From Candidatus Villigracilaceae bacterium (lineage in GTDB: Bacteria > Chloroflexota > Anaerolineae > Anaerolineales > Villigracilaceae): DNA of 64,000 nt. The translations under genes and the position numbers were made by a program. Position 1 is the first letter of the stretch, and every line of letters starts with the position of its first letter. The stretch spans positions 1 through 64,000 of the forward strand of contig JAPKMP010000011.1 in NCBI GenBank assembly GCA_026645935.1, written 5' to 3'. Under the pieces are notes generated by a model, which searched no databases, had not been told where the DNA came from, and saw nothing but the letters and a program-made list of their open reading frames with translations. Shown here in pieces: positions 1 through 64,000 of the stretch.

Positions 1-17
1 CATTCGTGGAGAATCCG

Positions 18-1079
18 ATGTCATATTTAACTCTCTCGGGAATTACAAAACAGTTCGGCGATACCGTGGTGGTGGAAAATTTCAACCTGGAGATCGGCAA
101 GGGGGAATTCGTCTCCTTCCTCGGTCCGTCCGGATGCGGGAAGACAACAACCCTGCGCATGGTGGCCGGATTTGAAATTCCCACCGCAGGCAGGATTAAT
201 TTGGACGGGGCAGACATCACAGACAGGGCTCCCAATCAACGCAATGTCGGAATGATCTTCCAGTCCTATGCCTTGTTTCCGAATATGACCGTTGCTCAGA
301 ATATTGGATTTGGCTTGTCCGTCCGCAGGGAGTCTTCTGAAATGGTAAAACAGCGCGTGGAGGAGATGATCAGCCTGATCAACCTCGAAGCACACGCGAA
401 CAAATTTCCATACCAACTCTCCGGAGGGCAGCAGCAGCGGGTTTCCCTTGCGCGGGCGCTTGCCATCCATCCGCAGGTTTTGCTTCTCGATGAGCCGCTT
501 TCCGCTTTGGATGCGAAGATTCGCGTCTCTCTCCGGGCTGAGATTCGCGCCATCCAAAGGAAACTTGGTATCACCGCAATATTCGTTACCCACGACCAGG
601 AGGAAGCGCTTTCCATCTCAGACCGTATTGTTGTCATGAACGCAGGCGTGATCGAACAGGTGGGCAGCCCCTTTGAGATCTACAACTTTCCGCAGACTCA
701 ATTCGTCGCGAATTTCGTTGGTTCGCTTAACAACGCGAACGCTGAAATTGCCGACCCTGCAAAAGGTCTCTTGCACTTGAACGGCATTCACTTGGTTACG
801 GCATCGGACGTGAAATCGAAAAAGAAAGGCGACAAGGTCCGAATTTCCATCCGACCGGAACGCCTTGGATTCGCCTCCGAGCAGAAAAAGGACAACGTGC
901 TCGAATGTACCATCGAAAACATCATTTTCCTCGGCTCGGTCGTTCGCATCCAGGTTAAGATCGGCGACGCCAAATTCAATATGGATACCTTCAATAATCC
1001 CTTCCTCGAACTGCCGAAGATCGGCGCGAAAGATCAGGTGACCTGTTCGAAAGAAGCGGTATTGGTCCTGGATGAATGA
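18..1079 (+). CDS. ABC transporter ATP-binding protein, PotA/FbpC type
   Basis: This is the ATP-hydrolysing subunit of an importer, probably for iron(III), a polyamine or a phosphonate-like solute. Visible in order are Walker A (GPSGCGKTT), the Q-loop (FQSYALFP), the signature LSGGQQQR, Walker B with catalytic Glu (LLLDEPLSALD), the switch His (FVTHDQEEA) and a C-terminal TOBE-like region from about residue 280. Length (353 aa) fits the family. The ATG at 18 has GGAG six bases upstream; a GTG at 6 is in frame but would put that ribosome site inside the gene. Permease and binding-protein genes would lie left of the window. The substrate cannot be read from the ATPase; the neighbouring phosphatase-superfamily gene makes a phosphonate or organophosphate possible but unproven. 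Confidence 0.9.
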   Translation: MSYLTLSGITKQFGDTVVVENFNLEIGKGEFVSFLGPSGCGKTTTLRMVAGFEIPTAGRINLDGADITDRAPNQRNVGMIFQSYALFPNMTVAQNIGFGLSVRRESSEMVKQRVEEMISLINLEAHANKFPYQLSGGQQQRVSLARALAIHPQVLLLDEPLSALDAKIRVSLRAEIRAIQRKLGITAIFVTHDQEEALSISDRIVVMNAGVIEQVGSPFEIYNFPQTQFVANFVGSLNNANAEIADPAKGLLHLNGIHLVTASDVKSKKKGDKVRISIRPERLGFASEQKKDNVLECTIENIIFLGSVVRIQVKIGDAKFNMDTFNNPFLELPKIGAKDQVTCSKEAVLVLDE

Positions 1080-1086
1080 AATAAAA

Positions 1087-1113
1087 GTAGGTCACGCTTC
1101 AAGCGTGACCTAC
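1087..1113. repeat. Short perfect palindrome after the ABC gene
   Basis: A 27-base inverted repeat: left arm GTAGGTCACGCTT, one central C, right arm AAGCGTGACCTAC. It fills most of the 40-base gap between two plus-strand genes and has no T-run, so a classical terminator role is doubtful. It resembles the palindrome at 3792-3817 in layout (GTAG at the outer edge, CTT/AAG at the centre). Confidence 0.7.
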
Positions 1114-1133
1114 AGCTTTTAATGGTTTGTTTG

Positions 1134-1949
1134 ATGAACAAAGTGATTCTTGTCCTCTCAGATGCTCTGCGATACGATGCGGCCGCCGCGAATATGGGCT
1201 ATCTCATGCACCTGGTGGAGTATAAAAAAGCAAGCCTGTACAAGATCTTCGGCGAACTTCCCAGCATGTCGCGCCCGATGTACGAGTCCATTCATACCGG
1301 GCTGCCTTCCAGCGAGACGGGAATCGTGGCGAATTCCGTGGTGCGCTTGTCGAACAAACCCAATATTTTCAAGTTGGTAAGGGATGCGGGAAAGGTCACG
1401 GCTGCGGCGGCGTTTTACTGGTATTCCGAGTTGTATAACCGCGTTCCGTACGATCCCATCGACGATAAAGAAACCGACGATGAATCGCTGAATATTCAAC
1501 ACGGTCGCTTTTATACGGAGGACGAGTTCCCGGACGTTGAATTGCTCAATTCGGCGGCTTTTCTCGTGCGCAAGTACGCGCCGGATTATCTCCTGTTCCA
1601 CCCGATGGGACTGGATTATTACGGCGAGATGTACGGTTCAGAATCCAAGGAATATCGCAATCACGCCACCTACCAGGACTCGAGATTTGCGCCGCGCATC
1701 ATGGAATGGCTTGGAATGGGTTACACCGTTCTTGTAACGGGCGACCACGGCGTCAACAAGGATGGGAATCATGGCGGGGCGGAATCGGGGCAGAGAGAGG
1801 TTCCCTTCTTTGCGATTCAGCCGTCCCTTAAAGGAAGAGGCGAGACGGGCGAGGTCATCTCGCATTTGCAGATCGCGCCCACGGTCTTGAGTCAGCTCGG
1901 TGTTCCCATCCCATCAACGATGAGACATAAACCGTTATATTTCGATTAA
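1134..1949 (+). CDS. Alkaline-phosphatase-superfamily hydrolase
   Basis: A metal-dependent phospho- or sulfo-ester hydrolase of the alkaline phosphatase fold, about 271 aa. The N-terminal strand with metal Asp (VLVLSDALR) is followed by a Ser/Met-rich stretch where the nucleophile usually sits (ELPSMSRP), then an Asp-rich metal segment (HPMGLDYYG), TGDHG and GNHGG with the remaining metal His and Asp. It has no signal peptide and so is probably cytoplasmic. An upstream in-frame ATG at 1122 exists, but 1134 starts right before the first core strand; neither has a clear ribosome site. It ends convergently, overlapping the next gene by 15 bases. The family includes phosphonoacetate hydrolases and nucleotide pyrophosphatases, and the substrate is not evident. 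Confidence 0.75.
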   Translation: MNKVILVLSDALRYDAAAANMGYLMHLVEYKKASLYKIFGELPSMSRPMYESIHTGLPSSETGIVANSVVRLSNKPNIFKLVRDAGKVTAAAAFYWYSELYNRVPYDPIDDKETDDESLNIQHGRFYTEDEFPDVELLNSAAFLVRKYAPDYLLFHPMGLDYYGEMYGSESKEYRNHATYQDSRFAPRIMEWLGMGYTVLVTGDHGVNKDGNHGGAESGQREVPFFAIQPSLKGRGETGEVISHLQIAPTVLSQLGVPIPSTMRHKPLYFD

Positions 1950-2462
1950 TGCCTTGACCAGTTCGCGGTTGAAGTCGGGGATATCCGCCACGACCCGCCC
2001 CCAGATTTGGTTGCCTTCGCGGAAGGCAGGTTCATCCGTCCAGATCCCTCCGATATTTTCGAGATCGTCCTTGATGCCGGTCGAACCGGTGACGCGCTGA
2101 CCCTTCTTGACGATGTCCGCGGAGATGGCAATCGATCCGCCGTGACAGATGATACCGATGATCTTATTGGCATCGTTCATTTCACTGACAAGTTTCCTGA
2201 CGACATCGTAACGCCGCAATTTATCTGGCGCCCAGCCGCCGGGCAGGATCAACGCAAAGAGTTCCGTGCCTTTCAGGTCTTCGATCTTTGCAACCGGGGT
2301 TATGACCAATCCGTTCTTGCCGCGCAGGGGCTTGAGGTCGAGAGCCGCGCTCAAGACCTTTGCGCCCTCCTCCTGCAAACGCATAAGCGGGACGTAATAT
2401 TCCAAATCCTCCACGCCTTCCGCGATGAGAGTCGCGATTACTTTATTTTGAAGTCGCATCAT
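1935..2462 (-). CDS. DJ-1/PfpI family protein
   Basis: A 175-aa class I glutamine amidotransferase-like protein. The family hallmarks are visible: the acidic AEGVEDLE segment near residue 15 and the nucleophile elbow IICHGG with the reactive Cys at about 106. Members act as peptidases, glyoxalases/deglycases or chaperones, and this one cannot be assigned among these. Two ATGs in tandem (2462 and 2459) follow GGAAGG at the correct distance; an ATG further upstream at 2489 lies in a repeat-like stretch and is less likely. The gene heads a minus-strand group with the YjbQ and DUF4342 genes to its right. Confidence 0.85.
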   Translation of the reverse strand: MMRLQNKVIATLIAEGVEDLEYYVPLMRLQEEGAKVLSAALDLKPLRGKNGLVITPVAKIEDLKGTELFALILPGGWAPDKLRRYDVVRKLVSEMNDANKIIGIICHGGSIAISADIVKKGQRVTGSTGIKDDLENIGGIWTDEPAFREGNQIWGRVVADIPDFNRELVKALIEI

Positions 2463-2471
2463 ATTTTCCTT

Positions 2472-2502
2472 CCATCGGCCACCGTCCATTGTCTACGGTC
2501 GG
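2472..2502. repeat. Decayed CCGTCC/GTCTAC-type intergenic repeat
   Basis: The gap between the DJ-1 and YjbQ genes contains words such as ACCGTCC, ATTGTCTAC and GGTCGG. Similar words recur at 16694-16753 and 44841-44920. I read these as degraded copies of one short intergenic repeat, judged by eye only. Confidence 0.4.
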
Positions 2503-2505
2503 ACC

Positions 2506-2925
2506 TTATCCACCGATAATTTTTACCAATACGCGTTTTCTGCGTCTGCCATCGAACTCGCCATAGAAGATCTGCTCCCATGTCCCAAAATCCAATTGAC
2601 CGTTCGTGACCGCCACGACGACTTCGCGCCCCATCACCTGGCGCTTCATATGAGCGTCGGCATTGTCTTCGCCGGTGTCGTTGTGGCGGTATCCGCTCAC
2701 CGGTTCGTGCGGGGCGAGTTTCTCCAGCCATTTCTCGTAATCGTGATGCAACCCGCTCTCGTCGTCGTTGATGAAAACAGATGAGGTGATATGCATCGAA
2801 TTGACCAGACACAGCCCTTCCCTGATCCCGCTTTCCTGCAATGCCTGTTCCACATCGCGGGTGATGTTGATAAATCCCCGGCGGGAGGGGACATTGAGCC
2901 ACAGTTCTTTGCGGTAGGATTTCAT
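2506..2925 (-). CDS. YjbQ/UPF0047 family protein (secondary thiamine-phosphate synthase-like)
   Basis: A 139-aa protein matching the YjbQ family in length and in the conserved core: [26 protein letters not shown], the long stretch around [14 protein letters not shown], and the C-terminal [13 protein letters not shown]. Some family members were reported to have weak thiamine-phosphate synthase activity, but the physiological role remains unclear. The chosen ATG at 2925 begins one base after the stop codon of the DUF4342 gene, which argues for translational coupling; an upstream ATG would overlap that gene. Confidence 0.85.
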
Positions 2926-2926
2926 G

Positions 2927-3175
2927 CTATTCCGTTTTTTCGACAACCACCGTTGCTTCGGTCAATAGAGCGGCGATGGCTCCCAGCGCGGCCAATTGCG
3001 GCGCGATCAAAGCCCCCATCACGCCGATGGTGACGGGGATTTCGACGACGGTCTTGCCGTCCTTATCCTTGATGATGATCCTGCGGATGTTGCCTTCGTG
3101 AAGCAATTCCTTGATCTTGGCGACGATCCTTTCGCCATCCACGCGAAATTCCTCTGTGTGGGTTTTTTCGTTCAT
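2927..3175 (-). CDS. DUF4342 domain protein
   Basis: A small protein of 82 aa with the DUF4342 pattern: an acidic N-terminus, a stretch predicting a beta hairpin ([23 protein letters not shown]) and a hydrophobic C-terminal half ([18 protein letters not shown]). The function is unknown; the hydrophobic part may be membrane-associated. The ATG at 3175 follows AAAGGAAA at a normal distance. It is packed between a PNPOx-like gene (11 bases upstream) and YjbQ (1 base downstream), so the three are probably cotranscribed. Confidence 0.75.
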
Positions 3176-3186
3176 GAGATTTCCTT

Positions 3187-3777
3187 TCAGGTATTGTTCC
3201 GATAGTACTCGAACCACTTCCCGTCAAGCGGTTTCCATTCGTCGCTCTGGTCGGCGACATCCGCCCAATTTTCCTTGCCGCTCCATTCCCCGATCTTGAT
3301 GGCATATACGGATGTGGCTCGCAGTTCTTTGTCGGTGATCTCGCGATACTCCTCCCCGGCTTGTAAGGTGGGGAAGTATTTGCCGATCAATCCATACAAC
3401 AATCTACGCGCTTCTGCAGGTTCGGTTACGACTCGCGCGGTGCCAAAAACGACCACGCTTCGAAATTGAAGCGAGAATTCCAGCGCGACGTTCGAGGGGA
3501 GCATTTTCCCCAACTCGCTCGCCTCGAGCGTGACTTTTGGGTTGTACTCGATGTTCGAGCGGATTCTCCCCGAGATATTGGAGTGAAAGGCGATCTGGTG
3601 ATTTTCTTCATCGAACCAGAAAGTTGTTGGATTGATGAATGGCTGTCCATCCACCGAAGTGGCGATGTGGCCGACTTTCGCTGTTTTTAGGAACTCCCGA
3701 ATCCATGCGTCGTCTTTTGTCAGGTGCGGCCTGCGTTGGAAAGCGGTGGGGTTTTGACCGATGTATTCTCTTGGCAT
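3187..3777 (-). CDS. Pyridoxamine 5'-phosphate oxidase family flavin-binding protein
   Basis: A 196-aa split-barrel protein of the PNPOx-like group. The first half shows the typical opening (FLKTAKVGHIATSVDGQPFINPTTFWF) and the FMN/F420-site strand FHSNISGRIRSNIEYNPKVTLE. The family contains FMN-, F420- and haem-binding oxidoreductases, including nitroimidazole-resistance-like proteins, so the cofactor and substrate are open. The start has GAGGA upstream. It is the first gene of the minus-strand group PNPOx-DUF4342-YjbQ-DJ-1. Confidence 0.8.
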   Translation of the reverse strand: MPREYIGQNPTAFQRRPHLTKDDAWIREFLKTAKVGHIATSVDGQPFINPTTFWFDEENHQIAFHSNISGRIRSNIEYNPKVTLEASELGKMLPSNVALEFSLQFRSVVVFGTARVVTEPAEARRLLYGLIGKYFPTLQAGEEYREITDKELRATSVYAIKIGEWSGKENWADVADQSDEWKPLDGKWFEYYRNNT

Positions 3778-3791
3778 GCAAGTCCTCTGTG

Positions 3792-3817
3792 GTAGTGACG
3801 ACTTAAGCCGTCACTAC
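3792..3817. repeat. Short imperfect palindrome supplying a stop codon
   Basis: A 26-base near-palindrome (arms GTAGTGACGACTT and AAGCCGTCACTAC, one mismatched pair). It lies between two minus-strand genes and contains the TAG stop (3814-3816) of the membrane protein gene to its right. The outer GTAG/CTAC and central CTT/AAG resemble the palindrome at 1087-1113. Confidence 0.65.
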
Positions 3818-4392
3818 TGATTATCCACAAGCAAATGTAAATACCACGCCCATTGGGCGAAGTAGCCGCCCACGATGCTCACGAACACGATCGACCAGCT
3901 TACCCAGGTCACTTCCCCGAGGAAAGACAGGAGAAAGTAGGCGCCTGCGCCTGTCGTGAGCGAACTTAGGAGGGCGACTTCGACCGCTATAAGATTTGCG
4001 ATGCTGTAGGGTTTGTTCGTCGGAGGGATGCTGCGCAAGCGCCACTTGAACGCATCCTTGACCTCCGGATGGTGCTTGATGTAGAAATCCTTGATCTGGT
4101 TCATCGCCTCCACCGATTCGTGCCAGGCGGCGCGCAGGCGGGCAAGTTGGGCAATGGTCAAGGCGCCCATGAAGGTCAATACGAGGAATAGCGCGAAGAA
4201 TGCAAAAGACACAATCCGCGATTGCGCCTCCAATTGTGTGCCGATGATGGCGGCAACGAAGGAGCCGACTGAAACAAAGTAGAACGAGGTGACTCGTGAA
4301 CGGTCTTCATTAGCCTGGAAGGCGGTCTGGGCGATGTATTTATATTCCCCCTGAAGCAGCTCGTCTGGATTGAGATCGGGTTTGCGTGCCAT
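3814..4392 (-). CDS. Four-helix membrane protein of unknown function
   Basis: A 192-aa protein that I do not recognise. It has two pairs of hydrophobic helices: residues about 35-55 and 62-85 (FYFVSVGSFVAAIIGTQL and VSFAFFALFLVLTFMGAL), then a soluble amphipathic segment of about 50 residues, then two C-terminal helices (LIAVEVALLSSLTTGAGAYFLL and WSIVFVSIVGGYFAQWAWYL). The ATG at 4392 is preceded by AAGGAG; an upstream ATG at 4422 lacks such a site. Its stop codon is within a short palindromic repeat. Confidence 0.65.
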   Translation of the reverse strand: MARKPDLNPDELLQGEYKYIAQTAFQANEDRSRVTSFYFVSVGSFVAAIIGTQLEAQSRIVSFAFFALFLVLTFMGALTIAQLARLRAAWHESVEAMNQIKDFYIKHHPEVKDAFKWRLRSIPPTNKPYSIANLIAVEVALLSSLTTGAGAYFLLSFLGEVTWVSWSIVFVSIVGGYFAQWAWYLHLLVDNQ

Positions 4393-4448
4393 GCGGACTC
4401 TCCTTGGTTTGATGTGCTTCAATTATGACATGACTTTGCTTTCGGCGC

Positions 4449-4480
4449 AAAAAAAGCGGACGATCATTCATCGTCCGCCT
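4449..4480 (-). terminator. Rho-independent terminator of the M29 peptidase gene
   Basis: Read on the minus strand: a 9-bp perfect stem (GCGGACGAT with ATCGTCCGC), a 5-base loop and a run of seven T. It lies 30 bases beyond the peptidase stop codon. Confidence 0.85.
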
Positions 4481-4511
4481 TCCAAACCGACACTTTCGGA
4501 TTATTCTCCGG

Positions 4512-5774
4512 CTAGACCTTGATCGCCCATTCACCCTTGCGCATCACCGATTCGCGGGCGCCGTCTTTTGTGATGCCGTCGATGTCCATTTGCGCCGAGC
4601 CGATCATGAAGTCCACATGGTTGAGGCTGACATTTCCCCCGGCGGCAATGAATTCTTCGTCGTTCAACTCCGTTCCACCGGCGAGGGTGAATCGGTAGGC
4701 GCGTCCGATCGCGATGTGGCAGGAGGCGTTCTCGTCGAAGAGGGTGTTATAGAAGAGATGTCCGCGCCTGCCGATGGGCGAAGAGGCAGGCACGAGCGCC
4801 ACCTCTCCGAGGCGTTGGGAGCCTTCGTCGGTATCCACAAGTTTTTTCAGCGCAGCTTCGCCCTTTTTCGCGGTTACCTTGGTAATGCGTCCTTTCTCGA
4901 ATGTGACCTGGAAATCCTCGATCAATGTTCCACCGTAACTGAGCGGGAATGTGGCGCTTATGACACCATCCGCGCGGTTGCGGTCCGGCAGGGTGAAGAC
5001 TTCTTCGGTCGGCATGTTTGCGGTAAAAGCGATGCCGTTCTGCGCAAGGGATTGGGCGCTGATCCATAAATGACCGCTGGGAAGCCCGAGCGTAAAGTCG
5101 GTGCCGGGACCTTTATAGTGAAGTGCTGTGTATTGCTTGGCTTGAAGGTATAAGGCACGCTCCCGCAGGGATGCGATGTGTTTATTCCAGGCTTCGATGG
5201 GGTCCGGCTGGTCGATGCGGGTGGTCTCGAAGATCGCCCGCCATAATTTTTCCTGCGCTTCCACCACAGAGAGATCGGGGAAGATCTTTTGCGCCCAGGC
5301 ATCCCCGGCGGCGGCAACCACGCACCAGTTAATGGCGTTCTTCGTCACTTTTTCACTGATGGCGTTCCAGTGCTCGATGTGGGTTTTTTGCAATTGTCCG
5401 ACGATGTCTGCGTCCAAACCGCCCAGCAGGTCGGGATTCGAACCGGCGATGGACAGCAAAGCGCCGTCGTGCTCGATCATGTCCAATGCGGCATCGATTT
5501 GCCATTTGGGGTAAATATCGAAAGAGTCTTTGGGCGCATGCTGGGCTCGGAGGCGCAGCATTTCCTCATCTGCGAAGATGGCTTCCACATATTTCGCGCC
5601 GACGCCGTAGGCGGCTTTGGCGATCTCGCGGACAAGAGGGGCAAATTGATGCGGCACGCCGCGGGTCGCGCCAAGCATGATGATCAGGCGCTGCCCGGCG
5701 CGGATGTTCAATCCGACTTTGACGATGGCTTCCGCGTATTTTGCCAGCATTTCCTGATGGTTTTTTCCGGTCAT
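4512..5774 (-). CDS. Aminopeptidase, peptidase family M29 (thermophilic aminopeptidase type)
   Basis: A 420-aa metallo-exopeptidase of the AmpS/PepS type that removes N-terminal residues in the cytoplasm. Likely metal ligands are in their usual order: Glu in MPTEEVFTLPD, Glu in LGEVALVP, His in ASCHIAIGRAY, and His and Asp in NHVDFMIGSAQMDIDG. Length is normal for the family (about 400-420 aa). It is a single-gene unit with its own terminator and a divergent neighbour starting at 5937. Confidence 0.9.
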   Translation of the reverse strand: MTGKNHQEMLAKYAEAIVKVGLNIRAGQRLIIMLGATRGVPHQFAPLVREIAKAAYGVGAKYVEAIFADEEMLRLRAQHAPKDSFDIYPKWQIDAALDMIEHDGALLSIAGSNPDLLGGLDADIVGQLQKTHIEHWNAISEKVTKNAINWCVVAAAGDAWAQKIFPDLSVVEAQEKLWRAIFETTRIDQPDPIEAWNKHIASLRERALYLQAKQYTALHYKGPGTDFTLGLPSGHLWISAQSLAQNGIAFTANMPTEEVFTLPDRNRADGVISATFPLSYGGTLIEDFQVTFEKGRITKVTAKKGEAALKKLVDTDEGSQRLGEVALVPASSPIGRRGHLFYNTLFDENASCHIAIGRAYRFTLAGGTELNDEEFIAAGGNVSLNHVDFMIGSAQMDIDGITKDGARESVMRKGEWAIKV

Positions 5775-5936
5775 AAATCCTCGCTGAAGTGAAAAATGAA
5801 TTTCACAAGTATAGCATGGGAGTGGGGACGCGACTGCGCCGTTCCAGTCTGGCGGGGAATTTCCCGATGAATCCGATTTCAGGTGGGAGTGTTTTATACT
5901 TGGACAATTACATATCTTACGGCAGGAGAGTCGCTC

Positions 5937-7067
5937 ATGCTCACGGTCGAAAAAGTGGATACTGGAAACAAAAAGCAGGTCAAACGCTTTGTGGATTTGC
6001 CCTTTCGCATCTATGCGGACTGTTCCCAGTGGGTGCCGCCGTTGTTTATGGATGCCTATAATCAGTTAAACCGCGGGAAACACCCCTTCCATGAACATTC
6101 GGATGTGGAGTTCCTTCTCGCCGTGCGCGACGGAAAGGATGTGGGGCGAATCGCCATCATCGAGAACAAGCTGTACAACGGCTACCACCAAAAACAGACC
6201 GCGAATTTTTATCTGTTCGAGTGCGAGAACGACCTTGAGGCTGCGAAATTATTATTCGATACCGCCGCCGATTGGGCAAAAGCGCGGGACTTGAATGTCT
6301 TGATCGGACCGAAGGGCATGGGTCCGTTGGATGGATACGGTGTGCTGGTTTTCGGGCATGAGCACCGTCAGACGATGACCATGCTCAATTACAACCACGC
6401 CTACTACCAGTTCCTGATCGAGGCGCAGGGTTTCATCAAGGAAGTGGATTTCGTTTCGTGCTTCCTCCCGGCGGATAAATTCCAGATGCCGGAACGGGTC
6501 CAGCGCATTGCCGAGCGCGTGATGCAGAGAGGGCATCTTGAGATCAAGACCTTTAAGAATAAAAAGGATCTGGTTTCATGGGCTGGCCGTATCGGCAGGG
6601 CGTACAACGATGCTTTTGTGAACAATTGGGAATATTACCCGCTGACCCCGCGCGAGATCGATTTCGTCGTCGAGAACATCATGACGATCGCGGACCACCG
6701 CCTGATCAAGATCATCACCCATGACGAGGATGTGGTGGGATTCCTGTTCGCCTTCCACGATGTCTCCGCCGCGATGCAGAGGGCAAGGGGAAAACTATTC
6801 CCGTTCGGCTTGCTCGATATTTTGATGGAGATCAACCGCACGGATACGGTCGCGGTCAACGGCATGGGCATCCTGCCGGATTATCAGGGACACGGCGGCA
6901 ATGCCCTGCTGTATTACGCGATGGGGAATACGTTGTTAAACTTCAAGCAATTCAAACACGTGGAAATGACCCAGGTCGCCGAGACCACCGAACAGATGCG
7001 CGCGGATTTGAAGAACCTGAACGGGATTGAGTATAAGAATCATCGGGTGTACGCCAAGGGGTTGTGA
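5937..7067 (+). CDS. GNAT-like N-acetyltransferase domain protein, substrate unknown
   Basis: A 376-aa protein. The first third carries a motif I associate with a widespread uncharacterised family (FVDLPFRIYADCSQWVPPL, then NPF-like HPFHEHSDVEFLLAVRDG and VGRIAIIEN). The C-terminal part resembles a GNAT acyl-CoA fold (VNGMGILPDYQGHGGNALLYYAM, with a GxGG-type pyrophosphate loop). A second acetyltransferase-like strand pattern in the middle suggests a tandem GNAT or FemAB-like architecture. The ATG at 5937 follows GGCAGGAGAG. Nine bases after its stop a SARP-type regulator begins, so the two may be cotranscribed. Confidence 0.65.
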   Translation: MLTVEKVDTGNKKQVKRFVDLPFRIYADCSQWVPPLFMDAYNQLNRGKHPFHEHSDVEFLLAVRDGKDVGRIAIIENKLYNGYHQKQTANFYLFECENDLEAAKLLFDTAADWAKARDLNVLIGPKGMGPLDGYGVLVFGHEHRQTMTMLNYNHAYYQFLIEAQGFIKEVDFVSCFLPADKFQMPERVQRIAERVMQRGHLEIKTFKNKKDLVSWAGRIGRAYNDAFVNNWEYYPLTPREIDFVVENIMTIADHRLIKIITHDEDVVGFLFAFHDVSAAMQRARGKLFPFGLLDILMEINRTDTVAVNGMGILPDYQGHGGNALLYYAMGNTLLNFKQFKHVEMTQVAETTEQMRADLKNLNGIEYKNHRVYAKGL

Positions 7068-7076
7068 TTTGGAGCC

Positions 7077-7790
7077 ATGATACTCATACGGCTTCTTGGA
7101 ACCCCCGGTTTGATCATCGGAGAGAATCAATTCGTCACCCTTCCCACCCAAAAATGCACGTTGTTGATGGGATATCTGGCTTTTAAGAAAAATACCCCAC
7201 TGGATCGTACATCTGTCGCCTCCATGATATGGCCCGACCATAATGAATCCCGCGCGCGCCGCAACCTGAACACTGAGATTTGGAGGCTTCGGAAATATCT
7301 CGACCCCGCCCTGCGTACAGATTCACGCACCATCACTTTTTCATCCAACCATAATATATTTATCGACGTGGACCTATTCGAACAGGTCAACGCCGGGTCG
7401 TCCATCCCGGAATTGGAAGACGCGATCTCCCTTTATTTGGGCGGGTTTATGAGCGGTTACTTCGAGGATTGGATTCTCGTAAAACGCGAATATTATGCAG
7501 ACCGGCTTGTCCAATACCTCGACCGCTGCGCGGCGCATTATCAAGACGCTCATGACGTCAGAAAAGCCGTTGCCTGTGTGCGCAGGATCCTTCTTCTCGA
7601 CCCGGTCAACGAGGAATGCCATCGCCGGTTGATGCGCTTGTACGTCATGATTGAGGATTATTATTCCGCCCTCCACCAATACCGAGAGTGTGTCGATATT
7701 CTCGAACGTGAACTGGGTGTTCGTCCCATGCCCGAAACGCGAGCCTTGCACGACCAAATCCTTCGGCATCTTGCCGGACGGAGCGGCTGA
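7077..7790 (+). CDS. SARP/BTAD-type transcriptional activator
   Basis: A 237-aa protein with an N-terminal winged-helix domain (LIRLLGTPGLIIGE, SVASMIWPD, RARRNLNTEIWRLRKYL) and a C-terminal bacterial transcriptional activation domain of TPR-like helices (YYADRLVQYLDRCAAHY through HQYRECVDILERELGVRPMPETRALHDQIL). This two-domain form is that of AfsR/SARP regulators, but it lacks the NB-ARC and sensor parts of the large forms. Stand-alone BTAD proteins are frequent in Chloroflexota. Targets are unknown; the immediate downstream small gene and lipoprotein are candidates. Confidence 0.85.
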   Translation: MILIRLLGTPGLIIGENQFVTLPTQKCTLLMGYLAFKKNTPLDRTSVASMIWPDHNESRARRNLNTEIWRLRKYLDPALRTDSRTITFSSNHNIFIDVDLFEQVNAGSSIPELEDAISLYLGGFMSGYFEDWILVKREYYADRLVQYLDRCAAHYQDAHDVRKAVACVRRILLLDPVNEECHRRLMRLYVMIEDYYSALHQYRECVDILERELGVRPMPETRALHDQILRHLAGRSG

Positions 7791-7887
7791 AAATGAATAT
7801 CGCGCCGGGGTGGGTGGGATATTGAGATAGTTTTGAGATAGGGATTTGCTATCCTGCTGTCAACCCGACAGCAGGATTTTTGCCGCC

Positions 7888-8100
7888 ATGAAAAAAACTG
7901 CCGCTTCCGCCCGGCCGGACAGCCGCGAGGTTATCCACAGGTTCATCGTCCATTTGTGGCGGGAAAGGACCGGGCTCAAACGATTTGTCTGGCGCGGCTC
8001 ATTGACCGATGCTCGAAAGGGCGGCACAAGATATTTTCAATCCATCCGTTCGTTGGCGAAGTTATTGACGGAGGCTGTCGGGAAAATGCCAAAGGAGTAA
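7888..8100 (+). CDS. Small basic protein with FIVHLWRE/WRGSLTD motif
   Basis: A 70-aa ORF with the readable pattern FIVHLWRERT, FVWRGSLTD and RYFQSIRSLAKLLTEAV. I have an impression that short proteins with WRG-x-(I/L)-T and RYFxxL motifs are common in Chloroflexota and cyanobacteria; this is memory, not a search. The start at 7888 is chosen because it is the only ATG close to the conserved part. Its last codons carry the AAAGGAGTAAAGG ribosome site for the lipoprotein gene that follows, which supports a real and cotranscribed gene. Confidence 0.5.
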   Translation: MKKTAASARPDSREVIHRFIVHLWRERTGLKRFVWRGSLTDARKGGTRYFQSIRSLAKLLTEAVGKMPKE

Positions 8101-8106
8101 AGGACA

Positions 8107-9105
8107 ATGAAAAAGAAAATTCTGTATATCGTACTTGCTCTGTTCCTTCTTATTGCCTCGTGCGGACCCTCGCCGGAAGAAATAGCCACCATGACCGCCG
8201 CGGCCTGGACGGCAACGCCGACCATAACGCCATCGCCAACTCCCACGCCGATTCCATACGACCTCTCCGGGTCGAGCGTGACATTGGGCGAATCCGACCC
8301 GAGCTTGACAGACGCGAATGGCTTGGCATCTTGGACGAACCTGCCCGAGCCGGACGGAACACTGGCTGCTTCTGCACAGGGATACTTCGCCTCGGAGCAG
8401 ACCTTCAGCCTGAATCGCGGACCCAATGACCTGGCCGTCGCCTTGGAGCGCGACCCGAACGGTTTGCTTCCATCGCAGGCTTGCGCTCCCGGCGAGACCC
8501 CGCTTTACGTGGAGGATTTTCAAGATGGTGCGGGGCAGGGTTGGCCCGAGATCGAATTCTTCGCCAACGGCTGGCTCGTCGAAGAATTCGCGTCGGAACC
8601 GGGAAATCTTGTTGCAAGCAATAATAATTTGGAACATCACGGCCATAGTTTGGACAATATGACGTTTGAAGATGCCGTCTGGCGGGTGCGCTTTCTTGTA
8701 AATGGGCGGCGTTTGATATCATTCAACTGGCTTCAGAATTTCGGTATTGAGATCGACGGCCAGCAGATCGAAAATTCCAGATATCAGATTGTCGTGGATA
8801 CGGATGGGATTGGAATCCGCCGCCTGACGCTCCCTGTGATGAATATCGGTGTAGCAAGCGGGCGAGGCGCCCGCGCTGAAAATTGGCATACCATCGAGAT
8901 CAGTACATTCCAGGGAAGGACAGAGGTCTGGCTGGACGGGCAGAAGAACTCCGGCTACACCGACCCCAAGCCCTTGCCCGGCGGAGGAATTGGGCTGGAA
9001 CTCATCACATTCGACACTGTCAAACCTGGCACCATCGTATATTTTGACAATCTGTCAGTCTGCGGCTTGAGCGCGCCGTTTACGTCCCTGTATGTCGCGC
9101 CGTGA
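8107..9105 (+). CDS. Lipoprotein with Ser/Thr/Pro linker and lectin-like C-terminal domain
   Basis: A 332-aa exported lipoprotein. The signal peptide (MKKKILYIVLALFLLIASC) ends in a lipobox with Cys19; then comes a TPTITPSPTPTPIP linker. Residues about 130-325 look like a concanavalin/laminin-G type jelly roll (YVEDFQDG, NWHTIEISTFQGRTEVWLDGQK, IVYFDNLSVC), a fold used for carbohydrate binding. No catalytic residues could be identified. It begins six bases after the small WRG protein gene. The extracytoplasmic location is well supported; the function is not. Confidence 0.75.
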   Translation: MKKKILYIVLALFLLIASCGPSPEEIATMTAAAWTATPTITPSPTPTPIPYDLSGSSVTLGESDPSLTDANGLASWTNLPEPDGTLAASAQGYFASEQTFSLNRGPNDLAVALERDPNGLLPSQACAPGETPLYVEDFQDGAGQGWPEIEFFANGWLVEEFASEPGNLVASNNNLEHHGHSLDNMTFEDAVWRVRFLVNGRRLISFNWLQNFGIEIDGQQIENSRYQIVVDTDGIGIRRLTLPVMNIGVASGRGARAENWHTIEISTFQGRTEVWLDGQKNSGYTDPKPLPGGGIGLELITFDTVKPGTIVYFDNLSVCGLSAPFTSLYVAP

Positions 9106-9126
9106 CTTGCCATTCCATATATATAA

Positions 9127-9157
9127 CAGAAGCCGGAGATCCATTCTTCGGCTTCTG
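9127..9157. terminator. Hairpin between convergent genes, possible bidirectional terminator
   Basis: Nine-bp perfect arms CAGAAGCCG and CGGCTTCTG with a 13-base loop, between convergent genes ending at 9105 and 9178. No T-run follows on the plus strand; on the minus strand it is followed by TTATATATAT, so a terminator role is plausible but not typical. Confidence 0.45.
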
Positions 9158-9177
9158 AAGGGGGAAGTTATGACCGG

Positions 9178-11457
9178 CTACTTTGCGATCGCCGGGGTTA
9201 CTTCAAGAATCGCAGGTTCGCCGGTCTTGTGGACTTCTCCATCTTCGAGTTTGGTGAGCGGAAAGATGACATGGAATTGACTCCCCGGGAAGTTGACCTC
9301 GTCGTAGCCGGGGCTTTCCACCCAGATTCTCCCTCCATGCGCCTCGACGATGCCTTTGGATAATGCCAATCCCAGGCCTGCGCCTCCGCCTTTGAAGCGC
9401 GACTTGCTCGTGGAATGCTTGCCCAACTCTCCCGGTTGATAGAACTTGGTAAAAATGACTTCCCGGAGATTTGGGTCCACGCCCACGCCGGTATCGCTGA
9501 CGATGATCTCGACGCCGCCGTTCGGCAGGTTGACGATCGCGGGAATCTGCCTGCCTGTCAATGTGATCCTGCCTCGATTCGGCGTGAACTTGACGGCGTT
9601 TCGCATCAAATGATTGATCATCTTCTCCACCAGGTGGGAATCAGCCTTGACAAGGGGCAGGGAGGGAATTTTGATGGTCAGGTTTTGTTCGCGCTCGCGG
9701 ATCGCCTTGATATGATCTGAACAGACCTTTTCGATCAGCCGGGCAAGGTCCACGGGTTGAAGGTGGGGGATGAGGGAGCGCGCGTCGAGCTGGGCGATAT
9801 CGAACATCGAATCCATCACTTCATGCAGGCGCATCGTCCCGTCGTGGATGCCCTTCATCATGGTCTTCTGTCCATTTTCAAGTTTTGGATCTTCCATCAG
9901 CATCTCGGTATATCCCTTGATGACGGTGAGCGGAGTGCGAAGCTCGTGCGATGCGATGCTGATGAAATCGGATTTCGCCTGGTCGATGCGTTGCAGTTCC
10001 TGATTGTTCTTTTCCAGGGTGCGGCGCGCCTGTCTCAATTCCTGGTTGAGGCGCATGAGGTTATCCACCAGGCGGGCATTTTCGAGCGCGACGGCGGTCT
10101 GGTTGGCGTGCGCGCTCAGGACGGAAAGGTCTTCGCGGGTATAACGATTGCCGCTTAATTTCGAGCCGAAGGCAAGCATGCCGATCCATTGTTTCTTGGC
10201 GAAGATCGGAATGTAGACCTCGCAGCGAAGCTCGTTGAACCAGTTCCGCTCGGCGGGAGAGGCGGCTCGAAACGCCGGATGCAAGTCCAGGTCATATTGA
10301 AGAAGCGGTTTTTGCTCGCGGATGAAGTTGGAGGCGATGACCCCGTCCTCCTCCAATTCGACCGCCACATGCTGGCGTTCCTCCGGGTTTTGGGCATTGC
10401 GGATCTTATACGTCCTGCGGCCGTCAGCCTGGCGTTCGGCATCGACGAGAAATAGAAAACCGCGGTCGATCTGCATCGCTTCGAGCATGATGCCAATCGC
10501 GATGCTGGAAAGCCGGTCCATATCGAGGATGTTGCTGATGCTCTCGCTGTACTGGTGAATGGTCATGCTGGCGTCGTACTGGTCGCCCTTCATCCATTTT
10601 GTGATGGCGCGCGAGACAAGGGCGTTGAGCGGGGTGAAGAGCATGGCGATGAACAGCGCCGCCACCGTGCCGGCGATCAACGGATTGTAGTTTTCGTTTT
10701 TTCCGAACAACGCCTGAATGACCAGAAAACCGCCGGCATAAAAACCGACCAGGGCGATGATGCTGGCAAGATAGATCAATATGCGCCGCGTGATGTTTCT
10801 CAAATCCGGGACATAGTGGGTGCCGACCACGTATGCGATCCCGACCGCGACGAGCAGCCTGAGTGGCTGGCCCGTGATCAATATGCCGGAAAAGAGCAGG
10901 ATATCGCTGATAAGGGTAAAGAAAATGGGCGCCCACCAATATGCGAGTCTGCCGCGTAGAAGCGGCTGGCGGCTTTGTCTTTGGGCATTCGAGAGGTTGA
11001 GGATCAGGGCGATGCTCAGGATGATCCAGCCCAAAATTACCCATGCGGGACCGAGCCGGGAACGGTAAAGGATCAACTCGCCGTTCGTCCAAAGCGTATC
11101 CTGCAGGTTCAAAGCGTTGGTGAGGATCAACGCGAGACCCAGAGCCCATGCGCCAAAATATCCGATCCAGGCCCACCAGAATTCGCGCTTCAGGAATACC
11201 TGGAGCGTGACCATCATGATGACGCCCAGCGTGAACGCGATATAGGTCTGTAGTTCCTGGAAGAGGAGGGTTCCTTCACCGGCCTGCCAGACGGCTTCCG
11301 CAATGTTGATTACCATCGCGAGCAGGGCATACAAAACCACCAGCCAGGTGGCTCCACCCTGGCCTTCCTCCCTCCGTTGGACGGCAAAGAAAATGACCGG
11401 CAGATAGAACCCGCCGAGCAGCAATAAAATGATGACTTGCGCCAGTGATGAGTTCAT
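9178..11457 (-). CDS. Membrane sensor histidine kinase, 7TM-GAF-HisKA-HATPase
   Basis: A 759-aa hybrid sensor kinase. The first 270 residues have about seven to eight hydrophobic helices. A GAF domain spans about 300-470 (GFLFLVDAER, EVYIPIFAKKQWIGMLAFGSKLSG). A coiled coil (NARLVDNLMRLNQELRQA) leads to HisKA with the phospho-His box SHELRTPLTVIKGY and an HATPase domain with N-box (HLMRNAVKFTPN), DTGVGV and GGAGLGLALSKGIVEAHGG. No response regulator is adjacent, so it is an orphan. An in-frame GTG at 11487 could add ten residues. The start faces the GH13 gene with only 54 bases between them, so the promoters must overlap. Confidence 0.85.
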   Translation of the reverse strand: MNSSLAQVIILLLLGGFYLPVIFFAVQRREEGQGGATWLVVLYALLAMVINIAEAVWQAGEGTLLFQELQTYIAFTLGVIMMVTLQVFLKREFWWAWIGYFGAWALGLALILTNALNLQDTLWTNGELILYRSRLGPAWVILGWIILSIALILNLSNAQRQSRQPLLRGRLAYWWAPIFFTLISDILLFSGILITGQPLRLLVAVGIAYVVGTHYVPDLRNITRRILIYLASIIALVGFYAGGFLVIQALFGKNENYNPLIAGTVAALFIAMLFTPLNALVSRAITKWMKGDQYDASMTIHQYSESISNILDMDRLSSIAIGIMLEAMQIDRGFLFLVDAERQADGRRTYKIRNAQNPEERQHVAVELEEDGVIASNFIREQKPLLQYDLDLHPAFRAASPAERNWFNELRCEVYIPIFAKKQWIGMLAFGSKLSGNRYTREDLSVLSAHANQTAVALENARLVDNLMRLNQELRQARRTLEKNNQELQRIDQAKSDFISIASHELRTPLTVIKGYTEMLMEDPKLENGQKTMMKGIHDGTMRLHEVMDSMFDIAQLDARSLIPHLQPVDLARLIEKVCSDHIKAIREREQNLTIKIPSLPLVKADSHLVEKMINHLMRNAVKFTPNRGRITLTGRQIPAIVNLPNGGVEIIVSDTGVGVDPNLREVIFTKFYQPGELGKHSTSKSRFKGGGAGLGLALSKGIVEAHGGRIWVESPGYDEVNFPGSQFHVIFPLTKLEDGEVHKTGEPAILEVTPAIAK

Positions 11458-11511
11458 AATGTTGGCGGAAATTTTACTCGAATTCACAGATAATCGGTTA
11501 TCATTGTTATC

Positions 11512-14397
11512 ATGCTTACTTCGCGGTCTGCCCGGCTTAAATATAATTTTTCACGTGAATTTTTCCGCCCCGATGGGCGCGTTGTTTTTTCCGATCTTGC
11601 CACAGCACGGGCGTTTGCCGGACAGATGTCGGCGCATCGCTCCAGCCCCGTTTCGGTCTCGGATATTTACGTGATCTTTCTGCTCGATGAGGCGTATCAC
11701 ATCCTGCTTCGTCATTACTACAGCCGTTACACCGGCGTGATGGCGCGCGCCATGGGGTCGCTTCAATCGACGCTTGGCTCGAAGTACGACCTGACCCTGA
11801 CAAAGTTCACCGAGGAATTTCCACCCATGGTTGTGTTCCGCGGCGAGATGTCGGCGGGGATGTACCTGGCGACGAAGATCGCAAATGTGGGCGAGATGGG
11901 TTACGGGGTTCGCGCGGCGGCGATCGACGAGATGCTGCTGGTGAATAACGCCAATAAGAACCCCGCCATCGTTTCGTACAGGGATTTATTCGACTCTTCC
12001 ATCATGGACGGCTCGGCATTTGGGGAATTTACCAGCCGTCTTCTCGAATTTTTCTCCCGGCAGCCGGGTTTGGGCGATGACGACTTGGGGCGGGCGGAAA
12101 CATTGGTGGAAATTCTGAACGGACCCATACAAGCCTCTCCCGATTCTCTCGAAGGACAGTTGAAATTCATCCTCGAACGCTGGGGGCATGTGCTCGGCAA
12201 AGAGTTTTCCACCCGCCTTCTGCGCGCCCTCGATTACCTCCGCGAAGATATCATCCGCAGGCAGGGACCGGCGGACACCTTCGGCGCAGAGATTCGCCTG
12301 CCGGATTATTCGGCGGGGGAATACGCCGAATACGAACGCTACAGTCCCGACCAGGATTGGATGCCGCGACTCGTTTTGATCGCCAAGAACACATACGTGT
12401 GGCTCGACCAGTTATCGAAAAGATACAACCGCGCGATAAGCACCCTTGACCAAATCCCCAATGAAGAATTGGACCTGCTCGCCTCGCGCGGATTCACCGG
12501 CTTATGGCTGATCGGTTTGTGGGAGCGAAGCCGCGCCTCACAGCGCATCAAACAGCGCATGGGTCAGGCGGATGCGGTTGCATCGGCGTATTCCCTCAAC
12601 TCCTACGACATCGCCGGGGATTTGGGAGGATGGTCTGCCCTGGAAGATTTGCGCGCGCGGGCATGGTCGCGCGGGATTCGCCTCTCGGCGGATATGGTCC
12701 CGAACCACATGGGCGTCGACTCGAAGTGGGTGATCGAACACCCCGATTGGTTCCTCGCCATGTCTCATTCGCCCTACCCGTCATATTCGTTCCGGTCTGA
12801 AAACCTGTCCGATGATTTGCGCGTGGGCATTTATCTCGAAGACCATTACTATGACAAGACCGATGCCGCGGTTGTGTTTCAACGCCGCGACTTGCAGACC
12901 GGCGACCTGCGATTTATCTATCACGGCAACGACGGCACATCCTTCCCATGGAACGACACCGCCCAGCTCGATTACACCAAAGCCGAGGTCCGCGAGGCGG
13001 TCATTCAAGTCATCCTGCACGTGGCGCGCAACTTTCCGGTCATCCGCTTCGATGCGGCGATGACACTCGCCAAGAAGCACATCCAGCGTCTGTGGTTCCC
13101 CGAACCGGGCACGGGTGGGGCGATCCCCTCACGTTCGCAGTTCGGCTTGACCAAGGCGGAGTTCGACGACAAAATCCCCGTCGAGTTCTGGCGCGAAGTT
13201 GTCGATCGGGTCACGGCGGAAGTTCCCGATACGCTCTTGCTTGCCGAAGCCTTCTGGCTCATGGAGGGATATTTCGTCCGCACGCTCGGGATGCACCGCG
13301 TGTACAACTCCGCGTTCATGCACATGCTGCGCGACGAAGACAATGCCAAGTATCGCATGGCGATCAAGAACACGCTCGAATTCGACCCGCAGATCCTCAA
13401 GCGCTACGTCAACTTCATGAATAATCCCGACGAGAAGACTGCCGTTGAGCAGTTCGAGAAGGGCGATAAATATTTTGGTGTTTGCACACTGCTTGCCACC
13501 CTGCCGGGCTTGCCCATGTTCGGTCATGGGCAGATCGAGGGATTTGCCGAGAAATACGGGATGGAATTCCGCAGCCCGAAATGGGATGAGACCCCGGATG
13601 ATGGTTTGATCCAGGCTCACGATTGGAGGATCTTCCCGCTTCTTCACCGCCGATTCCTGTTCGCTGACGTGGAGAATTTCCTGCTCTTCGACCTGCAAAA
13701 ACCCTACGGCGGACTCGATGAAAATGTTTTCGCCTATTGCAATCGTTTCCAGGACGAACGCGGGCTGGTCATTTATCACAACAAATATTCAGACACAAAA
13801 GGCTGGATCAAGACCTCGGCGCCCGCCTTGGATAAAACATCGGGCAAACTTGTCCGCCGCAGCCTTGCCGAAGGACTTGGTTTGCCGCGGGATGGATTCG
13901 CCATCTTCAAGGATTACGCCTCGCAGTTGGAATACATCCGCTCGTGCGAAGAGATTTGGAAAAGCGGCATGTATGTGGAACTCGGCGCGTATCAATGCCA
14001 CGCCTTCATGGATTTCCGTTTTGTCTACGATAAAGAGTGGGGAGATATTTGCGATCAAGTGAACGGCGCAGGCGTCCCGTCCATGCAGGCGGAGTGGGGA
14101 AAGGTGTTTGCAAAACCCGATGAGGTTATAGAAGAGAAGCCTGTAGTGAAGAAGAAGCGCGCCGTCCGCAAGGCTGCGGTCAAGAAGACGGCTGCCAAGG
14201 CAAAGAAAGCCGCGGTTAAGACTCGATCTGCGAAGAAGACCCCTGCAGAGAAGAAGGTTGTTGCTACCAAGGCGAAAAAAGTGAAAAAATCGAAGAAAGA
14301 TACTGCAAAGAAGGCACAAATTACACAAGCAGTGAAGGCGAAGGCATCTGATAAACCCGTTGCAAAGAAAAAGACGGTCAGTAACAAGAGCAAGTAA
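11512..14397 (+). CDS. GH13 alpha-amylase family enzyme with histone-H1-like tail
   Basis: A 961-aa glycoside hydrolase or transglycosidase acting on alpha-glucans. The GH13 regions are in order: SADMVPNHMG near residue 394, IRFDAAM (nucleophile Asp514), LLLAEAFW (acid/base Glu579), and FMNNPDEKT (Asp640). Region IV has Pro instead of the usual His before the Asp. An N-terminal domain of about 300 residues precedes the barrel. From about residue 870 to the end the protein turns into a tail of Lys, Ala, Val, Thr and Pro with AKKA/KKTA units, like histone H1 or mycobacterial HU tails. No signal peptide is visible, so it is probably cytoplasmic. A clear terminator follows. The subfamily and reaction are uncertain; maltosyltransferase- and glucosidase-like activities are possible. 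Confidence 0.8.
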   Translation: MLTSRSARLKYNFSREFFRPDGRVVFSDLATARAFAGQMSAHRSSPVSVSDIYVIFLLDEAYHILLRHYYSRYTGVMARAMGSLQSTLGSKYDLTLTKFTEEFPPMVVFRGEMSAGMYLATKIANVGEMGYGVRAAAIDEMLLVNNANKNPAIVSYRDLFDSSIMDGSAFGEFTSRLLEFFSRQPGLGDDDLGRAETLVEILNGPIQASPDSLEGQLKFILERWGHVLGKEFSTRLLRALDYLREDIIRRQGPADTFGAEIRLPDYSAGEYAEYERYSPDQDWMPRLVLIAKNTYVWLDQLSKRYNRAISTLDQIPNEELDLLASRGFTGLWLIGLWERSRASQRIKQRMGQADAVASAYSLNSYDIAGDLGGWSALEDLRARAWSRGIRLSADMVPNHMGVDSKWVIEHPDWFLAMSHSPYPSYSFRSENLSDDLRVGIYLEDHYYDKTDAAVVFQRRDLQTGDLRFIYHGNDGTSFPWNDTAQLDYTKAEVREAVIQVILHVARNFPVIRFDAAMTLAKKHIQRLWFPEPGTGGAIPSRSQFGLTKAEFDDKIPVEFWREVVDRVTAEVPDTLLLAEAFWLMEGYFVRTLGMHRVYNSAFMHMLRDEDNAKYRMAIKNTLEFDPQILKRYVNFMNNPDEKTAVEQFEKGDKYFGVCTLLATLPGLPMFGHGQIEGFAEKYGMEFRSPKWDETPDDGLIQAHDWRIFPLLHRRFLFADVENFLLFDLQKPYGGLDENVFAYCNRFQDERGLVIYHNKYSDTKGWIKTSAPALDKTSGKLVRRSLAEGLGLPRDGFAIFKDYASQLEYIRSCEEIWKSGMYVELGAYQCHAFMDFRFVYDKEWGDICDQVNGAGVPSMQAEWGKVFAKPDEVIEEKPVVKKKRAVRKAAVKKTAAKAKKAAVKTRSAKKTPAEKKVVATKAKKVKKSKKDTAKKAQITQAVKAKASDKPVAKKKTVSNKSK

Positions 14398-14405
14398 ACC
14401 CATCT

Positions 14406-14442
14406 ACTCGGTTGGAGAGGAAATTTCCAACCGAGTATTTTT
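14406..14442 (+). terminator. Rho-independent terminator after the GH13 gene
   Basis: An 11-bp perfect stem (ACTCGGTTGGA with TCCAACCGAGT), 9-base loop and ATTTTT tail, starting nine bases after the stop codon. Confidence 0.85.
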
Positions 14443-14452
14443 ACGACAATCC

Positions 14453-14851
14453 ATGAAACTCAAACTCTACATCATCACCCTGATCGCCTTCCTCGGCATC
14501 GACTCACTCTGGTTGGGGCTGGTTGCGCCGTCGTTCTATCAATCGCAGATCGGCTACATCATGGCTGAAAATCCTAACCTAATTGCGGCAGGGTTATTCT
14601 ATTTGTTGTTCGTTTTTGGGATGGTAGTATTCGTCGTCGAGCCGGGCGTGCGGGAGGGGAAATTGCCCCGGGCGGTTCTGTGCGGCGCATTGTTCGGTCT
14701 GGTGACGTACGCCACCTACGATTTGACCAATCTTGCCACGCTCGAAGGCTGGCCCGTTTTGGTCACAGTTGTTGACCTTGCCTGGGGAACGATCTTAAGC
14801 GCGGCGGTAACACTGGTCAGCGTTTGGGCGGGGAAGCGATTCGTCAAATAA
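14453..14851 (+). CDS. DUF2177 family membrane protein
   Basis: A 132-aa integral membrane protein with four hydrophobic helices and the DUF2177 signature: LIAFLGIDSLWLGLV near the start and LFGLVTYATYDLTNLATL in the third helix. The function is unknown. The ATG at 14453 is the start of the hydrophobic reading; an in-frame upstream ATG lies inside the preceding gene and its terminator and is rejected. It ends 90 bases before a convergent gene. Confidence 0.85.
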   Translation: MKLKLYIITLIAFLGIDSLWLGLVAPSFYQSQIGYIMAENPNLIAAGLFYLLFVFGMVVFVVEPGVREGKLPRAVLCGALFGLVTYATYDLTNLATLEGWPVLVTVVDLAWGTILSAAVTLVSVWAGKRFVK

Positions 14852-14941
14852 AACGAACATCGCCAGGTCCGACATGTTTTTGATCGGCGGACCCGGCGTG
14901 CTTGGCGGTTCAGAGATTTTTATATTCTCTCGACCTGCCGC

Positions 14942-15280
14942 TTACTCCTTGTCCGTCAAATAATGGAGCAGGACCAGGCTCAAACCGAGGAAAAGCGGGA
15001 TGAAGCCGCCCAGCATCCACGGTCCGAGATGAAGCGGATACTCATCGCCGTTGGTAAAGCCGAGGGGATAGAGTCCGATGGTGAAGGCAAGTCCGAGCGC
15101 GGCAATTACAATCCCCCAGCGCAGAAAGCCCTTTCCGCCTTTCGTCTCCGGGCGGGTCAGACCTTTTTCCGCCAGCCCCATGTTTTCCTTGTAATTGATG
15201 TACCTCATAATGGCGATGAAGCCAAAGGTGATCAACAGAATTGCGGAAACGCCGATGACGGGGACAAAATCGCTGTTCAT
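14942..15280 (-). CDS. DUF6249-type small membrane protein
   Basis: A 112-aa protein with an N-terminal helix (FVPVIGVSAILLITFGFIAIM), a cytoplasmic loop with the repeated pattern RYINYKENMGLAEKGL, then two helices (GIVIAALGLAFTIGLYPLG and WMLGGFIPLFLGLSLVLLHYL). This layout is that of DUF6249-type proteins, which are often encoded beside ECF sigma factors. It lies 27 bases downstream of the DUF4097 gene and probably shares its promoter. Function unknown. Confidence 0.7.
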   Translation of the reverse strand: MNSDFVPVIGVSAILLITFGFIAIMRYINYKENMGLAEKGLTRPETKGGKGFLRWGIVIAALGLAFTIGLYPLGFTNGDEYPLHLGPWMLGGFIPLFLGLSLVLLHYLTDKE

Positions 15281-15307
15281 TTTTTTTCTCCTTTTGTTTT
15301 GAAAAAT

Positions 15308-16606
15308 CTATTCTTCCAAGGCGTTGATCGTGATGTTGCCGCTGTTCGTCGAAACGGTGAGTTGAGCGCCGCCGCCGTTGACCGTTCCGGTGATCTGACT
15401 CTTATCGGAACCGGTGCTTCCCGTCGTGACAACAGTGATGGGCAGGTCGGAGTCGATGTTTCCAAAATCGGTTTTGAGATCGACGTTCAATTTCGAGTCT
15501 GCGGGCAGGGTCAGGGCGATCTCGCCGAAATCGGATTTGATCCTGTGCGGACCTGCGCCGAGCGAACCTTCGAACCTGATCGTGCCGCTGTTCGAACTGA
15601 GATCGAGGGTGGCTTCCTGCGCGTTCGACACGGTGATATTGCCGAAATCGGTATGCGCTTCGATCTTTTTCTTTGCGCCTTCGATAACGATCCCGCCGCT
15701 GTTTGAATCGAGATCGTAGGCGCCCGCCTGCGTTTGATTCAGTTCGATATCGCCGAAGTCGCAAGTGACCGCCAGCGCGCCGCGGATATTGGCATTGACT
15801 ATCCTTACCTTGCCGCTGCTCGATTCGACGGTGAGGGACGAGGCGGAACCGTTCTCGAACGATGTATCGCCGAAATCCGATTTGGCGAACAGCTCGCCCG
15901 AGGCGCGGACTTCGATGAGCGAGAGTGTGCCGCTGTTCGAGCGGATGGAAACATCCCTGCCTTTGACGTTCTCAAGCGTGATCCTGCCGAAGTCGGCGTC
16001 GACGGATACATCTTGTGACTTCGCGTCCAGATTTTGAATCTCGATCTCGCCGCCGGAATTTTCCAGCGTCAGCGCTCCTGCGACGTCTTTTACCGTCACA
16101 TCGCCGAAATCGCTGGCGATATCCACGCTGCCGTTTACGTTCGCAACATCCACCGTGCCGAAGTTGGTCTCGATACCGACAGTGGTATCGGCGGGGACGG
16201 TTACGATGAAATCAACGGTGTCGATGTGATTTGTCTGCATCCCCTCCAATTTATACAGCAGGGTGATGGCGTTGCCGTCCTGCCTGATCTCATAACGGAT
16301 GTTGTTTAGATCTTCCTCCGCGCGGGATTGGGTGGGTGCGTTGCCGGTCTTGATGACTTTGACCTCCACTGCCTCCACGTCCGCGCCGATAACGGATACA
16401 TCGCCCGCATCATCGTCCACGTTGATTGTGACCTGTTCCTTTGCATCCACCTTCAGGGTTTTGGTCTCCTCTGCCGTCGCGGATGCGAGGTTCGAATCGA
16501 ATCCGATTCCGCCTTCGCGGGCGGAGAAATACACCACTGCGCTGATCCCCGCCATCACAAGCAACAAGGCGATGCTTAATAAAACGATCACCAGGGGTCT
16601 TTTCAT
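15308..16606 (-). CDS. DUF4097 beta-strand repeat protein with N-terminal membrane anchor
   Basis: A 432-aa surface-type protein. An uncleaved signal anchor (LVIVLLSIALLLVMAGISAVVYF) is followed by a long beta-strand domain in which two phrases alternate about every 20 residues: (S/T)DFG(D/N/E)(I/V) and SNSG(T/G)(I/L). This is the pattern of DUF4097/LiaG-like domains, thought to form a right-handed beta solenoid outside the membrane. Start 16606 has AAGGAGCAAAGTA in front. Its promoter region carries the same motif as the ECF sigma gene, so it is the best candidate target of that sigma factor. Confidence 0.8.
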   Translation of the reverse strand: MKRPLVIVLLSIALLLVMAGISAVVYFSAREGGIGFDSNLASATAEETKTLKVDAKEQVTINVDDDAGDVSVIGADVEAVEVKVIKTGNAPTQSRAEEDLNNIRYEIRQDGNAITLLYKLEGMQTNHIDTVDFIVTVPADTTVGIETNFGTVDVANVNGSVDIASDFGDVTVKDVAGALTLENSGGEIEIQNLDAKSQDVSVDADFGRITLENVKGRDVSIRSNSGTLSLIEVRASGELFAKSDFGDTSFENGSASSLTVESSSGKVRIVNANIRGALAVTCDFGDIELNQTQAGAYDLDSNSGGIVIEGAKKKIEAHTDFGNITVSNAQEATLDLSSNSGTIRFEGSLGAGPHRIKSDFGEIALTLPADSKLNVDLKTDFGNIDSDLPITVVTTGSTGSDKSQITGTVNGGGAQLTVSTNSGNITINALEE

Positions 16607-16640
16607 TACTTTGCTCCTTGATTTATCATGGTCTCACTTC

Positions 16641-16670
16641 ATTGGACAGGAGTCGTGAGAAAAAGTTTCA
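16641..16670 (-). promoter_or_regulatory. Predicted ECF-sigma promoter of the DUF4097-DUF6249 operon
   Basis: Read on the minus strand: TGAAACTTT (-35) then 13 bases and TGTCCAAT (-10). The same elements with the same 13-base spacer occur on the plus strand at 16760-16789 before the sigma gene. The elements resemble the classic GAACTT / TCTAA pattern of sigma-E-type promoters. The predicted transcript start is about 27 bases before the DUF4097 ATG. Confidence 0.7.
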
Positions 16671-16693
16671 AGGACTTACAGCAGATCCTGGAT

Positions 16694-16753
16694 CACAGAC
16701 GGTGGACGAGCAAACCGTCTTTTCCATGCTCAATCGTTCATCGTCTGTCGTCC
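16694..16753. repeat. Decayed inverted repeat of the GTCTGTCGTCC type
   Basis: Between the two ECF promoters lies GACGGTGGACGA near the left end and TCGTCTGTCGTCC near the right end, an imperfect inverted repeat sharing words with 2472-2502 and 44841-44920. Confidence 0.45.
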
Positions 16754-16759
16754 AAAATG

Positions 16760-16789
16760 TGAAACTTTCCCCGGCTTTCACTGTCTAAT
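16760..16789 (+). promoter_or_regulatory. Predicted autoregulatory ECF-sigma promoter
   Basis: TGAAACTTT (-35), 13-base spacer, TGTCTAAT (-10). The ATG of the sigma gene is 15 bases after the -10, so the leader would be only about ten bases. The copy on the other strand (16641-16670) has identical spacing. Confidence 0.7.
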
Positions 16790-16803
16790 TCGTTAGAGAC
16801 TTC

Positions 16804-17370
16804 ATGCCCGCTTCCGAGCAATCCCTCGTGCTAAAAGCACAAAAAGGCGACCCTGATGCCTTCGCCGCTCTTGTGCGCGAGCATCAACAATATGTCTACA
16901 ACCTTGCCCTGCGCGTCGTCAAAGACGAGAACGAGGCGCTCGATCTGGCGCAGGAGGCCTTCGTACGCGCCTGGACAGCCCTGCCCAACTTCAAAGGACA
17001 GTCCCAATTCCGCACCTGGCTGTATCGCATTGTCACAAACCTTTGCTATAACAGGCTTCCCAACCTGCGGCGCACGCTTAACGACCTTGGCGACGACGTG
17101 ATGGAGGATATCCCCGAACCGCACTTCAATACGCCCGCATCTGCTTTTGAATCAAACGAGACCAGGCAGCATCTCAACGAAGCGATTCAAAACCTGGATG
17201 CCAATTATCAATTGCTCATTACCCTCCGATACCAAAATGAACTCTCTTATGAAGAGATCGCCTCGACCCTCAACCTGCCGCTCGGCACCGTCAAAACGGG
17301 TATATTCCGCGCAAAGGAACAACTCCGCAAGTCGCTTGCCAAATTGGAGGAATCATGGATAACCGCCTAG
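16804..17370 (+). CDS. RNA polymerase sigma factor, ECF subfamily
   Basis: A 188-aa sigma-70 factor with only regions 2 and 4. Region 2 is about residues 20-90 (REHQQYVYNLALRVVKDENEALDLAQEAFVRAW, then FRTWLYRIVTNLCYNRL). Region 4 with the HTH is about 120-180 (LDANYQLLITLRYQNELSYEEIASTLNLPLGTVKTGIFRAKEQLRK). A normal ECF length. It overlaps the next gene by 16 bases, as is usual for a sigma/anti-sigma pair, and is preceded by a promoter motif shared with the divergent DUF4097 operon, which suggests autoregulation. Confidence 0.92.
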   Translation: MPASEQSLVLKAQKGDPDAFAALVREHQQYVYNLALRVVKDENEALDLAQEAFVRAWTALPNFKGQSQFRTWLYRIVTNLCYNRLPNLRRTLNDLGDDVMEDIPEPHFNTPASAFESNETRQHLNEAIQNLDANYQLLITLRYQNELSYEEIASTLNLPLGTVKTGIFRAKEQLRKSLAKLEESWITA

Positions 17371-17729
17371 AAAATGGCGCGCTCATCGAAGACGCGCTCT
17401 CGTCCCAGCCGCTTGCGCCCTTGCCGCGCGACATTGCCCCCGAAGTCATGGCGCGCATCCGCGTCGAAAAGCGCCCAACCCTGGTTACATGGAAAGACCT
17501 GGCTGTCGCATGCGCCATCGTGCTTTCGGTGATCGCGTTATTCGTTTCCGCGCAGAGCCTTCCGCCCGTTGTGCTGACAGAAATTCGCCTTCAAGGCATA
17601 CTTCTTTATCATGGGTTTATTTCCAACGCCCGCCTGCTCGTTCCCGCGCAGTTCGCAGGTTTGGCATGGCTATTGGCTGGCATTGGCATCCCCGCTTTGA
17701 TCCGCCTTGCAATGGATGATAAACCTTAA
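17355..17729 (+). CDS. Probable anti-sigma factor, two-helix membrane protein
   Basis: A 124-aa protein with a soluble N-terminal part of about 45 residues (ALSSQPLAPLPRDIAPEVMARI, a typical short motif before the anchor in such proteins) and two transmembrane helices (LAVACAIVLSVIALFVSA and LLVPAQFAGLAWLLAGIGIPALI). No HxxxCxxC zinc anti-sigma motif is visible. The anti-sigma role is inferred from the overlap with the sigma gene and the topology, not from a recognised domain. The 3' end overlaps the convergent thiolase gene by four bases. Confidence 0.65.
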   Translation: MDNRLENGALIEDALSSQPLAPLPRDIAPEVMARIRVEKRPTLVTWKDLAVACAIVLSVIALFVSAQSLPPVVLTEIRLQGILLYHGFISNARLLVPAQFAGLAWLLAGIGIPALIRLAMDDKP

Positions 17730-18892
17730 TCTTGATCCAGCCGTTGCAGGATGTGACTCACCGATGTGGATGCGGGTCCGCCCAGGGATTGGATCAACCC
17801 GAAGCGCGCATCCCTGACTTGATTCGCCTCAGCCTGACCTCGTAACTGGATCGTTGCTTCCACAGCTTGATATACCCCTGCGGCTCCGCCTGTAAATCCG
17901 CGTGCCTTCATTCCGCCCATCGTTGCGCAGGGGATGCTGCCTTTAAGACCGATCGACCCGTCCGCGGCGAGTTTCCAGCCGCTTCCCTTGATCGCAAACC
18001 CAACCGCTTCCAATTGCAGGGCGGCAAAAATGCTGAACATGTCGTGATACTCGAAGAAGTCAATGCCGTCGAGGGTTAAGCCGACCTGCTTCATGGCTTT
18101 GCCGGCCGAGATATGCGCCGTATCAAAGAACAACATATCTTTTCGGTCGTGCAATGCCAGCGTATCCGAAGATGCTCCTGAGCCAGCCACTTTCACTAAC
18201 GGATTTTTGTAATTCGAAGGCAGCAGCTCTCGCCGGGTGAGCAGAACAGCCGCCGCGCCATCCGCATTGGGCGCCATGTCGAACATGTTGAGTGGGTCGC
18301 TGACCATCTCCGCTTTGGCATAGACTTCCGCTTTGATGGCTTTGCGGAACATGGCATTTTTATTCGCGACGCCATTGGCATGTGCGGTGAGCGCGAATCC
18401 TGCGAATCCATCGGCTGGGACTTCATATTCGTGCATATAACGCTTCATCAGGAGTGCGGCTTGTGCGGCGGGAGTCACGCCTTGCACGGCTTCGAAATCC
18501 GCATCGCCTGTGGTGGCGAGGGCTTCATCCACACCCGCGCCGACCTTGTCTGTAAATTTCTCCACGCCGACCACGAGAGCCACATCCACAAACCCGCTGG
18601 CGACAGCGAGATAACCCTGGCGTAATGCCGCCCCGCCGGATGCGCCCGCTGCTTCGACGGTCACCGCTTCGATTCCATTCAACCCGGCGAAGTCCGCGAC
18701 CAGCACAGCGACATGCGCCTGACGCGAAAGATTCGGCGCGAGCATATTGCCCACAAAAAGCGATTGCGGCTTGAGCCCGCCTGCATCCTCCACTGCATCA
18801 TGAATGGCGGCGTAGGCAAGGTCGCGCAAACCTATATCCCAATGCTCGCCGACTTCGGTTTGTCCGATACCTGCAATAACGACGTCTGTCAT
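17726..18892 (-). CDS. Thiolase-fold protein of the archaeal acetoacetyl-CoA thiolase type, catalytic residues replaced
   Basis: A 388-aa protein aligning throughout with archaeal thiolases (VVIAGIGQTEVGE, VEAxxASGGAALRQGYLAVASG, DTLALHDRKD, EYHDMFSIFAAL). The family's nucleophile motif is EAACASGGAA; here the codon at 18644-18646 gives Gly83 (EAAGASGGAA). The C-terminal NxSGGLKAxGHPxGATG motif reads CATMGGMKARGFTGGAAG, losing Asn and the GHP His. Only the HD His of EYHD remains. It is therefore unlikely to be a normal thiolase. It sits directly behind the HMG-CoA synthase gene, with which archaeal thiolases form a complex, so a structural or substrate-handling role is a reasonable inference. 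The start at 18892 is taken because upstream codons lie in a repeat. Confidence 0.8.
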   Translation of the reverse strand: MTDVVIAGIGQTEVGEHWDIGLRDLAYAAIHDAVEDAGGLKPQSLFVGNMLAPNLSRQAHVAVLVADFAGLNGIEAVTVEAAGASGGAALRQGYLAVASGFVDVALVVGVEKFTDKVGAGVDEALATTGDADFEAVQGVTPAAQAALLMKRYMHEYEVPADGFAGFALTAHANGVANKNAMFRKAIKAEVYAKAEMVSDPLNMFDMAPNADGAAAVLLTRRELLPSNYKNPLVKVAGSGASSDTLALHDRKDMLFFDTAHISAGKAMKQVGLTLDGIDFFEYHDMFSIFAALQLEAVGFAIKGSGWKLAADGSIGLKGSIPCATMGGMKARGFTGGAAGVYQAVEATIQLRGQAEANQVRDARFGLIQSLGGPASTSVSHILQRLDQD

Positions 18893-18910
18893 GTGTAAAA
18901 TCTCATTCCC

Positions 18911-19014
18911 ATGTCGTTGCGAGCGCACTTTGCGAAGCAACCTCCCGTTTGGGGGATAAATCTCATTTACTGGAGATTGCTTCGTCGGGAAGAGCACCCT
19001 CCTCGCAACGACAT
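18911..19014. repeat. 104-base nested inverted repeat between thiolase-like and HMG-CoA synthase genes
   Basis: Outer arms ATGTCGTTGCGAG (18911-18923) and CTCGCAACGACAT (19002-19014) are perfect over 13 bp. Inside are imperfect arms of the GCGAAGCAACCTCC / GGAGATTGCTTCG type. The right end touches the HMG-CoA synthase stop codon. This GTCGTTGCGAG...GCTTCG...CTCGCAACGACA design is a widespread class of non-coding intergenic repeat. As part of the operon transcript it would fold into a long hairpin. Confidence 0.8.
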
Positions 19015-20090
19015 CATTTCATTTGAAGCTTTCCACGATAGCGCACATACGTGGCGTAATCAATTTCCGTTCGGCGCTTGATGTATTCCTGAGTCTTTGT
19101 AGCGAGATTTTGTCTGGCAGTCACTTTATCAGTGACAGTAATGTCGAAGGCGTCGGACCCGGCTCCGGACCCGAAAGAGACGACGAGTATTCGGTCGCCG
19201 GGTCCGGCGATGTCGAGAGTCGCCGTGAGTCCGATCATTGCCGCGCCTGCGTAGGTATTTCCAATAATTGGCACGAGGAGACCGGGTTCGATCTGTTCGG
19301 CAGAAAAACCAAGTTGACCAGCCACACGCTGCGGGAACTTTGTATTCGGCTGGTGGAAGATCGCCCACTTGTAGTCTTTTGCGGTGGTGCCAGCGGCTTC
19401 CATGAGATGCGTGGCGGCTTCGGTGATGTGCTTGAAGTAAGCGGGTTCGCCCGTGAAGCGCATTCCGTGTTCGGGGTATTTTTGATATTCGCGCCGCCAG
19501 AAGTCGGGCGTATCGGTGACGTAAGAATATGAAGCGTTGATGACCGCCAGCGACTCTTCGGCAGGACCGACGATGTACGCGCCGCCGCCCGCGCCTGCGG
19601 TGTATTCGAGCGCGTCGCCGGGTTTGCCCTGCGCCGTGTCCATGCCGATCGCCATGGCATAGTGACCCATGCCCGAGCCGACCAGTCCCATCGCGGCGAC
19701 AAGCGCCTCAGTCCCGGCCTTACACGCGAATTCCCAATCTGCGGCTTGCGTGTTCGGGACGGCGCCAATGGCTTCAGCCACGAGGGTGGACGTGGGCTTG
19801 ACCGCATACGGATGCGACTCCGAGCCGACCCATACAGCGCGTAATTCGGTTGGGTCAATTTGGGCGCGCATCATCGCATTTCGCGCCGCCTCAATCGACA
19901 TGGTGATCACGTCTTCGTCCAGTCCGGGCACGGCTTTCTCCTTGATGGGAAGTCCGCCGGTCTTGCCCGTCCACACGCGGGCAACTTCTTTTGCAGGCAG
20001 GCGGTATCGCGGCACATACGAGCCATAGCCGACAATGCCGACGGGTTTGACGGGTTTTAGTAAGGTAGGGTAGGGTTGAGGGGTTGTCAT
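19014..20090 (-). CDS. Hydroxymethylglutaryl-CoA synthase, archaeal type
   Basis: Condenses acetyl-CoA with acetoacetyl-CoA to HMG-CoA, the first committed step of the mevalonate pathway. The 358-aa sequence is of the short archaeal type: [39 protein letters not shown] (catalytic Glu region), [11 protein letters not shown] (acyl-accepting Cys), FHQPNTKFP (catalytic His) and [11 protein letters not shown]. All catalytic positions look intact, in contrast to the thiolase homologue downstream. AGGAAA precedes the ATG. Archaeal homologues work in a complex with thiolase and a DUF35 protein; no DUF35 gene is visible here. A transfer from archaea in the history of the lineage is likely but was not tested. 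Confidence 0.92.
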
Positions 20091-20155
20091 TTGTTTTTCC
20101 TGAGTAAGCAGGAGGATTTTAGCGGGGGAGGGCTTTCAAAAGCTATCTTGTTATT

Positions 20156-20782
20156 TTACCGCTCGATGACCTCAATTAGCTCATGCGGATAATTGACCAA
20201 AAGATCTGGATCTCCCCGCATTAACATTCCCAAACTCTGATGTCCCCATGTGATGGCGATACTGATAACTTCTGCCTCCTTCGCGGCGCGGACGTCACTC
20301 AGCGCATCGCCGATCATAAAGACCGCTTCTCCATTTTTCGCAAAATGTTCCCGTGCAATAGAAATTTTCTGCGCCTTCGAGCCGGGGGTGTCCACACCGT
20401 AGACGGCATGGATGAGACTGTCCAGTCCGTGGTGGGTGAGAAAGGCATGGACGTTCTGTGCTGTATTTGTCGTCACTATGGCGAGTTTATGGTGGGTTGA
20501 AAGATGGCGGATTACCTCGGTCAACCCATTGAAGATGGCAGGAGGGGTTTCTTGTTCTGCGATCAGGTTCAGGCTGATTTTGACGAATTCGTCAACGAGA
20601 TGTTCGGGTACTTCGCAGGCTCGCCCGAAGGTCGCAAAAGACATCACTTCGAGATTGCTCAGGTCCTCCTTTATGACTAAATGCCTGACACCGAGTTGAT
20701 TGCAGGCTGCCTGCCCGGAGCGGATCAGGTCGTGGAGCGTGTCTGCAAGGACGCCGTCGTAATCGAAGATGATCAATGCCAT
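20156..20782 (-). CDS. HAD-family phosphatase, phosphoglycolate-phosphatase-like
   Basis: A 208-aa HAD hydrolase. Motif I is IIFDYDGVLADT (nucleophile and acid Asp), motif II lies in AIVTTNTAQN, and motif III/IV is KISIAREHF followed by MIGDALSDVRAAKEA. The helical cap between motifs I and II is of the C1 type as in Gph and PpaX. The substrate is not determinable. The ATG at 20782 is chosen because the core begins immediately after it. Confidence 0.85.
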   Translation of the reverse strand: MALIIFDYDGVLADTLHDLIRSGQAACNQLGVRHLVIKEDLSNLEVMSFATFGRACEVPEHLVDEFVKISLNLIAEQETPPAIFNGLTEVIRHLSTHHKLAIVTTNTAQNVHAFLTHHGLDSLIHAVYGVDTPGSKAQKISIAREHFAKNGEAVFMIGDALSDVRAAKEAEVISIAITWGHQSLGMLMRGDPDLLVNYPHELIEVIER

Positions 20783-20863
20783 AGGCGAGTGCCGCCGGGT
20801 GACGCCTCCGTGAACCGTGGCGGGGATTTGTCCCGCTGGTTTCCAACTCAACTGGCTAACCTT

Positions 20864-21619
20864 TCATTCATAAGTCTTATATTCACCCATCATTTGATCT
20901 GCAAACGGTCTGTTGCTTGCGCGGTAGATATCAGCCAACCTGGTCATTTCCAGGTCGACACGGATGAACTCAAGCTGGATATTCGATTTTTCAACGGTAA
21001 GGGTGGCGTACTCCGCCCAGGGGTCGAGCAATTTTTGTTCACTGGTCTGTTCATGATTGTATGCCACGCCGACACTGCCCGGGTTGAAGTAAAAGTTCGG
21101 GCTGTCCCGAAGGCGGCGTGTATATTGCAGGTGGACATGTCCGCCGGTGAGAATATGGTCAGCGTACGGTTTGAGAGTTTCCTGGAACTCATCCTCAGGA
21201 GTGGATGGCAGGAGGATCTGGTCGAACGATGCGGGAGAGCCGTGGAAAGCGAGCAGGCTCTTGCCGTTTCCCAAATCGACGGTGACCGTTGGTTGAAATC
21301 CGCCGATGAATGCATAGTCATCCTTGTTCAGTTTGCTCAATGACCACTCGCGGACAATATTCAATTTCTTCCGGCGTTCTACCGGGATCAAATTCGCATC
21401 GGTCTCGACCCCGGTCAGCAGCCATGCATCAGAATTTCCCATCACGACGGGGCATCTCAGCTCGCGCAGAAGTTGGACGGTCTCATGCGGTTGAGGTCCA
21501 CCCTGGATCATGTCGCCATTGCAGACGATCTGATCGAAACCTTTCTTTTTTGCATCTGCCAGGACAGTTTCGAGCGCCAGACAATTTCCATGAACATCGG
21601 ATAAGACAAGGATTTTCAT
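20864..21619 (-). CDS. YfcE/MJ0936-type metallophosphoesterase
   Basis: A 251-aa calcineurin-like phosphoesterase with all metal motifs: LSDVHGN, NGDMIQGG, GNSD (in place of GNHE/D), FHGSP and GGHVHLQ, followed by NPGSVG. The ATG at 21619 has AAAGGACATACA before it. It follows the MerB-like gene by ten bases, so the two are probably cotranscribed. The substrate could be a phosphodiester or a nucleotide; none is specified by the motifs. Confidence 0.85.
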   Translation of the reverse strand: MKILVLSDVHGNCLALETVLADAKKKGFDQIVCNGDMIQGGPQPHETVQLLRELRCPVVMGNSDAWLLTGVETDANLIPVERRKKLNIVREWSLSKLNKDDYAFIGGFQPTVTVDLGNGKSLLAFHGSPASFDQILLPSTPEDEFQETLKPYADHILTGGHVHLQYTRRLRDSPNFYFNPGSVGVAYNHEQTSEQKLLDPWAEYATLTVEKSNIQLEFIRVDLEMTRLADIYRASNRPFADQMMGEYKTYE

Positions 21620-21629
21620 TGTATGTCCT

Positions 21630-22313
21630 TTATAGATACCAAAATTTCGAAGCCAACCCGGCCTGCTTGAAAATCTCCGCAACTTGTTCCATGCTGCGTC
21701 CATGATACTCCAGTGATATGCGATTACTGTACCAGAGCTTTGAGAGTTTCCACACTTGCTGCAGGGAAAGCATCTCTCCGCGTTCGAGGTTTTGTCGTTT
21801 GCACCACGTATCTACCAATTCTTCCGACCGGAAGAGCAGCATGGTCGCTCAGGTAAAGACTAAGTCCTCGTACCAGCGGGCGAAAGGCAGGGGGAAATGG
21901 ATTAGTAACTCGGTATCAGGCAATTGGGAATTGGTAATTTGTCCACCTTTAATTTCGAGGTGGACGGTATCATTGCTCTCTGTGCAAACTGCATCGATGA
22001 CCGCATCACAATGCAACGCGGCAGGGATGCCGAGCATGTCCCAGGCGCAGTTGGCGAAGTAGGTCTTGCCATTGGCATGGACTTTGAAATCGGTGGGAAA
22101 GCCCGAGAACGGGTTTGCCATGCGGATAGCCATCCTTTCTAAATCGAGGAATAAGGCGTGGCGGTTATGAAGTTCTTTGTAAAGCTCACTGGCTCCTTCA
22201 GTGGAAATTCCAAAATGCGCCGCAGTCTCGTCCACGCTGGGTGGGCGGATGGTCTCTGCGATATGTGAGTAAATAAAATGACGGGCTTGCCAGAGAAGAT
22301 TATCGTCTTTCAT
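21630..22313 (-). CDS. MerB-like (alkylmercury lyase family) protein, candidate selenoprotein with in-frame TGA
   Basis: A 227-residue reading frame interrupted once, by TGA at codon 155 (21849-21851). The part before it has an N-terminal winged-helix-like segment and the MerB core NCAWDMLGIP (Cys89, Asp92) with Cys102 and Cys110. The part after it continues the family without shift (ATMLLFRSEELVDTW, ending LASKFWYL). In MerB the catalytic set is Cys96, Asp99 and Cys159. Cys89 to Asp92 and Cys89 to Cys110 match the MerB spacing (96/99 and 96/117), and the TGA falls on the Cys159 position: FT-TGA-ATMLLFRS against FCCHVHFFAS. This predicts selenocysteine as the third catalytic residue. A SECIS-like hairpin follows. 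Alternatives are a nonsense mutation or reinitiation at the ATG at 21842, which has no ribosome site. Organomercury or another organometal/thiol substrate is inference. Confidence 0.7.
21814..21848 (-). promoter_or_regulatory. SECIS-like hairpin directly after the TGA
   Basis: Counted from the base after TGA: bases 14-19 (TCTTCC) pair perfectly with 24-29 (GGAAGA), leaving the tetraloop GGTC at 20-23. Below an internal loop, bases 4-7 (ACCA) pair with 32-35 (TGGT). Bacterial SECIS elements lie immediately downstream of UGA, with a small apical loop about 16-37 bases away and a G among its first two loop bases; this hairpin meets each rule, and GGU is also in the loop of the E. coli fdhF element. 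Confidence 0.6.
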
Positions 22314-22345
22314 CTTTCTTCTTTCATTTTGCTACTCACCACTTT

Positions 22346-23500
22346 CTACCCACTACCCAAAACTGCCTCAATAATCCCCGCATACCCTCTTGCCGTCTTC
22401 GCGAGTTCGTCGAGGCTGAGTTGTTCATCGACTACGTGCGCATCCCCTTCCGCGCCGGGACCAAATCCAATGGTTGGAACCCCCGCCGTGCCAATGCTGT
22501 ACGCGGCGTTGGTGCAGAATCGGTAGGCACCCAGTTTCGGGTCAAGACCAGAGGCGCGTAGTCCGTTCAACGCCATTTGAACGAACTCGTTGTTTTCGTC
22601 CAATTCCCAGGCAGGGAAGAATTTATTCGCGGTCAATGTTTCACCTGTGTAGGTGACGTGGCCACTTTGCGCGATTCTTGCTGTGAAGTTCACATCTTTC
22701 AACGCGGGTAATGAAGTAATTTCATTCAATACGCCTTCAGGTGTTTCACCCGGTAGCAGACGCCGGTCATAGGTCGCATTACATTTGGCGGGAATCACAG
22801 AGTAAGCGGGGTAGGGTTCCGAAATGATATCTGTGAGGGCGCAAATTCCCGGACCCATCAGGGGATGTTCCTTGACTTGGATTTTTTCGATCTCTGCAAT
22901 GACCTTCGTCATCAGATGAATGGCGTTGATGCCGAATTGCGGCGACGATGAGTGTGACGGCTTGCCAATGGCTTCGAGATGGATCTCAGCCCGTCCGCGC
23001 CCGCCGCGTGCTACGTTGAGTTGAGTCGCTTCGCCGATCACCACATAATCCGGCTTGGTCTCGTCCATCACGGCTTTGAGCGCGCCGCCTTCGTACACTT
23101 CTTCCAGCACCGAAGCCGAAATCACCACCGTGCCCGCGAGTTTGATTCTGTCCAGGCTCGCCGCCGCATGGACCATCGCCGCGAGTGAGCCTTTCATATC
23201 CATCACGCCGCGCCCGTACATGTGTGAGTCGGTCACTTCGGCGAGGAAAGGGGCGCGAGTCCATACTGACCCGGGGGCGATTCCCACCGTATCAGTGTGC
23301 GCATCGAAGAGCAGAGTCTTCCCCGCCTGCGCCCCGCGCATCATTCCCACAGCCGAGCCGTATTTGTCCACCCAAACCTTATCGAAGCCGAGAGCGTTCA
23401 TCTCGTCCACGACGAGTCTCGTAACCGCGCCTTCCTCCCCAGACAAACTCGGCTGGCGGACGATTCGTTGGGTGAATTCAATCAAGGCTTCGATATCCAT
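22346..23500 (-). CDS. M20 family metallohydrolase, YgeY-like
   Basis: A 384-aa zinc hydrolase of the ArgE/DapE group. Zinc and catalytic motifs are LLFDAHTDTVG, MYGRGVMDMKGSLAAM, ASVLEEVYEG and, near the C-terminus, GDAHVVDEQ. Several stretches match E. coli YgeY in order (GFDKVWVDKYG, RGGRGRAEIHLEAIGKPSHSS, DRRLLPGETPEG, FFPAWELDE, IGFGPGAEGDAH). YgeY-type proteins are labelled putative selenium-metabolism hydrolases because of gene neighbourhood, not biochemistry. It lies 32 bases upstream of the candidate selenoprotein gene on the same strand. The likely reaction is amide or carbamoyl hydrolysis on an amino-acid-like substrate. Confidence 0.82.
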   Translation of the reverse strand: MDIEALIEFTQRIVRQPSLSGEEGAVTRLVVDEMNALGFDKVWVDKYGSAVGMMRGAQAGKTLLFDAHTDTVGIAPGSVWTRAPFLAEVTDSHMYGRGVMDMKGSLAAMVHAAASLDRIKLAGTVVISASVLEEVYEGGALKAVMDETKPDYVVIGEATQLNVARGGRGRAEIHLEAIGKPSHSSSPQFGINAIHLMTKVIAEIEKIQVKEHPLMGPGICALTDIISEPYPAYSVIPAKCNATYDRRLLPGETPEGVLNEITSLPALKDVNFTARIAQSGHVTYTGETLTANKFFPAWELDENNEFVQMALNGLRASGLDPKLGAYRFCTNAAYSIGTAGVPTIGFGPGAEGDAHVVDEQLSLDELAKTARGYAGIIEAVLGSG

Positions 23501-23518
23501 GTTGGGACTCCGTTTATT

Positions 23519-23600
23519 GTCATCCTGAGCGACAGCGAAGGATCTCTACTTCTTGAGTAGGGACCCTTTGGTCGCGAAGAGCGCGCTCCCTCAGGGTGAC
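23519..23600. repeat. GTCATCCTGAG-type intergenic inverted repeat
   Basis: Arms GTCATCCTGAG (23519-23529) and CTCAGGGTGAC (23590-23600) bracket AGCGAAGGATCT. This is a common short intergenic repeat design in several bacterial phyla; a shorter copy is at 38436-38484. It separates the HMG-CoA reductase gene from the YgeY-like gene and could attenuate the operon transcript. Confidence 0.75.
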
Positions 23601-23605
23601 TTACT

Positions 23606-24883
<1,278 letters not shown>

Positions 24884-24938
24884 AATGGTTCCTATTCTAG
24901 CGATTGCCTGTTGGTAAATTCTATCAAATAACAGGACT

Positions 24939-24947
24939 TGGTATAAT
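24939..24947 (+). promoter_or_regulatory. Extended -10 promoter element of the GAF histidine kinase gene
   Basis: TGGTATAAT (TG-N-TATAAT) lies 18 bases before the ATG at 24965, with the ribosome site GGAGGAG between. No convincing -35 hexamer is at 17 bases, as is usual for extended -10 promoters. Confidence 0.55.
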
Positions 24948-24964
24948 TTGCAGGAGGAGTTTGG

Positions 24965-26641
24965 ATGCTTCTGACCCGCGAGCAATTACAGGAACGCCTC
25001 TTTGCGCTTCATCGGGCGAGCCTTGAATTGGTTAAGGATGTTTCGCTGGATACCTTGCTGGAAAGGATCGCATCCACTGCCTGCGAACAGGCGGGGGCAA
25101 AGTATGCCGCATTGGGCGTTCTGGATGAAAAGGGGAAACTCGAAAAGTTCATTTCCGTAGGCATGACCCGCGACGCGGTCAAGCGGATCGCGCATCCGCC
25201 GGTGGGACGCGGTTTGATCGGGGAATTGATGGACACCGAATCCCCCCTGCGTGTTCCCGTGATTCAAAATCATCCCAAGTCTGTGGGTTTTCCCGATCAC
25301 CACCCCAGGATGGTCTCCTTCCTGGGTATGCCAATTCGGACGAGTGACCGTCAGTTGGGACAGATCTACCTGACCGAGAAAAAGGACGCCGATGATTTCT
25401 CGTCGGACGACGAGATGATCATACAAATGCTCGCCACATATGCGGCGACCGCCATCACCAACGCGCGGTTGATCGAAAACATGAGGGAACGCGATGCCGC
25501 GCTGACCCGCCGCAACGTGGACATGAACCTTTTGAACGATATCGCCTCTGCGTTGACCTCCAGCCTCGATCTCAACGAAATTCTGAACAAAGCCCTCGGG
25601 TTGGTGATGAACTATTTAAAAATGGAAGCAGGGGAGATCTTCCTGCTGGAAGAGGATAGGACCACATTGCGCATGATGCTCCATCGCGGGGAAGCCGCCG
25701 AGGCGTTTTGGACAAGAAACTTGTTCAAGGTGGGCGAGGGGTACCCGGGAATCGTTGCGAAAAATGGGCGTCCGATGATCAGCACAGACCTTTCGCAGGA
25801 TGAAAGTTTCCTGCGAAAGGCGGTGGTGAAGGCTGGTTTTCGGCAAATCTTGAGTATTCCCCTTATTTCAAGTGAAAGCGTGATGGGTGTGATGAGCGTT
25901 GCCACGCGTTCGAAGGCTCCGTTCGAAGATCGAAGCGTGCAGATGCTTTCTGCGGTCGGCGCATGGGCGGGACTCGCCATCGAAAATGCCCGATTGCACG
26001 CCAATGCGCGTCGATTGGCGGTCTTGGAGGAACGCAACCGCATCGGTATGGACCTTCACGACGGCATCATTCAATCGATTTACGGGGTTGGGCTGGGTTT
26101 GGAAGGTGCAAAACACCTTGTTATTGAAGATACGGAGGGGGCAAAGGCGAAAATCGACCATGCCATCCACGGTTTGAACCAGGCGATACGCGATTTAAGA
26201 GCGTATATTCTCGATTTAAGACCCCGCCAGCTCGGGAACGACGGCTTAATGAACGGAATCAAGCGCCTGATCACCGAATATCGCGCAAATACATTCTCTG
26301 AAGTGCTTTTTACATCGCCCGAATCCGAGATGAAGGAGTTGACTCAGGCTCAATCTCTCGCATTATTTCATATATGCCAGGAGGCGTTGGCGAATTCCGC
26401 CAAGCATGCGAAGGCAAAAAACGTCCGAATTTCGTTATGGACAACGGAAGATCGCGCTTTATTGGAGATTAACGACGATGGAAAGGGCTTTGATGTTGAA
26501 AAAATGTCCACCTTCATCGGTCACGGACTTGCCAATATGCAGACTCGCGCGCGTTCATCAGGTGGTGATGTCGATATCATATCGATTCAAGGCGAAGGAA
26601 CGACGGTGTTGGCATGGGTTCCGCGCGGAATCAAACAATGA
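24965..26641 (+). CDS. Sensor histidine kinase with two GAF domains, NarL-partner type
   Basis: A 558-aa soluble kinase. GAF 1 spans about 20-165 (YAALGVLDEKGKLEKFISVGM, FLGMPIRTSDRQLGQIYLTEK) and GAF 2 about 185-340 (GEIFLLEEDRTTLRMMLHRG, ILSIPLISSESVMGVMSVA). HisKA_3 follows with ERNRIGMDLHDGIIQSIYGVGL, then an HATPase domain (ICQEALANSAKHAKAKNV, DDGKGFD, GHGLANMQTRA). The layout is that of DevS/DosS-like kinases that pair with LuxR/NarL regulators; none is next to it. Whether a GAF binds haem or flavin cannot be read. Start 24965 has GGAGGAG seven bases upstream. Confidence 0.88.
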   Translation: MLLTREQLQERLFALHRASLELVKDVSLDTLLERIASTACEQAGAKYAALGVLDEKGKLEKFISVGMTRDAVKRIAHPPVGRGLIGELMDTESPLRVPVIQNHPKSVGFPDHHPRMVSFLGMPIRTSDRQLGQIYLTEKKDADDFSSDDEMIIQMLATYAATAITNARLIENMRERDAALTRRNVDMNLLNDIASALTSSLDLNEILNKALGLVMNYLKMEAGEIFLLEEDRTTLRMMLHRGEAAEAFWTRNLFKVGEGYPGIVAKNGRPMISTDLSQDESFLRKAVVKAGFRQILSIPLISSESVMGVMSVATRSKAPFEDRSVQMLSAVGAWAGLAIENARLHANARRLAVLEERNRIGMDLHDGIIQSIYGVGLGLEGAKHLVIEDTEGAKAKIDHAIHGLNQAIRDLRAYILDLRPRQLGNDGLMNGIKRLITEYRANTFSEVLFTSPESEMKELTQAQSLALFHICQEALANSAKHAKAKNVRISLWTTEDRALLEINDDGKGFDVEKMSTFIGHGLANMQTRARSSGGDVDIISIQGEGTTVLAWVPRGIKQ

Positions 26642-27123
26642 AACGCGCAAAACATTCACGATAGCAAATTGAGTCGCAGGATTTTGAGTCTCATCGGATT
26701 TGAATCGTGAATGTTATTCATGGACATTTATTAACATAGAAATATCATACTTATGTCGATTCCGCCTCCAATACCCATATATGGGGGTAGGGGTGCGGAA
26801 ATTGGGCGCTCATGGCTGAAACGCTTGTTCTAGTAAAAAATCTTGTATAACTTGAAATCATAAAGATTCTTTAAGATGGGTTAATCTTAAAAAAACAAAA
26901 ATTTTTAACTTCACGTAGGTCTAACGACTATTATTCATTGGGATATTCTGCTAGAATAAGCGCACGCTGAAATAACGGATGTTTGCTTGATAAAGTTCAT
27001 CCGCTGATCCCAGAAAGAAAAAGTACAACAGATTCAAACGAAAACTTGAAAAAGCCGCCTAAAAAGGCGGGTTAGTTTCATCTACGTCAAAATTTCGGAA
27101 ATCTTGAACATCGAGGAACAATT
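26642..27123. other. dnaA upstream region with palindromes
   Basis: A 482-base AT-richer stretch without a gene. It holds a 12-bp perfect inverted repeat AACATTCACGAT / ATCGTGAATGTT (26651-26662 and 26704-26715), the palindrome CCCATATATGGG (26774-26785), a 7-bp hairpin TTAAGAT / ATCTTAA (26871-26890) beside an A/T run, and CCGCCT / AGGCGG (27056-27068) in the dnaA leader. I found no good TTATCCACA-type DnaA box, so I cannot call it the origin, though dnaA-upstream regions often are. Confidence 0.4.
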
Positions 27124-28473
27124 ATGAACGCTGAACAGGCATGGCAAACCGTCCTTGCGCAACTCCAAATGGATATGCCGCGCGCATCCTTCGATACCTG
27201 GGTGCGCGATACCCGCCCCGTTGGCTACGATAACGGGATGCTGACGGTCGGAGTCCGAAACGCCTACGCGCGTGACTGGCTCGATACGCGCCTTGCCACC
27301 ACTGTCAATAAGCTTTTGATCGATACGTTGAACTCGAAAGTGTCGGTGAAATTCATAGTTTCCCAATCGGAAGATGTCGCTTCCTCTTTGGACCCCGATC
27401 CGGCATCCGCTTCGATCCAAATTACACCGCCTGAGCCAAAACCCCGCCATGTGACCTTAAATCCGCGCTACACTTTTGATACTTATGTGGTGGGTTCGGG
27501 CAACAGGCTTGCGCATGCGGCTTGTCAGGCGGTGGCAGATAAGCCTGCGAGGGCGTACAACCCCCTCTTCCTCTATGGAGGCGTTGGGCTCGGCAAGACC
27601 CATCTCCTTCACGCCATCGGCAATGCCTGTCACGCCAGCGGGTTGAACGTCCTGTACGTTTCATCAGAGGAATTCACCAACGACCTGATCGCCGCCATCC
27701 GCACGCACACCACGCAGGCTTTCCGCGAAAAATACCGTTCTGCCGACGTGCTTTTGATCGACGACATCCAGTTCATCGCCGGGAAGGAATCCACGCAGGA
27801 GGAATTCTTCCACACCTTCAATACATTGCATGGGCAGGACAAGCAGATCATCGTTTCGTCCGACCGGCCGCCAAAGTCACTCATCACGCTCGAAGAACGC
27901 CTGCGCTCCCGCTTCGAGTGGGGGCTGACTGCCGATATCCAGGCTCCAGACCTCGAAACCCGGCTTGCCATCCTCCGCTCCAAAGCCGAACGGACCGGCA
28001 GGCAGATTTCGGATGAGATCCTCGAAAGCATCGCCCAGCGCGTGCAGTCGAACATCCGCGAGCTCGAAGGCGCTCTTAACCGCATCATCGCCTACGCCGA
28101 TTTGAGCGGGGCATCTCTCACCCCCGACCTTGTGGAAGTGGCGCTGGCGGATCTGATGCCGTCAAAAAACGACATTCAACCTAATCACGTTGTCGACCTT
28201 GTTGCGCGAAAATTCGGTTTAACTGCCGAAAAACTGCTCGGGCGCGACCGCACCAAGGAAATAGCCCTGCCGCGGCAGATCGCCATGTATCTTCTGCGCG
28301 AAGAGGCGAAAATCTCCTTTCCCCAGATCGGTGAAGTCCTCGGCGGGCGGGACCACTCCACGGTGATGTCTGCCTACGAAAAGATCAAGGAACAGATTCA
28401 TGCAGATAGGCGGTTGGAACAAGATATCGCCTCGATCAAACAGCAACTATACAATCAGTCTGTGGTCTTATAA
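27124..28473 (+). CDS. dnaA: Chromosomal replication initiator protein DnaA
   Basis: The 449-aa initiator that binds origin boxes and opens the duplex. Domain I is residues 1-80 (AWQTVLAQLQMDMPRASFDTWVRDT); a short acidic/proline linker runs about 85-110. The AAA+ domain has Walker A GGVGLGKTH, Walker B VLLIDDIQFI, and the sensor and box VII region (RSRFEWGLTADIQAPD, RELEGALNRI). Domain IV ends with the DNA-binding signature GGRDHSTVMSAYEKI. Complete and of normal length. It stands alone: dnaN does not follow, and rpmH/rnpA lie about 13 kb away. A strong terminator follows. Confidence 0.97.
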   Translation: MNAEQAWQTVLAQLQMDMPRASFDTWVRDTRPVGYDNGMLTVGVRNAYARDWLDTRLATTVNKLLIDTLNSKVSVKFIVSQSEDVASSLDPDPASASIQITPPEPKPRHVTLNPRYTFDTYVVGSGNRLAHAACQAVADKPARAYNPLFLYGGVGLGKTHLLHAIGNACHASGLNVLYVSSEEFTNDLIAAIRTHTTQAFREKYRSADVLLIDDIQFIAGKESTQEEFFHTFNTLHGQDKQIIVSSDRPPKSLITLEERLRSRFEWGLTADIQAPDLETRLAILRSKAERTGRQISDEILESIAQRVQSNIRELEGALNRIIAYADLSGASLTPDLVEVALADLMPSKNDIQPNHVVDLVARKFGLTAEKLLGRDRTKEIALPRQIAMYLLREEAKISFPQIGEVLGGRDHSTVMSAYEKIKEQIHADRRLEQDIASIKQQLYNQSVVL

Positions 28474-28488
28474 ATTTGCAGGAATCCA

Positions 28489-28526
28489 AACAGGCGCATC
28501 CGATCGAGATGCGCCTGTTCTTTTTT
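28489..28526 (+). terminator. Rho-independent terminator of dnaA
   Basis: A 12-bp perfect stem AACAGGCGCATC / GATGCGCCTGTT, 7-base loop, then C and six T. It begins 16 bases after the dnaA stop. Confidence 0.92.
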
Positions 28527-28558
28527 CAAGAAATTGATTGTTCGATAATAGTGTGAAA

Positions 28559-29374
28559 TTAATTTCGCTCCGTCCATGAAAGATGGGCGTATTTCTCGCT
28601 CACCAACTCCTCCACGCGTCGAAGTTCGGAATCGGACAGCTCCCCATTCTCGAAACGGATTCCCAACTCCGCTTCGAATCCATAGACGAAAGCCCGGGCG
28701 GCCTGTTCCCAACTTGATTCCACGCCGTGAGCGGATCTGACCGTGGTTGCCCGCGCCAGCAATCTTTCCTTCGCGTTTTGCCTTTTTGACTCGTTTTCGA
28801 AAACCAGGACGTCGCAAATGCGGGATAGGTCGCCGGTCAAGGGAAGCGAGCCGTGCTGGAGTACGCCTTCCTTCCTGCGCGCCTGAGCCGAGCCGATCAA
28901 TTTCTTTCCGTTCACAGTGATCTCATACGTTGACGGCACTTCGAAGCAGACGGGATTTAAATTTTGCTGGGAATGTCCGTCTTCAGATTCCTTTACCTCG
29001 ACAGGCACGTTTAATGATCGCACAGCATAAGACAACGCTTTCGCCAGCCGGTTGTAGGATTCAAGCACTCCGCCTGAAAGGACGGGTTCATCCGCGGGAC
29101 CGGCCACAGAGTAGGTCAACTCGTCGGTGTGCAGGATCGCCCGTCCCCCGGTCACGCGGCGGACGACATCCCAGCCCCGGGTGCGCAGTCGCTCCACGTC
29201 CACATCCCTGAAGGGTTGGGCATGACCGAGGGAAAGACACGGCGGATTCCATGAATACAAGCGCAGCGTCGGCTTCGACTCGCCGCGAAAAATAGATTCG
29301 AGGATGGATTCGTCCACAGCCATGTTCCATGCGCCGGTGGCTGGGGGAGTGCAAAGGAGACGCCAGATTGACAT
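28559..29374 (-). CDS. Lipoate-protein ligase A family protein
   Basis: A 271-aa biotin/lipoate ligase-fold enzyme that attaches lipoate (or octanoate) to lipoyl domains. The core is TGAWNMAVDESIL, LRLYSWNPPCLSLGHAQ, the ligand loop RRVTGGRAILHTDELTYSV and the catalytic Lys segment GKKLIGSAQARRKEGVLQHGSLPL. It starts five bases after the DapA-family gene, indicating one transcript. It could act as octanoyltransferase rather than ATP-dependent ligase, which the sequence alone does not settle. Confidence 0.85.
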   Translation of the reverse strand: MSIWRLLCTPPATGAWNMAVDESILESIFRGESKPTLRLYSWNPPCLSLGHAQPFRDVDVERLRTRGWDVVRRVTGGRAILHTDELTYSVAGPADEPVLSGGVLESYNRLAKALSYAVRSLNVPVEVKESEDGHSQQNLNPVCFEVPSTYEITVNGKKLIGSAQARRKEGVLQHGSLPLTGDLSRICDVLVFENESKRQNAKERLLARATTVRSAHGVESSWEQAARAFVYGFEAELGIRFENGELSDSELRRVEELVSEKYAHLSWTERN

Positions 29375-29378
29375 GGTT

Positions 29379-30308
29379 TTATATTCTTAGAAATTTCTCC
29401 GCCGCATCTTCCAGGGTTCTTTCATCAAGGTGTTCTAATGGCGGGCGGACCGCCCACAGCGGCAATCCATGAATTTTGTGAAGTAATCCTTTGAGGATCG
29501 GCGCGATGGGGGAGAATTGCTCCAGAAAATGTCTCTGGGCTGTCACCTTTGCCTGAACCTTCGACGGGTCCCCGCCTTCTTGGAACATGTCCCAGATATT
29601 TCGCAAGTTATCGGAGATCAAATTTGCCGGGGCGGTAATCGCGCCTTGCGCGTGATTCTTCAGCGCGTGATGAAAATAGGAATCTGTCCCGTTCAGGACA
29701 AGCAGGTCTTTTCCAAAGCGCTCCCCGAGGGCGGTTGCGAACGACTCATCGTGCGAAGAGTCTTTAACCCCCGCAAATCGATCCGGGAATTTTGTTTTAA
29801 GCCGTTCCAACAAATCCAGTGAAAAGCCGAGACCCGTCATCGGCGGGATGTGATACCCAAGCAGATATTTGCCCTGCGGTACGGCTTGCTCGATCAATTC
29901 GCTGAACCACTGGAACAAGCCGTCGTCCGTTGCCTTGCGGTAATAATAGGGTGGGAGGACAACTGTCCCGTCAAAGCCGAGATCGCAGGCGAGTTTTGTC
30001 AACTCGATGGTCTCTGAAAGGCTGGATGTCCCTGTCCCCACCAATAATTTAAAATCCCGTATTTGATGCCGGATCACCCGGATGGATCGAAGGACCGCTT
30101 CGCGTTCGCGGGGCGAGAAGGATGGACCTTCCCCCGTCGTTCCAAATAACAATGACCCATGACATCCCCGTTCGGCAAGGAAGTGGAGAAAACCCGCAAG
30201 TAGTTCGAAATCGAAGGCGGTATCGGGTTTGCCTGGCGTTTTGGGGATGCCGAGATAGGGAGTAACCGCGGCTGCGTACACGCCAGAAAGGGGGTGGAGG
30301 TCGGTCAT
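29379..30308 (-). CDS. DapA/NAL family aldolase (dihydrodipicolinate synthase-like)
   Basis: A 309-aa class I aldolase of the DHDPS/N-acetylneuraminate lyase family. The pyruvate-binding motif is LLFGTTGEGPSFS, the catalytic Tyr is in LLGYHIPPM and the Schiff-base Lys is in FAGVKDSSHD. True DapA normally has GTTGE with a Thr pair and a conserved Arg; the surrounding text diverges, so a sugar-acid or other aldolase substrate is equally likely. The chosen ATG is at 30308; an upstream in-frame ATG at 30365 lies in the intergenic region. The gene is followed immediately by the lipoate ligase. Confidence 0.8.
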   Translation of the reverse strand: MTDLHPLSGVYAAAVTPYLGIPKTPGKPDTAFDFELLAGFLHFLAERGCHGSLLFGTTGEGPSFSPREREAVLRSIRVIRHQIRDFKLLVGTGTSSLSETIELTKLACDLGFDGTVVLPPYYYRKATDDGLFQWFSELIEQAVPQGKYLLGYHIPPMTGLGFSLDLLERLKTKFPDRFAGVKDSSHDESFATALGERFGKDLLVLNGTDSYFHHALKNHAQGAITAPANLISDNLRNIWDMFQEGGDPSKVQAKVTAQRHFLEQFSPIAPILKGLLHKIHGLPLWAVRPPLEHLDERTLEDAAEKFLRI

Positions 30309-30401
30309 GATATTCTCTTTTGAGTGTAGGGAACGACGTATCGCCTTAATGTGTTTGCCTTGCAAAAGGCTTGAATGTAATAAGTATCATTGGAGATGAA
30401 T

Positions 30402-31250
30402 TTACTCGTTTTCTTCGATGAATTGTTTTGCGGCGGTCTCCGGTGGCTGGAGCGGTTGACCTTCCTCTTGATACAAATAGTGTTGATGGTCGAGCGTCCA
30501 AAGATATAGATCGCCTTCGGTTTTGCCGGGGAAATCCTCCAATAATCCGCTTTGACGGATGATTTTCACAATGGGCAGGTAGACCTTGTCGTACCAGTGT
30601 TCGACCGCTTCGCGCTCCGAGATATTGCGTTTGAAATCCAAACCCATGAAATAGCGGTGCACGGCAATGTGCTCCAGCATGCGGGTGAAACCGTCCGGGA
30701 CGTTAAGCTTGATGTCCGCATCCGGGCGGAGTTTATCCAAACCTGTCCGCTCCAGGAAATCCACTTTGGCGCCAAGGATTTCCAGGTCTTCCGGCTTGAT
30801 CTCGGGGGTGATATTGACCCGTGTGGCACATTCGCGGACCTCGGCTTCGATGAATTCCTGTTTTTGCTCACGCGCGACAGATACGCGGTGATGTCCATCC
30901 ACAACGAAATAAACCTGTCCCACCTTGTAGAGCACCACGGGAGGGAGGTGGATATCCTGGTAAAAGGCGCGGTCCACTTTTTGCCACCTTCCGGCAAGCT
31001 GATCCTCCTTGGGGAGGAAGGCGTTATCGAATTCATGATACCGGTTCAGACTCCCCGCAATCTGGTCCACCCGGACAGTTTTGACTCCCCTGTAAATGGG
31101 ACCTCCGATCTTTAACTTCTCCTTGACGGCATCGTAGGAAAGAAGGGTGGTGCGCTGGCCGGAAAGCACCGAGAAAACCTGGTTGATGAATGACTTGAAA
31201 CGCGCGCGGCTGAAATCGGCGCGAACCAGGGAATCGAGTTCATTGGGCAT
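30402..31250 (-). CDS. ParB-like-domain protein of unknown role
   Basis: A 282-aa protein with a ParB/Srx-like N-terminal domain: VRVDQIAGSLNRYHEFD, then VVLYKVGQVYFVVDGHHRVSVAREQKQEFIEAEV, which matches the nucleotide-site GxxRxxA-type region of the fold as VDGHHRVSVA. The C-terminal half (KLNVPDGFTRMLEHIAVHRYFMGLDFKRNIS, VEHWYDKVYLPIVKIIR, TEGDLYLWTLDHQHYL) resembles a DUF4032-like extension. It is unlikely to be a chromosome-partition ParB; a real parB is at 46631. It overlaps the phosphoesterase gene by 11 bases. Confidence 0.7.
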   Translation of the reverse strand: MPNELDSLVRADFSRARFKSFINQVFSVLSGQRTTLLSYDAVKEKLKIGGPIYRGVKTVRVDQIAGSLNRYHEFDNAFLPKEDQLAGRWQKVDRAFYQDIHLPPVVLYKVGQVYFVVDGHHRVSVAREQKQEFIEAEVRECATRVNITPEIKPEDLEILGAKVDFLERTGLDKLRPDADIKLNVPDGFTRMLEHIAVHRYFMGLDFKRNISEREAVEHWYDKVYLPIVKIIRQSGLLEDFPGKTEGDLYLWTLDHQHYLYQEEGQPLQPPETAAKQFIEENE

Positions 31251-31908
31251 GGTCTGCTCGCTTTTCTTTATTGATTGGGTCTAAAGTCGAAAATTCGATC
31301 ACTTTGTAAGGATAGACATTGATTATGGTTGTGCATCCGAACCCGGTCTCCTTTTTGGCGATGTTGCTACGGTAAAAGTGAGTGTGTCCATGCAGGTGGA
31401 TGCGGGGACGGGCGAAGCGGATCAGCCAATTGATGGCGCTTAACCCATGATGGGGTTGATCGGTATCGTCATGAATGCCTGAGGGCGGTGAATGACTGAT
31501 AAGAATATCTAGGGCACGCCCGTATCGGAGCCGGTTGGAAAGGAGTCGGGGTATCGTTCCGAACGCCCTCAGGTACGCTTCCCATTGGGTGTATTGGTTG
31601 GTCCCGTCGGGCCGGTAGCGCACGGAACCGCCGAAGCCGCCGATCAATATATTTTTGTGACAGAATGTCTTGAGGTCCAGATTTGAGCCGCCTTCTGCTT
31701 TCGAATTCGGATCTCGAGGATTGAAATCAGGGTCGTGATTCCCTGGCACATAAAACAATGGCGCATTCAGCACCGTCACTAGAAATTCGAGATAGGTATA
31801 AGGCAGGTCGCCGCAACCGAGAATCAGCCCGACGTCGCTGAAATGACCGTTCGACGCAAGGGAATAGACGCGTTCGACTACCTGATCGCTGACTGCGAGG
31901 ATTTTCAC
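31240..31908 (-). CDS. Calcineurin-like metallophosphoesterase
   Basis: A 222-aa phosphoesterase with metal motifs in order: AVSDQVVERV (DxH motif changed to SDQ), GCGDLPYTYLEF, VPGNHDPDF, ISHSPPSG and HLHGHTHFYR. The first motif lacks the usual His, which could affect one metal ligand. The substrate is unknown. The 11-base overlap with the ParB-like gene indicates coupled translation. Confidence 0.8.
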   Translation of the reverse strand: MKILAVSDQVVERVYSLASNGHFSDVGLILGCGDLPYTYLEFLVTVLNAPLFYVPGNHDPDFNPRDPNSKAEGGSNLDLKTFCHKNILIGGFGGSVRYRPDGTNQYTQWEAYLRAFGTIPRLLSNRLRYGRALDILISHSPPSGIHDDTDQPHHGLSAINWLIRFARPRIHLHGHTHFYRSNIAKKETGFGCTTIINVYPYKVIEFSTLDPINKEKRADHAQ

Positions 31909-32000
31909 AGACCTTGATTGTGCCGTAGTTTATGCGTCATTGCAAGGTAGAAATCCCTGTTTTTTTCAAAATTGCAATACCCAGCCGGGGCAAATACCCT

Positions 32001-32006
32001 TATAAT
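32001..32006 (+). promoter_or_regulatory. -10 element TATAAT of the kinase operon
   Basis: A perfect TATAAT 23 bases before the kinase ATG at 32029. The nearest -35-like hexamer, TTGCAA, is 23 bases further up, which is too far, so only the -10 is supported. Confidence 0.4.
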
Positions 32007-32028
32007 TCACAAATTCGGATTTATCGAT

Positions 32029-33927
32029 ATGGAAACTAGAAACATCACATCTCCCATCGGTCCTTATGGTTCGGGTTCGGGTGATCAGCCGGGGCGCAAG
32101 CAATTGCTGGCTGGTGTGACGCTGGTCAACCGATATTCCATTCAGGAGGTGATCGGGATTGGCGGCATGGGTTCGGTTTATCGCGCCCGGGATATGCACT
32201 TCCCGAATGTGGTGAAATTGGTGGCGGTGAAGGAAATGATCAATATGGCGCCGGATCTGCTCGTGCGCCAGACGATCGTGCAGAACTTCGAACGCGAGGC
32301 GAATCTGCTTGCCACTCTCCACCATCCTTCCATACCGCGTATCTACGATTATTTCTCCCACGACGATCGTTCCTATCTTGTGCTTGAATTCATTCAGGGC
32401 AGGGATCTGGAGGCGGTCATCAACGATGCGGACGGCTTCCTGCTGGAGGATCAGGTCATTAATTGGGCGATCCAGCTGTGTGATGTGCTTGCTTATCTGC
32501 ACAACCACAAACCGGAACCGATCATTTTCAGGGATATGAAACCGTCCAATGTGATCATCAACCACAACGGGGATGTTGTCCTTGTGGATTTCGGCATCGC
32601 TAAAACTTTTCAGACGGGCATTAAAGGCACAATGATCGGCACCGAGGGTTATTCTCCGCCCGAGCAGTATCGCGGCGATGCCACTCCTCTCGCGGATATC
32701 TATGCCCTTGGCGCGACCCTGCACCACGTCCTTACCCGCCGCGATCCGCGTTTGGAGCCTCCCTTCACATTCGCCGAGCGACCTGTGCGCAGGATCAACC
32801 CGAATACTTCCATCGACCTTGAAGCGGTTGTGAACACAGCCTTGCAATACAATCCCGCAGAACGATTTCAAACCGCCGATGCGATGAAGGATGCGCTGAT
32901 GGGTGTCGCGCGAAAAACCGGCGTTCTCGAAAAACTAACTTCCACCGCGCTTCCCGCGCCTGTCAGCAGTGGAGTAAAACCCGTATGGGATTTCAAATGC
33001 GAGGATGAGATCCGCGGAACACCGACCCTGCACCAGGGCATATTGTACGTTGGTTGTTATGATAACAACCTCTACGCCTTGAACGCTGCTGACGGCAAGT
33101 TCCAATGGAAGTACCCGACGGATGGCGGGATTGTCTCCCGCCCGTTAGTCTATGAGAACAACGTCTTTTTCTGTTCGGAAGATCAACGGCTGCACGTCAT
33201 TGGAGCGCGCTCGGGCAAACTCTTGTGGACGTATTACACCGATGGCAGGATCTACTCCTCACCACGCATCTCGGACGGACATGTTTTCTTCGGATCCGAC
33301 GATAATGACCTGCATGCGGTCAATGTCAATAGCGGCAGGCCGGTCTGGAAATTCTCCACCGACAGCCCGATCCATTCCACACCTTTGATCGCAAACGAGA
33401 TGATCTACTTTGGGACGGAAAGCGGCTCATTCTACAGCCTCGATTTTCGCGGCGCGATGAAATGGCGATTCCAGGCTAAACGCGCCATGACCTCGTCCCC
33501 GGTCAATAAAGGACAGGCGGTTTATACGGCCTCACTCGATGGTACCCTCTATGCATTGGATGCCAAGAGCGGTTGGGCGATTTGGAAGTTCCGCCTTGGA
33601 AAGGGGACGATTTCTTCGCCTGCGATCGCTGACGAGTTCATCTTCATCGGCGCTGCAGATGGCTTTGTCTATTGTGTCGATGTGCGCACGGCGAAGGAAG
33701 TCTGGCGCTATAAAACAGACAACCAGATAAGCAGTTCCCCGGCCGTTTACAAGGATTCTCTCTACATCGGTTCTGTGGACGGAAATATGTACTGTCTTGA
33801 GTACCGCACGGGTCGCCTTCGCTGGAAATTTGAGACCAACGGCCCGATCACCGGCTCGCCCGTCGTTTTTGACGATATTGTATATTTCGGCTCGACGGAC
33901 CATCATGTTTACGCGTTATTTGCTTGA
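32029..33927 (+). CDS. Ser/Thr protein kinase fused to a PQQ-type beta-propeller
   Basis: A 632-aa kinase. The domain runs from about residue 30 to 295: glycine loop VIGIGGMGSVYRA, VAVKEM (ATP Lys), catalytic loop IFRDMKPSNVII (Phe instead of the first His of HRD), VDFGIAK and GTEGYSPPEQY. Residues about 310-632 form a seven- to eight-bladed propeller of PQQ/BamB-like repeats (VWDFKCEDEIRGTPTL, YALNAADGKFQWKYPTDG, and so on), each with a G-x-x-x-W-x-(F/Y) phrase. No transmembrane segment lies between kinase and propeller, unlike PknB-type receptors, so the propeller is predicted to be cytoplasmic. It is the first gene of an operon with a PP2C phosphatase and an FHA protein. Confidence 0.88.
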   Translation: METRNITSPIGPYGSGSGDQPGRKQLLAGVTLVNRYSIQEVIGIGGMGSVYRARDMHFPNVVKLVAVKEMINMAPDLLVRQTIVQNFEREANLLATLHHPSIPRIYDYFSHDDRSYLVLEFIQGRDLEAVINDADGFLLEDQVINWAIQLCDVLAYLHNHKPEPIIFRDMKPSNVIINHNGDVVLVDFGIAKTFQTGIKGTMIGTEGYSPPEQYRGDATPLADIYALGATLHHVLTRRDPRLEPPFTFAERPVRRINPNTSIDLEAVVNTALQYNPAERFQTADAMKDALMGVARKTGVLEKLTSTALPAPVSSGVKPVWDFKCEDEIRGTPTLHQGILYVGCYDNNLYALNAADGKFQWKYPTDGGIVSRPLVYENNVFFCSEDQRLHVIGARSGKLLWTYYTDGRIYSSPRISDGHVFFGSDDNDLHAVNVNSGRPVWKFSTDSPIHSTPLIANEMIYFGTESGSFYSLDFRGAMKWRFQAKRAMTSSPVNKGQAVYTASLDGTLYALDAKSGWAIWKFRLGKGTISSPAIADEFIFIGAADGFVYCVDVRTAKEVWRYKTDNQISSSPAVYKDSLYIGSVDGNMYCLEYRTGRLRWKFETNGPITGSPVVFDDIVYFGSTDHHVYALFA

Positions 33928-33961
33928 ATGGTTACGTGCTATTCGCCTAAAAGGAGAACTT

Positions 33962-34870
33962 GTGGCTGATTTATTTCGAAAGTTATTTGGCTCAAAAGAG
34001 GATACAAAACCCCGGCAGGCAGATGCCGTCACCACGGCTCCGTTGACCGACCAGCAGATTCAGTCGATCATCTCCAGCCAGGCTCCCCGCTATGAGATTC
34101 GGCAGTTGGTGGCAAGCGTCGGACAATCCGTCGGTAAACAACGCGATCACAATGAAGACAGCCTGCTTGCGCTCACCACCACGATCTCCGGGAGCCCCGA
34201 GAGCATACCATTTGGTCTGTATATCGTTGCCGATGGAATGGGCGGGCATCAGTTTGGCGAAGTGGCAAGCAACGCGGCTGTCCGAATCGTTGGCGGCAAT
34301 ATTGTCAATAAGTTTCACTCGTATTTGTATAAACTTCCTCCGCAGTCGCTTCAGGAATCCCTGCAAGAGGTCATGGAATCCTCCATCATGGAGGCGCATC
34401 AATACATCCAGAGAGAGGCGCCGGGTTCCGGGACGACAGTTACGGCCGCACTCGTGCTTGGCCATCAAATTACCCTGGGGCACGTGGGCGATAGCCGCGC
34501 TTATGCGATATATCCCGATGGCAGGTTGGATTCGCTCACCCGTGATCATTCGCTCGTCAAGCGGCTCGAGGAGCTTGGGCATCTTAGCAAGGATGAAGTG
34601 GATAGCTTCCCTCATCGCAATGTCTTGATCCGCGCGCTAGGCCAGGGTGAGACCCTTGAAGCGGATATCTTCACCATCCCGTTCCCGCAGCCGGGCTACC
34701 TCATGATATGCAGCGATGGGTTGTGGGGTGTGGTTAACGAAAAGGATGTCGTTCGCATCGTCAACGAGTCGCCCAATTTGCACCGCGCCTGCCAGAGCAT
34801 GGTCGAGGCTGCGAATGCCGCAGGGGGGCCGGATAATATAACGGTGATTCTTGCTCAAATCGTAGGATAA
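33962..34870 (+). CDS. PP2C-type protein phosphatase
   Basis: A 302-aa PPM-family Ser/Thr phosphatase, the likely counterpart of the upstream kinase. Motifs: SVGQSVGKQRDHNEDS, YIVADGMGGHQFGEVAS (metal Asp and Gly), GTTVTAALVLGHQITLGHVGDSRAYA, LTRDHSL, LMICSDGLWGVV and GGPDNITVILAQ. The start is GTG at 33962, preceded by AAGGAG at 33951; the frame is open further upstream, but this would overlap the kinase gene deeply. The N-terminal 80 residues are a non-catalytic Q/S/T-rich lead. Confidence 0.9.
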   Translation: MADLFRKLFGSKEDTKPRQADAVTTAPLTDQQIQSIISSQAPRYEIRQLVASVGQSVGKQRDHNEDSLLALTTTISGSPESIPFGLYIVADGMGGHQFGEVASNAAVRIVGGNIVNKFHSYLYKLPPQSLQESLQEVMESSIMEAHQYIQREAPGSGTTVTAALVLGHQITLGHVGDSRAYAIYPDGRLDSLTRDHSLVKRLEELGHLSKDEVDSFPHRNVLIRALGQGETLEADIFTIPFPQPGYLMICSDGLWGVVNEKDVVRIVNESPNLHRACQSMVEAANAAGGPDNITVILAQIVG

Positions 34871-34878
34871 CTTCCGAC

Positions 34879-36366
34879 ATGTCCGCCAGCCAGCCCGATC
34901 ATTACGTCACGCTTGGGGTCTTGCGTGACGCCACACAGGAGGAGATTCGACGCGCCTATCTCGAGGCGGCTCAGCGATTGCATCCGGATAAGAACGTGGC
35001 GGCCGGCGAAACCGAGATATTCCTCAGCGTCCAGCAGGCGTATGAGGTGCTTTCCAATCCAAAACGGCGGGCGCAATACGATGCCACCCTCCCGCCTGAA
35101 GTCCATGTCGCGAATAAATTCATCCGTCCCGAGGTTTTCTACAGCCGCCCAAGTCTTGTGCAGATCAAGGAAGACCAGCTTCTTTACATTCTGCTGGAGA
35201 TCGAACCATCGGAAAAACAATCCGGGAGCCTTCCCGCTCCACCTTTGAATCTTTGCCTTGTATTGGATCGCTCGACATCGATGCAGGGCGACAAGATGGA
35301 TGTCCTCAAGGCGACAGCAGTCCAGTTGATGCGTACTCTGCGTCCGCAGGATGTACTCAGCATCGTCTCCTTCAGTGACCGTGCAGAAGTGGTTGTGCCT
35401 GCTTCGATCAATCTGGATCGGAGGAAACAGGAAAACAGCATCCAGATGATGCAAACGTCCGGGGGCACGGAGATTTTCCAGGGGTTGGAGGCGGGTATGA
35501 AGGAGATCCGCCGCACACTTGACCCGTCGAGAGTCAATCACATCATCCTTCTTACCGATGGGGAAACCTACGGCGATGAGCAGGCCTGCCTGAACCTTGC
35601 GGAAGAGGCTGCTCAACAAAATGTTGGTATTACCGGCATGGGGATCGGTTCTGAATGGAACGATATCTTTTTGGACGCATTGGCAGGCAAGACCGGCGGT
35701 TCCTCTGTATACATTTCGGACCCAAGGGATATCGAAAGATTCCTTGTCGAGAAATTCAAAGCGCTCACCAGCACATATGCAGATGAAGTGCTGCTTGAAT
35801 TCAGCGAACAGGAGCACATAAAGCTCAATTTTGCCTTTCGCCTTCAGCCGGAGGGCAGCCAGATCGAGGTAAGATCACCTATGCACCTGGGTCCGATCCT
35901 GCGGGATACGCCCCTGCATATCCTCCTCGAACTTGTGGTCAGGCCAAATGCGCTTGAGAATCACGATGTCCTGCTTTTGGATGGACTCTTGAAGGCGTCT
36001 GTTGTCTCCCAGCCTTTGCCGGTTCCTCCGATCCGGCTCAGGCTGATCCGGAATGTCTATCCAGAACCCAAAACCGAACCTCCGCCGACAAAAGTACTCA
36101 AGGCGCTCTCTCGCCTGACTCTTTACCGAATGCAGGAACGGGCGCAGGTGGCGGCCAGTCAGGGGCGCCATGATGAGGCGGCGCGCCACCTGCAAAATCT
36201 TGCCACCCACCTGCTTTCGCAAGGTGAGACGGGCATCGCAAAAACCGCCTTGCTCGAAGCGCAAAACCTGGAAAACCAACGTGCCTGGAGCGAATCGGGC
36301 AGCAAGGATATAAAATACAAAACCCGGGCGCTGTTATTGGGCAGTGGCAAGGAGAAACCAACATGA
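34879..36366 (+). CDS. J-domain / von Willebrand factor A fusion protein
   Basis: A 495-aa protein with an unusual architecture. Residues about 5-70 are a DnaJ-type J domain (DHYVTLGVLRDATQEEIRRAYLEAAQRLHPDKN with the HPD triad, then YEVLSNPKRRAQYD). Residues about 120-300 are a vWA domain with MIDAS residues LVLDRSTSMQGDKM (DxSxS), the Thr in TSGGTEIFQGL and LLTDGETYGDE. A beta-sandwich and helical C-terminal region follow (YRMQERAQVAASQGRHDEAARHL). It begins eight bases after the PP2C stop and overlaps the FHA gene by four bases. It may recruit DnaK to kinase/FHA complexes; that is inference. Confidence 0.88.
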   Translation: MSASQPDHYVTLGVLRDATQEEIRRAYLEAAQRLHPDKNVAAGETEIFLSVQQAYEVLSNPKRRAQYDATLPPEVHVANKFIRPEVFYSRPSLVQIKEDQLLYILLEIEPSEKQSGSLPAPPLNLCLVLDRSTSMQGDKMDVLKATAVQLMRTLRPQDVLSIVSFSDRAEVVVPASINLDRRKQENSIQMMQTSGGTEIFQGLEAGMKEIRRTLDPSRVNHIILLTDGETYGDEQACLNLAEEAAQQNVGITGMGIGSEWNDIFLDALAGKTGGSSVYISDPRDIERFLVEKFKALTSTYADEVLLEFSEQEHIKLNFAFRLQPEGSQIEVRSPMHLGPILRDTPLHILLELVVRPNALENHDVLLLDGLLKASVVSQPLPVPPIRLRLIRNVYPEPKTEPPPTKVLKALSRLTLYRMQERAQVAASQGRHDEAARHLQNLATHLLSQGETGIAKTALLEAQNLENQRAWSESGSKDIKYKTRALLLGSGKEKPT

Positions 36367-36872
36367 TCATCTGTTCCAATTGCAAGCATGCCAATATGAC
36401 CGGCGCATTGTTTTGCGCTGAATGCGGCGCACAACTCATCGGAAGGGATACATTGACGACCCAGACGATCGCCACAGAAAACCTCAAATACACCAGCCAA
36501 CGCACCACAGGGGAGATGAGCGGACCCGTGGAGGGAGAGGATGCATGGGCGAACCTCTATCTTCTCGATACCGGTCAAGTCCTGCCGCTTTCCTCCCGGA
36601 ATGAATTCACCATGGGTAGAATCAGCGAAGGACAACCCATCATGCCGGATATCGACCTTTCACCCTATCAGGCGTATGCGGCGGGGGTTTCGCGCCTGCA
36701 TGCGGTCATCCGGCGCAACGGGGAAAAAGTTGCCTTCATGGATCTCGGATCTGCGAACGGGACCTACATCAACGGGAACCGAATGACTCCAAATACCGAG
36801 CAGATGCTCAAGCATGGCGATATTCTTGCGCTTGGCAAAATGAGGATTCAAGTCCTGATCGAAAAAGAGTAA
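36363..36872 (+). CDS. Zinc-ribbon FHA domain protein
   Basis: A 169-aa phosphothreonine-binding adapter. The N-terminus is a zinc ribbon (CSNCKHANMTGALFCAECG). The FHA domain covers about residues 75-165: EFTMGRISEGQ with the phospho-site Arg, SRLHAVI with Ser-Arg-x-His, and GSANGTYINGNRM. The ATG overlaps the vWA gene stop in ATGA, so translation is coupled. Together with the kinase and phosphatase it suggests a complete phospho-signalling module. Confidence 0.9.
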   Translation: MIICSNCKHANMTGALFCAECGAQLIGRDTLTTQTIATENLKYTSQRTTGEMSGPVEGEDAWANLYLLDTGQVLPLSSRNEFTMGRISEGQPIMPDIDLSPYQAYAAGVSRLHAVIRRNGEKVAFMDLGSANGTYINGNRMTPNTEQMLKHGDILALGKMRIQVLIEKE

Positions 36873-36894
36873 TTACTAAGGAGAACGAATTGAC

Positions 36895-37137
36895 ATGGCA
36901 TTCACCGTGATCCTGCACATTCCTAATGAGGTATCAGTCGCCGGGGAAGTGGAAGACCTTCCCAAACCCACTGACAATATTATTGTCCTTACCAACCCGC
37001 GCCAAAAGGACGGGAAGGACCTGCACTATATCGACCCCGGTACCGACAAGGTCATCTGGCCTCTTGCCAAGGTGAGTTTCATCGAGATCCTCGGAGACGC
37101 CCAGGACGAAAAGATTATCGGCTTTGTGAGGGAATAA
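36895..37137 (+). CDS. Small protein of unknown function in the kinase operon
   Basis: An 80-aa protein that I do not recognise. It is soluble, of mixed beta type (FTVILHIPNEVSVAGEVEDLP, NIIVLTNPRQKDGK, VIWPLAKVSFIEIL). The ATG at 36895 follows AAGGAGAA nine bases upstream, and its stop is directly before the ATG of the response regulator gene. The tight packing supports a real gene. Confidence 0.65.
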   Translation: MAFTVILHIPNEVSVAGEVEDLPKPTDNIIVLTNPRQKDGKDLHYIDPGTDKVIWPLAKVSFIEILGDAQDEKIIGFVRE

Positions 37138-37854
37138 ATGGCAGATTTAGACAGGAGGCGCATTCTCGTTGTCGATGACGAGGAACGCATGGTACGCTTC
37201 ATCCGCATGAACCTGGAGCACGATGGCTTCCAGGTGGGGGAGGCGTTCAATGGCAAGCAGGCGATTCAAAAGATCCGTGATTTCACCCCCGACCTCATCC
37301 TGCTCGATGTGATGATGCCGGATATCGACGGCTTCGACGTCCTCGAGACCATTCGTGATTTCAGCAACGTGCCTGTCATCATGCTCACCGCCAAAGGCGA
37401 GGAGGATGACCGCGTCCGCGGGCTGGAGCAGGGAGCGGATGATTACATCACTAAACCGTTCAGTCCCCGCGAACTGGTCAGTCGCATCAAAGCCGTCCTG
37501 CGCCGCACCGAAGGCGCCACCGGCTCCATGCACGGATTGATCGAGATCGACAAGCGCCTCAAGATCGACTTCGAACGTCGCGAGATCTGGCTGGAAGGCA
37601 AGCTCGTCAAACTCCGCCCGACGGAATATCGCCTGCTTTATCACCTGGTTCAAAACGCTGGCTGGGTCGTTTCTCATGACCAATTGCTCCAAAAAGTATG
37701 GGGCTATGAATACCGGGACGAGCCGCACTACGTCCGCCTGTATATCAACTACCTCCGCCAGAAACTGGAGAAAGATCCGGCAAACCCGGTCTACATCCTC
37801 ACCGAGCGCGGAGTGGGCTATCGCTTCGTCGATTTCAAAAGAAACAAAGAATAA
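37138..37854 (+). CDS. OmpR/PhoB-family response regulator
   Basis: A 238-aa two-component regulator. The receiver domain shows the acidic pair VVDDEE, phospho-Asp in [13 protein letters not shown], and Thr and Lys in MLTAKGEE and DYITKPFSP. The winged-helix domain starts near residue 135 ([49 protein letters not shown]). No histidine kinase is next to it; it closes the kinase/phosphatase/FHA operon with no gap to the gene before. Cross-talk with the Ser/Thr kinase is possible but unproven. Confidence 0.92.
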
Positions 37855-37905
37855 GCGGCGCGGGAATGTGGTCCCGTCTTCTCTAACAAAATGAATACAA
37901 AATGC

Positions 37906-37936
37906 TTGCGTTCTTCTAACGCAGGCGTTTTAAATT
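37906..37936 (+). promoter_or_regulatory. hsp20 promoter with embedded inverted repeat
   Basis: TTGCGT (37906-37911), 18 bases, TTAAAT (37930-37935), 40 bases before the hsp20 ATG. The spacer starts with an inverted repeat TGCGTT-CTTCT-AACGCA (37907-37923) overlapping the -35. It is a candidate operator; it is not the CIRCE sequence. Confidence 0.45.
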
Positions 37937-37975
37937 AGGGGCATGAAACAAACCAAAACTCAAAAGGAGGTACCT

Positions 37976-38419
37976 ATGTCTAATTTAATTCGTTGGGAGC
38001 CCGCTCGCGAGATGATGACCCTGCGTGAAGCCATGGACCGCCTCTTCGACGACGCGTTCACCCGCCCGCTCAGCCTCACCGGCAGCAACTGGTCCATTCC
38101 CGCCGTGGATATGTACCAGACCGATAATGAGGTCGTGGTGAAAGCCGCCCTCCCCGGCATCAAGGCGGATGAAGTCCAGATCAACGTCACCGGCGAAGTC
38201 CTCACCATCAAGGGCGAGGCCAGGCAGGATAGTGAGACGAAGGAAAAAGCGTATCACATCCGCGAACAGCGCTGGGGCGCCTTCGAACGCTCGATCGTCC
38301 TGCCCACCGAGGTCGTGGCAGACAAGTCCAAAGCGGATTTCGAGAACGGCGTATTGACCATCACGCTCCCCAAAGCGGATGAGGTCAAACCCAAGACCAT
38401 CAACATCAAGACAAAGTAA
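37976..38419 (+). CDS. Small heat shock protein, Hsp20 family
   Basis: A 147-aa alpha-crystallin domain chaperone that holds unfolding proteins. The N-terminal arm (LIRWEPAREMMTLREAMDRLFDDAF) leads to the domain IPAVDMYQTDNEVVVKAALPGIKADEVQINVTGEVLTIKGE and the conserved FENGVLTITLPK; it ends with the short TINIKTK in place of an IXI motif. The ATG at 37976 follows a strong AAGGAGGTACCT site; an in-frame ATG 33 bases earlier lacks one. It has its own promoter and terminator. Confidence 0.92.
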   Translation: MSNLIRWEPAREMMTLREAMDRLFDDAFTRPLSLTGSNWSIPAVDMYQTDNEVVVKAALPGIKADEVQINVTGEVLTIKGEARQDSETKEKAYHIREQRWGAFERSIVLPTEVVADKSKADFENGVLTITLPKADEVKPKTINIKTK

Positions 38420-38435
38420 AACCTCTTCCCATCCA

Positions 38436-38484
38436 TGTCATTCTGGGCGCAGCGATGAATCTCCCGCTCCATTTCAGGATGACA
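38436..38484. repeat. Short copy of the GTCATTCTG-type repeat
   Basis: TGTCATTCTG at the left end and CAGGATGACA at the right end, with GCAGCGATGAATCT inside, the same layout as 23519-23600. It is 16 bases after hsp20 and before its terminator. Confidence 0.6.
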
Positions 38485-38495
38485 CCGATTATGAA

Positions 38496-38524
38496 ACAGG
38501 AGTCGAACATCGACTCCTGTTTTT
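38496..38524 (+). terminator. Rho-independent terminator after hsp20
   Basis: An 11-bp perfect stem ACAGGAGTCGA / TCGACTCCTGT with a 3-base loop, followed by a run of T. Confidence 0.88.
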
Positions 38525-38558
38525 GTTATGATATGCGGGATACTGGAGACTTTAACCC

Positions 38559-39806
38559 ATGACCCAAGCCTTTTCCTACCTTCGCATCAACCCGGACCGG
38601 ATGCTGGATGCCTTCAACCAGGTAGCCTCCATCGGCGCGACAGCTGATTCGGGCGTGGACCGACCCACCTTCAGCGAGGCGCACCTTGCCGCCCGGAAGT
38701 GGTTCCGCGATCACATCGAACAAAGCGGATTCGAATTCCACACCGATGGGGCAGGGAACCATTCTGCAGTCTTACCGTGCGACGACCCCTCCGCGCCGAC
38801 GCTGATTCTCGGCTCGCATTTGGATTCTGTCCCAAATGGTGGGCGCTTCGACGGAGCCCTTGGCGTGATGGCAGCGCTTGAGGCGTTGAAAACCATACAA
38901 GAAAACAGGATCAAGCTAAGGGTCCATTTGGAGGCGATGGATTTCACCGATGAAGAAGGCACGCTTGTCGGTCTACTTGGCAGCGCGGCGCTTGCCGGTC
39001 ATCTTCGTCCCGATGATTTGGAAAGACCGCGCGGCGGACGGGGGAAATTGCTCGAAGGGATGCAGCGGGTAAGGTTGAATGAATCCGGCATGTTGAATGC
39101 GGCACGAAGGAAGGAAGCACTGGCAGGTTATTTGGAACTGCACATCGAGCAGGGCAAAAGATTGGAACGCGCGAATTTAGATATTGGCATTGTTAATGCC
39201 ATTGTCGGCATCTGGTCATATCGTTTAACATTCATCGGCAAGGCGGATCACGCCGGTTCGACGACAATGGAAGACCGGCGTGATGCGTCATTGGGCTCGA
39301 GCGCATTCACATTGGCGGCGCGGGAGACGGTCATGCGCGATTTTCCGAATTGTGTGGTGAACGTAGGTCGAATGGAGTTCGCGCCGGGCGCCTTCAACAT
39401 CGTCCCTGCGCAGGTGGATGTGTCTCTCGAGTTCCGCTCGCCGGATGAAGAACAATTCGACCGGTTGGATCAGGTCTTGCTCGATTTGGCGGAACGCGAA
39501 GCCGGACGCTTCGGTTTGAGTCTGAAAACTGAATATCTTGGCAGGCACTCGCCAAGCCTGATGGATGAAACCGTCCGCAATACCTTTGCCGAGGCTTGCA
39601 ATGACCTTGGATTGTCGCATACGCCTCTTCCCTCTGGCGCCGGTCATGATGCTCAATCGCTTGCGGATGTGTGCCCCGTGGGGATGATCTTCGTCCCATC
39701 GGTGGATGGAGCGAGCCACTCTCCGCGCGAGTTTACCGAGTGGATAGATTGTGTCAACGGCGCCAACGTCCTATTGCAGACGGCATTGCGCCTCGGAAGC
39801 GGGTAA
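38559..39806 (+). CDS. M20-type Zn-dependent amidohydrolase (allantoate amidohydrolase / N-carbamoylase family)
   Basis: A 415-aa enzyme of the hydantoinase/carbamoylase group. Zinc and catalytic motifs: LGSHLDSVPNGGRFDGALGV, DFTDEEGTL, LHIEQGKRLE, GKADHAGSTTM and SGAGHDAQ, with PSVDGASHSPREFTEW near the end. The family splits allantoate, ureidopropionate or N-carbamoyl amino acids. Next to it, 73 bases away, is adenosine deaminase, so a role in purine or pyrimidine breakdown is a fair guess; the exact substrate is unknown. Confidence 0.85.
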   Translation: MTQAFSYLRINPDRMLDAFNQVASIGATADSGVDRPTFSEAHLAARKWFRDHIEQSGFEFHTDGAGNHSAVLPCDDPSAPTLILGSHLDSVPNGGRFDGALGVMAALEALKTIQENRIKLRVHLEAMDFTDEEGTLVGLLGSAALAGHLRPDDLERPRGGRGKLLEGMQRVRLNESGMLNAARRKEALAGYLELHIEQGKRLERANLDIGIVNAIVGIWSYRLTFIGKADHAGSTTMEDRRDASLGSSAFTLAARETVMRDFPNCVVNVGRMEFAPGAFNIVPAQVDVSLEFRSPDEEQFDRLDQVLLDLAEREAGRFGLSLKTEYLGRHSPSLMDETVRNTFAEACNDLGLSHTPLPSGAGHDAQSLADVCPVGMIFVPSVDGASHSPREFTEWIDCVNGANVLLQTALRLGSG

Positions 39807-39820
39807 AATAGGACTATTAA

Positions 39821-39866
39821 ACACAAAGGACACGACGGACGCGAAGTGATAAAAATTTTCCTTCGC
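39821..39866. repeat. ACACAAAGGACACGA-type intergenic repeat with hairpin
   Basis: The gap before the adenosine deaminase gene has ACACAAAGGACACGACGGAC followed by GCGAAG...CTTCGC (39841-39846 / 39861-39866). Similar words (CACAAAGG, CCAAAGG) occur at 46563-46580. Confidence 0.4.
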
Positions 39867-39879
39867 GGTAAAAATTTCC

Positions 39880-40893
39880 ATGAAAAATTTCGACTCGAAA
39901 TACAATTCCATTCCGAAGACCGAAATCCACTGCCACCTTGAGGGCGCGATTCGCACCCAGACCATCATCGACGTGGCGAAGGAATTCGACATTTCGCTGC
40001 CTTCCTATGAGGTGGAGGAATTGGACAAGCACGTCAAGGTCCTCGACCAGATGAAAGACCTGCAGGCGGTGCTGGAGGCGTTCGATATTTTCCAGCGAAG
40101 CATCACATCGCCCGCGGTTGTCGAAAGGATCGCCTGGGAGCTCTTCGAAGACTGCGCAAAACAGAATATCAAACTCTTCGAAGTGCGCTTTTCGCCCGAT
40201 TGGGCGTTCCATGGTCATAATCTGGACTGGGATGCCTGTCTCGAAGGTTTGCTCCGCGCGCAGGCACGGGCGGAAAAAGAATTCGACATGGCGATCGCCA
40301 TGATCGCCATCACCTCCCGAAGCATGGGCGCTGAATCCTGCGTCAAAACCGTGGATTGGGCGATCAGGCATAGGAAATACATCCAGGCGGTTGATCTTGC
40401 GGATGGCGAAAAGATCTACCCGGCAAGGGATTTCATCAAACCGATTCTCAAGGCAAAAGACGCCGGTCTGAAAGTCACCATCCATTCGGGCGAGGATACG
40501 CCCGCCTCTTATGTGGCTGAGACCATCAGGAATTTCCAACCGGACCGTATCGGCCACGGAATCCACAGCATCGAAGACATGAAGGTAGTCGAACTGCTTG
40601 TCGAGCGCGGAATCACACTCGAGGTGAATCCCTGGTCGAATTACCTGACCAACTCCGTCCCGACGATCGAGGCGCATCCGCTCAAAAGATTGTTCGAACT
40701 GGGCGTGCGGGTCACGATCAACTCGGACGATCCGGAAGTGCTGGAGACTAACGTCAATAACGAATACCGCATTGCGCATGAGGTTTTGGGAATGAGCATG
40801 GAGGATATCAAGACATGCAATCGGGTTGCGTTCGAGTCGTCGTTCATCGACCCCGCCAAAACCAAACCCCTTTGGGAAAAGTATTTTGCATGA
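39880..40893 (+). CDS. add: Adenosine deaminase
   Basis: Deaminates adenosine to inosine in purine salvage. The 337-aa TIM-barrel protein has all motifs: KTEIHCHLEGA (zinc His pair), TIHSGEDTP (His and Glu), RIGHGIHS (His), EVNPWSN and INSDDPEV (catalytic Asp pair). The length is normal. No signal peptide. It could deaminate related purines such as aminodeoxyfutalosine; no specificity motif was identified. A palindromic repeat follows the stop codon. Confidence 0.9.
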   Translation: MKNFDSKYNSIPKTEIHCHLEGAIRTQTIIDVAKEFDISLPSYEVEELDKHVKVLDQMKDLQAVLEAFDIFQRSITSPAVVERIAWELFEDCAKQNIKLFEVRFSPDWAFHGHNLDWDACLEGLLRAQARAEKEFDMAIAMIAITSRSMGAESCVKTVDWAIRHRKYIQAVDLADGEKIYPARDFIKPILKAKDAGLKVTIHSGEDTPASYVAETIRNFQPDRIGHGIHSIEDMKVVELLVERGITLEVNPWSNYLTNSVPTIEAHPLKRLFELGVRVTINSDDPEVLETNVNNEYRIAHEVLGMSMEDIKTCNRVAFESSFIDPAKTKPLWEKYFA

Positions 40894-40904
40894 GGCGAAA
40901 GGGA

Positions 40905-40928
40905 GTCGAAAGTCTCCAGACTATCGAC
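40905..40928. repeat. Short palindrome after adenosine deaminase
   Basis: Arms GTCGAAAGTCT and AGACTATCGAC (one mismatch) with a 2-base centre, 12 bases after the stop codon. No T-run follows. It is of the same size class as 1087-1113 and 3792-3817 but different in sequence. Confidence 0.55.
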
Positions 40929-41084
40929 CTTTAAATGTTTAAATGACGGGAGTCGTTGGAGTCCGGTTTAAAATCAAATTGACCGATTCCCTCCCTCTGC
41001 GGTAAAATAATGCGCTTATCCGACTCAGAACACCCATCCCATCGGGGATTGTGTAATCATCTCAAGGAATAGGAAGATCGTAGA

Positions 41085-41255
41085 ATGACAAAACGAACGT
41101 ATCAGCCGAAGATCCGCCGCCGCGTGCGCGTGCATGGTTTTCGCTCGCGCATGGCGACTGCCGATGGGCGCGCCGTCCTCAAGCGCCGCCGCCTGAAGGG
41201 ACGCCATAAACTTACTGTATCGGCAAACAATCACGTCAAACGGACTCGCTGGTAA
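41085..41255 (+). CDS. rpmH: 50S ribosomal protein L34
   Basis: A 56-aa ribosomal protein. The reading begins [20 protein letters not shown] and contains the L34 signature [19 protein letters not shown], ending VKRTRW. It is slightly longer than the usual 44-47 residues because of a C-terminal extension after KGRHKL. It is the first gene of the conserved rpmH-rnpA-yidD-yidC-khpB block. AAGGAA lies about 15 bases upstream. Confidence 0.95.
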
Positions 41256-41293
41256 TTCTCCAGCGTTCGACGCGGAGATATCATGAGGCGCGG

Positions 41294-41671
41294 GTGCAGA
41301 GACGATTTCGACTGTCCCGGTCTGAAGATTTCAAGCGGGTGCGGCGGACCGGCAAGTCTTATGCCCATCCGCTTGTTGTATTGGTGGCGCAGGCTAATGG
41401 ATCAAGCGGCCATTTAAAGGTCGGCATAGCGGCGGGCAAGATGACGGGAACCGCTGTCCATCGCAACCGAGCGAAGCGTCTCCTGCGCGAAGCGATGCGG
41501 ACTCTCATTCCTTCCATCGCTCTTCGACAAGCCCAGGACAACGCCTCCGGCTGGGACCTGATCCTGATCGCCAGACCCGCGCTTGCTTCTGCAACCCTGG
41601 CAGACGCCCGCTCTGCTTTGATGAGTCTCCTCAAACGCGCCGGACTTCTTCTCCCAATAGATGAATCCTGA
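41294..41671 (+). CDS. rnpA: Ribonuclease P protein component
   Basis: The protein subunit of RNase P, which matures tRNA 5' ends. The 125-aa product begins [24 protein letters not shown], has the RNR signature [14 protein letters not shown] and ends with [26 protein letters not shown]. The start is GTG at 41294 with GAGGCG in front. It overlaps yidD by 11 bases. An intermediate insertion (RQAQDNASG) is short and not disruptive. Confidence 0.93.
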
Positions 41672-41963
41672 ATTCGACGAACAATTCCACCTGCACGATT
41701 ATTCCCATGAACCGCAGCTGCGCGATATGCCCCGGACGATTGGGAATCTTCCGCGTATTTTCCTGCTGGCATTGATTCGTCTATATCAAAAACTCATTTC
41801 ACCAGGTCTGCCCGCCAATACCTGCCGCTTTTATCCGTCCTGTTCGCATTACGGTTACCAGGCGGTTTATAAATACGGCGCATTGAAAGGTTCTTTCATG
41901 GCGGCCTGGCGGGTCCTGCGTTGTAACCCTTTCAATCCCGGCGGGTATGACCCCGTTCCATAG
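41661..41963 (+). CDS. yidD: Membrane protein insertion efficiency factor YidD
   Basis: A 100-aa protein with the diagnostic core [63 protein letters not shown], including the three conserved Cys. It helps YidC in membrane insertion. The N-terminal 30 residues ([15 protein letters not shown]) are an acidic extension. It overlaps rnpA at its start and is followed 15 bases later by a lipoprotein gene. Confidence 0.94.
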
Positions 41964-41978
41964 GAGTACGAATTTTCG

Positions 41979-43103
41979 ATGCCAAAAAAGATTTCCTTTA
42001 TTGCGTTTGCGCTGTTCGCAGCCATTTTCCTGGCTGGCTGTACCGGCCCAAGCGCATGGCCAGGCCTGGCCGCCAGCGATAAAGTGGCGTATCTGGCGCA
42101 CACAAATGCTGTTTTTGCAGTGGATGTCAACACCGGGGCGGAATTGTGGCAGTTCAGCGTAGGCGGCGGTTTCCTGGGATCGAATCCCAGCCTTTTCGTC
42201 ACGACTCCTGTGCTCACAGAAGATGAATTATTGATCGTTCCCGACTCGGGTAACAAACACACCCTTTACGCCCTTGATACCAACGACATAACCTCAGACA
42301 AGACTCCGAATATTGCCTGGACCTTCTCAGACGTGAAGGGACATTGGGTTGCGCCTCCCCTTGTCGTGGATGACCGCCTGTTTGCCCCGAACTCAGACGG
42401 CAACGTCTATGTCCTCGATTTGACGGATGGGAGAACCGAGAAGAGCGCGATCGAAAAGATCGAACTTTCCGGCGAGTCGGAGACCAACCGGCTTTGGGCA
42501 CAACCCGTCAGCGATGGCACGCGCATCTTCGTGACCTCGCTCGATCACCGCATCTTTGCGATCAATCTGGAAACGTATGCAATCGAATGGCAGCACCAGC
42601 TCGACGCTGCCGTACCTGGCGCCCCTGTCCTCGGCGCAGACGGCATGTTATATGTCGGCTCGCTTGCCAGCAAACTGGAACGCTTCGACCCTGCCACCGG
42701 CGACCATGAATCAGTCAAGGATACGAACGACTGGGTGTGGGGCACCCCGGTGACCGACGGCGATAATTTGTATTTCGGCGACGTGGCGGGATATTTTTAC
42801 TCCTACAATACCAAAACGGGCGATTGGAATTTTGACCCGATTCAGCTCGATGGCGCAATTACCGCCAGTCCGTTGATCGTGGACGATCAGATCCTTGTCG
42901 CCACCGAGTCGGGCAATGTCTATTCCGTGTTGAAAGATGGATCCGATTTCGGAGTGTGGTACCATCCCGACCAGGAAGGGAACGTCTATTCCACTCCGGT
43001 GCTATCAGGAGATTACATCCTTGTCGCATACCTCCAATCGGACTACTACTTCGTTACGCTCGATCGCGACGGCGATGTGAAGCGAACTTTTCCTGAAAAA
43101 TAA
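41979..43103 (+). CDS. PQQ/BamB-like beta-propeller lipoprotein
   Basis: A 374-aa lipoprotein with signal peptide ISFIAFALFAAIFLAGC (lipobox LAGC, Cys21) and a propeller of about seven blades with the repeat phrases GAELWQFSVGGG, VYVLDLTDG, YAIEWQHQLDAAVPGAPVL, GDNLYFGDVAGYFYSYNTKTGDW and GNVYSVLK. The fold is that of BamB, the outer membrane assembly lipoprotein, and of quinoprotein domains; no catalytic residues for PQQ enzymes are visible. It is inserted between yidD and yidC, spacing 15 bases on each side, which suggests a function in membrane-protein insertion or folding outside the membrane. Confidence 0.85.
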   Translation: MPKKISFIAFALFAAIFLAGCTGPSAWPGLAASDKVAYLAHTNAVFAVDVNTGAELWQFSVGGGFLGSNPSLFVTTPVLTEDELLIVPDSGNKHTLYALDTNDITSDKTPNIAWTFSDVKGHWVAPPLVVDDRLFAPNSDGNVYVLDLTDGRTEKSAIEKIELSGESETNRLWAQPVSDGTRIFVTSLDHRIFAINLETYAIEWQHQLDAAVPGAPVLGADGMLYVGSLASKLERFDPATGDHESVKDTNDWVWGTPVTDGDNLYFGDVAGYFYSYNTKTGDWNFDPIQLDGAITASPLIVDDQILVATESGNVYSVLKDGSDFGVWYHPDQEGNVYSTPVLSGDYILVAYLQSDYYFVTLDRDGDVKRTFPEK

Positions 43104-43118
43104 AGAGATTGACAACTT

Positions 43119-44009
43119 ATGAAGAATCCAGGCAATCAAACCCAGCAAGCGCAGTTACCGGAAAATCCAGCCGAACTTTTCAAGGGTTCATGGAAAACAT
43201 TCCTGGTCATCGGTGTTTTGTTCGTGGCGTTCACCAACTTCAACTTCATCATCGACCTGATGATCAACATCATGATCTTCATCTACGGGCTGGTCGGGCG
43301 GAATTTCGGGCTGGCGCTTATCCTGTTTACCGTGTTGATCCGTGTCCTGACATGGCCCCTCAACGCTCAACAGATGAAGGGTCAGCAAGCCATGCAGGAA
43401 CTGCAGAACGACAAGGAATGGATCGCCGTCCAGAAAAAATACGCCAAGGATAAGGAAAAACTGGCGCAGGAACAGTTCCGCATCCAGCGCGAACGCGGGG
43501 TCAATGTCTTCGGCTCCTGTCTCCCGATGCTCATCCAATTTCCCATCCTGTTTGCGCTCATTCCCGCCATCAATTACGCCATCGGTTCCGGACCGTTGAG
43601 TATCTTGAACCTCTCGCGCCGGTTGTATGATTTTCAGAACGCCGCAGAGCTTGTGCCGCTCAACAGCAAATTCCTGTGGATGGATATGGGACTGCCTGAG
43701 CGAACGGAGATATTCGGTTTTGCAATCCCCGTGCTTGCGTTGATCGTGGCGCTGACCACCTACCTGCAGAGCAAACTCACCATGCCCCCGTCGGCGAATC
43801 CCAACGACCAATCCGCGCAGACCGCCAAAATCATGAGCATCCAAATGCCCATCATGCTCTTCCTCTTCTCGGTCAATTATGCCTCCGGTTTGTCGATCTA
43901 TTTCATTGCAAGCAACCTGCTCGGCATCATCCAATATGCCGCTACCGGGCGCGTCAACTGGCGCAGCCTGCTGCCCGGCGGCGATAAAAATCCCCCGGCA
44001 AAAAAATAG
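43119..44009 (+). CDS. yidC: Membrane protein insertase YidC
   Basis: A 296-aa Oxa1-type insertase. The first helix is about residues 28-55 (SWKTFLVIGVLFVAFTNFNFI...IFIYGLVG), then FGLALILFTVLIRVLTWPLNAQQMKGQQAMQELQ with the hydrophilic-groove Arg, a cytoplasmic coiled hairpin (KDKEKLAQEQFRIQRERGVN), FGSCLPMLIQFPILFALIPAINYAIG, and two C-terminal helices ending with YFIASNLLGIIQYAA. There is no large periplasmic domain, as in Gram-positive and Chloroflexota forms. KhpB follows after nine bases. Confidence 0.95.
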   Translation: MKNPGNQTQQAQLPENPAELFKGSWKTFLVIGVLFVAFTNFNFIIDLMINIMIFIYGLVGRNFGLALILFTVLIRVLTWPLNAQQMKGQQAMQELQNDKEWIAVQKKYAKDKEKLAQEQFRIQRERGVNVFGSCLPMLIQFPILFALIPAINYAIGSGPLSILNLSRRLYDFQNAAELVPLNSKFLWMDMGLPERTEIFGFAIPVLALIVALTTYLQSKLTMPPSANPNDQSAQTAKIMSIQMPIMLFLFSVNYASGLSIYFIASNLLGIIQYAATGRVNWRSLLPGGDKNPPAKK

Positions 44010-44018
44010 GGAGGCTCT

Positions 44019-44837
44019 ATGAATGAGCGCACTACACTCGAAGTTATCGCTCCGTCCGTTGAGGAAGCCATCCGTCAGGGTCTCGACCAACTTGGTCTGA
44101 CCGCCGATGCGGTTTCAGTGGAAGTGTTGGATTCCGGCTCGAAGGGACTGTTCGGACTTGGCGGCCGCCAGGTGCGGGTGAGACTTTCGGTAAATCCCCC
44201 GTCCCAACCCGATCGTCCCGCATCAAAACCCGAGCCGAAACCTGTTCCGCCTAAAAAGGCGGAATCCAAGCCGAAAACGGCTGAACCCAAACCCAGGGTC
44301 GAGAAGAAGACTGTGGAACAAAAACCGGCACCGCAAAAACCTGAAACAAGGAACGGGGTAATCGAGCACGACCCGGTTATAAACATAGCGGAGGATGTGG
44401 TCTCCAAACTAATTCATCACATGGGCTTGACGGCCCAGGTCTCGGCTCATTACGATGAAATGGACAACGGCGAGCACCGCACCATTTTGGTGGATGTGCG
44501 CGGCGACGATCTTACGGCTCTCATTGGACGCCGCGCTGAAACGCTTACCGCATTCCAGCATGTGGCTTCCTTGATCGTCGGTAAGCAGTCCCAGCAGTGG
44601 GTTCAATTGATCGTGGATGTGGAGGGGTATCGCGCCCGCCGCGAAAAACAGATTCGCCAGCTCGCAAACCGCATGGCAGACCAGGTCACAAAGACCGGGC
44701 GTAAAGTGACGATGGAGCCCATGCCCTCGGGCGAACGGCGTGTCGTTCACATCGAACTGCGCGGGCATCCCGCCGTCAAGACCGAAAGCACTGGAGAGGA
44801 ACCGTATCGTAAAGTGGTTATTCTGCCAAAAGAATAA
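44019..44837 (+). CDS. khpB: RNA-binding protein KhpB (Jag/SpoIIIJ-associated)
   Basis: A 272-aa RNA-binding protein. The Jag_N domain is residues 5-55 (LEVIAPSVEEAIRQGLDQLGL, GSKGLFGLGGRQVRV). A linker of about 60 residues is rich in Pro, Lys and Glu (SKPEPKPVPPKKAESKPK). The KH domain follows (DLTALIGRRAETLTAFQHVASLIV), then R3H (YRARREKQIRQLANRMADQV, RRVVHIELRGHP). It belongs to the yidC operon as usual and probably regulates envelope-related mRNAs. A terminator follows. Confidence 0.93.
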   Translation: MNERTTLEVIAPSVEEAIRQGLDQLGLTADAVSVEVLDSGSKGLFGLGGRQVRVRLSVNPPSQPDRPASKPEPKPVPPKKAESKPKTAEPKPRVEKKTVEQKPAPQKPETRNGVIEHDPVINIAEDVVSKLIHHMGLTAQVSAHYDEMDNGEHRTILVDVRGDDLTALIGRRAETLTAFQHVASLIVGKQSQQWVQLIVDVEGYRARREKQIRQLANRMADQVTKTGRKVTMEPMPSGERRVVHIELRGHPAVKTESTGEEPYRKVVILPKE

Positions 44838-44840
44838 TCA

Positions 44841-44920
44841 GATCGTGGACGAAAGGCAATAGACCGTGGATGTATGTCTGCGGTCTTTTTTATCGTCTGT
44901 TGTCCATCGTCTACCGTCCG
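44841..44920. repeat. Intergenic repeat of the GTGGACGA / CGTCTACCGTCC type
   Basis: ATCGTGGACGA near the left and TCGTCTGTTGTCCATCGTCTACCGTCC near the right form an imperfect inverted repeat around the khpB terminator. The same words occur at 2472-2502 and 16694-16753. Confidence 0.5.
44861..44891 (+). terminator. Terminator after khpB
   Basis: A 6-bp stem AGACCG / CGGTCT with a 14-base loop followed by TTTTT. It lies 24 bases after the khpB stop and inside an intergenic repeat. Confidence 0.6.
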
Positions 44921-44929
44921 CCCTCACGG

Positions 44930-44935
44930 TATAAT
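44930..44935 (+). promoter_or_regulatory. -10 element of a probable leaderless transcript
   Basis: A perfect TATAAT ends seven bases before the ATG at 44942. Transcription would start at or next to the start codon, leaving no room for a ribosome site, and none is present. Leaderless mRNAs of this type are known in several phyla. Confidence 0.55.
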
Positions 44936-44941
44936 TCGACT

Positions 44942-45784
44942 ATGCCTGAACTTCACCCTGTGGATTATCTTCTTGTCGGTCATGCGGCACTGGATGTTAC
45001 GCCTGCAGGACATCAGCTCGGCGGAACGGTAAGTTACGCCGCGTTGACGGCAAAGGCAATGGGACTGCGCGTCGGCGTTGTGACTTCGGCAGGAAAGGAT
45101 GCTCCGCTCGATATGCTTAATGGGATTCAGATTTTAAATATCCCAACCGAAACAAGCACGGTGTTTGAAAATTTGAAAACAGGGAATGGAAGAAAACAGA
45201 CGCTTCATCATCGCGCGGCATCGATCTCCTTTGAGGATATCCCCCAGGTTTGGCGGACTGCTCCGATCGTCCATCTCGCCCCAATCGCTCAGGAAGTGGA
45301 TGCGAACATGGCGGGGGAATTCCCGAATTCGTGGGTGGGAGTCACTCCGCAAGGATGGATGCGGGGATGGGATGAAAAAGGATCGGTGGATGCAAAAGCC
45401 TGGGAAAACAGCGATCAGGTCCTCGGTCGGGCGGGAGGCGTGGTGATGAGTCTCGAAGACATCAACCGCGATCTCGAACTTGTCGAATGGATGGCGCATC
45501 ACACAAATCTGCTTTGTGTTACCGAAGGGGACCAGGGCGCGGTGATGCACTGGCATGGCGACCGCAGGCGGTTTCGTCCGCCGCAGGTCGATGAATTGGA
45601 CGCGACAGGCGCGGGGGATATTTTTGCGGCGGCGTTCTTCGCCCGCTTTCATCAAACGCGCGATCCGTGGGAGTCGGCCCGATTTGCCGTGCATCTTGCC
45701 GCGCATTCGGTCACGCGCACCGGGCTGGGTGGGATCCCGACAAGGGCAGAGATCGAACATTGCAAGATGGAGGTTTTATCTTGA
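44942..45784 (+). CDS. PfkB/ribokinase-fold sugar or nucleoside kinase-like protein
   Basis: A 280-aa protein. N-terminal [46 protein letters not shown] and the C-terminal [20 protein letters not shown] (anion hole and catalytic Asp of PfkB signature 2) identify the family. The central part is shorter than in most kinases and the substrate lid is reduced. Substrate unknown. The stop overlaps the TTG start of parA, so translation is coupled with the partition genes; whether the function is connected is unclear. Confidence 0.8.
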
Positions 45785-46551
45785 CGAAGGTTTATACGCT
45801 CGTGAATCAAAAGGGCGGCGTGGGCAAGACCACGACCACCATCAACCTTGCGGCATATCTTGCCAGGTTGGGATTGCGCGTGCTTGTGGTCGATCTCGAC
45901 CCGCAGGCAAACGCGACATCCTGCCTCGGCGTTGATAAACTTGCTGTGGAGAACAGCACGTACGAAGCCTTGCTGGGCGATGAAGATATTTTCCCCTACA
46001 TTTTATTGAACGAACGTTTGAAATTATCCCTTTTGCCTTCATCACCGGCGCTGGCTGGCGCAGAGGTGGAACTCGTCGATGAACTTGCTCGCGAGTCGCG
46101 TTTGCGCGGGGCGGTATTGAAAGTGGCACGACGCTTTGATTATGTTTTGATCGATTGTCCGCCTTCGCTCGGATTGCTGACCGTCAACGGATTGATGGCG
46201 GCGATGGACGGCGTGATCGTGCCGGTGCAATGCGAGTATCTTGCGCTGGAAGGATTGGGGCAGTTGACGGAAACGCTCGCGCGCGTCCGTTCGGCTCTTT
46301 TCCCTGAACTGAAGGTGCGCGGCGTGGTGCTGACGATGTTCGACAATCGGACAAATCTCTCGACCGACGTGGTGCGCGAGGTGAACAAGCACTTCCCGAA
46401 CCAGGTCTTCAAAAGCATCGTTCCGCGCAGTGTCCGTTTGGCGGAAGCGCCATCGTATGGACTTCCCATTTCTGAATACGCACCGCATTCTCCCGGCGCA
46501 CAGGCATACGAGGCACTGGCGAAGGAGTTATTGAAAGGCGATAAGAATTAA
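45781..46551 (+). CDS. parA: Chromosome partitioning ATPase ParA (Soj)
   Basis: A 256-aa deviant-Walker ATPase that drives origin segregation with ParB. Motifs: [52 protein letters not shown] and [19 protein letters not shown]. The start is TTG at 45781, eight-nine bases after GGAGGT, and overlaps the stop of the kinase-like gene (TTGA); upstream in-frame codons are inside that gene and unlike ParA. It lies near yidC/khpB as in many bacteria and is followed by parB after 79 bases. Confidence 0.94.
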
Positions 46552-46630
46552 CCACAAATCGTCACAAAGGGACCCAAAGGAATACTTTAGCGACGTATTT
46601 TGACCCTTTGGGTGTGAAAAGGTAGAAAAC

Positions 46631-47491
46631 ATGGCTCAACGAAAAGGTCTCGGCAAAGGTTTGGATGCGCTCATCCCCGGCGGGAAGTCTTCCATCCCGC
46701 TCGCCAAAGGCGGGCATGGCGGCATTCAGCAGGTGGCGGTGGAAGCCATCAAACGCAACCCGCGCCAGCCGCGTGTGCATTTCAAGGAGGAAGAATTGGA
46801 CGAGTTGGCATCGTCCATTCGGGAACATGGGGTCATCCAGCCGTTGATCGTCTCGCCGAAGAACGACGGCATGTTTATCCTGATCGCGGGCGAACGCCGC
46901 TGGCAGGCTGCACAGCGCGCCGGGTTGAAGACCGTCCCTGTGGTGACGCGGCAGGCGAGCAACCAGGAATTCCTAGAACTGGCGTTGATCGAGAACGTCC
47001 AGCGGGCAGATTTGAACCCGATGGAGGAATCCGAAGCGTATCATCAACTGGCGGATGACTTCGGTCTCTCTCACGAGATGATCGCCCGCCGCGTCGGCAA
47101 GAGCCGCGTGGCGGTGACCAATACCATGCGCCTCACAAACCTCGCGGATCCAGTCAAACAGGCATTGGTGGACAACAGAATCACAGAAGGTCACGCCCGC
47201 GCATTGCTCGGACTCTCAACTCAAAAGGCGCAAACGTCCGCCCTGCAAACCATCATCAACCTCTCTCTGAGCGTGCGCCAGGCGGAGGAACTCGTCCGCA
47301 AGTTGACGGGGCAGAGGCCGGTGAAGGTCAGGAAGTTCATTCGCAATGCCGATGTCGCCGATGTGGAAAAACGCCTTCAGCGCAGCCTCGGCACTAAGGT
47401 CACGCTCAAACACGGCAAAAAGGGCGGCACGGTCACGATCTATTATTATTCCAATGAAGAGTTGGATGCTTTGTTGAAGAAGATGACGTAA
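46631..47491 (+). CDS. parB: Chromosome partitioning protein ParB (Spo0J)
   Basis: A 286-aa CTP-dependent clamp that loads at parS. The N-terminal motif is GLGKGLDALIPG; the ParB/CTPase core has NPRQPRVHFKEEELDELASSIREHGVIQPLIV, GERRWQAAQRAGLKTVPVV and ENVQRADLNPMEESEAY. The HTH is about residues 145-165 (LSHEMIARRVGKSRVAVTNTMRL), and the C-terminal dimerisation part ends TVTIYYYSNEELDALLKKM. A full-length parS site was not found near it. Confidence 0.94.
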   Translation: MAQRKGLGKGLDALIPGGKSSIPLAKGGHGGIQQVAVEAIKRNPRQPRVHFKEEELDELASSIREHGVIQPLIVSPKNDGMFILIAGERRWQAAQRAGLKTVPVVTRQASNQEFLELALIENVQRADLNPMEESEAYHQLADDFGLSHEMIARRVGKSRVAVTNTMRLTNLADPVKQALVDNRITEGHARALLGLSTQKAQTSALQTIINLSLSVRQAEELVRKLTGQRPVKVRKFIRNADVADVEKRLQRSLGTKVTLKHGKKGGTVTIYYYSNEELDALLKKMT

Positions 47492-47495
47492 AAAT

Positions 47496-49076
47496 ATGAA
47501 ACTCCTTCATAACGCCAACATACACACTCTCAATTCATCCAATCCGTCTGCTACTGCGATTCTCATCGCTGGTGGGCGGATTATTGCTATTGGAGACAAA
47601 GATAATCTTGAGAGCATCGCTCATGGCAGGGTGGAAAAACGGGATATGAAAGGCGCGATCATCCTCCCCGGCTTGACCGATGCGCACATTCACATGCAAC
47701 ATTATGCGCTCGGGCTTTCCAAGGTGAATTGCGAGACAAAGACGAAGGATGAATGTCTGAACCGCATTGCGGAACGGGCGAAAACCTCAAAACCCGGCGA
47801 GTGGGTGTTGGGACATGGCTGGCAGCAAAATGATTGGGATGGCAATTTCCCGACAACCGTCGATCTCGATGTCGTCTCGCCGAATAATCCTGTGTATCTC
47901 ACCGCAAAATCACTTCATGCTGCATGGGCGAACACAGTTGCGCTGAAACTAGCGAACATCACCGATGAGACGCCAAACCCGAAGGATGGTGCCGTTCAAC
48001 GCGACTCGAAAGGTAAAGCCACCGGAATTCTGCTCGAAACGGCCATGGCGTTGGTCAGCTCTGTCGTCCCGCAGCCAACCCCCGGCGAGATCGAGGCGGC
48101 CATGGAATATGCCCAATCCGTTTTGTGGAGGATGGGCATCACGGGCATCCACGATTTCGACCGGCGGGATTCTTTCATGGCATTGCAATCATTGAATGCG
48201 AAAGGCAAACTAAAATTACGCGTATGCAAGAACATTCCGGTGGAAAGCGTAGAGCAGGCGAACGACCTCGGTTTGAAAAGCGGCTTTGGCGATGACATGC
48301 TTTGGATCGGCTCGGTCAAAGCTTTCATGGATGGCGCGCTCGGTCCGCGCACGGCGGCGATGTTCCAACCGTATGAGGGCGAGCCGGACAATCGCGGCAT
48401 CCTCAACATGGACGGCGAGGAACTCTTCGAGCATTGCCGCAAAGCCGCGGATGTCGGTCTCAGCATGACCGTCCATGCCATCGGCGACAAGGCTAACCAT
48501 GAAGTCCTCAACGCCTACGAACAGCTCCGCAAATATGAAACGCAAAACGGATTGCCACACCTCCGTCACCGCATCGAGCATGTGCAGGTCATCCATCCTG
48601 ACGACGCGCCGCGTCTTGCGAATCTCGATGTTGTTGCATCCATGCAGCCCATCCATGCCACATCCGATATGCACGCCGCGGATCGTTACTGGGGCGAACG
48701 CTCCAGGCTTTCTTATGCCTGGCGGACTCAATTGAATTACGGCGCGCTGCTTGCTTTTGGATCGGATGCGCCGGTGGAGTCACCCAACCCGTTTTTGGGA
48801 TTGCACGCCGCGATTACCAGGCAGCGTGCCGACGGCTCTCCCTCCTCCGCTGGCTGGTACCCCGAACAAAAATTGACACTCGCTGAAGCCTTGTCGGCAT
48901 ATACCTTCGGTGCCGCCTATGCCGCCTATGCGGAAGACCGGCTTGGCAAACTCGCGGAAAATTATCATGCCGACCTGATCGTCCTCGAAGAGGACCCGTT
49001 TGAAATCGACCCGGCGAACCTGTTGACAATCAGGCCTTCTGCTGTCATGATTGATGGAAAATGGGTCGTCGGCTGA
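47496..49076 (+). CDS. YtcJ-type metal-dependent amidohydrolase
   Basis: A 526-aa amidohydrolase. N-terminal beta-sandwich with LHNANIHTLNSS, metal motif PGLTDAHIHMQHY (HxH), KAFMDGALGPRTA, VHAIGDKANHEVLNAYE (His), HRIEHVQVIHPDD (His), and AFGSDAPVESPNPF (catalytic Asp). The family (YtcJ, formerly N-substituted formamide deformylase-like) acts on diverse amides; the substrate is open. It starts four bases after parB but is probably only positionally linked. Confidence 0.85.
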   Translation: MKLLHNANIHTLNSSNPSATAILIAGGRIIAIGDKDNLESIAHGRVEKRDMKGAIILPGLTDAHIHMQHYALGLSKVNCETKTKDECLNRIAERAKTSKPGEWVLGHGWQQNDWDGNFPTTVDLDVVSPNNPVYLTAKSLHAAWANTVALKLANITDETPNPKDGAVQRDSKGKATGILLETAMALVSSVVPQPTPGEIEAAMEYAQSVLWRMGITGIHDFDRRDSFMALQSLNAKGKLKLRVCKNIPVESVEQANDLGLKSGFGDDMLWIGSVKAFMDGALGPRTAAMFQPYEGEPDNRGILNMDGEELFEHCRKAADVGLSMTVHAIGDKANHEVLNAYEQLRKYETQNGLPHLRHRIEHVQVIHPDDAPRLANLDVVASMQPIHATSDMHAADRYWGERSRLSYAWRTQLNYGALLAFGSDAPVESPNPFLGLHAAITRQRADGSPSSAGWYPEQKLTLAEALSAYTFGAAYAAYAEDRLGKLAENYHADLIVLEEDPFEIDPANLLTIRPSAVMIDGKWVVG

Positions 49077-49095
49077 CCTGTCTGGATGATGCAGT

Positions 49096-50118
49096 ATGGA
49101 ATCGAACTCGCCAAAATTATCACCTGAGATGCTCGTTCCCCGGTTGGGCGAATACCTAGTCCAGAAAGGGTTGATCAATGAGATCGACCTCTTGCGCGCT
49201 CTTGCATATCAGCAGGATGCAGCGGAGAAGGGCGGACAGGCTTTGTTGGGGCAGGCGTTGATAGAGATGAAGCTGCTCAACCGGGAAACCCTGGATCAGA
49301 TCATCACCGAGCAGATCATCCAGCTGCGCACCGCTTTGCAGTCTGCCAATAGGAATCTCGAGCAGCGCGTTCGCGAACGGACGGCCGACCTGAACGAAGC
49401 CATGAACCGGCTCTCCGAACTCAATCAGATGAAGGCGAACTTCGTCTCGAACATCTCCCACGAATTGCGCACCCCGCTCACGCACATCAAGGGATATATT
49501 GAATTACTGGTTTCGGAATCGCTCGGCAGGATCACGGACGAACAGAGACACGCCCTCACGGTCAGCCAGCGCGCGACAGGGAAACTGGAGGATATGATCG
49601 AAGATCTGATCATGTTCTCGCTTTCCTCCCGCGGGGAAATGAGCATGAAACTCGATAGCGTGGATATCCGCCGCATTGTGTCGTTGGTTGCTATAAGCGC
49701 GGCGCGCAAGGCGGAAGATCGCGGCGTAAAATTGATCGTGGAAGCGCCGGATGGGATTCCTTTCGTTCAGGCAGACGGGGAGAAGATCGGCTGGGTTGTG
49801 GGGCAATTGCTCGATAATGGGATCAAGTTCACCCCGTCGGGCGGAAGCGTTACTGTCTCTCTTGAAGGGGAGGGGAAGAACTTAATCCTTGTGGTTGTCC
49901 GGGACACGGGGATCGGGATCCCGCAGGGACGCATGAACGAGATCTTCGAGCCCTTCCATCAATTGGATGGATCTCCGACACGTCGCCAGGGCGGGACCGG
50001 TCTGGGATTATCGTTGGTGAGGCAGATCATCGAAGCGCACGGTTCCCTGCTCGATGTTAAATCCACAGAAGGCAAGGGCACTTCTTTCAAATTCCCGCTG
50101 TTGGCTATTCGCGATTGA
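49096..50118 (+). CDS. Histidine kinase with MshEN/GspE-N-like sensor domain
   Basis: A 340-aa soluble kinase. Residues about 10-80 match the GspE N-terminal (MshEN) pattern: RLGEYLVQKGLINEIDLLRALAYQQ, then LLGQALIEMKLLNRETLDQIITEQ. MshEN domains of pilus and secretion ATPases bind cyclic di-GMP through RLGxxL...L..AL..Q motifs, and these residues are present. A coiled coil, then HisKA (SNISHELRTPLTHIKGY) and HATPase (GQLLDNGIKFTPSG, DTGIGIP, GGTGLGLSLVRQIIEAHG) complete the protein. Next to it are a second kinase, an OmpR regulator and CpaE/CpaF genes. Confidence 0.88.
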   Translation: MESNSPKLSPEMLVPRLGEYLVQKGLINEIDLLRALAYQQDAAEKGGQALLGQALIEMKLLNRETLDQIITEQIIQLRTALQSANRNLEQRVRERTADLNEAMNRLSELNQMKANFVSNISHELRTPLTHIKGYIELLVSESLGRITDEQRHALTVSQRATGKLEDMIEDLIMFSLSSRGEMSMKLDSVDIRRIVSLVAISAARKAEDRGVKLIVEAPDGIPFVQADGEKIGWVVGQLLDNGIKFTPSGGSVTVSLEGEGKNLILVVVRDTGIGIPQGRMNEIFEPFHQLDGSPTRRQGGTGLGLSLVRQIIEAHGSLLDVKSTEGKGTSFKFPLLAIRD

Positions 50119-50121
50119 GCC

Positions 50122-51309
50122 ATGGACAAGGGCACGCTTTCAGAATTACACCGCATTTTCCAGGAGGTGCAATCGAAGCCGGATATAAAATCTGCGTTGG
50201 ATGTCCTGTTCCTTTCCATGCGGGGTTTCTTTGTTTTCGACAATGTCGCCATCTACCTGAGCGACCGAAAGACGCGCGGCTTGGATATCCTTTATGCCCG
50301 CGCCATGGGACGGGGAAAGACTGCAGAAGCAGATGCGGCCTGGGGGGAGGTCGCGGCGAACGATGTCATCATGAACGAACACATGGTGATTCACGGACCC
50401 AAAAAAGGCTCGACGGATGATGATCGCATTTCGCAGACATTCTTGCTGGGTGTCCCTCTTTATATTGGTTCGAAGCTGCGGGGCGCATTGTTGTTTGTCC
50501 GCTTTGGAGGACCGGAATATTCGGATGCCCACATCCATACCGCGTCGCTTCAGGCGGTTTGGACCTCGGCCCTGATCGAGCACAAGGAACTTCAGGAGGC
50601 ACGCAGTGAATTGGATTCCGTCCAGAGGCAGATGCGCCTGCAGGATGATTTCGTCTCGACCATTTCGCATGAATTGCGGACCCCTCTAGGTTTTATCAAA
50701 GGTTACAGCACAAGCCTCCTGCGCCAGGATACGAAATGGGATGAAGCCACCCAGCGTGAATTTTTGACGATCATTGATGAAGAGACAGACCGTCTTGCGA
50801 AATTGATCGAAGACATGCTAGAGTCTGCCCGCCTGCAAAGCAAGACCATCCAATTCAAATTCTCTCCCATTCGGCTCGATGCTCTCGTACGCGATGTTGC
50901 CTCCCGGGTGAAGACGCATCACCCGCGCCTTGTTGTCGATCTGCAGCTCGAACCTGTCCCGCCTGTTCTGGGGGATGGGGTACGCCTCTCGCAGGTGTTC
51001 GAAAATCTTTTCAGCAATGCCATCAAATATGCTCCCGGCTCAAGCATCACGATAGGCGCGAAGGCAGTGAATGGAAGAGTCCGGGTGTCCTTCACCGACG
51101 GGGGCGAGGGCATCCCGGAGGAATTCATTCCTTTCCTGTTCGAACGTTTCTACCGCGTTCCGGGCGAGCGCACGGTGACCGGCACGGGATTGGGCCTTTA
51201 TATTTGCAAGCAAATTGTTATGGCGCATCATGGTAATATTTGGGTAGAGTCAGTGTTGGATCGCGGGACGACCTTCTTTATCGAACTGCCTGCCAATCCA
51301 GCGCTTTGA
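50122..51309 (+). CDS. Histidine kinase with GAF-like sensor domain
   Basis: A 395-aa kinase beginning three bases after the upstream kinase. Residues 15-155 form a GAF-like domain (FFVFDNVAIYLSDRKTRGLDILYARAMG, FLLGVPLYIGSKLRGALLFVR). HisKA has SHELRTPLGFIKGYSTSLL; the HATPase domain shows NLFSNAIKYAPGSS, DGGEGIPEEF and GTGLGLYICKQIVMAHHGN. Probably phosphorylates the OmpR regulator encoded directly downstream. Two kinases in tandem for one regulator is unusual. Confidence 0.88.
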   Translation: MDKGTLSELHRIFQEVQSKPDIKSALDVLFLSMRGFFVFDNVAIYLSDRKTRGLDILYARAMGRGKTAEADAAWGEVAANDVIMNEHMVIHGPKKGSTDDDRISQTFLLGVPLYIGSKLRGALLFVRFGGPEYSDAHIHTASLQAVWTSALIEHKELQEARSELDSVQRQMRLQDDFVSTISHELRTPLGFIKGYSTSLLRQDTKWDEATQREFLTIIDEETDRLAKLIEDMLESARLQSKTIQFKFSPIRLDALVRDVASRVKTHHPRLVVDLQLEPVPPVLGDGVRLSQVFENLFSNAIKYAPGSSITIGAKAVNGRVRVSFTDGGEGIPEEFIPFLFERFYRVPGERTVTGTGLGLYICKQIVMAHHGNIWVESVLDRGTTFFIELPANPAL

Positions 51310-51340
51310 CCCAAGCAATCAACCTTCAAGGAGTCACCCT

Positions 51341-52036
51341 ATGGCAAAGCGTATATTGATCGTCGACGATGAACCTCGATACCTGCGTCTCCTGGAAGCG
51401 AACCTGCGTACCGAAGGTTACGAGGTGGTCACCGCACAGGACGGGATGCAGGCGCTGGATGTATTTTCTGCAAATCCGATCGACCTGGTGTTGATGGATG
51501 TCATGATGCCGCGGCTCGATGGGTTTGGCGCCACCCAGCGTCTGCGTGAATTCACCAACGTGCCTATCGTGATTCTCACCGCGCGCGGCGAGGAACAGGA
51601 CAGGGTGCGGGGTCTCGACCTCGGTGCGGATGATTATCTTGTTAAGCCGTTCTCTGCCACCGAGTTGTTGGCGAGGGTGAGGGCGGTTCTGCGACGGGCA
51701 ACTACAACAAGCGATGCCGGCCAGGTGCGGTTCTTTACACATGACGATCTCAAGATCGATTTTGCCCGCGCCGAGGTCTGGCGCGGTGAGGAGCCTGTCT
51801 CCCTCTCCGCCACAGAATACAAGCTACTGCTGCACTTTGCGCATAACGTCGGCAAGATTCTCACATCGGAGGAACTGCTGACGAATGTATGGGGGGTCGA
51901 GTACAAGAACGACAAGGAAATATTATGGGTGAGCATCGCGCGCCTGCGCCAGAAACTCGAGAAGGATGCTCACACCCCCCGGCATATTGTCACGCGTTCC
52001 GGTCTGGGATACCTGATGCCCCCCACGGAAACGTGA
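51341..52036 (+). CDS. OmpR-family response regulator
   Basis: A 231-aa regulator. Receiver: LIVDDEPRYLRLLEANL, phospho-Asp in LVLMDVMMPRLDG, ILTARGEEQD, DYLVKPFSATELL. DNA-binding winged helix: [49 protein letters not shown]. The ATG follows CAAGGAGTCACCCT. The gene order kinase-kinase-regulator-CpaE-CpaF suggests it controls the ATPase genes or shares their signal. Confidence 0.93.
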   Translation: MAKRILIVDDEPRYLRLLEANLRTEGYEVVTAQDGMQALDVFSANPIDLVLMDVMMPRLDGFGATQRLREFTNVPIVILTARGEEQDRVRGLDLGADDYLVKPFSATELLARVRAVLRRATTTSDAGQVRFFTHDDLKIDFARAEVWRGEEPVSLSATEYKLLLHFAHNVGKILTSEELLTNVWGVEYKNDKEILWVSIARLRQKLEKDAHTPRHIVTRSGLGYLMPPTET

Positions 52037-52075
52037 TACTCGCGCATGACGACGGGCATGCGCACGGAAAAGGCC

Positions 52076-53227
52076 ATGCCTCAAAAGAAAATTTTAATCG
52101 TCGATTCAGATGCAGCAAGCCGTAACTTCATAGCAAGAAAACTACATGATCTGGGGTTTGAAATCCTTCAGGCCGGGTCGGGCAAGGAGGGATTGATCTC
52201 CGCGTGGCGCGATCATCCGGATATGGCGGTGATTGACCCGGCACTGTCCGATCTGAGAGGGGAGGAACTGGCATCCAAACTTCACAACGACCCGCGTACA
52301 AGCCATTTGCATTTGGTGGCGCTCAGCAGCGACCATAATCCTGCCCGAATCAAATCCTGCCAGGATGCGGGTTTCAGTGATTACATCACCAAATCCGGGC
52401 AGGCAGTCGCTCTGCTGGGAGACGCTGTCAGGCGGATATTTGGAATTTCAGGGGAGTCGATGAAAAAGGGTGGCTTGATGATCGTTTTTCTCAGCGCAAA
52501 GGGCGGTACGGGTACATCCTCCATTTGTGCAAATATGGGCGTGGAGATCTCCAAACTCAATCCGGATGCGCATGTTGCCGTTGCGGATCTGGTATTCCCC
52601 ATCGGTTCGATTGCCCCGATCGTGGGATACGATGGGGAGGAAAATATCGTCACCCTGGCGGAGCGATCCGCACTCGAAACTTCCCCTGATTTTCTCAAAC
52701 ATGCCCTGCCTGCGATCGAGCAATGGCGCTTCCACCTCATGGCAGGTTCGCCTGACCCCGAACAGAGCAATCAACTGAATGTGGAACGCATATGGGATAT
52801 GATCTCCGGACTGAAAGCCGCCTATGACTTCGTTCTTGTGGATATCGGGCGTTCCCTGTCGAAGATCACACTGCCCCTGATTCAGAATGCCGACCTTGTC
52901 GCGCTGCTCATCAGCACCGACGTGAGTACGATCTCGCTCACCGGGACGATGCTGAATTATTTGAAAACAAAGGGAGTGAAAGGGGATTCGGTTTATACGA
53001 TTCTCAACCGACACGCCGGTTTGGAAGGTTTGAGTAAACGGGAAGCGGAAAACATCCTTGGTATAACGGTCAATGCCGCGGTCCCCTATCTCGATACCAA
53101 CCTCGCGTTTGCGAGTAGCCAGCACCGACCTTATACGTTAAAATTCCCGAATGATACCGCATCCATTATTTTTCACGACACCGCCGGTGAAATGGCTGCC
53201 CTTGCCCGCAAGATACGCGGGGGATGA
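52076..53227 (+). CDS. CpaE-like protein: receiver domain plus ParA/MinD-type ATPase
   Basis: A 383-aa protein. Residues 1-120 are a receiver-like domain (KILIVDSDAASRNFIARKL, AVIDPALSDLRGEEL, DYITKSGQAV). Residues about 135-383 are a deviant-Walker ATPase: FLSAKGGTGTSSICANMGVEIS, VAVADLVFPIGSIAPI, DFVLVDIGRSLS and TDVSTISLTGTMLNYL. The second Lys of the ParA Walker box is replaced (GGTGTSS), as is usual in CpaE. CpaE/TadZ places Tad pilus machinery at the pole. The ATG at 52076 begins the receiver domain; an upstream ATG at 52046 is possible. Confidence 0.85.
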   Translation: MPQKKILIVDSDAASRNFIARKLHDLGFEILQAGSGKEGLISAWRDHPDMAVIDPALSDLRGEELASKLHNDPRTSHLHLVALSSDHNPARIKSCQDAGFSDYITKSGQAVALLGDAVRRIFGISGESMKKGGLMIVFLSAKGGTGTSSICANMGVEISKLNPDAHVAVADLVFPIGSIAPIVGYDGEENIVTLAERSALETSPDFLKHALPAIEQWRFHLMAGSPDPEQSNQLNVERIWDMISGLKAAYDFVLVDIGRSLSKITLPLIQNADLVALLISTDVSTISLTGTMLNYLKTKGVKGDSVYTILNRHAGLEGLSKREAENILGITVNAAVPYLDTNLAFASSQHRPYTLKFPNDTASIIFHDTAGEMAALARKIRGG

Positions 53228-53253
53228 GCCCGCCCCGGCGGCGGGAGAATGCC

Positions 53254-53553
53254 ATGACAATCGAATATGACGAAAAAGGGAAATACTTTACCAATGTCAT
53301 TCATAAGATCCCCATACCGTCGGTCATACAAACCACTTCAAATCTTGTGCGCGGGTTTGTCCACGTGCGGCAAAACGAACGATATAAGGATGAACTCGAG
53401 AATGGCGAGCAATTTCTTGCAGTCACTGATGCGAAGGTGACAGACCCGGCCGGGAACACGATCTTTTCGAGCTCCTTTCTTGCGGTACAGAAGAACCAGA
53501 TCGTTTGGATCATGCCCCTTTCCGAAGAGCACGCCCGGGATTCGAACTCATGA
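53254..53553 (+). CDS. DUF6812-like small protein
   Basis: A 99-aa soluble protein of mixed beta type: TIEYDEKGKYFTNVIHKIPIPSVIQTTSNLVRG, FVHVRQNERYKDELENGEQFLAVTDAKV and SSFLAVQKNQIVWIMPL. I believe this is the DUF6812 pattern, but the name is from memory. It lies between the CpaE-like and CpaF-like genes and overlaps the latter in ATGA, so it is probably translated with it and may belong to the same machine. Function unknown. Confidence 0.6.
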   Translation: MTIEYDEKGKYFTNVIHKIPIPSVIQTTSNLVRGFVHVRQNERYKDELENGEQFLAVTDAKVTDPAGNTIFSSSFLAVQKNQIVWIMPLSEEHARDSNS

Positions 53554-54869
53554 ATGCTGAGCGAGGGAATGCCCCGCAGCGACTGACCGGGCAGGACCTC
53601 ATCCGCCTGAAAAAATATCTGGCGGATACCCTCCTGCGCGCGCTGGAAATCGAGGGTGTGGAAGCGTCCATGAGAAGCACCTTTGTCACACAAAATATCG
53701 GACGCGCATTCGAGTCAACCCAGTTGAGTTTGCCTGAAGACCTGAAAAAGGATATTTTCCGCCAGGTGCTGAATGACCTGCTCGGGTACGGTCCTTTACA
53801 ACCGTTGTTGGACGATCCGGATATCTCCGAGATCATGGTCAACGGACCGAAAAAAGTCTTCATCGAGAAAAAGGGTCGATTGATAAAAAGCGAAATTGCA
53901 TTCGACGACGACGATCACGTCTTGCGGATCATCGAACGGATCATCCTGCCGTTGGGACGCCATATCGATTTCGACTCGCCGACCGTCGATGCCCGCCTGC
54001 CCGACGGTTCGCGCGTCAATGCCGTTGTGCGCCCCGTTTCGATCGACGGACCCTCCATCACCATTCGAAAATTTCACAAGGATAAACTGGGCGTCGACGA
54101 TCTGATCAATTTCGGCTCGATCACCGCCCATATGGCAGAGTTCCTGGGAGCCTGTGTCAAGGCTCGGTTTAATATCCTGATTTCAGGCGGGACAGGCTCC
54201 GGTAAAACCACGCTTTTGAATGTCGTCTCCGGCTTTATTCCCGAGAGCGAACGAATCATCACCATCGAAGACGCCGCTGAATTGCAGCTTCAACAAGACC
54301 ATGTCATGCGCATGGAGACGAAACCCCCCAATGCAGACGGGTTGAATGCTGTGACCATCCGTGACCTTGTAAGGAATTCCCTGAGAATGCGTCCCGATCG
54401 GATCGTAGTGGGTGAGGTGCGCGGCGGCGAAGCGCTCGATATGCTTCAGGCAATGAATACCGGTCACGACGGATCGTTGACGACCGTCCATGCCAATAGC
54501 CCGAGGGATGCCATCTCCCGGTTGGAAACACTGGTCTTGATGGCGGGGATGGAACTGCCCCTCAAGGTTGTGCGGCAGCAAATCTCCTCTGCAATCGATT
54601 TGATCATTCAACAAACACGCCTCAAAGACGGGAATCGCAAAGTAACTGCCATCACTGAGGTGGCGGGTATGGAGGGCGATGTCGTTGTTCTGACCGACAT
54701 ATTCAAATTCAACCAGACAGGCGTAACCGAGGACGGAACTGTCCTGGGCGAGTTGAAGCCTACGGGTATCCGTCCCCTCTTCACCCCGAGGCTCGAGGCG
54801 GCAGGATACAAGCTCGGTCCCGAGATTTTCATGGGAGGCAGGTCCCCAGACCCGCCGACAAGACGTTGA
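53550..54869 (+). CDS. CpaF/TadA-type secretion ATPase
   Basis: A 439-aa hexameric motor ATPase of the type II/IV secretion family. Motifs: YGPLQPLLDDPDISEIMVNGP, the Arg/Asp-box VNAVVRPVSIDGPSITIRKF, Walker A ISGGTGSGKTTLLN, the Asp box RIITIEDAAELQL, Walker B region RMRPDRIVVGEVRGGEALDML and the His box GSLTTVHANSPRDAISRLE. The C-terminus is the usual TadA end plus a short tail. The ATG at 53550 overlaps the upstream stop. TadB, TadC, prepilin peptidase and pilin genes are not in the window. Confidence 0.9.
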   Translation: MNAERGNAPQRLTGQDLIRLKKYLADTLLRALEIEGVEASMRSTFVTQNIGRAFESTQLSLPEDLKKDIFRQVLNDLLGYGPLQPLLDDPDISEIMVNGPKKVFIEKKGRLIKSEIAFDDDDHVLRIIERIILPLGRHIDFDSPTVDARLPDGSRVNAVVRPVSIDGPSITIRKFHKDKLGVDDLINFGSITAHMAEFLGACVKARFNILISGGTGSGKTTLLNVVSGFIPESERIITIEDAAELQLQQDHVMRMETKPPNADGLNAVTIRDLVRNSLRMRPDRIVVGEVRGGEALDMLQAMNTGHDGSLTTVHANSPRDAISRLETLVLMAGMELPLKVVRQQISSAIDLIIQQTRLKDGNRKVTAITEVAGMEGDVVVLTDIFKFNQTGVTEDGTVLGELKPTGIRPLFTPRLEAAGYKLGPEIFMGGRSPDPPTRR

Positions 54870-54876
54870 ACCACTC

Positions 54877-54885
54877 TGCTATAAT
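54877..54885 (+). promoter_or_regulatory. Extended -10 promoter element of the XRE gene
   Basis: TGCTATAAT (TG-N-TATAAT) 24 bases before the ATG at 54909. A -35 at the right distance is not obvious. Confidence 0.5.
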
Positions 54886-54908
54886 AGGATTCATTCTGAC
54901 GAGGTATC

Positions 54909-55583
54909 ATGACGAATGCTCAAATCACCCTTCGGGAAAAAAAATTAGGCTTGCTGATACGGGATGCCCGCATGGCAGAGCGGCGCAGTATCAAGGAATG
55001 CGCCGATGCCATCGGCGTAAAACCCGGTTTGTTTCGTGCGTATGAAGAGGGTCGCCGCGCACCCTCCCTGCCCGAATTGGAGGCGCTGGTCTTCTTTCTG
55101 AAGATTCCAATTTCGCAATTCTGGGGCAACGAAACGGTATCAGACTCGCCTGCACCCCTTGCACATGAAGACATTACCCGCTTGATCGCCCTGCGGCATC
55201 GCATGATCGGCGCGTTGATCCGCCAGGAGCGTACCAACGCGAACATGTCGATCCGGCATTTATCCACCGAAACGGGCATCTCACAATCCCGCTTGAAGGC
55301 ATACGAACTGGGAGAGAAAACCGTCTCGGTTCCAGAATTGGAAAGCATTCTTCTTGTGATGGGCAGCCGCATCGAAAACTTCTTTGACCAGAGCGGCCCG
55401 GTGGGCGAGTGGATGACAAGTCAGCAAGCCATGCAGAAATTCATGGAACTCCCCAAAGAACTGCAGGAATTCGTCTGTCAACCCGTCAACCGACCATATC
55501 TCGATCTCGCTGTGAAACTTTCCAGCATGTCCAGAGATAAACTTCGCTCGGTTGCGGAAGGATTGCTGGACATTACCCTTTAA
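54909..55583 (+). CDS. XRE-family regulator with two helix-turn-helix domains
   Basis: A 224-aa DNA-binding protein. Two similar HTH domains: residues about 10-75 (LGLLIRDARMAERRSIKECADAIGVKPGLFRAYEEGRRAPSLPELEALVFFL) and about 100-160 (IGALIRQERTNANMSIRHLSTETGISQSRLKAYELGEKTVSVPELESILLVM). The C-terminal helical region ends PYLDLAVKLSSMSRDKLRSVAEGLLDI. Tandem XRE domains in one chain imply that one polypeptide can occupy both halves of an operator. It is followed by a TPR gene after five bases, so the pair may act together. Confidence 0.85.
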   Translation: MTNAQITLREKKLGLLIRDARMAERRSIKECADAIGVKPGLFRAYEEGRRAPSLPELEALVFFLKIPISQFWGNETVSDSPAPLAHEDITRLIALRHRMIGALIRQERTNANMSIRHLSTETGISQSRLKAYELGEKTVSVPELESILLVMGSRIENFFDQSGPVGEWMTSQQAMQKFMELPKELQEFVCQPVNRPYLDLAVKLSSMSRDKLRSVAEGLLDITL

Positions 55584-55588
55584 TCACC

Positions 55589-56110
55589 ATGACCCTTGAT
55601 CCCGCGCAATTCGATGCCAGGGGCAAGAAAGCCTTTGCAGAAAAAAGATTTCTCGACGCCGTGGAATATTTTCGCCAGGCAGCGGAGGGGTATACGCTTG
55701 GGCGGGCTGGCTTGCTTGCCGCCGAAATGCGCAATAACATGAGTGTGGCTCTGTTGCAGGCGGGCAAGCCTCAAGAGGCGCTTGACGCAGCGCTCGACAC
55801 GGATAAAGTTTTTGCTAGCGGGAACGATGTAAAACGTCAGGCAATGGCATTGGGGAATCAAGCCTCCGCGCTCGAAGGGTTATACCGCTACGACGAAGCC
55901 ATCGCCGTATACGAACGATCTGCTGAGCTGTTCTCAAGCGTGAATGAAGGCGACTTGCGCGCCATGGTCTTGAAGTCCGCTGCGGGATTAAAGCTCAAGA
56001 CAGGCCGGATTACCGAATCTGCGTTCAAAATGATGGGCTCAGTGGATGCGAAGCAAAACCCGACTCTCTTCGAACGCATCATGAAGTTCTTTCTACGAAT
56101 CATCAAATGA
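55589..56110 (+). CDS. TPR-repeat protein
   Basis: A 173-aa helical repeat protein with at least three TPR-like pairs: GKKAFAEKRFLDAVEYFRQAAEGY, NNMSVALLQAGKPQEALDAALDTDKVF and GNQASALEGLYRYDEAIAVYERSAELF. A basic C-terminal segment (RIMKFFLRIIK) is short. Scaffold role likely. It lies between the XRE regulator and the GNAT gene with an ATGA overlap at its end. Confidence 0.8.
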   Translation: MTLDPAQFDARGKKAFAEKRFLDAVEYFRQAAEGYTLGRAGLLAAEMRNNMSVALLQAGKPQEALDAALDTDKVFASGNDVKRQAMALGNQASALEGLYRYDEAIAVYERSAELFSSVNEGDLRAMVLKSAAGLKLKTGRITESAFKMMGSVDAKQNPTLFERIMKFFLRIIK

Positions 56111-56973
56111 TCGGTGTCAGCCTGAAAATTCGCCGCGCGGTCCCCAGGGATCACCGCCGGATATCCAGCCTGATCTTTCACGAATCAAATACGCATCGCC
56201 ACCTCGATTGGCGCACCGCCCTCGAATGGATTGGGGAGCGTAATTTTTGGGTTCTCGAGGATCACAATACCCTGCTTGCCGCTTTTGCGTGTCCCGAAGA
56301 ACCGCCAAATGTGGCCTGGATTCGGCTCTTCGCTTATGATTCGCTTCTTTCCGGAACCGAAGCCTGGTCTGCCCTGTGGGAATTTGCCTGCACCGAAATC
56401 TTCACCGCCAATCCTGAAGTACAGGTCGCATCTATTGTCACCAAGCAGTGGTTTCAAACGCTTCTGGTCGCCAGCGGTTTTGTTCCAAACTTGAACATCG
56501 TCATGCTCGAGCTGCAATTGGAAGATTACCTGCCTCCCAGCGGTACGGGGAAATATCGCATCAGACCCATGCGGGAGGTTGATCTGGATGAAGTGGCAGA
56601 GATCGATCTTGAGGCGTTCGGGCCTTTTTGGCATAATCCTGCAGACTCTCTGTATCGGGCCCGGAGCCAGTCCATTTGGGCGACCGTTGCAGAGGACGAG
56701 TTCGGGTTGATAGGGTATCAGATCAGCACGGGCAACCCGTTTGGGATTCACCTTGCAAGGCTCGGCGTCCGGGCTGATGCGCAGGGCAGGGGAGTGGGAT
56801 CTGCTTTGGTGAGCGACCTTGTCCAAAATTCCGGGGTGATCGGATCCGGGCGATTATCGGTCAATACACAGGAGGATAATATCGCCTCTTTGAAGTTGTA
56901 CACGAAATTGGGGTTCAAGTGTACGGGCGAGCATTATCCAGTTCTTGTTCATTCCATGAGGGGCGGGGCATGA
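56107..56973 (+). CDS. GNAT-family N-acetyltransferase, tandem
   Basis: A 288-aa protein with two GNAT-like halves. The C-terminal half (residues about 150-285) is canonical: VDLDEVAEIDLEAFGPFW, IGYQISTG, LARLGVRADAQGRGVGSALVSDLV (acetyl-CoA loop QGRGVG) and NTQEDNIASLKLYTKLGF. The N-terminal half lacks a clear CoA loop and is probably a degenerate copy. The substrate is unknown. The ATG overlaps the TPR gene stop in ATGA. Confidence 0.82.
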   Translation: MIGVSLKIRRAVPRDHRRISSLIFHESNTHRHLDWRTALEWIGERNFWVLEDHNTLLAAFACPEEPPNVAWIRLFAYDSLLSGTEAWSALWEFACTEIFTANPEVQVASIVTKQWFQTLLVASGFVPNLNIVMLELQLEDYLPPSGTGKYRIRPMREVDLDEVAEIDLEAFGPFWHNPADSLYRARSQSIWATVAEDEFGLIGYQISTGNPFGIHLARLGVRADAQGRGVGSALVSDLVQNSGVIGSGRLSVNTQEDNIASLKLYTKLGFKCTGEHYPVLVHSMRGGA

Positions 56974-57049
56974 CTGCGATCTTGGTGTACGGATTTGCAG
57001 TCCATTGGAGCGCCTGAATGCGAAATTATGATCACCATTGGAGCATGAT

Positions 57050-57892
57050 ATGAAACATCAGGAATTATTCAGGAAATCCCTCGACGGTTTGGATTTATTC
57101 ATCCAGGTGTGGGAACCACAGGTGGTTTCAACGCGTGCTGTGGTGTTGCTGGTGCATGGACTTGGAGAACATACTTCGCGGTATGCCCATGTTGCTGAAG
57201 CGCTGGGAAGGGAGGGGTTTGTTCTCTTCGGCTTTGACCTGCGAGGTCATGGCCGTTCTGGCGGTGAGCGCGGACATATTTCATCCAGCGAAGACTACTT
57301 GACTGATATTGATCAAATGTTGGTAGAAGCGCGGTTACGTTATCCGGGTAAGCCACTATTACTTTACGGGCACAGCCTCGGGGGGATCCTGGCGTTGTAT
57401 TTTGTCTTGAAACGCAAACCGGACATGAAAGGCGTGATCGTCACAAGCCCCGGCTTGCGGACGGCGCTTGAAAAACAACCGACCAAGGTATTGCTGGCAA
57501 AAGTGTTGGGTTCGCTTTTCCCGAAAATCGCCATTCCAAGCGGACTGGACCCAAAGATGCTCTCCCGCGACCCGTCGGTTGTGCAGGCTTACATCAACGA
57601 CCCTCTTGTGCATGATAGGACCACACTTGGTTTTGGGAGGGTCATGCTTTCTGTGATTGCATGGACGCTGGCTCATGCCGGGGAATTCTCCCTGCCGCTT
57701 TTGCTGATGCATGGCAAGAGTGACCAACTTGCGTACGCATCCGGGAGCATGGATGTTGCCTCTTCTTTGAAGGACCGCGCCACCCTTGTGCTTTGGGAGG
57801 ACCATTATCATGAGATCCATAACGAGCCGGATAAGGCCGAGGTCTTCAAGACCATGACGATGTGGATGGACGCCCGCTTGCGTGAGGAATAA
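57050..57892 (+). CDS. Monoacylglycerol-lipase-like alpha/beta hydrolase
   Basis: A 280-aa serine hydrolase. Oxyanion motif LLVHGLGEHTSRYAHVAEAL, DLRGHGRSGGERGHISS, nucleophile elbow LLYGHSLGGILAL, catalytic Asp in LLMHGKSDQLAYA and His in WEDHYHEIHNEPDKAEVF. The HGxGEHxxRY pattern is typical for monoacylglycerol lipases and lysophospholipases. Start 57050 follows TTGGAG; it is in frame with an upstream TTG that would put this site inside the gene. Cytoplasmic, no signal peptide. Confidence 0.87.
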   Translation: MKHQELFRKSLDGLDLFIQVWEPQVVSTRAVVLLVHGLGEHTSRYAHVAEALGREGFVLFGFDLRGHGRSGGERGHISSSEDYLTDIDQMLVEARLRYPGKPLLLYGHSLGGILALYFVLKRKPDMKGVIVTSPGLRTALEKQPTKVLLAKVLGSLFPKIAIPSGLDPKMLSRDPSVVQAYINDPLVHDRTTLGFGRVMLSVIAWTLAHAGEFSLPLLLMHGKSDQLAYASGSMDVASSLKDRATLVLWEDHYHEIHNEPDKAEVFKTMTMWMDARLREE

Positions 57893-57936
57893 GATAAGAG
57901 CGGTTTAACCCATTTCTGGACAAAATCATTTGGGCG

Positions 57937-57987
57937 TGGGAAAATCCTGCGACAACTCATTATTCGCTATTAACAGCGCTTTTCCCA
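57937..57987 (+). other. Inverted repeat in the leader of the DsbA-like gene
   Basis: TGGGAAAA (57937-57944) pairs with TTTTCCCA (57980-57987); outside are GCG and GGCGC, inside CGCT-ATTAAC-AGCG. It ends 52 bases before the start codon. Function unknown. Confidence 0.35.
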
Positions 57988-58038
57988 GGCGCAGATCAGG
58001 GTTGTATATTCAAAACATTAATCATCGACAGGAGTGAT

Positions 58039-58782
58039 ATGAACAACAAAGAAATGAGCAAGCGGCAAGCGCGTAAGGAGCAGATGAAGCGCAAGGAAAA
58101 GCGATCCCGGCTGTTGGCGGTTGGCTTGATTACGCTGGGCGCACTATTTCTCGCCTTCTTGATCATCTATCCGAACTTGAAGCCGATCGAAGCGGTAATA
58201 CCGGCACCTGAGGTCAGCCGCCCGAACACGGAGTTCAATGCGGCGGGCGATCCGGAGGCGCCGATTACAATCACAGAGTATTCCGACTATCAGTGCCCGT
58301 ATTGCAGGCTGTTCTATGAAAATACCGAACCTTCGCTGATGGATCAATACGTGGCAGACGGAACGGTTTACTTTGTTTATAAATCAGTTGGAGGGTTCAT
58401 CGGACCGGAATCCAAAGCGGCCGCCGAAGCTTCTTACTGTGCCGCCGATCAGGGTAAATTCTGGGAGATGCATGACATCCTGTTTGCGAACCAGACCGGT
58501 GAAAATGTCGGTGCGTACAGCGAGCGGCGCCTGGAAGCCATGGCGGACGAACTTGATCTCGACCGCTCCCTATTCGATGACTGTATGTCTTCGGGGAAAT
58601 ACGATGAGTTGGCAGATCAGGATGCGGCAGACGCTACCGCGGCGGGCATTCAGGCAACCCCGTCGTTCATTCTTACCTATGAAGTGAACGGAGAGACAAA
58701 AACGCGGGTCATCCAGGGTGCTCAATCCATAGATGTATTTGCCCAGGAGATCGAGGCCGCCCTTGCGGAAATGGGACAGTAG
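58039..58782 (+). CDS. Membrane-anchored DsbA/thioredoxin-fold protein
   Basis: A 247-aa thiol-disulfide oxidoreductase. A basic N-terminus (KRQARKEQMKRKEKRSR) is followed by one transmembrane helix (LLAVGLITLGALFLAFLIIYP) and an external domain with the active site YSDYQCPYCRLFYENTEPSL (CPYC), helical insertion and cis-Pro region IQATPSFILTYEVNG. The two Cys form a redox-active disulfide; the topology places them outside. The family includes DsbA, DsbG and BdbD-like proteins. SD AGGAGTGAT precedes the ATG. A terminator follows. Confidence 0.9.
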   Translation: MNNKEMSKRQARKEQMKRKEKRSRLLAVGLITLGALFLAFLIIYPNLKPIEAVIPAPEVSRPNTEFNAAGDPEAPITITEYSDYQCPYCRLFYENTEPSLMDQYVADGTVYFVYKSVGGFIGPESKAAAEASYCAADQGKFWEMHDILFANQTGENVGAYSERRLEAMADELDLDRSLFDDCMSSGKYDELADQDAADATAAGIQATPSFILTYEVNGETKTRVIQGAQSIDVFAQEIEAALAEMGQ

Positions 58783-58802
58783 AGTTTTCTGATGAAAAGT
58801 AT

Positions 58803-58844
58803 GACTCACCCGGAAATTTAGGTTTCTTGGGTGAGTTCGTTTTT
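58803..58844 (+). terminator. Terminator after the DsbA-like gene
   Basis: A stem ACTCACCC / GGGTGAGT with an internal GAAA/TTTC pairing, followed by TCGTTTTT, starting 21 bases after the stop. Confidence 0.75.
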
Positions 58845-58855
58845 AAGAGTAAATG

Positions 58856-58926
58856 GGACGCGGATTAACGCTGAAAACGCGGATTTTTTATTCCCTTTCC
58901 GAGTTCGCCTGCGCTCGTCCGCGTCC
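58856..58926. repeat. GGACGCGGA / TCCGCGTCC inverted repeat
   Basis: Nine-bp perfect outer arms (58856-58864 and 58918-58926), with AACGCGGATTTTTT inside. It lies between convergent genes (58782 and 59012) and resembles repeats of the GGACGCGGATGAACGCGGA kind that I recall from Anaerolineae genomes. Confidence 0.65.
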
Positions 58927-59011
58927 TAAATTAAATTCCGGCTTAATTATGTTTTGTTTTTCAACTTTCCTGTAACGCAAAATGACCTGTAAGGATTCGT
59001 TGGCGATACTT

Positions 59012-59680
59012 TTACTTCGCTGCGCTCTGCCTGTTGACAATACCCTGTTGCCAGGCATAGACCGCGGCTTGCGTTCGGTCGGCGAGGTGCAGTTTGCTCA
59101 ATATGTTACTGACATGCCCTTTGACCGTATTCTCGCTTATGACGAGTTTTTCGGCGATCTGGCTGTTCGTGAGTCCGTTTGCGATCAATTTCAACACATC
59201 GGTCTCACGGTCGGTCAACTCCGTGAAAAGCGGCTGCTCCTCGCCGTTTTCGCCGCGGATATTCTGGAGCACGCGCGAAGCCACAACCGGATGCAAGGTC
59301 ACTTCGCCCTGCACAGCTCTATGGAGGACTTCCACGAGTTTGTCCATCTTCATGTCTTTGAGAATATAGGAGATCGCGCCCGCCTTTAATGCGGGGAAGA
59401 TATGCACATCCTCATGATAGGATGTCAAGACCACCACCTTGGTGCGCGGGCTGATCTGCCGGATGCGCCGGGTGGTCTCGATCCCGTCCATGCCGGGCAT
59501 GATCAGGTCGAGAAGGACGATATCAGGGATCAATTCCGAGACCATACTCAACGTTTCCTCACCGGAAGACGCTTCGCCGACCACTTGAAAATCGGATATC
59601 TTTTCCAGGTACGAACGGATTCCGCTCCGCACCACTTCGTGATCGTCTGCGATCAATATACTCACACGATGATGTTTCAT
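59012..59680 (-). CDS. NarL/LuxR-family response regulator
   Basis: A 222-aa regulator. Receiver: ILIADDHEVVRSGIRSYL, phospho-Asp in IVLLDLIMPGMDG, VVLTSYHEDVHIF, AISYILKDMKMD. LuxR HTH from about residue 155 (ELTDRETDVLKLIANGLTNSQIAEKLVISENTVKGHVSNILSKLHLADRTQAAVYA). The ATG at 59680 follows CAGGAGTATTGAA and overlaps the stop of the kinase gene upstream by four bases; the two form a clear sensor/regulator pair. Confidence 0.93.
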   Translation of the reverse strand: MKHHRVSILIADDHEVVRSGIRSYLEKISDFQVVGEASSGEETLSMVSELIPDIVLLDLIMPGMDGIETTRRIRQISPRTKVVVLTSYHEDVHIFPALKAGAISYILKDMKMDKLVEVLHRAVQGEVTLHPVVASRVLQNIRGENGEEQPLFTELTDRETDVLKLIANGLTNSQIAEKLVISENTVKGHVSNILSKLHLADRTQAAVYAWQQGIVNRQSAAK

Positions 59681-62600
59681 TTCAATACTCCTGTCGGTGT
59701 GGCTTTTAGTGAAATCTGAATGAAGATTCGGGTTCCCTGCCCCGGCGCGCTTTGTACCTGGAATGTGCCGCGTATGCTGCTGATCCGCTCGCGCATGGAC
59801 CGGAAGCCGAGCCCGGTTGCCTTCTTGTTGACGTCGAAGCCACACCCATCGTCTGCCATGATGACCTGAAGCAGGTCATTATTATAAACCAGTGATAGAT
59901 CCACCCGTTTCGCGTGGCTGTGACGCGAGACATTCGCAAGCGCTTCCTGGATGACGCGGTATACTGCCTGCTCCAAATCGAGCGGAAGTTCGCGTTCGTT
60001 CTGGATCGTCAGGTTGATCACGGCATCATTTCGGTTTTCCCACTCGAAGACATATTCCCGCAAGACAGCAGGCAGACCCTTTTCCTGCAAGGCGATCGGA
60101 TAGATTTCCTGAATGAGGAAGTTCAATTCCTGAATCACCTCATAAACGAGGTTTTCCGCCTCGTTCAAGTGTGGAGAGGTGCCAAGTGGGGTGGCTTTTG
60201 CCATGACATTGATCGTACCCAACTGCGCAAGAGCGGCAAAGGCTTTCTGTTTGGCGCTATCGTGAAGGTCACGGGCGAGGCGATTCCGTTCCTCCATGAC
60301 GGCCAACTCGCGGGTCTGGTCGAATAGCTCCATGTTGGCGATTGCCATCGAAGCCCGGTTCACCAGCGCTGTGAACAGGCGGATGGAGTCTTTGGTCAGA
60401 GCCTTGGGACGGGTGTAGGCCACATTGAATATGGCAACGACCCGCTCGTCCACAATGATCGGGAAATGCGCGAAAGATTGGATCCCTTCCCGCTCGACGA
60501 CCGCACGAATATCCCCCCGAAGGTTTACGGGATCGATATCCGCGATGACCACTGCATCGCCCGTGTTCATTGCCTGTCCTATCATGCCTTCGTTCCGGTC
60601 GAAGACCATCGCCTCGAGGGATTCCGGCTGAAAACCCTGACTGACGCGCGGCACGACCTTGTGCCTGGCTTCGTTCCATGTAAAGACCACACTTCGGTCC
60701 GCCTGAAGCATGGAGACGGAAACATTCACCAGAGTTTGAAAGATGTGGTTCAGCGTTACGCTGCGGATGATTTTTTCATCGGCAAGATAAAGCGCTTCGA
60801 TCTCGCTGTTGCGTTTTTCAAGGTCGGCAGTGCGGAGTCTTACCAGGCGCTCCAATTCCCGGTTGCGGCTTTCCACCCGCTTCACCCGCCAGCGAAGTCC
60901 GCCTGCCACCATTGCTCCGAATGCCATGATTAACAACCCGCCGAACCACCACGTCTCCCAGAACGGCGGCACAACAACCACCTCGATGGGCTTTTCTGTC
61001 TCGCTCCAGGTTCCGTCGCTGTTCGTTCCGCGCAGTCGCAGGGTGTATGTTCCGCCGGGAAGGTTTGTATACCGGCCGTTGCGTTGACTGCCGATCTCGA
61101 TCCAGTTGAGGTCGAACCCTTCGAGCATGTAGGAGTATTTATTTTTGCCCGGTTGTTCGAATGCGAAAGCGGCAAACTCGAATTCGAAGGAGTCGCGCGG
61201 CCATTGTAGGATAATGCGCTCCATGTATTCTGGCGTTTGCTCTCCGGTAAACGGTTCGCCGTCGACTGTGACGGCGGTGAGAGCAACGTTCGGCTGGTAG
61301 GGATTGTCCTTGATCTCGCGCGGCTGAAAAATATTCAACCCGTTGATCCCGCCAAAATACATTTTTCCATCGCTGTCTTTTGCAAACGCGTCCTGGTTGA
61401 ACTCGTTGCTTTGCAAACCGTCGGACGCGGTGAAGTTGCGGAAGGTCAGTAAGCGCGAGTCGAATCTCGATAGCCCGAAATTGGTGCTGAGCCAGAGGTT
61501 TCCTGAATCGTCCTCCAAAATGCCATAGATCACATTGTTGGGCAGCCCTTCGTTCTCTGTGAAATGCGTAAATGTCCCACTGGCGATGTCCAGACGGTTA
61601 AGCCCCCCGCCATGAGTGCCAATCCATAATGCGCCGCCTGCATCCTTGTAAAGACAAAGGATGGCGTTATTGCTTAGGGAGTTCCTATTGTTGGGATCGC
61701 TTCGGAAGTGAGTGACGATTCCCTCGTCCAGGTCGATCCGTTTTAATCCGTCGTCGAAGGTTCCCACCCAGAGATTTCGGTTCCCATCCTCGATGATGTA
61801 TGTAATGTTAAATGGGGCGGTGTTTTCGGATCCGCCCTCGCCGAGGATGAATTCAGTAAAGGTATGTGTATTGCGGTTGAAGAGCATCAAGCCCAGGTTC
61901 GTTCCCACCCAAAGTTGTTTGCTCGAGTCTTCAAAAATTGCGGAGACGGAGAAGTTTGTGCTATCAGACTCGCTGGTCGGTTCGGGCTGATAATGGGTAA
62001 ATCTGCTTGTGACCGTGTCGAACTGGTCTAGCGCAACGCCTGTCCCGACCCAAAGAGTCCCGCTGGAATCCATGTAGAGTGCATTGATCGAATTATCGCT
62101 TAACGACGCGGGGATACCCGGGTTGCTGACGAAGTGAGTGAATTTTTCCGTGGCAGGCTCGAAACGATTCAATCCATTATCCAATGTTCCGATCCAGATC
62201 CTGTCCTTTCCTTCCGCGAGAATGGCCAGAATAAAGTTGCTATTTAGGCTGTTATCGTCGTTGGGGTTGTGTCGAAAATAGGCAAACCGGTCCTGCTGGC
62301 GGTTGTATTTGTTCAAACCGCCGCCAAAGGTCCCGATCCATAAAACTCCGCTCCTATCCTCGTAGATCGATAAAACCTGATTATTGCTCAGGCTGTTCGA
62401 AATCCCGGGCTGGCTTTGGTGATGAATGAATTTGCTGCCATTCTGGTCGAACCGGTCGAGTCCCTTGTTTGTGCCGATCCATAAACCGCCTGTTTGGTCG
62501 ATGTGCAGGGAGTAGACGATATTTCCTGCCAGACTGAATTCCTTGTACCGAGAGTTCTCGAAACGCCTGAACGCGTTTCGAGATGGATTGAATTGATTCA

Positions 62601-63444
62601 AACCGTTCGCTGTGCCAACCCAAATGCTGCCCTCGCGCCCCTCGGTGATGCTCAGGATCCTGTTACTGCTGATGGTCTGGGAATCGTTCCTGTCGTGACT
62701 GTATACCTTGAAGGTGCCGTTTTGCGGGTTATACACGTTCAGGCCGCTCGAGCCGGTGCCGATCCAGAGCAAGCCCTTCGAGTCTTTGTAGAGCACACGG
62801 ATGTTGTTGCTGCTCAGACTGCGGTCATCTGGTGGAGTGTCTTCGGAGACATAGAAATGGGTTAACTCCCCGGTTTCGAATTCCAGAAAATCGAGTCCGT
62901 TATCTGTGCCGATCCACAAACCGGTCTCATCGAGACACAGGCTATGAATGGAATTACTGGCGATGGTTCCGTCATCGGAGTCTTCATGGAGATAGTACTC
63001 GAACTTCCCGCTGACGGGATCGTAGCGATTTAATCCGCCCTGGCGTGTTCCGATCCATAAATATCCCTGTTGATCTTCCACCAGGGCAGAGATGGAACGG
63101 TCGTTCAGGCTGGCTGGATTGTTCGTATCAGGTTTGAAAACGGTAAACGAATAACCGTCGTAGCGGTTCAATCCGTCATCGGTGCCGATCCAAAGGAACC
63201 CCTTGCGGTCTTGCATGATCACATTGACCACGCTTTGAGAGAGTCCCTCCTCGAGGCTGATCTGATCGAAGCGGATATTCTTTCCGTAGGGAATGAACGT
63301 ATCCTCTGGATCAGGATCAGGAACCGGGTCCGGAATAGAGGCGGTGGCTCCGGCCTCCTGCGTTGGCGCAGGGATGACCATCCCGCAGGCCTGCAACACA
63401 AGCAGAAGGGGAATAACAAACCAGTGAATCCGGAACTTTTTCAT
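59677..63444 (-). CDS. Giant propeller histidine kinase (two-component regulator propeller, Y_Y_Y, GAF, HisKA_3)
   Basis: A 1255-aa sensor. The N-terminus has a lipobox-like LVLQACG (Cys20). Residues about 60-720 are fourteen or so regulator propeller repeats (GFLWIGTDDGLNRYDG-type). A Y_Y_Y-like Ig domain is about 745-815, a transmembrane helix about 820-842 (WWFGGLLIMAFGAMVAGGL), a coiled coil, a GAF domain about 865-1020, HisKA_3 with ERNRLARDLHDSAKQKAFAAL and an HATPase domain (VIQEALANVSRHSHAKRV, DDGCGFD, GLGFRSMRERI). The extracellular part resembles sensors of polysaccharide breakdown products in Bacteroidota, but the kinase is of the NarL-partner kind and pairs with the adjacent regulator. 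The ligand is unknown. Confidence 0.9.
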   Translation of the reverse strand: MKKFRIHWFVIPLLLVLQACGMVIPAPTQEAGATASIPDPVPDPDPEDTFIPYGKNIRFDQISLEEGLSQSVVNVIMQDRKGFLWIGTDDGLNRYDGYSFTVFKPDTNNPASLNDRSISALVEDQQGYLWIGTRQGGLNRYDPVSGKFEYYLHEDSDDGTIASNSIHSLCLDETGLWIGTDNGLDFLEFETGELTHFYVSEDTPPDDRSLSSNNIRVLYKDSKGLLWIGTGSSGLNVYNPQNGTFKVYSHDRNDSQTISSNRILSITEGREGSIWVGTANGLNQFNPSRNAFRRFENSRYKEFSLAGNIVYSLHIDQTGGLWIGTNKGLDRFDQNGSKFIHHQSQPGISNSLSNNQVLSIYEDRSGVLWIGTFGGGLNKYNRQQDRFAYFRHNPNDDNSLNSNFILAILAEGKDRIWIGTLDNGLNRFEPATEKFTHFVSNPGIPASLSDNSINALYMDSSGTLWVGTGVALDQFDTVTSRFTHYQPEPTSESDSTNFSVSAIFEDSSKQLWVGTNLGLMLFNRNTHTFTEFILGEGGSENTAPFNITYIIEDGNRNLWVGTFDDGLKRIDLDEGIVTHFRSDPNNRNSLSNNAILCLYKDAGGALWIGTHGGGLNRLDIASGTFTHFTENEGLPNNVIYGILEDDSGNLWLSTNFGLSRFDSRLLTFRNFTASDGLQSNEFNQDAFAKDSDGKMYFGGINGLNIFQPREIKDNPYQPNVALTAVTVDGEPFTGEQTPEYMERIILQWPRDSFEFEFAAFAFEQPGKNKYSYMLEGFDLNWIEIGSQRNGRYTNLPGGTYTLRLRGTNSDGTWSETEKPIEVVVVPPFWETWWFGGLLIMAFGAMVAGGLRWRVKRVESRNRELERLVRLRTADLEKRNSEIEALYLADEKIIRSVTLNHIFQTLVNVSVSMLQADRSVVFTWNEARHKVVPRVSQGFQPESLEAMVFDRNEGMIGQAMNTGDAVVIADIDPVNLRGDIRAVVEREGIQSFAHFPIIVDERVVAIFNVAYTRPKALTKDSIRLFTALVNRASMAIANMELFDQTRELAVMEERNRLARDLHDSAKQKAFAALAQLGTINVMAKATPLGTSPHLNEAENLVYEVIQELNFLIQEIYPIALQEKGLPAVLREYVFEWENRNDAVINLTIQNERELPLDLEQAVYRVIQEALANVSRHSHAKRVDLSLVYNNDLLQVIMADDGCGFDVNKKATGLGFRSMRERISSIRGTFQVQSAPGQGTRIFIQISLKATPTGVLK

Positions 63445-63823
63445 GTCACCATTATTATAAGCAATTTATTCACCGCCAATCGGTATCGGCTCCCACTCCG
63501 GGAGGTCTGATACACCCTTCCTCGGGGTGGTTTTTCGCTGATGATTTGGTTGGATTTGATTTCCCGCGAGGTTGAAACAGACCCATCCGAATTCAGGGGC
63601 GAATACGATTGCATAGATGCATGACAATTCCATCATCGTTCTGTAAGATGAATGCATGCGGAAGGTTTTCCTCCAAGAAGATAAGACCGCAGTCGAGAAG
63701 GAGGCGGAACGCGGGTCGATGACCGGCGTCCGCCTCCTGTCCAACCGAAGCAAGGAGGTGCGTGCTGACCTATCGAAACAATCCGATCGTCCGTTTTCAA
63801 AATCCAATAAGGAGTATAAGAGA
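63445..63823. other. Divergent intergenic region with strong hairpin
   Basis: A 379-base gap between divergent genes. It contains a hairpin with arms AGGAGGCGGA and TCCGCCTCCT (63699-63708 / 63729-63738) and a smaller GGTC-GAT-GACC stem inside its loop, about 90 bases before the lipoprotein start. The frame of the lipoprotein gene stays open through it, back to an ATG at 63656. I found no riboswitch that I recognise. Confidence 0.45.
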
Positions 63824-64000
63824 ATGAAAGTAAAAAACGCTTTTAAAGCCCTCAGCCTGCTCGTCATCCTCGGCTTGTTGTTGGCTGCCTGTGCACCCTC
63901 AGCGGAGACGCCGCAGGAACCTGCGGCTACCGGCGAGCCCGCAGCAACCGATGCGCCCGCGGCAGAACCCGCGGAAGAAGTTCCTGCCACCGAACGCCGA
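63824..64000 (+). CDS. Lipoprotein, partial (possible ABC solute-binding protein)
   Basis: The first 59 codons of a lipoprotein gene cut by the window end. The signal peptide (FKALSLLVILGLLLAACAPS) has a lipobox LAAC; then comes a low-complexity linker rich in Ala, Pro, Glu and Thr (ETPQEPAATGEPAATDAPAAEPAEE). Such a linker after a lipobox is common in substrate-binding lipoproteins of Chloroflexota, but the folded domain is not in the window. The ATG at 63824 follows AAGGAGTATAAGAGA. Confidence 0.75.
   Translation, partial: MKVKNAFKALSLLVILGLLLAACAPSAETPQEPAATGEPAATDAPAAEPAEEVPATERR

Follow-up and report, generated by a model that had tools for sequence, protein, structure and literature searches.

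A gene on the minus strand of the window, the 64,000-nucleotide stretch of a Candidatus Villigracilaceae (Chloroflexota) contig analysed here, very probably (about 0.93) encodes a functional selenoprotein of the alkylmercury lyase (MerB) family, in which selenocysteine (Sec) would occupy the place of a catalytic cysteine. The frame runs from 22313 to 21630 and comprises 227 codons followed by TAA, with one single in-frame TGA at codon 155, as had been described in the initial annotation. An ordinary open reading frame ends at this TGA after 154 amino acids. The features of the gene are the following:

21630..22313, minus strand: MerB-family gene, predicted selenoprotein of 227 amino acids with Sec at position 155 (reading frame, Pfam MerB match, structural model, alignment)
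21849..21851, minus strand: UGA codon 155, putatively read as Sec, on the MerB Cys159 column (reading frame, homologue alignments)
22047..22049, minus strand: codon of Cys89, equivalent to MerB Cys96 (alignment)
22038..22040, minus strand: codon of Asp92, equivalent to MerB Asp99 (alignment)
22113..22313, minus strand: N-terminal winged-helix-like region, residues 1-67 (AlphaFold2 model and VIA-align comparison to LexA/MntR-type domains)
21819..21836, minus strand: SECIS-like hairpin CUCUUCC-GGUC-GGAAGAA, inner six pairs within 21820-21835 (conservation, motif, frozen codons)

Relation to MerB

The read-through protein matches the Pfam MerB domain (PF03243) over residues 69-195 with an E value of 7e-27 (94.3 bits for a cut-off of 27). 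The match thus crosses codon 155, in agreement with the earlier suggestion that both flanks of the TGA belong to one protein family. A profile built from 25 relatives and compared with solved structures finds MerB2 and MerB, and it aligns C89, D92 and residue 155 with Cys96, Asp99 and Cys159 of crystallised MerB. Their register is anchored by the C160S entry (3f2g), so that residue 155 corresponds to Cys159 and not to Cys160, and the TGA indeed falls on the column to which the initial annotation had assigned it. That annotation had also equated Cys89, Asp92 and Cys110 with residues 96, 99 and 117 of MerB; the first two assignments stand, but Cys110 has only the spacing of Cys117 and its position is not conserved within the clade. 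In the same 25-row alignment the arrangement of C89, D92 and U155 is invariant. The motif at the Sec position of the window protein reads TU. An AlphaFold2 model with a mean pLDDT of 91 has its best fold matches, according to VIA-align, in MerB2 (5c17, Z 18.9) and MerB (3f0o, Z 14.9). On the sequence evidence gathered here, membership of the family and possession of the MerB fold can be regarded as almost certain, and the recoding of UGA155 as Sec as nearly as sure.

The window protein shares with MerB (PF03243; PDB 1s6l and 3f0o) the fold and the Cys96 and Asp99 columns. It differs by Sec at the Cys159 column, by the absence of Cys160 and of a conserved Cys117, by a longer C-terminus, and in that no mer operon is seen around its gene. 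Because Sec is a chemical analogue of Cys, the protein counts as a MerB variant and not as a canonical member. MerB2 (5c17) is the closest solved protein both in sequence (E 7.5e-19 by profile) and in fold, and it resembles the window protein further by having a lone Cys on the column of Sec155; however, it lacks Sec and carries Ser where the clade of the window has Asp92.

The UGA and its probable recoding, the hairpin and the selenocysteine machinery

Of 400 Chloroflexota genomes, 36 contain a match to the window protein at an E value of 0.001, and each of the 16 strongest matches contains exactly one TGA. The first set of relatives comprised 57 loci (L018-L074), of which L042 gave no tblastn match; eight of the other 56 were too short for alignment (L032, L039, L040, L041, L046, L047, L072 and L074). 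Two of these short loci nevertheless display the column, L032 with TGA and L046 with Cys. Within the 48 aligned homologues, which come from the Chloroflexota search and from other genome contigs, the TGA column is occupied by U in 41 and by C in 6, and it is shifted in the remaining one, a double-TGA relative. The family profile is also matched by 48 of 249 Gemmatimonadota genomes. L160, one of the 37 loci of this second set, gave no match; of the 36 that were aligned, 30 have U at the column and 5 have C, while L161 is truncated by a contig end and lacks it. Inspection of this column, which the initial annotation had recommended, hence gives U or Cys in full-length relatives apart from the shifted row and the one at the contig end. 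L071 was set aside as a duplicate of L019, and L125 because it is identical with the gene L073; on this basis 69 loci have U at the column and 11 have Cys, counting the Chloroflexota and Gemmatimonadota TGA forms together.

dN/dS is equally low on either side of the TGA, with medians of 0.139 before and 0.155 after it over 196 pairs, a number that includes the duplicate L071 and is confined to pairs of 70-97% identity with unsaturated dS; the first 12 codons past the TGA were left out. A value near 1 downstream had been named at the outset as an argument against Sec, as had a sequencing error, which is at odds with the recurrence of the TGA in 69 distinct loci. No counter-argument of the initial annotation that is open to computation was borne out.

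The TGA is followed, still within the reading frame, by a hairpin that in the window spans bases 15-32 counted from the UGA start and exposes an apical GGUC loop. Its family-wide form is CUCUUCC-RGUC-GGAAG, which begins 15-16 bases beyond the first UGA base. A GGUC loop at a comparable distance is also a feature of the E. coli fdhF SECIS element. The exact motif is present in 66 of the 69 U forms and in none of the 11 Cys forms. The initial annotation had proposed to look for a SECIS element, and a conserved SECIS-like hairpin is indeed there. The codons underneath are frozen: Ser163 is TCG in 40 of 40 rows, Phe161 TTC in 40 of 40 and Leu160 CTC wherever Leu occurs (37 rows). Scored against the codon usage of the family, these three positions have the lowest codon-entropy z-scores among 118 columns (-16 to -19, for a median of -1.8). 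Among the 69 sites, 51 have a GGUC loop, 16 an AGUC loop and 2 a different one, and 67 show standard pairing at every one of the five inner positions. At the sixth pair UA occurs in 42 sites, CG in 11, GC in 1 and UG in 3, and 12 sites are unpaired there; the compensatory pattern at this pair (UA versus CG) becomes visible only once the Gemmatimonadota are added. Within the 40-locus alignment no covariation exceeds that of shuffles, because the stem hardly varies. The folding energy of the single window sequence is not better than that of its shuffles (z -1.0); the case for the hairpin is one of conservation. A scan with Rfam returned nothing relevant at this site. Two Cys forms, L147 and L158, have a different loop and five inner positions that can still pair, and these stems are perhaps SECIS relics.

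All components of selenocysteine synthesis and insertion for which the initial annotation suggested a search were found in the genome: selB (358 bits, cut-off 242), selA (537 bits, cut-off 268), tRNA-Sec with anticodon TCA (UCA) and selD, which is above its cut-off and has one TGA of its own. This selD (L123, G000:C30:11005-11934) is itself a TGA-containing selenoprotein gene, and, as judged by eye, the sequence downstream of its TGA can fold into a hairpin whose loop contains GGUC.

The occurrence of selA was also compared between genomes. It is above cut-off in all 18 Chloroflexota genomes with a TGA form, among them G080 with a fragmentary copy and G137 with the double-TGA form only, versus none of the four with the nearest Cys forms, three of which are one family and therefore not independent (Fisher p 1.4e-4, kinship ignored). 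The five Chloroflexota genomes with distant, TGA-free MerB homologues all have selA. In the Gemmatimonadota, selA accompanies the TGA form in 32 of 32 genomes, some of them with partial genes, compared with 13 of 20 genomes without a match (the first 20 listed; p 5.8e-4, again ignoring kinship), and it is present in two of the five genomes with Cys forms. Named MAGs with TGA forms possess it in 22 of 24 cases, G403 and G412 being those in which it was not found. Overall, selA is present in 71 of 73 TGA-form genomes, a total that allows for G424 being counted in both the named-MAG and the Gemmatimonadota sets.

Possible function and competing explanations

The proposed sequence of events starts with SelB and tRNA-Sec(UCA), which would decode UGA155 under the direction of the downstream in-frame hairpin. 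The mature protein would consist of the N-terminal winged-helix-like region and the MerB core, with Cys89, Asp92 and Sec155 predicted to sit at the places of Cys96, Asp99 and Cys159. In MerB, Cys96 and Cys159 hold the mercury and Asp99 assists (PMC4525700). By analogy, a soft metal bearing a carbon group may be gripped between the thiol of Cys89 and the selenolate of Sec155, and Asp92 may give a proton to the carbon so that the metal-carbon bond is cleaved. From this analogy, cleavage of metal-carbon bonds by the Sec155 protein appears reasonably probable, and organomercury can be put forward only tentatively as the natural substrate.

The neighbourhood of the gene includes the following genes:

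22346..23500, minus strand: M20 peptidase, 32 bases upstream and on the same strand
20864..21619, minus strand: calcineurin-like phosphoesterase, 10 bases downstream, with its ATG at 21619
23606..24985, minus strand: HMG-CoA reductase, linked to the candidate selenoprotein gene in 24 of the 29 loci examined from the group to which the window gene belongs
19014..20090, minus strand: HMG-CoA synthase-like, linked to the candidate selenoprotein gene in 19 of the same 29 loci

Between 17726 and 24985 the candidate selenoprotein gene of the window is thus surrounded by mevalonate-pathway-like genes (HMG-CoA reductase, HMG-CoA synthase-like and thiolase-like). Within the window's own group, HMG-CoA reductase lies at most about 2.6 kb away in the 24 loci, two of which (L071 and L096) are one genome, and HMG-CoA synthase at most about 3 kb away in the 19. 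No mer gene was recognised among 36 neighbour proteins scanned, six from the window and 30 from other loci, many of which have no Pfam match. MerA is above cut-off in 4 of 18 TGA-form genomes and there is none above cut-off in the genome of the window; in G045 and G356 it is located on the contig of the TGA gene, some 24-27 kb off. Mercury as the substrate is accordingly unsupported by genomic context.

These observations lend weight to the most serious competing explanation, in which the same selenoprotein would perform another chemistry, such as the binding, storage or traffic of a soft metal, or a thiol/selenol redox or transfer reaction tied, for example, to the mevalonate pathway. The lack of mer genes among the scanned neighbours, the presence of MerA in four of the 18 genomes and the frequent proximity of HMG-CoA reductase all fit such a role, which has a real, if less than even, chance of being correct. 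However, the whole Cys-Asp-Sec set is invariant over 25 rows, that is, beyond the two residues needed for gripping a metal, and neither HMG-CoA reductase nor HMG-CoA synthase is close to the gene in any of 23 loci examined outside the window's own group. The link to HMG-CoA reductase is limited to that group and is not taken as evidence of function. As no mer gene was recognised among the scanned neighbours either, we prefer to view the protein as a putative stand-alone organometal lyase.

The window protein might also be a plain member of a selenoprotein family that is already known, SaoL (NF040728), a MerB-like organometallic lyase that is listed as a selenoprotein. SaoL is the best NCBIfam match of the window protein and, in the accessible portion of a 2026 selenoproteome review, the sole MerB-like entry, with the motif CU and one Sec (PMC13188914). 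Nevertheless, the window protein reaches 51.6 bits for a cut-off of 140 (88 bits short), the match stops at residue 142 before arriving at Sec155, the motif of the window protein is TU instead of the CU listed there, and none of 301 Chloroflexota genomes has a protein above the SaoL cut-off. Profile score and listed motif, as far as the latter is given in the part of the review at hand, thus set the two apart, and simple membership of SaoL is very unlikely.

The initial annotation had left open whether Sec forms of the MerB family were already described. For the family in a wide sense they are: the part of a 2022 review that was available lists an "Alkylmercury lyase MerB-like protein", WP_238493467.1 (PMC9312934), which is SaoL according to the corresponding part of the 2026 review (PMC13188914), and an "Organic mercuric lyase MerB2" figures in what seems to be the selenoprotein table of a 2020 review, likewise available in part (PMC7435645). 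As far as these partial texts go, both entries match the window protein at the level of the family. For the clade of the window they are not, as far as the search reached: the available portions of PMC9312934 and PMC7435645 describe no MerB selenoprotein clade of Chloroflexota or Gemmatimonadota, and a literature search, which covered titles and opening abstracts among the matches listed and few subscription papers, yielded no paper describing it. The terms MerB and mercury do not occur in the main text of PMC5029168 or PMC12013277, nor do MerB, alkylmercury, mercury or lyase in PMC2398784. Within the literature searched, therefore, both the clade and its arrangement of Sec are new, while the idea of a MerB-like selenoprotein is not.

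Two further explanations deny that the UGA specifies Sec. A census of the MerB domain in the 400 Chloroflexota genomes returned 72 matches, 45 without and 27 with in-frame stops; of the latter, 18 have one TGA and 7 two, versus one TAG and one TAA, this last match being weak and below the MerB family cut-off, so that the preponderance of TGA is beyond chance. A pseudogene, be it through a nonsense mutation or a sequencing error in an ordinary Cys MerB, would explain why the ordinary open reading frame stops at the TGA and has precedents in broken relatives (the fragmentary copy of G080 and a frameshifted Rubrobacter copy), but it is hardly credible and was rejected given this census, the 69 recurring loci and the dN/dS of 0.155 past the TGA. 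Equally negligible is the insertion of another residue (Trp or Cys) through a general code change or plain readthrough, which would keep the frame open as any sense reading of TGA does: TGA terminates 33 of 69 family genes and is consequently still a stop codon that has not been reassigned throughout, relatives without TGA have Cys at the aligned residue, the hairpin motif tracks TGA and not Cys, and the genome has a tRNA-Sec with anticodon UCA.

A large family present in two bacterial phyla seems to have been overlooked. Ordinary gene finding truncates Sec-MerB genes at the TGA, and a large mer survey, in the part of it that was accessible, screened annotated MerB homologues for Cys96, Asp99, Cys159 and Cys117 (PMC8261052), a procedure that would presumably miss genes cut at the TGA. 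If methylmercury were cleaved by these proteins, a sizeable part of the demethylation potential in Chloroflexota and Gemmatimonadota would have escaped notice. According to a review, Hg-C bonds are broken faster by synthetic selone mimics of the lyase than by their sulfur analogues (PMC11639659), and a natural Sec enzyme would offer a direct test of this chemistry in biology.

Evolution of the family and other selenocysteine arrangements

A tree of the family calls for at least four changes between Sec and Cys, two of which are forced by starred branches. The deep forks of this tree are poorly supported, two groups with long branches come together in it and row L155 is mis-trimmed, so that no firm direction can be given to these changes. 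Five Cys forms from Gemmatimonadota and Sphingomonas (L145-L148 and L164), which have Cys at the Asp99 position of the clade, group together within the Sec forms in this tree.

Broken or partial copies occur in several relatives. Those in L110, L111/L074 and L072 consist of C-terminal fragments and an N-terminal piece of 84 residues ending in TGA. The "merB" of a Rubrobacter radiotolerans plasmid corresponds to L082:2456-2925 and is annotated as 2456-2725, ending exactly at the TGA on the Sec column; the frame is shifted past this TGA and the hairpin motif is lost, so that this copy looks like a relic. In G251:C30 (L198) an in-frame TAG interrupts a MerB-like gene towards the end of its MerB domain; the gene is accompanied by a stop-free copy on the same contig and is probably a broken paralogue. 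Viral contigs searched with two peptide patterns contained no relative.

More distant MerB-like proteins carry TGA at both the Cys96 and the Cys159 columns. Those in G137 (three copies), G356, G011, G397 and G338 are all part of the MerB census, and a further one in G073 (L122) was missed by the MerB model and found by the SaoL model. The double-TGA forms do not conform to the canonical MerB residues, and those that were scored with the SaoL model stay below its cut-off. One type has the following members:

L121:4211-4855: double-TGA MerB-like protein, UAID/UAVD...U
L122:4070-4879: double-TGA MerB-like protein, UAID/UAVD...U
L195 (G397:C58): double-TGA MerB-like protein, UAID/UAVD...U
L196 (G338:C70): double-TGA MerB-like protein, UAID/UAVD...U

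In these four, which read UAID or UAVD followed by U, the Asp99 column is kept. L122 has a hairpin with a GGUC loop after each UGA, the two stems being different. L121, L195 and L196 have UUCU-GGUC-AGAA after the second UGA, in which the loop-closing pair is U-A as opposed to C-G in the window, and GCCCUU-CGUGC-AAGGGC after the first. A second type, L075-L078, reads QUGF[DE] or QUGLE followed by U, with D or E at the Asp99 column, and includes three paralogues in one genome (G137). Here the second UGA is followed by a window-type hairpin and the first by GCUGGC-N5-GCUGGC, which pairs partly via G-U. The GCUGGC repeat is also present in L079, a locus of the same group with Cys and then Sec; the element after the first UGA of L075-L078 is therefore doubtful and may reflect a coding constraint. 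Taken together, a clear hairpin follows the second UGA in all eight loci (L121, L122, L195, L196 and L075-L078) and the first UGA in the four UAID/UAVD forms.

It is thus fairly likely that MerB-fold proteins gained Sec several times as selenol organometal lyases, and that in some of them both catalytic cysteines (96 and 159) have become Sec. Such double-Sec enzymes would hold the metal by two selenolates and would constitute unusual metal sites, and standard annotation would truncate their genes. The MerB-like protein of L197 (G066:C14) displays a fourth arrangement, in which Sec on column 159 is followed by Cys on column 160 (GLUCKIYYFAS).
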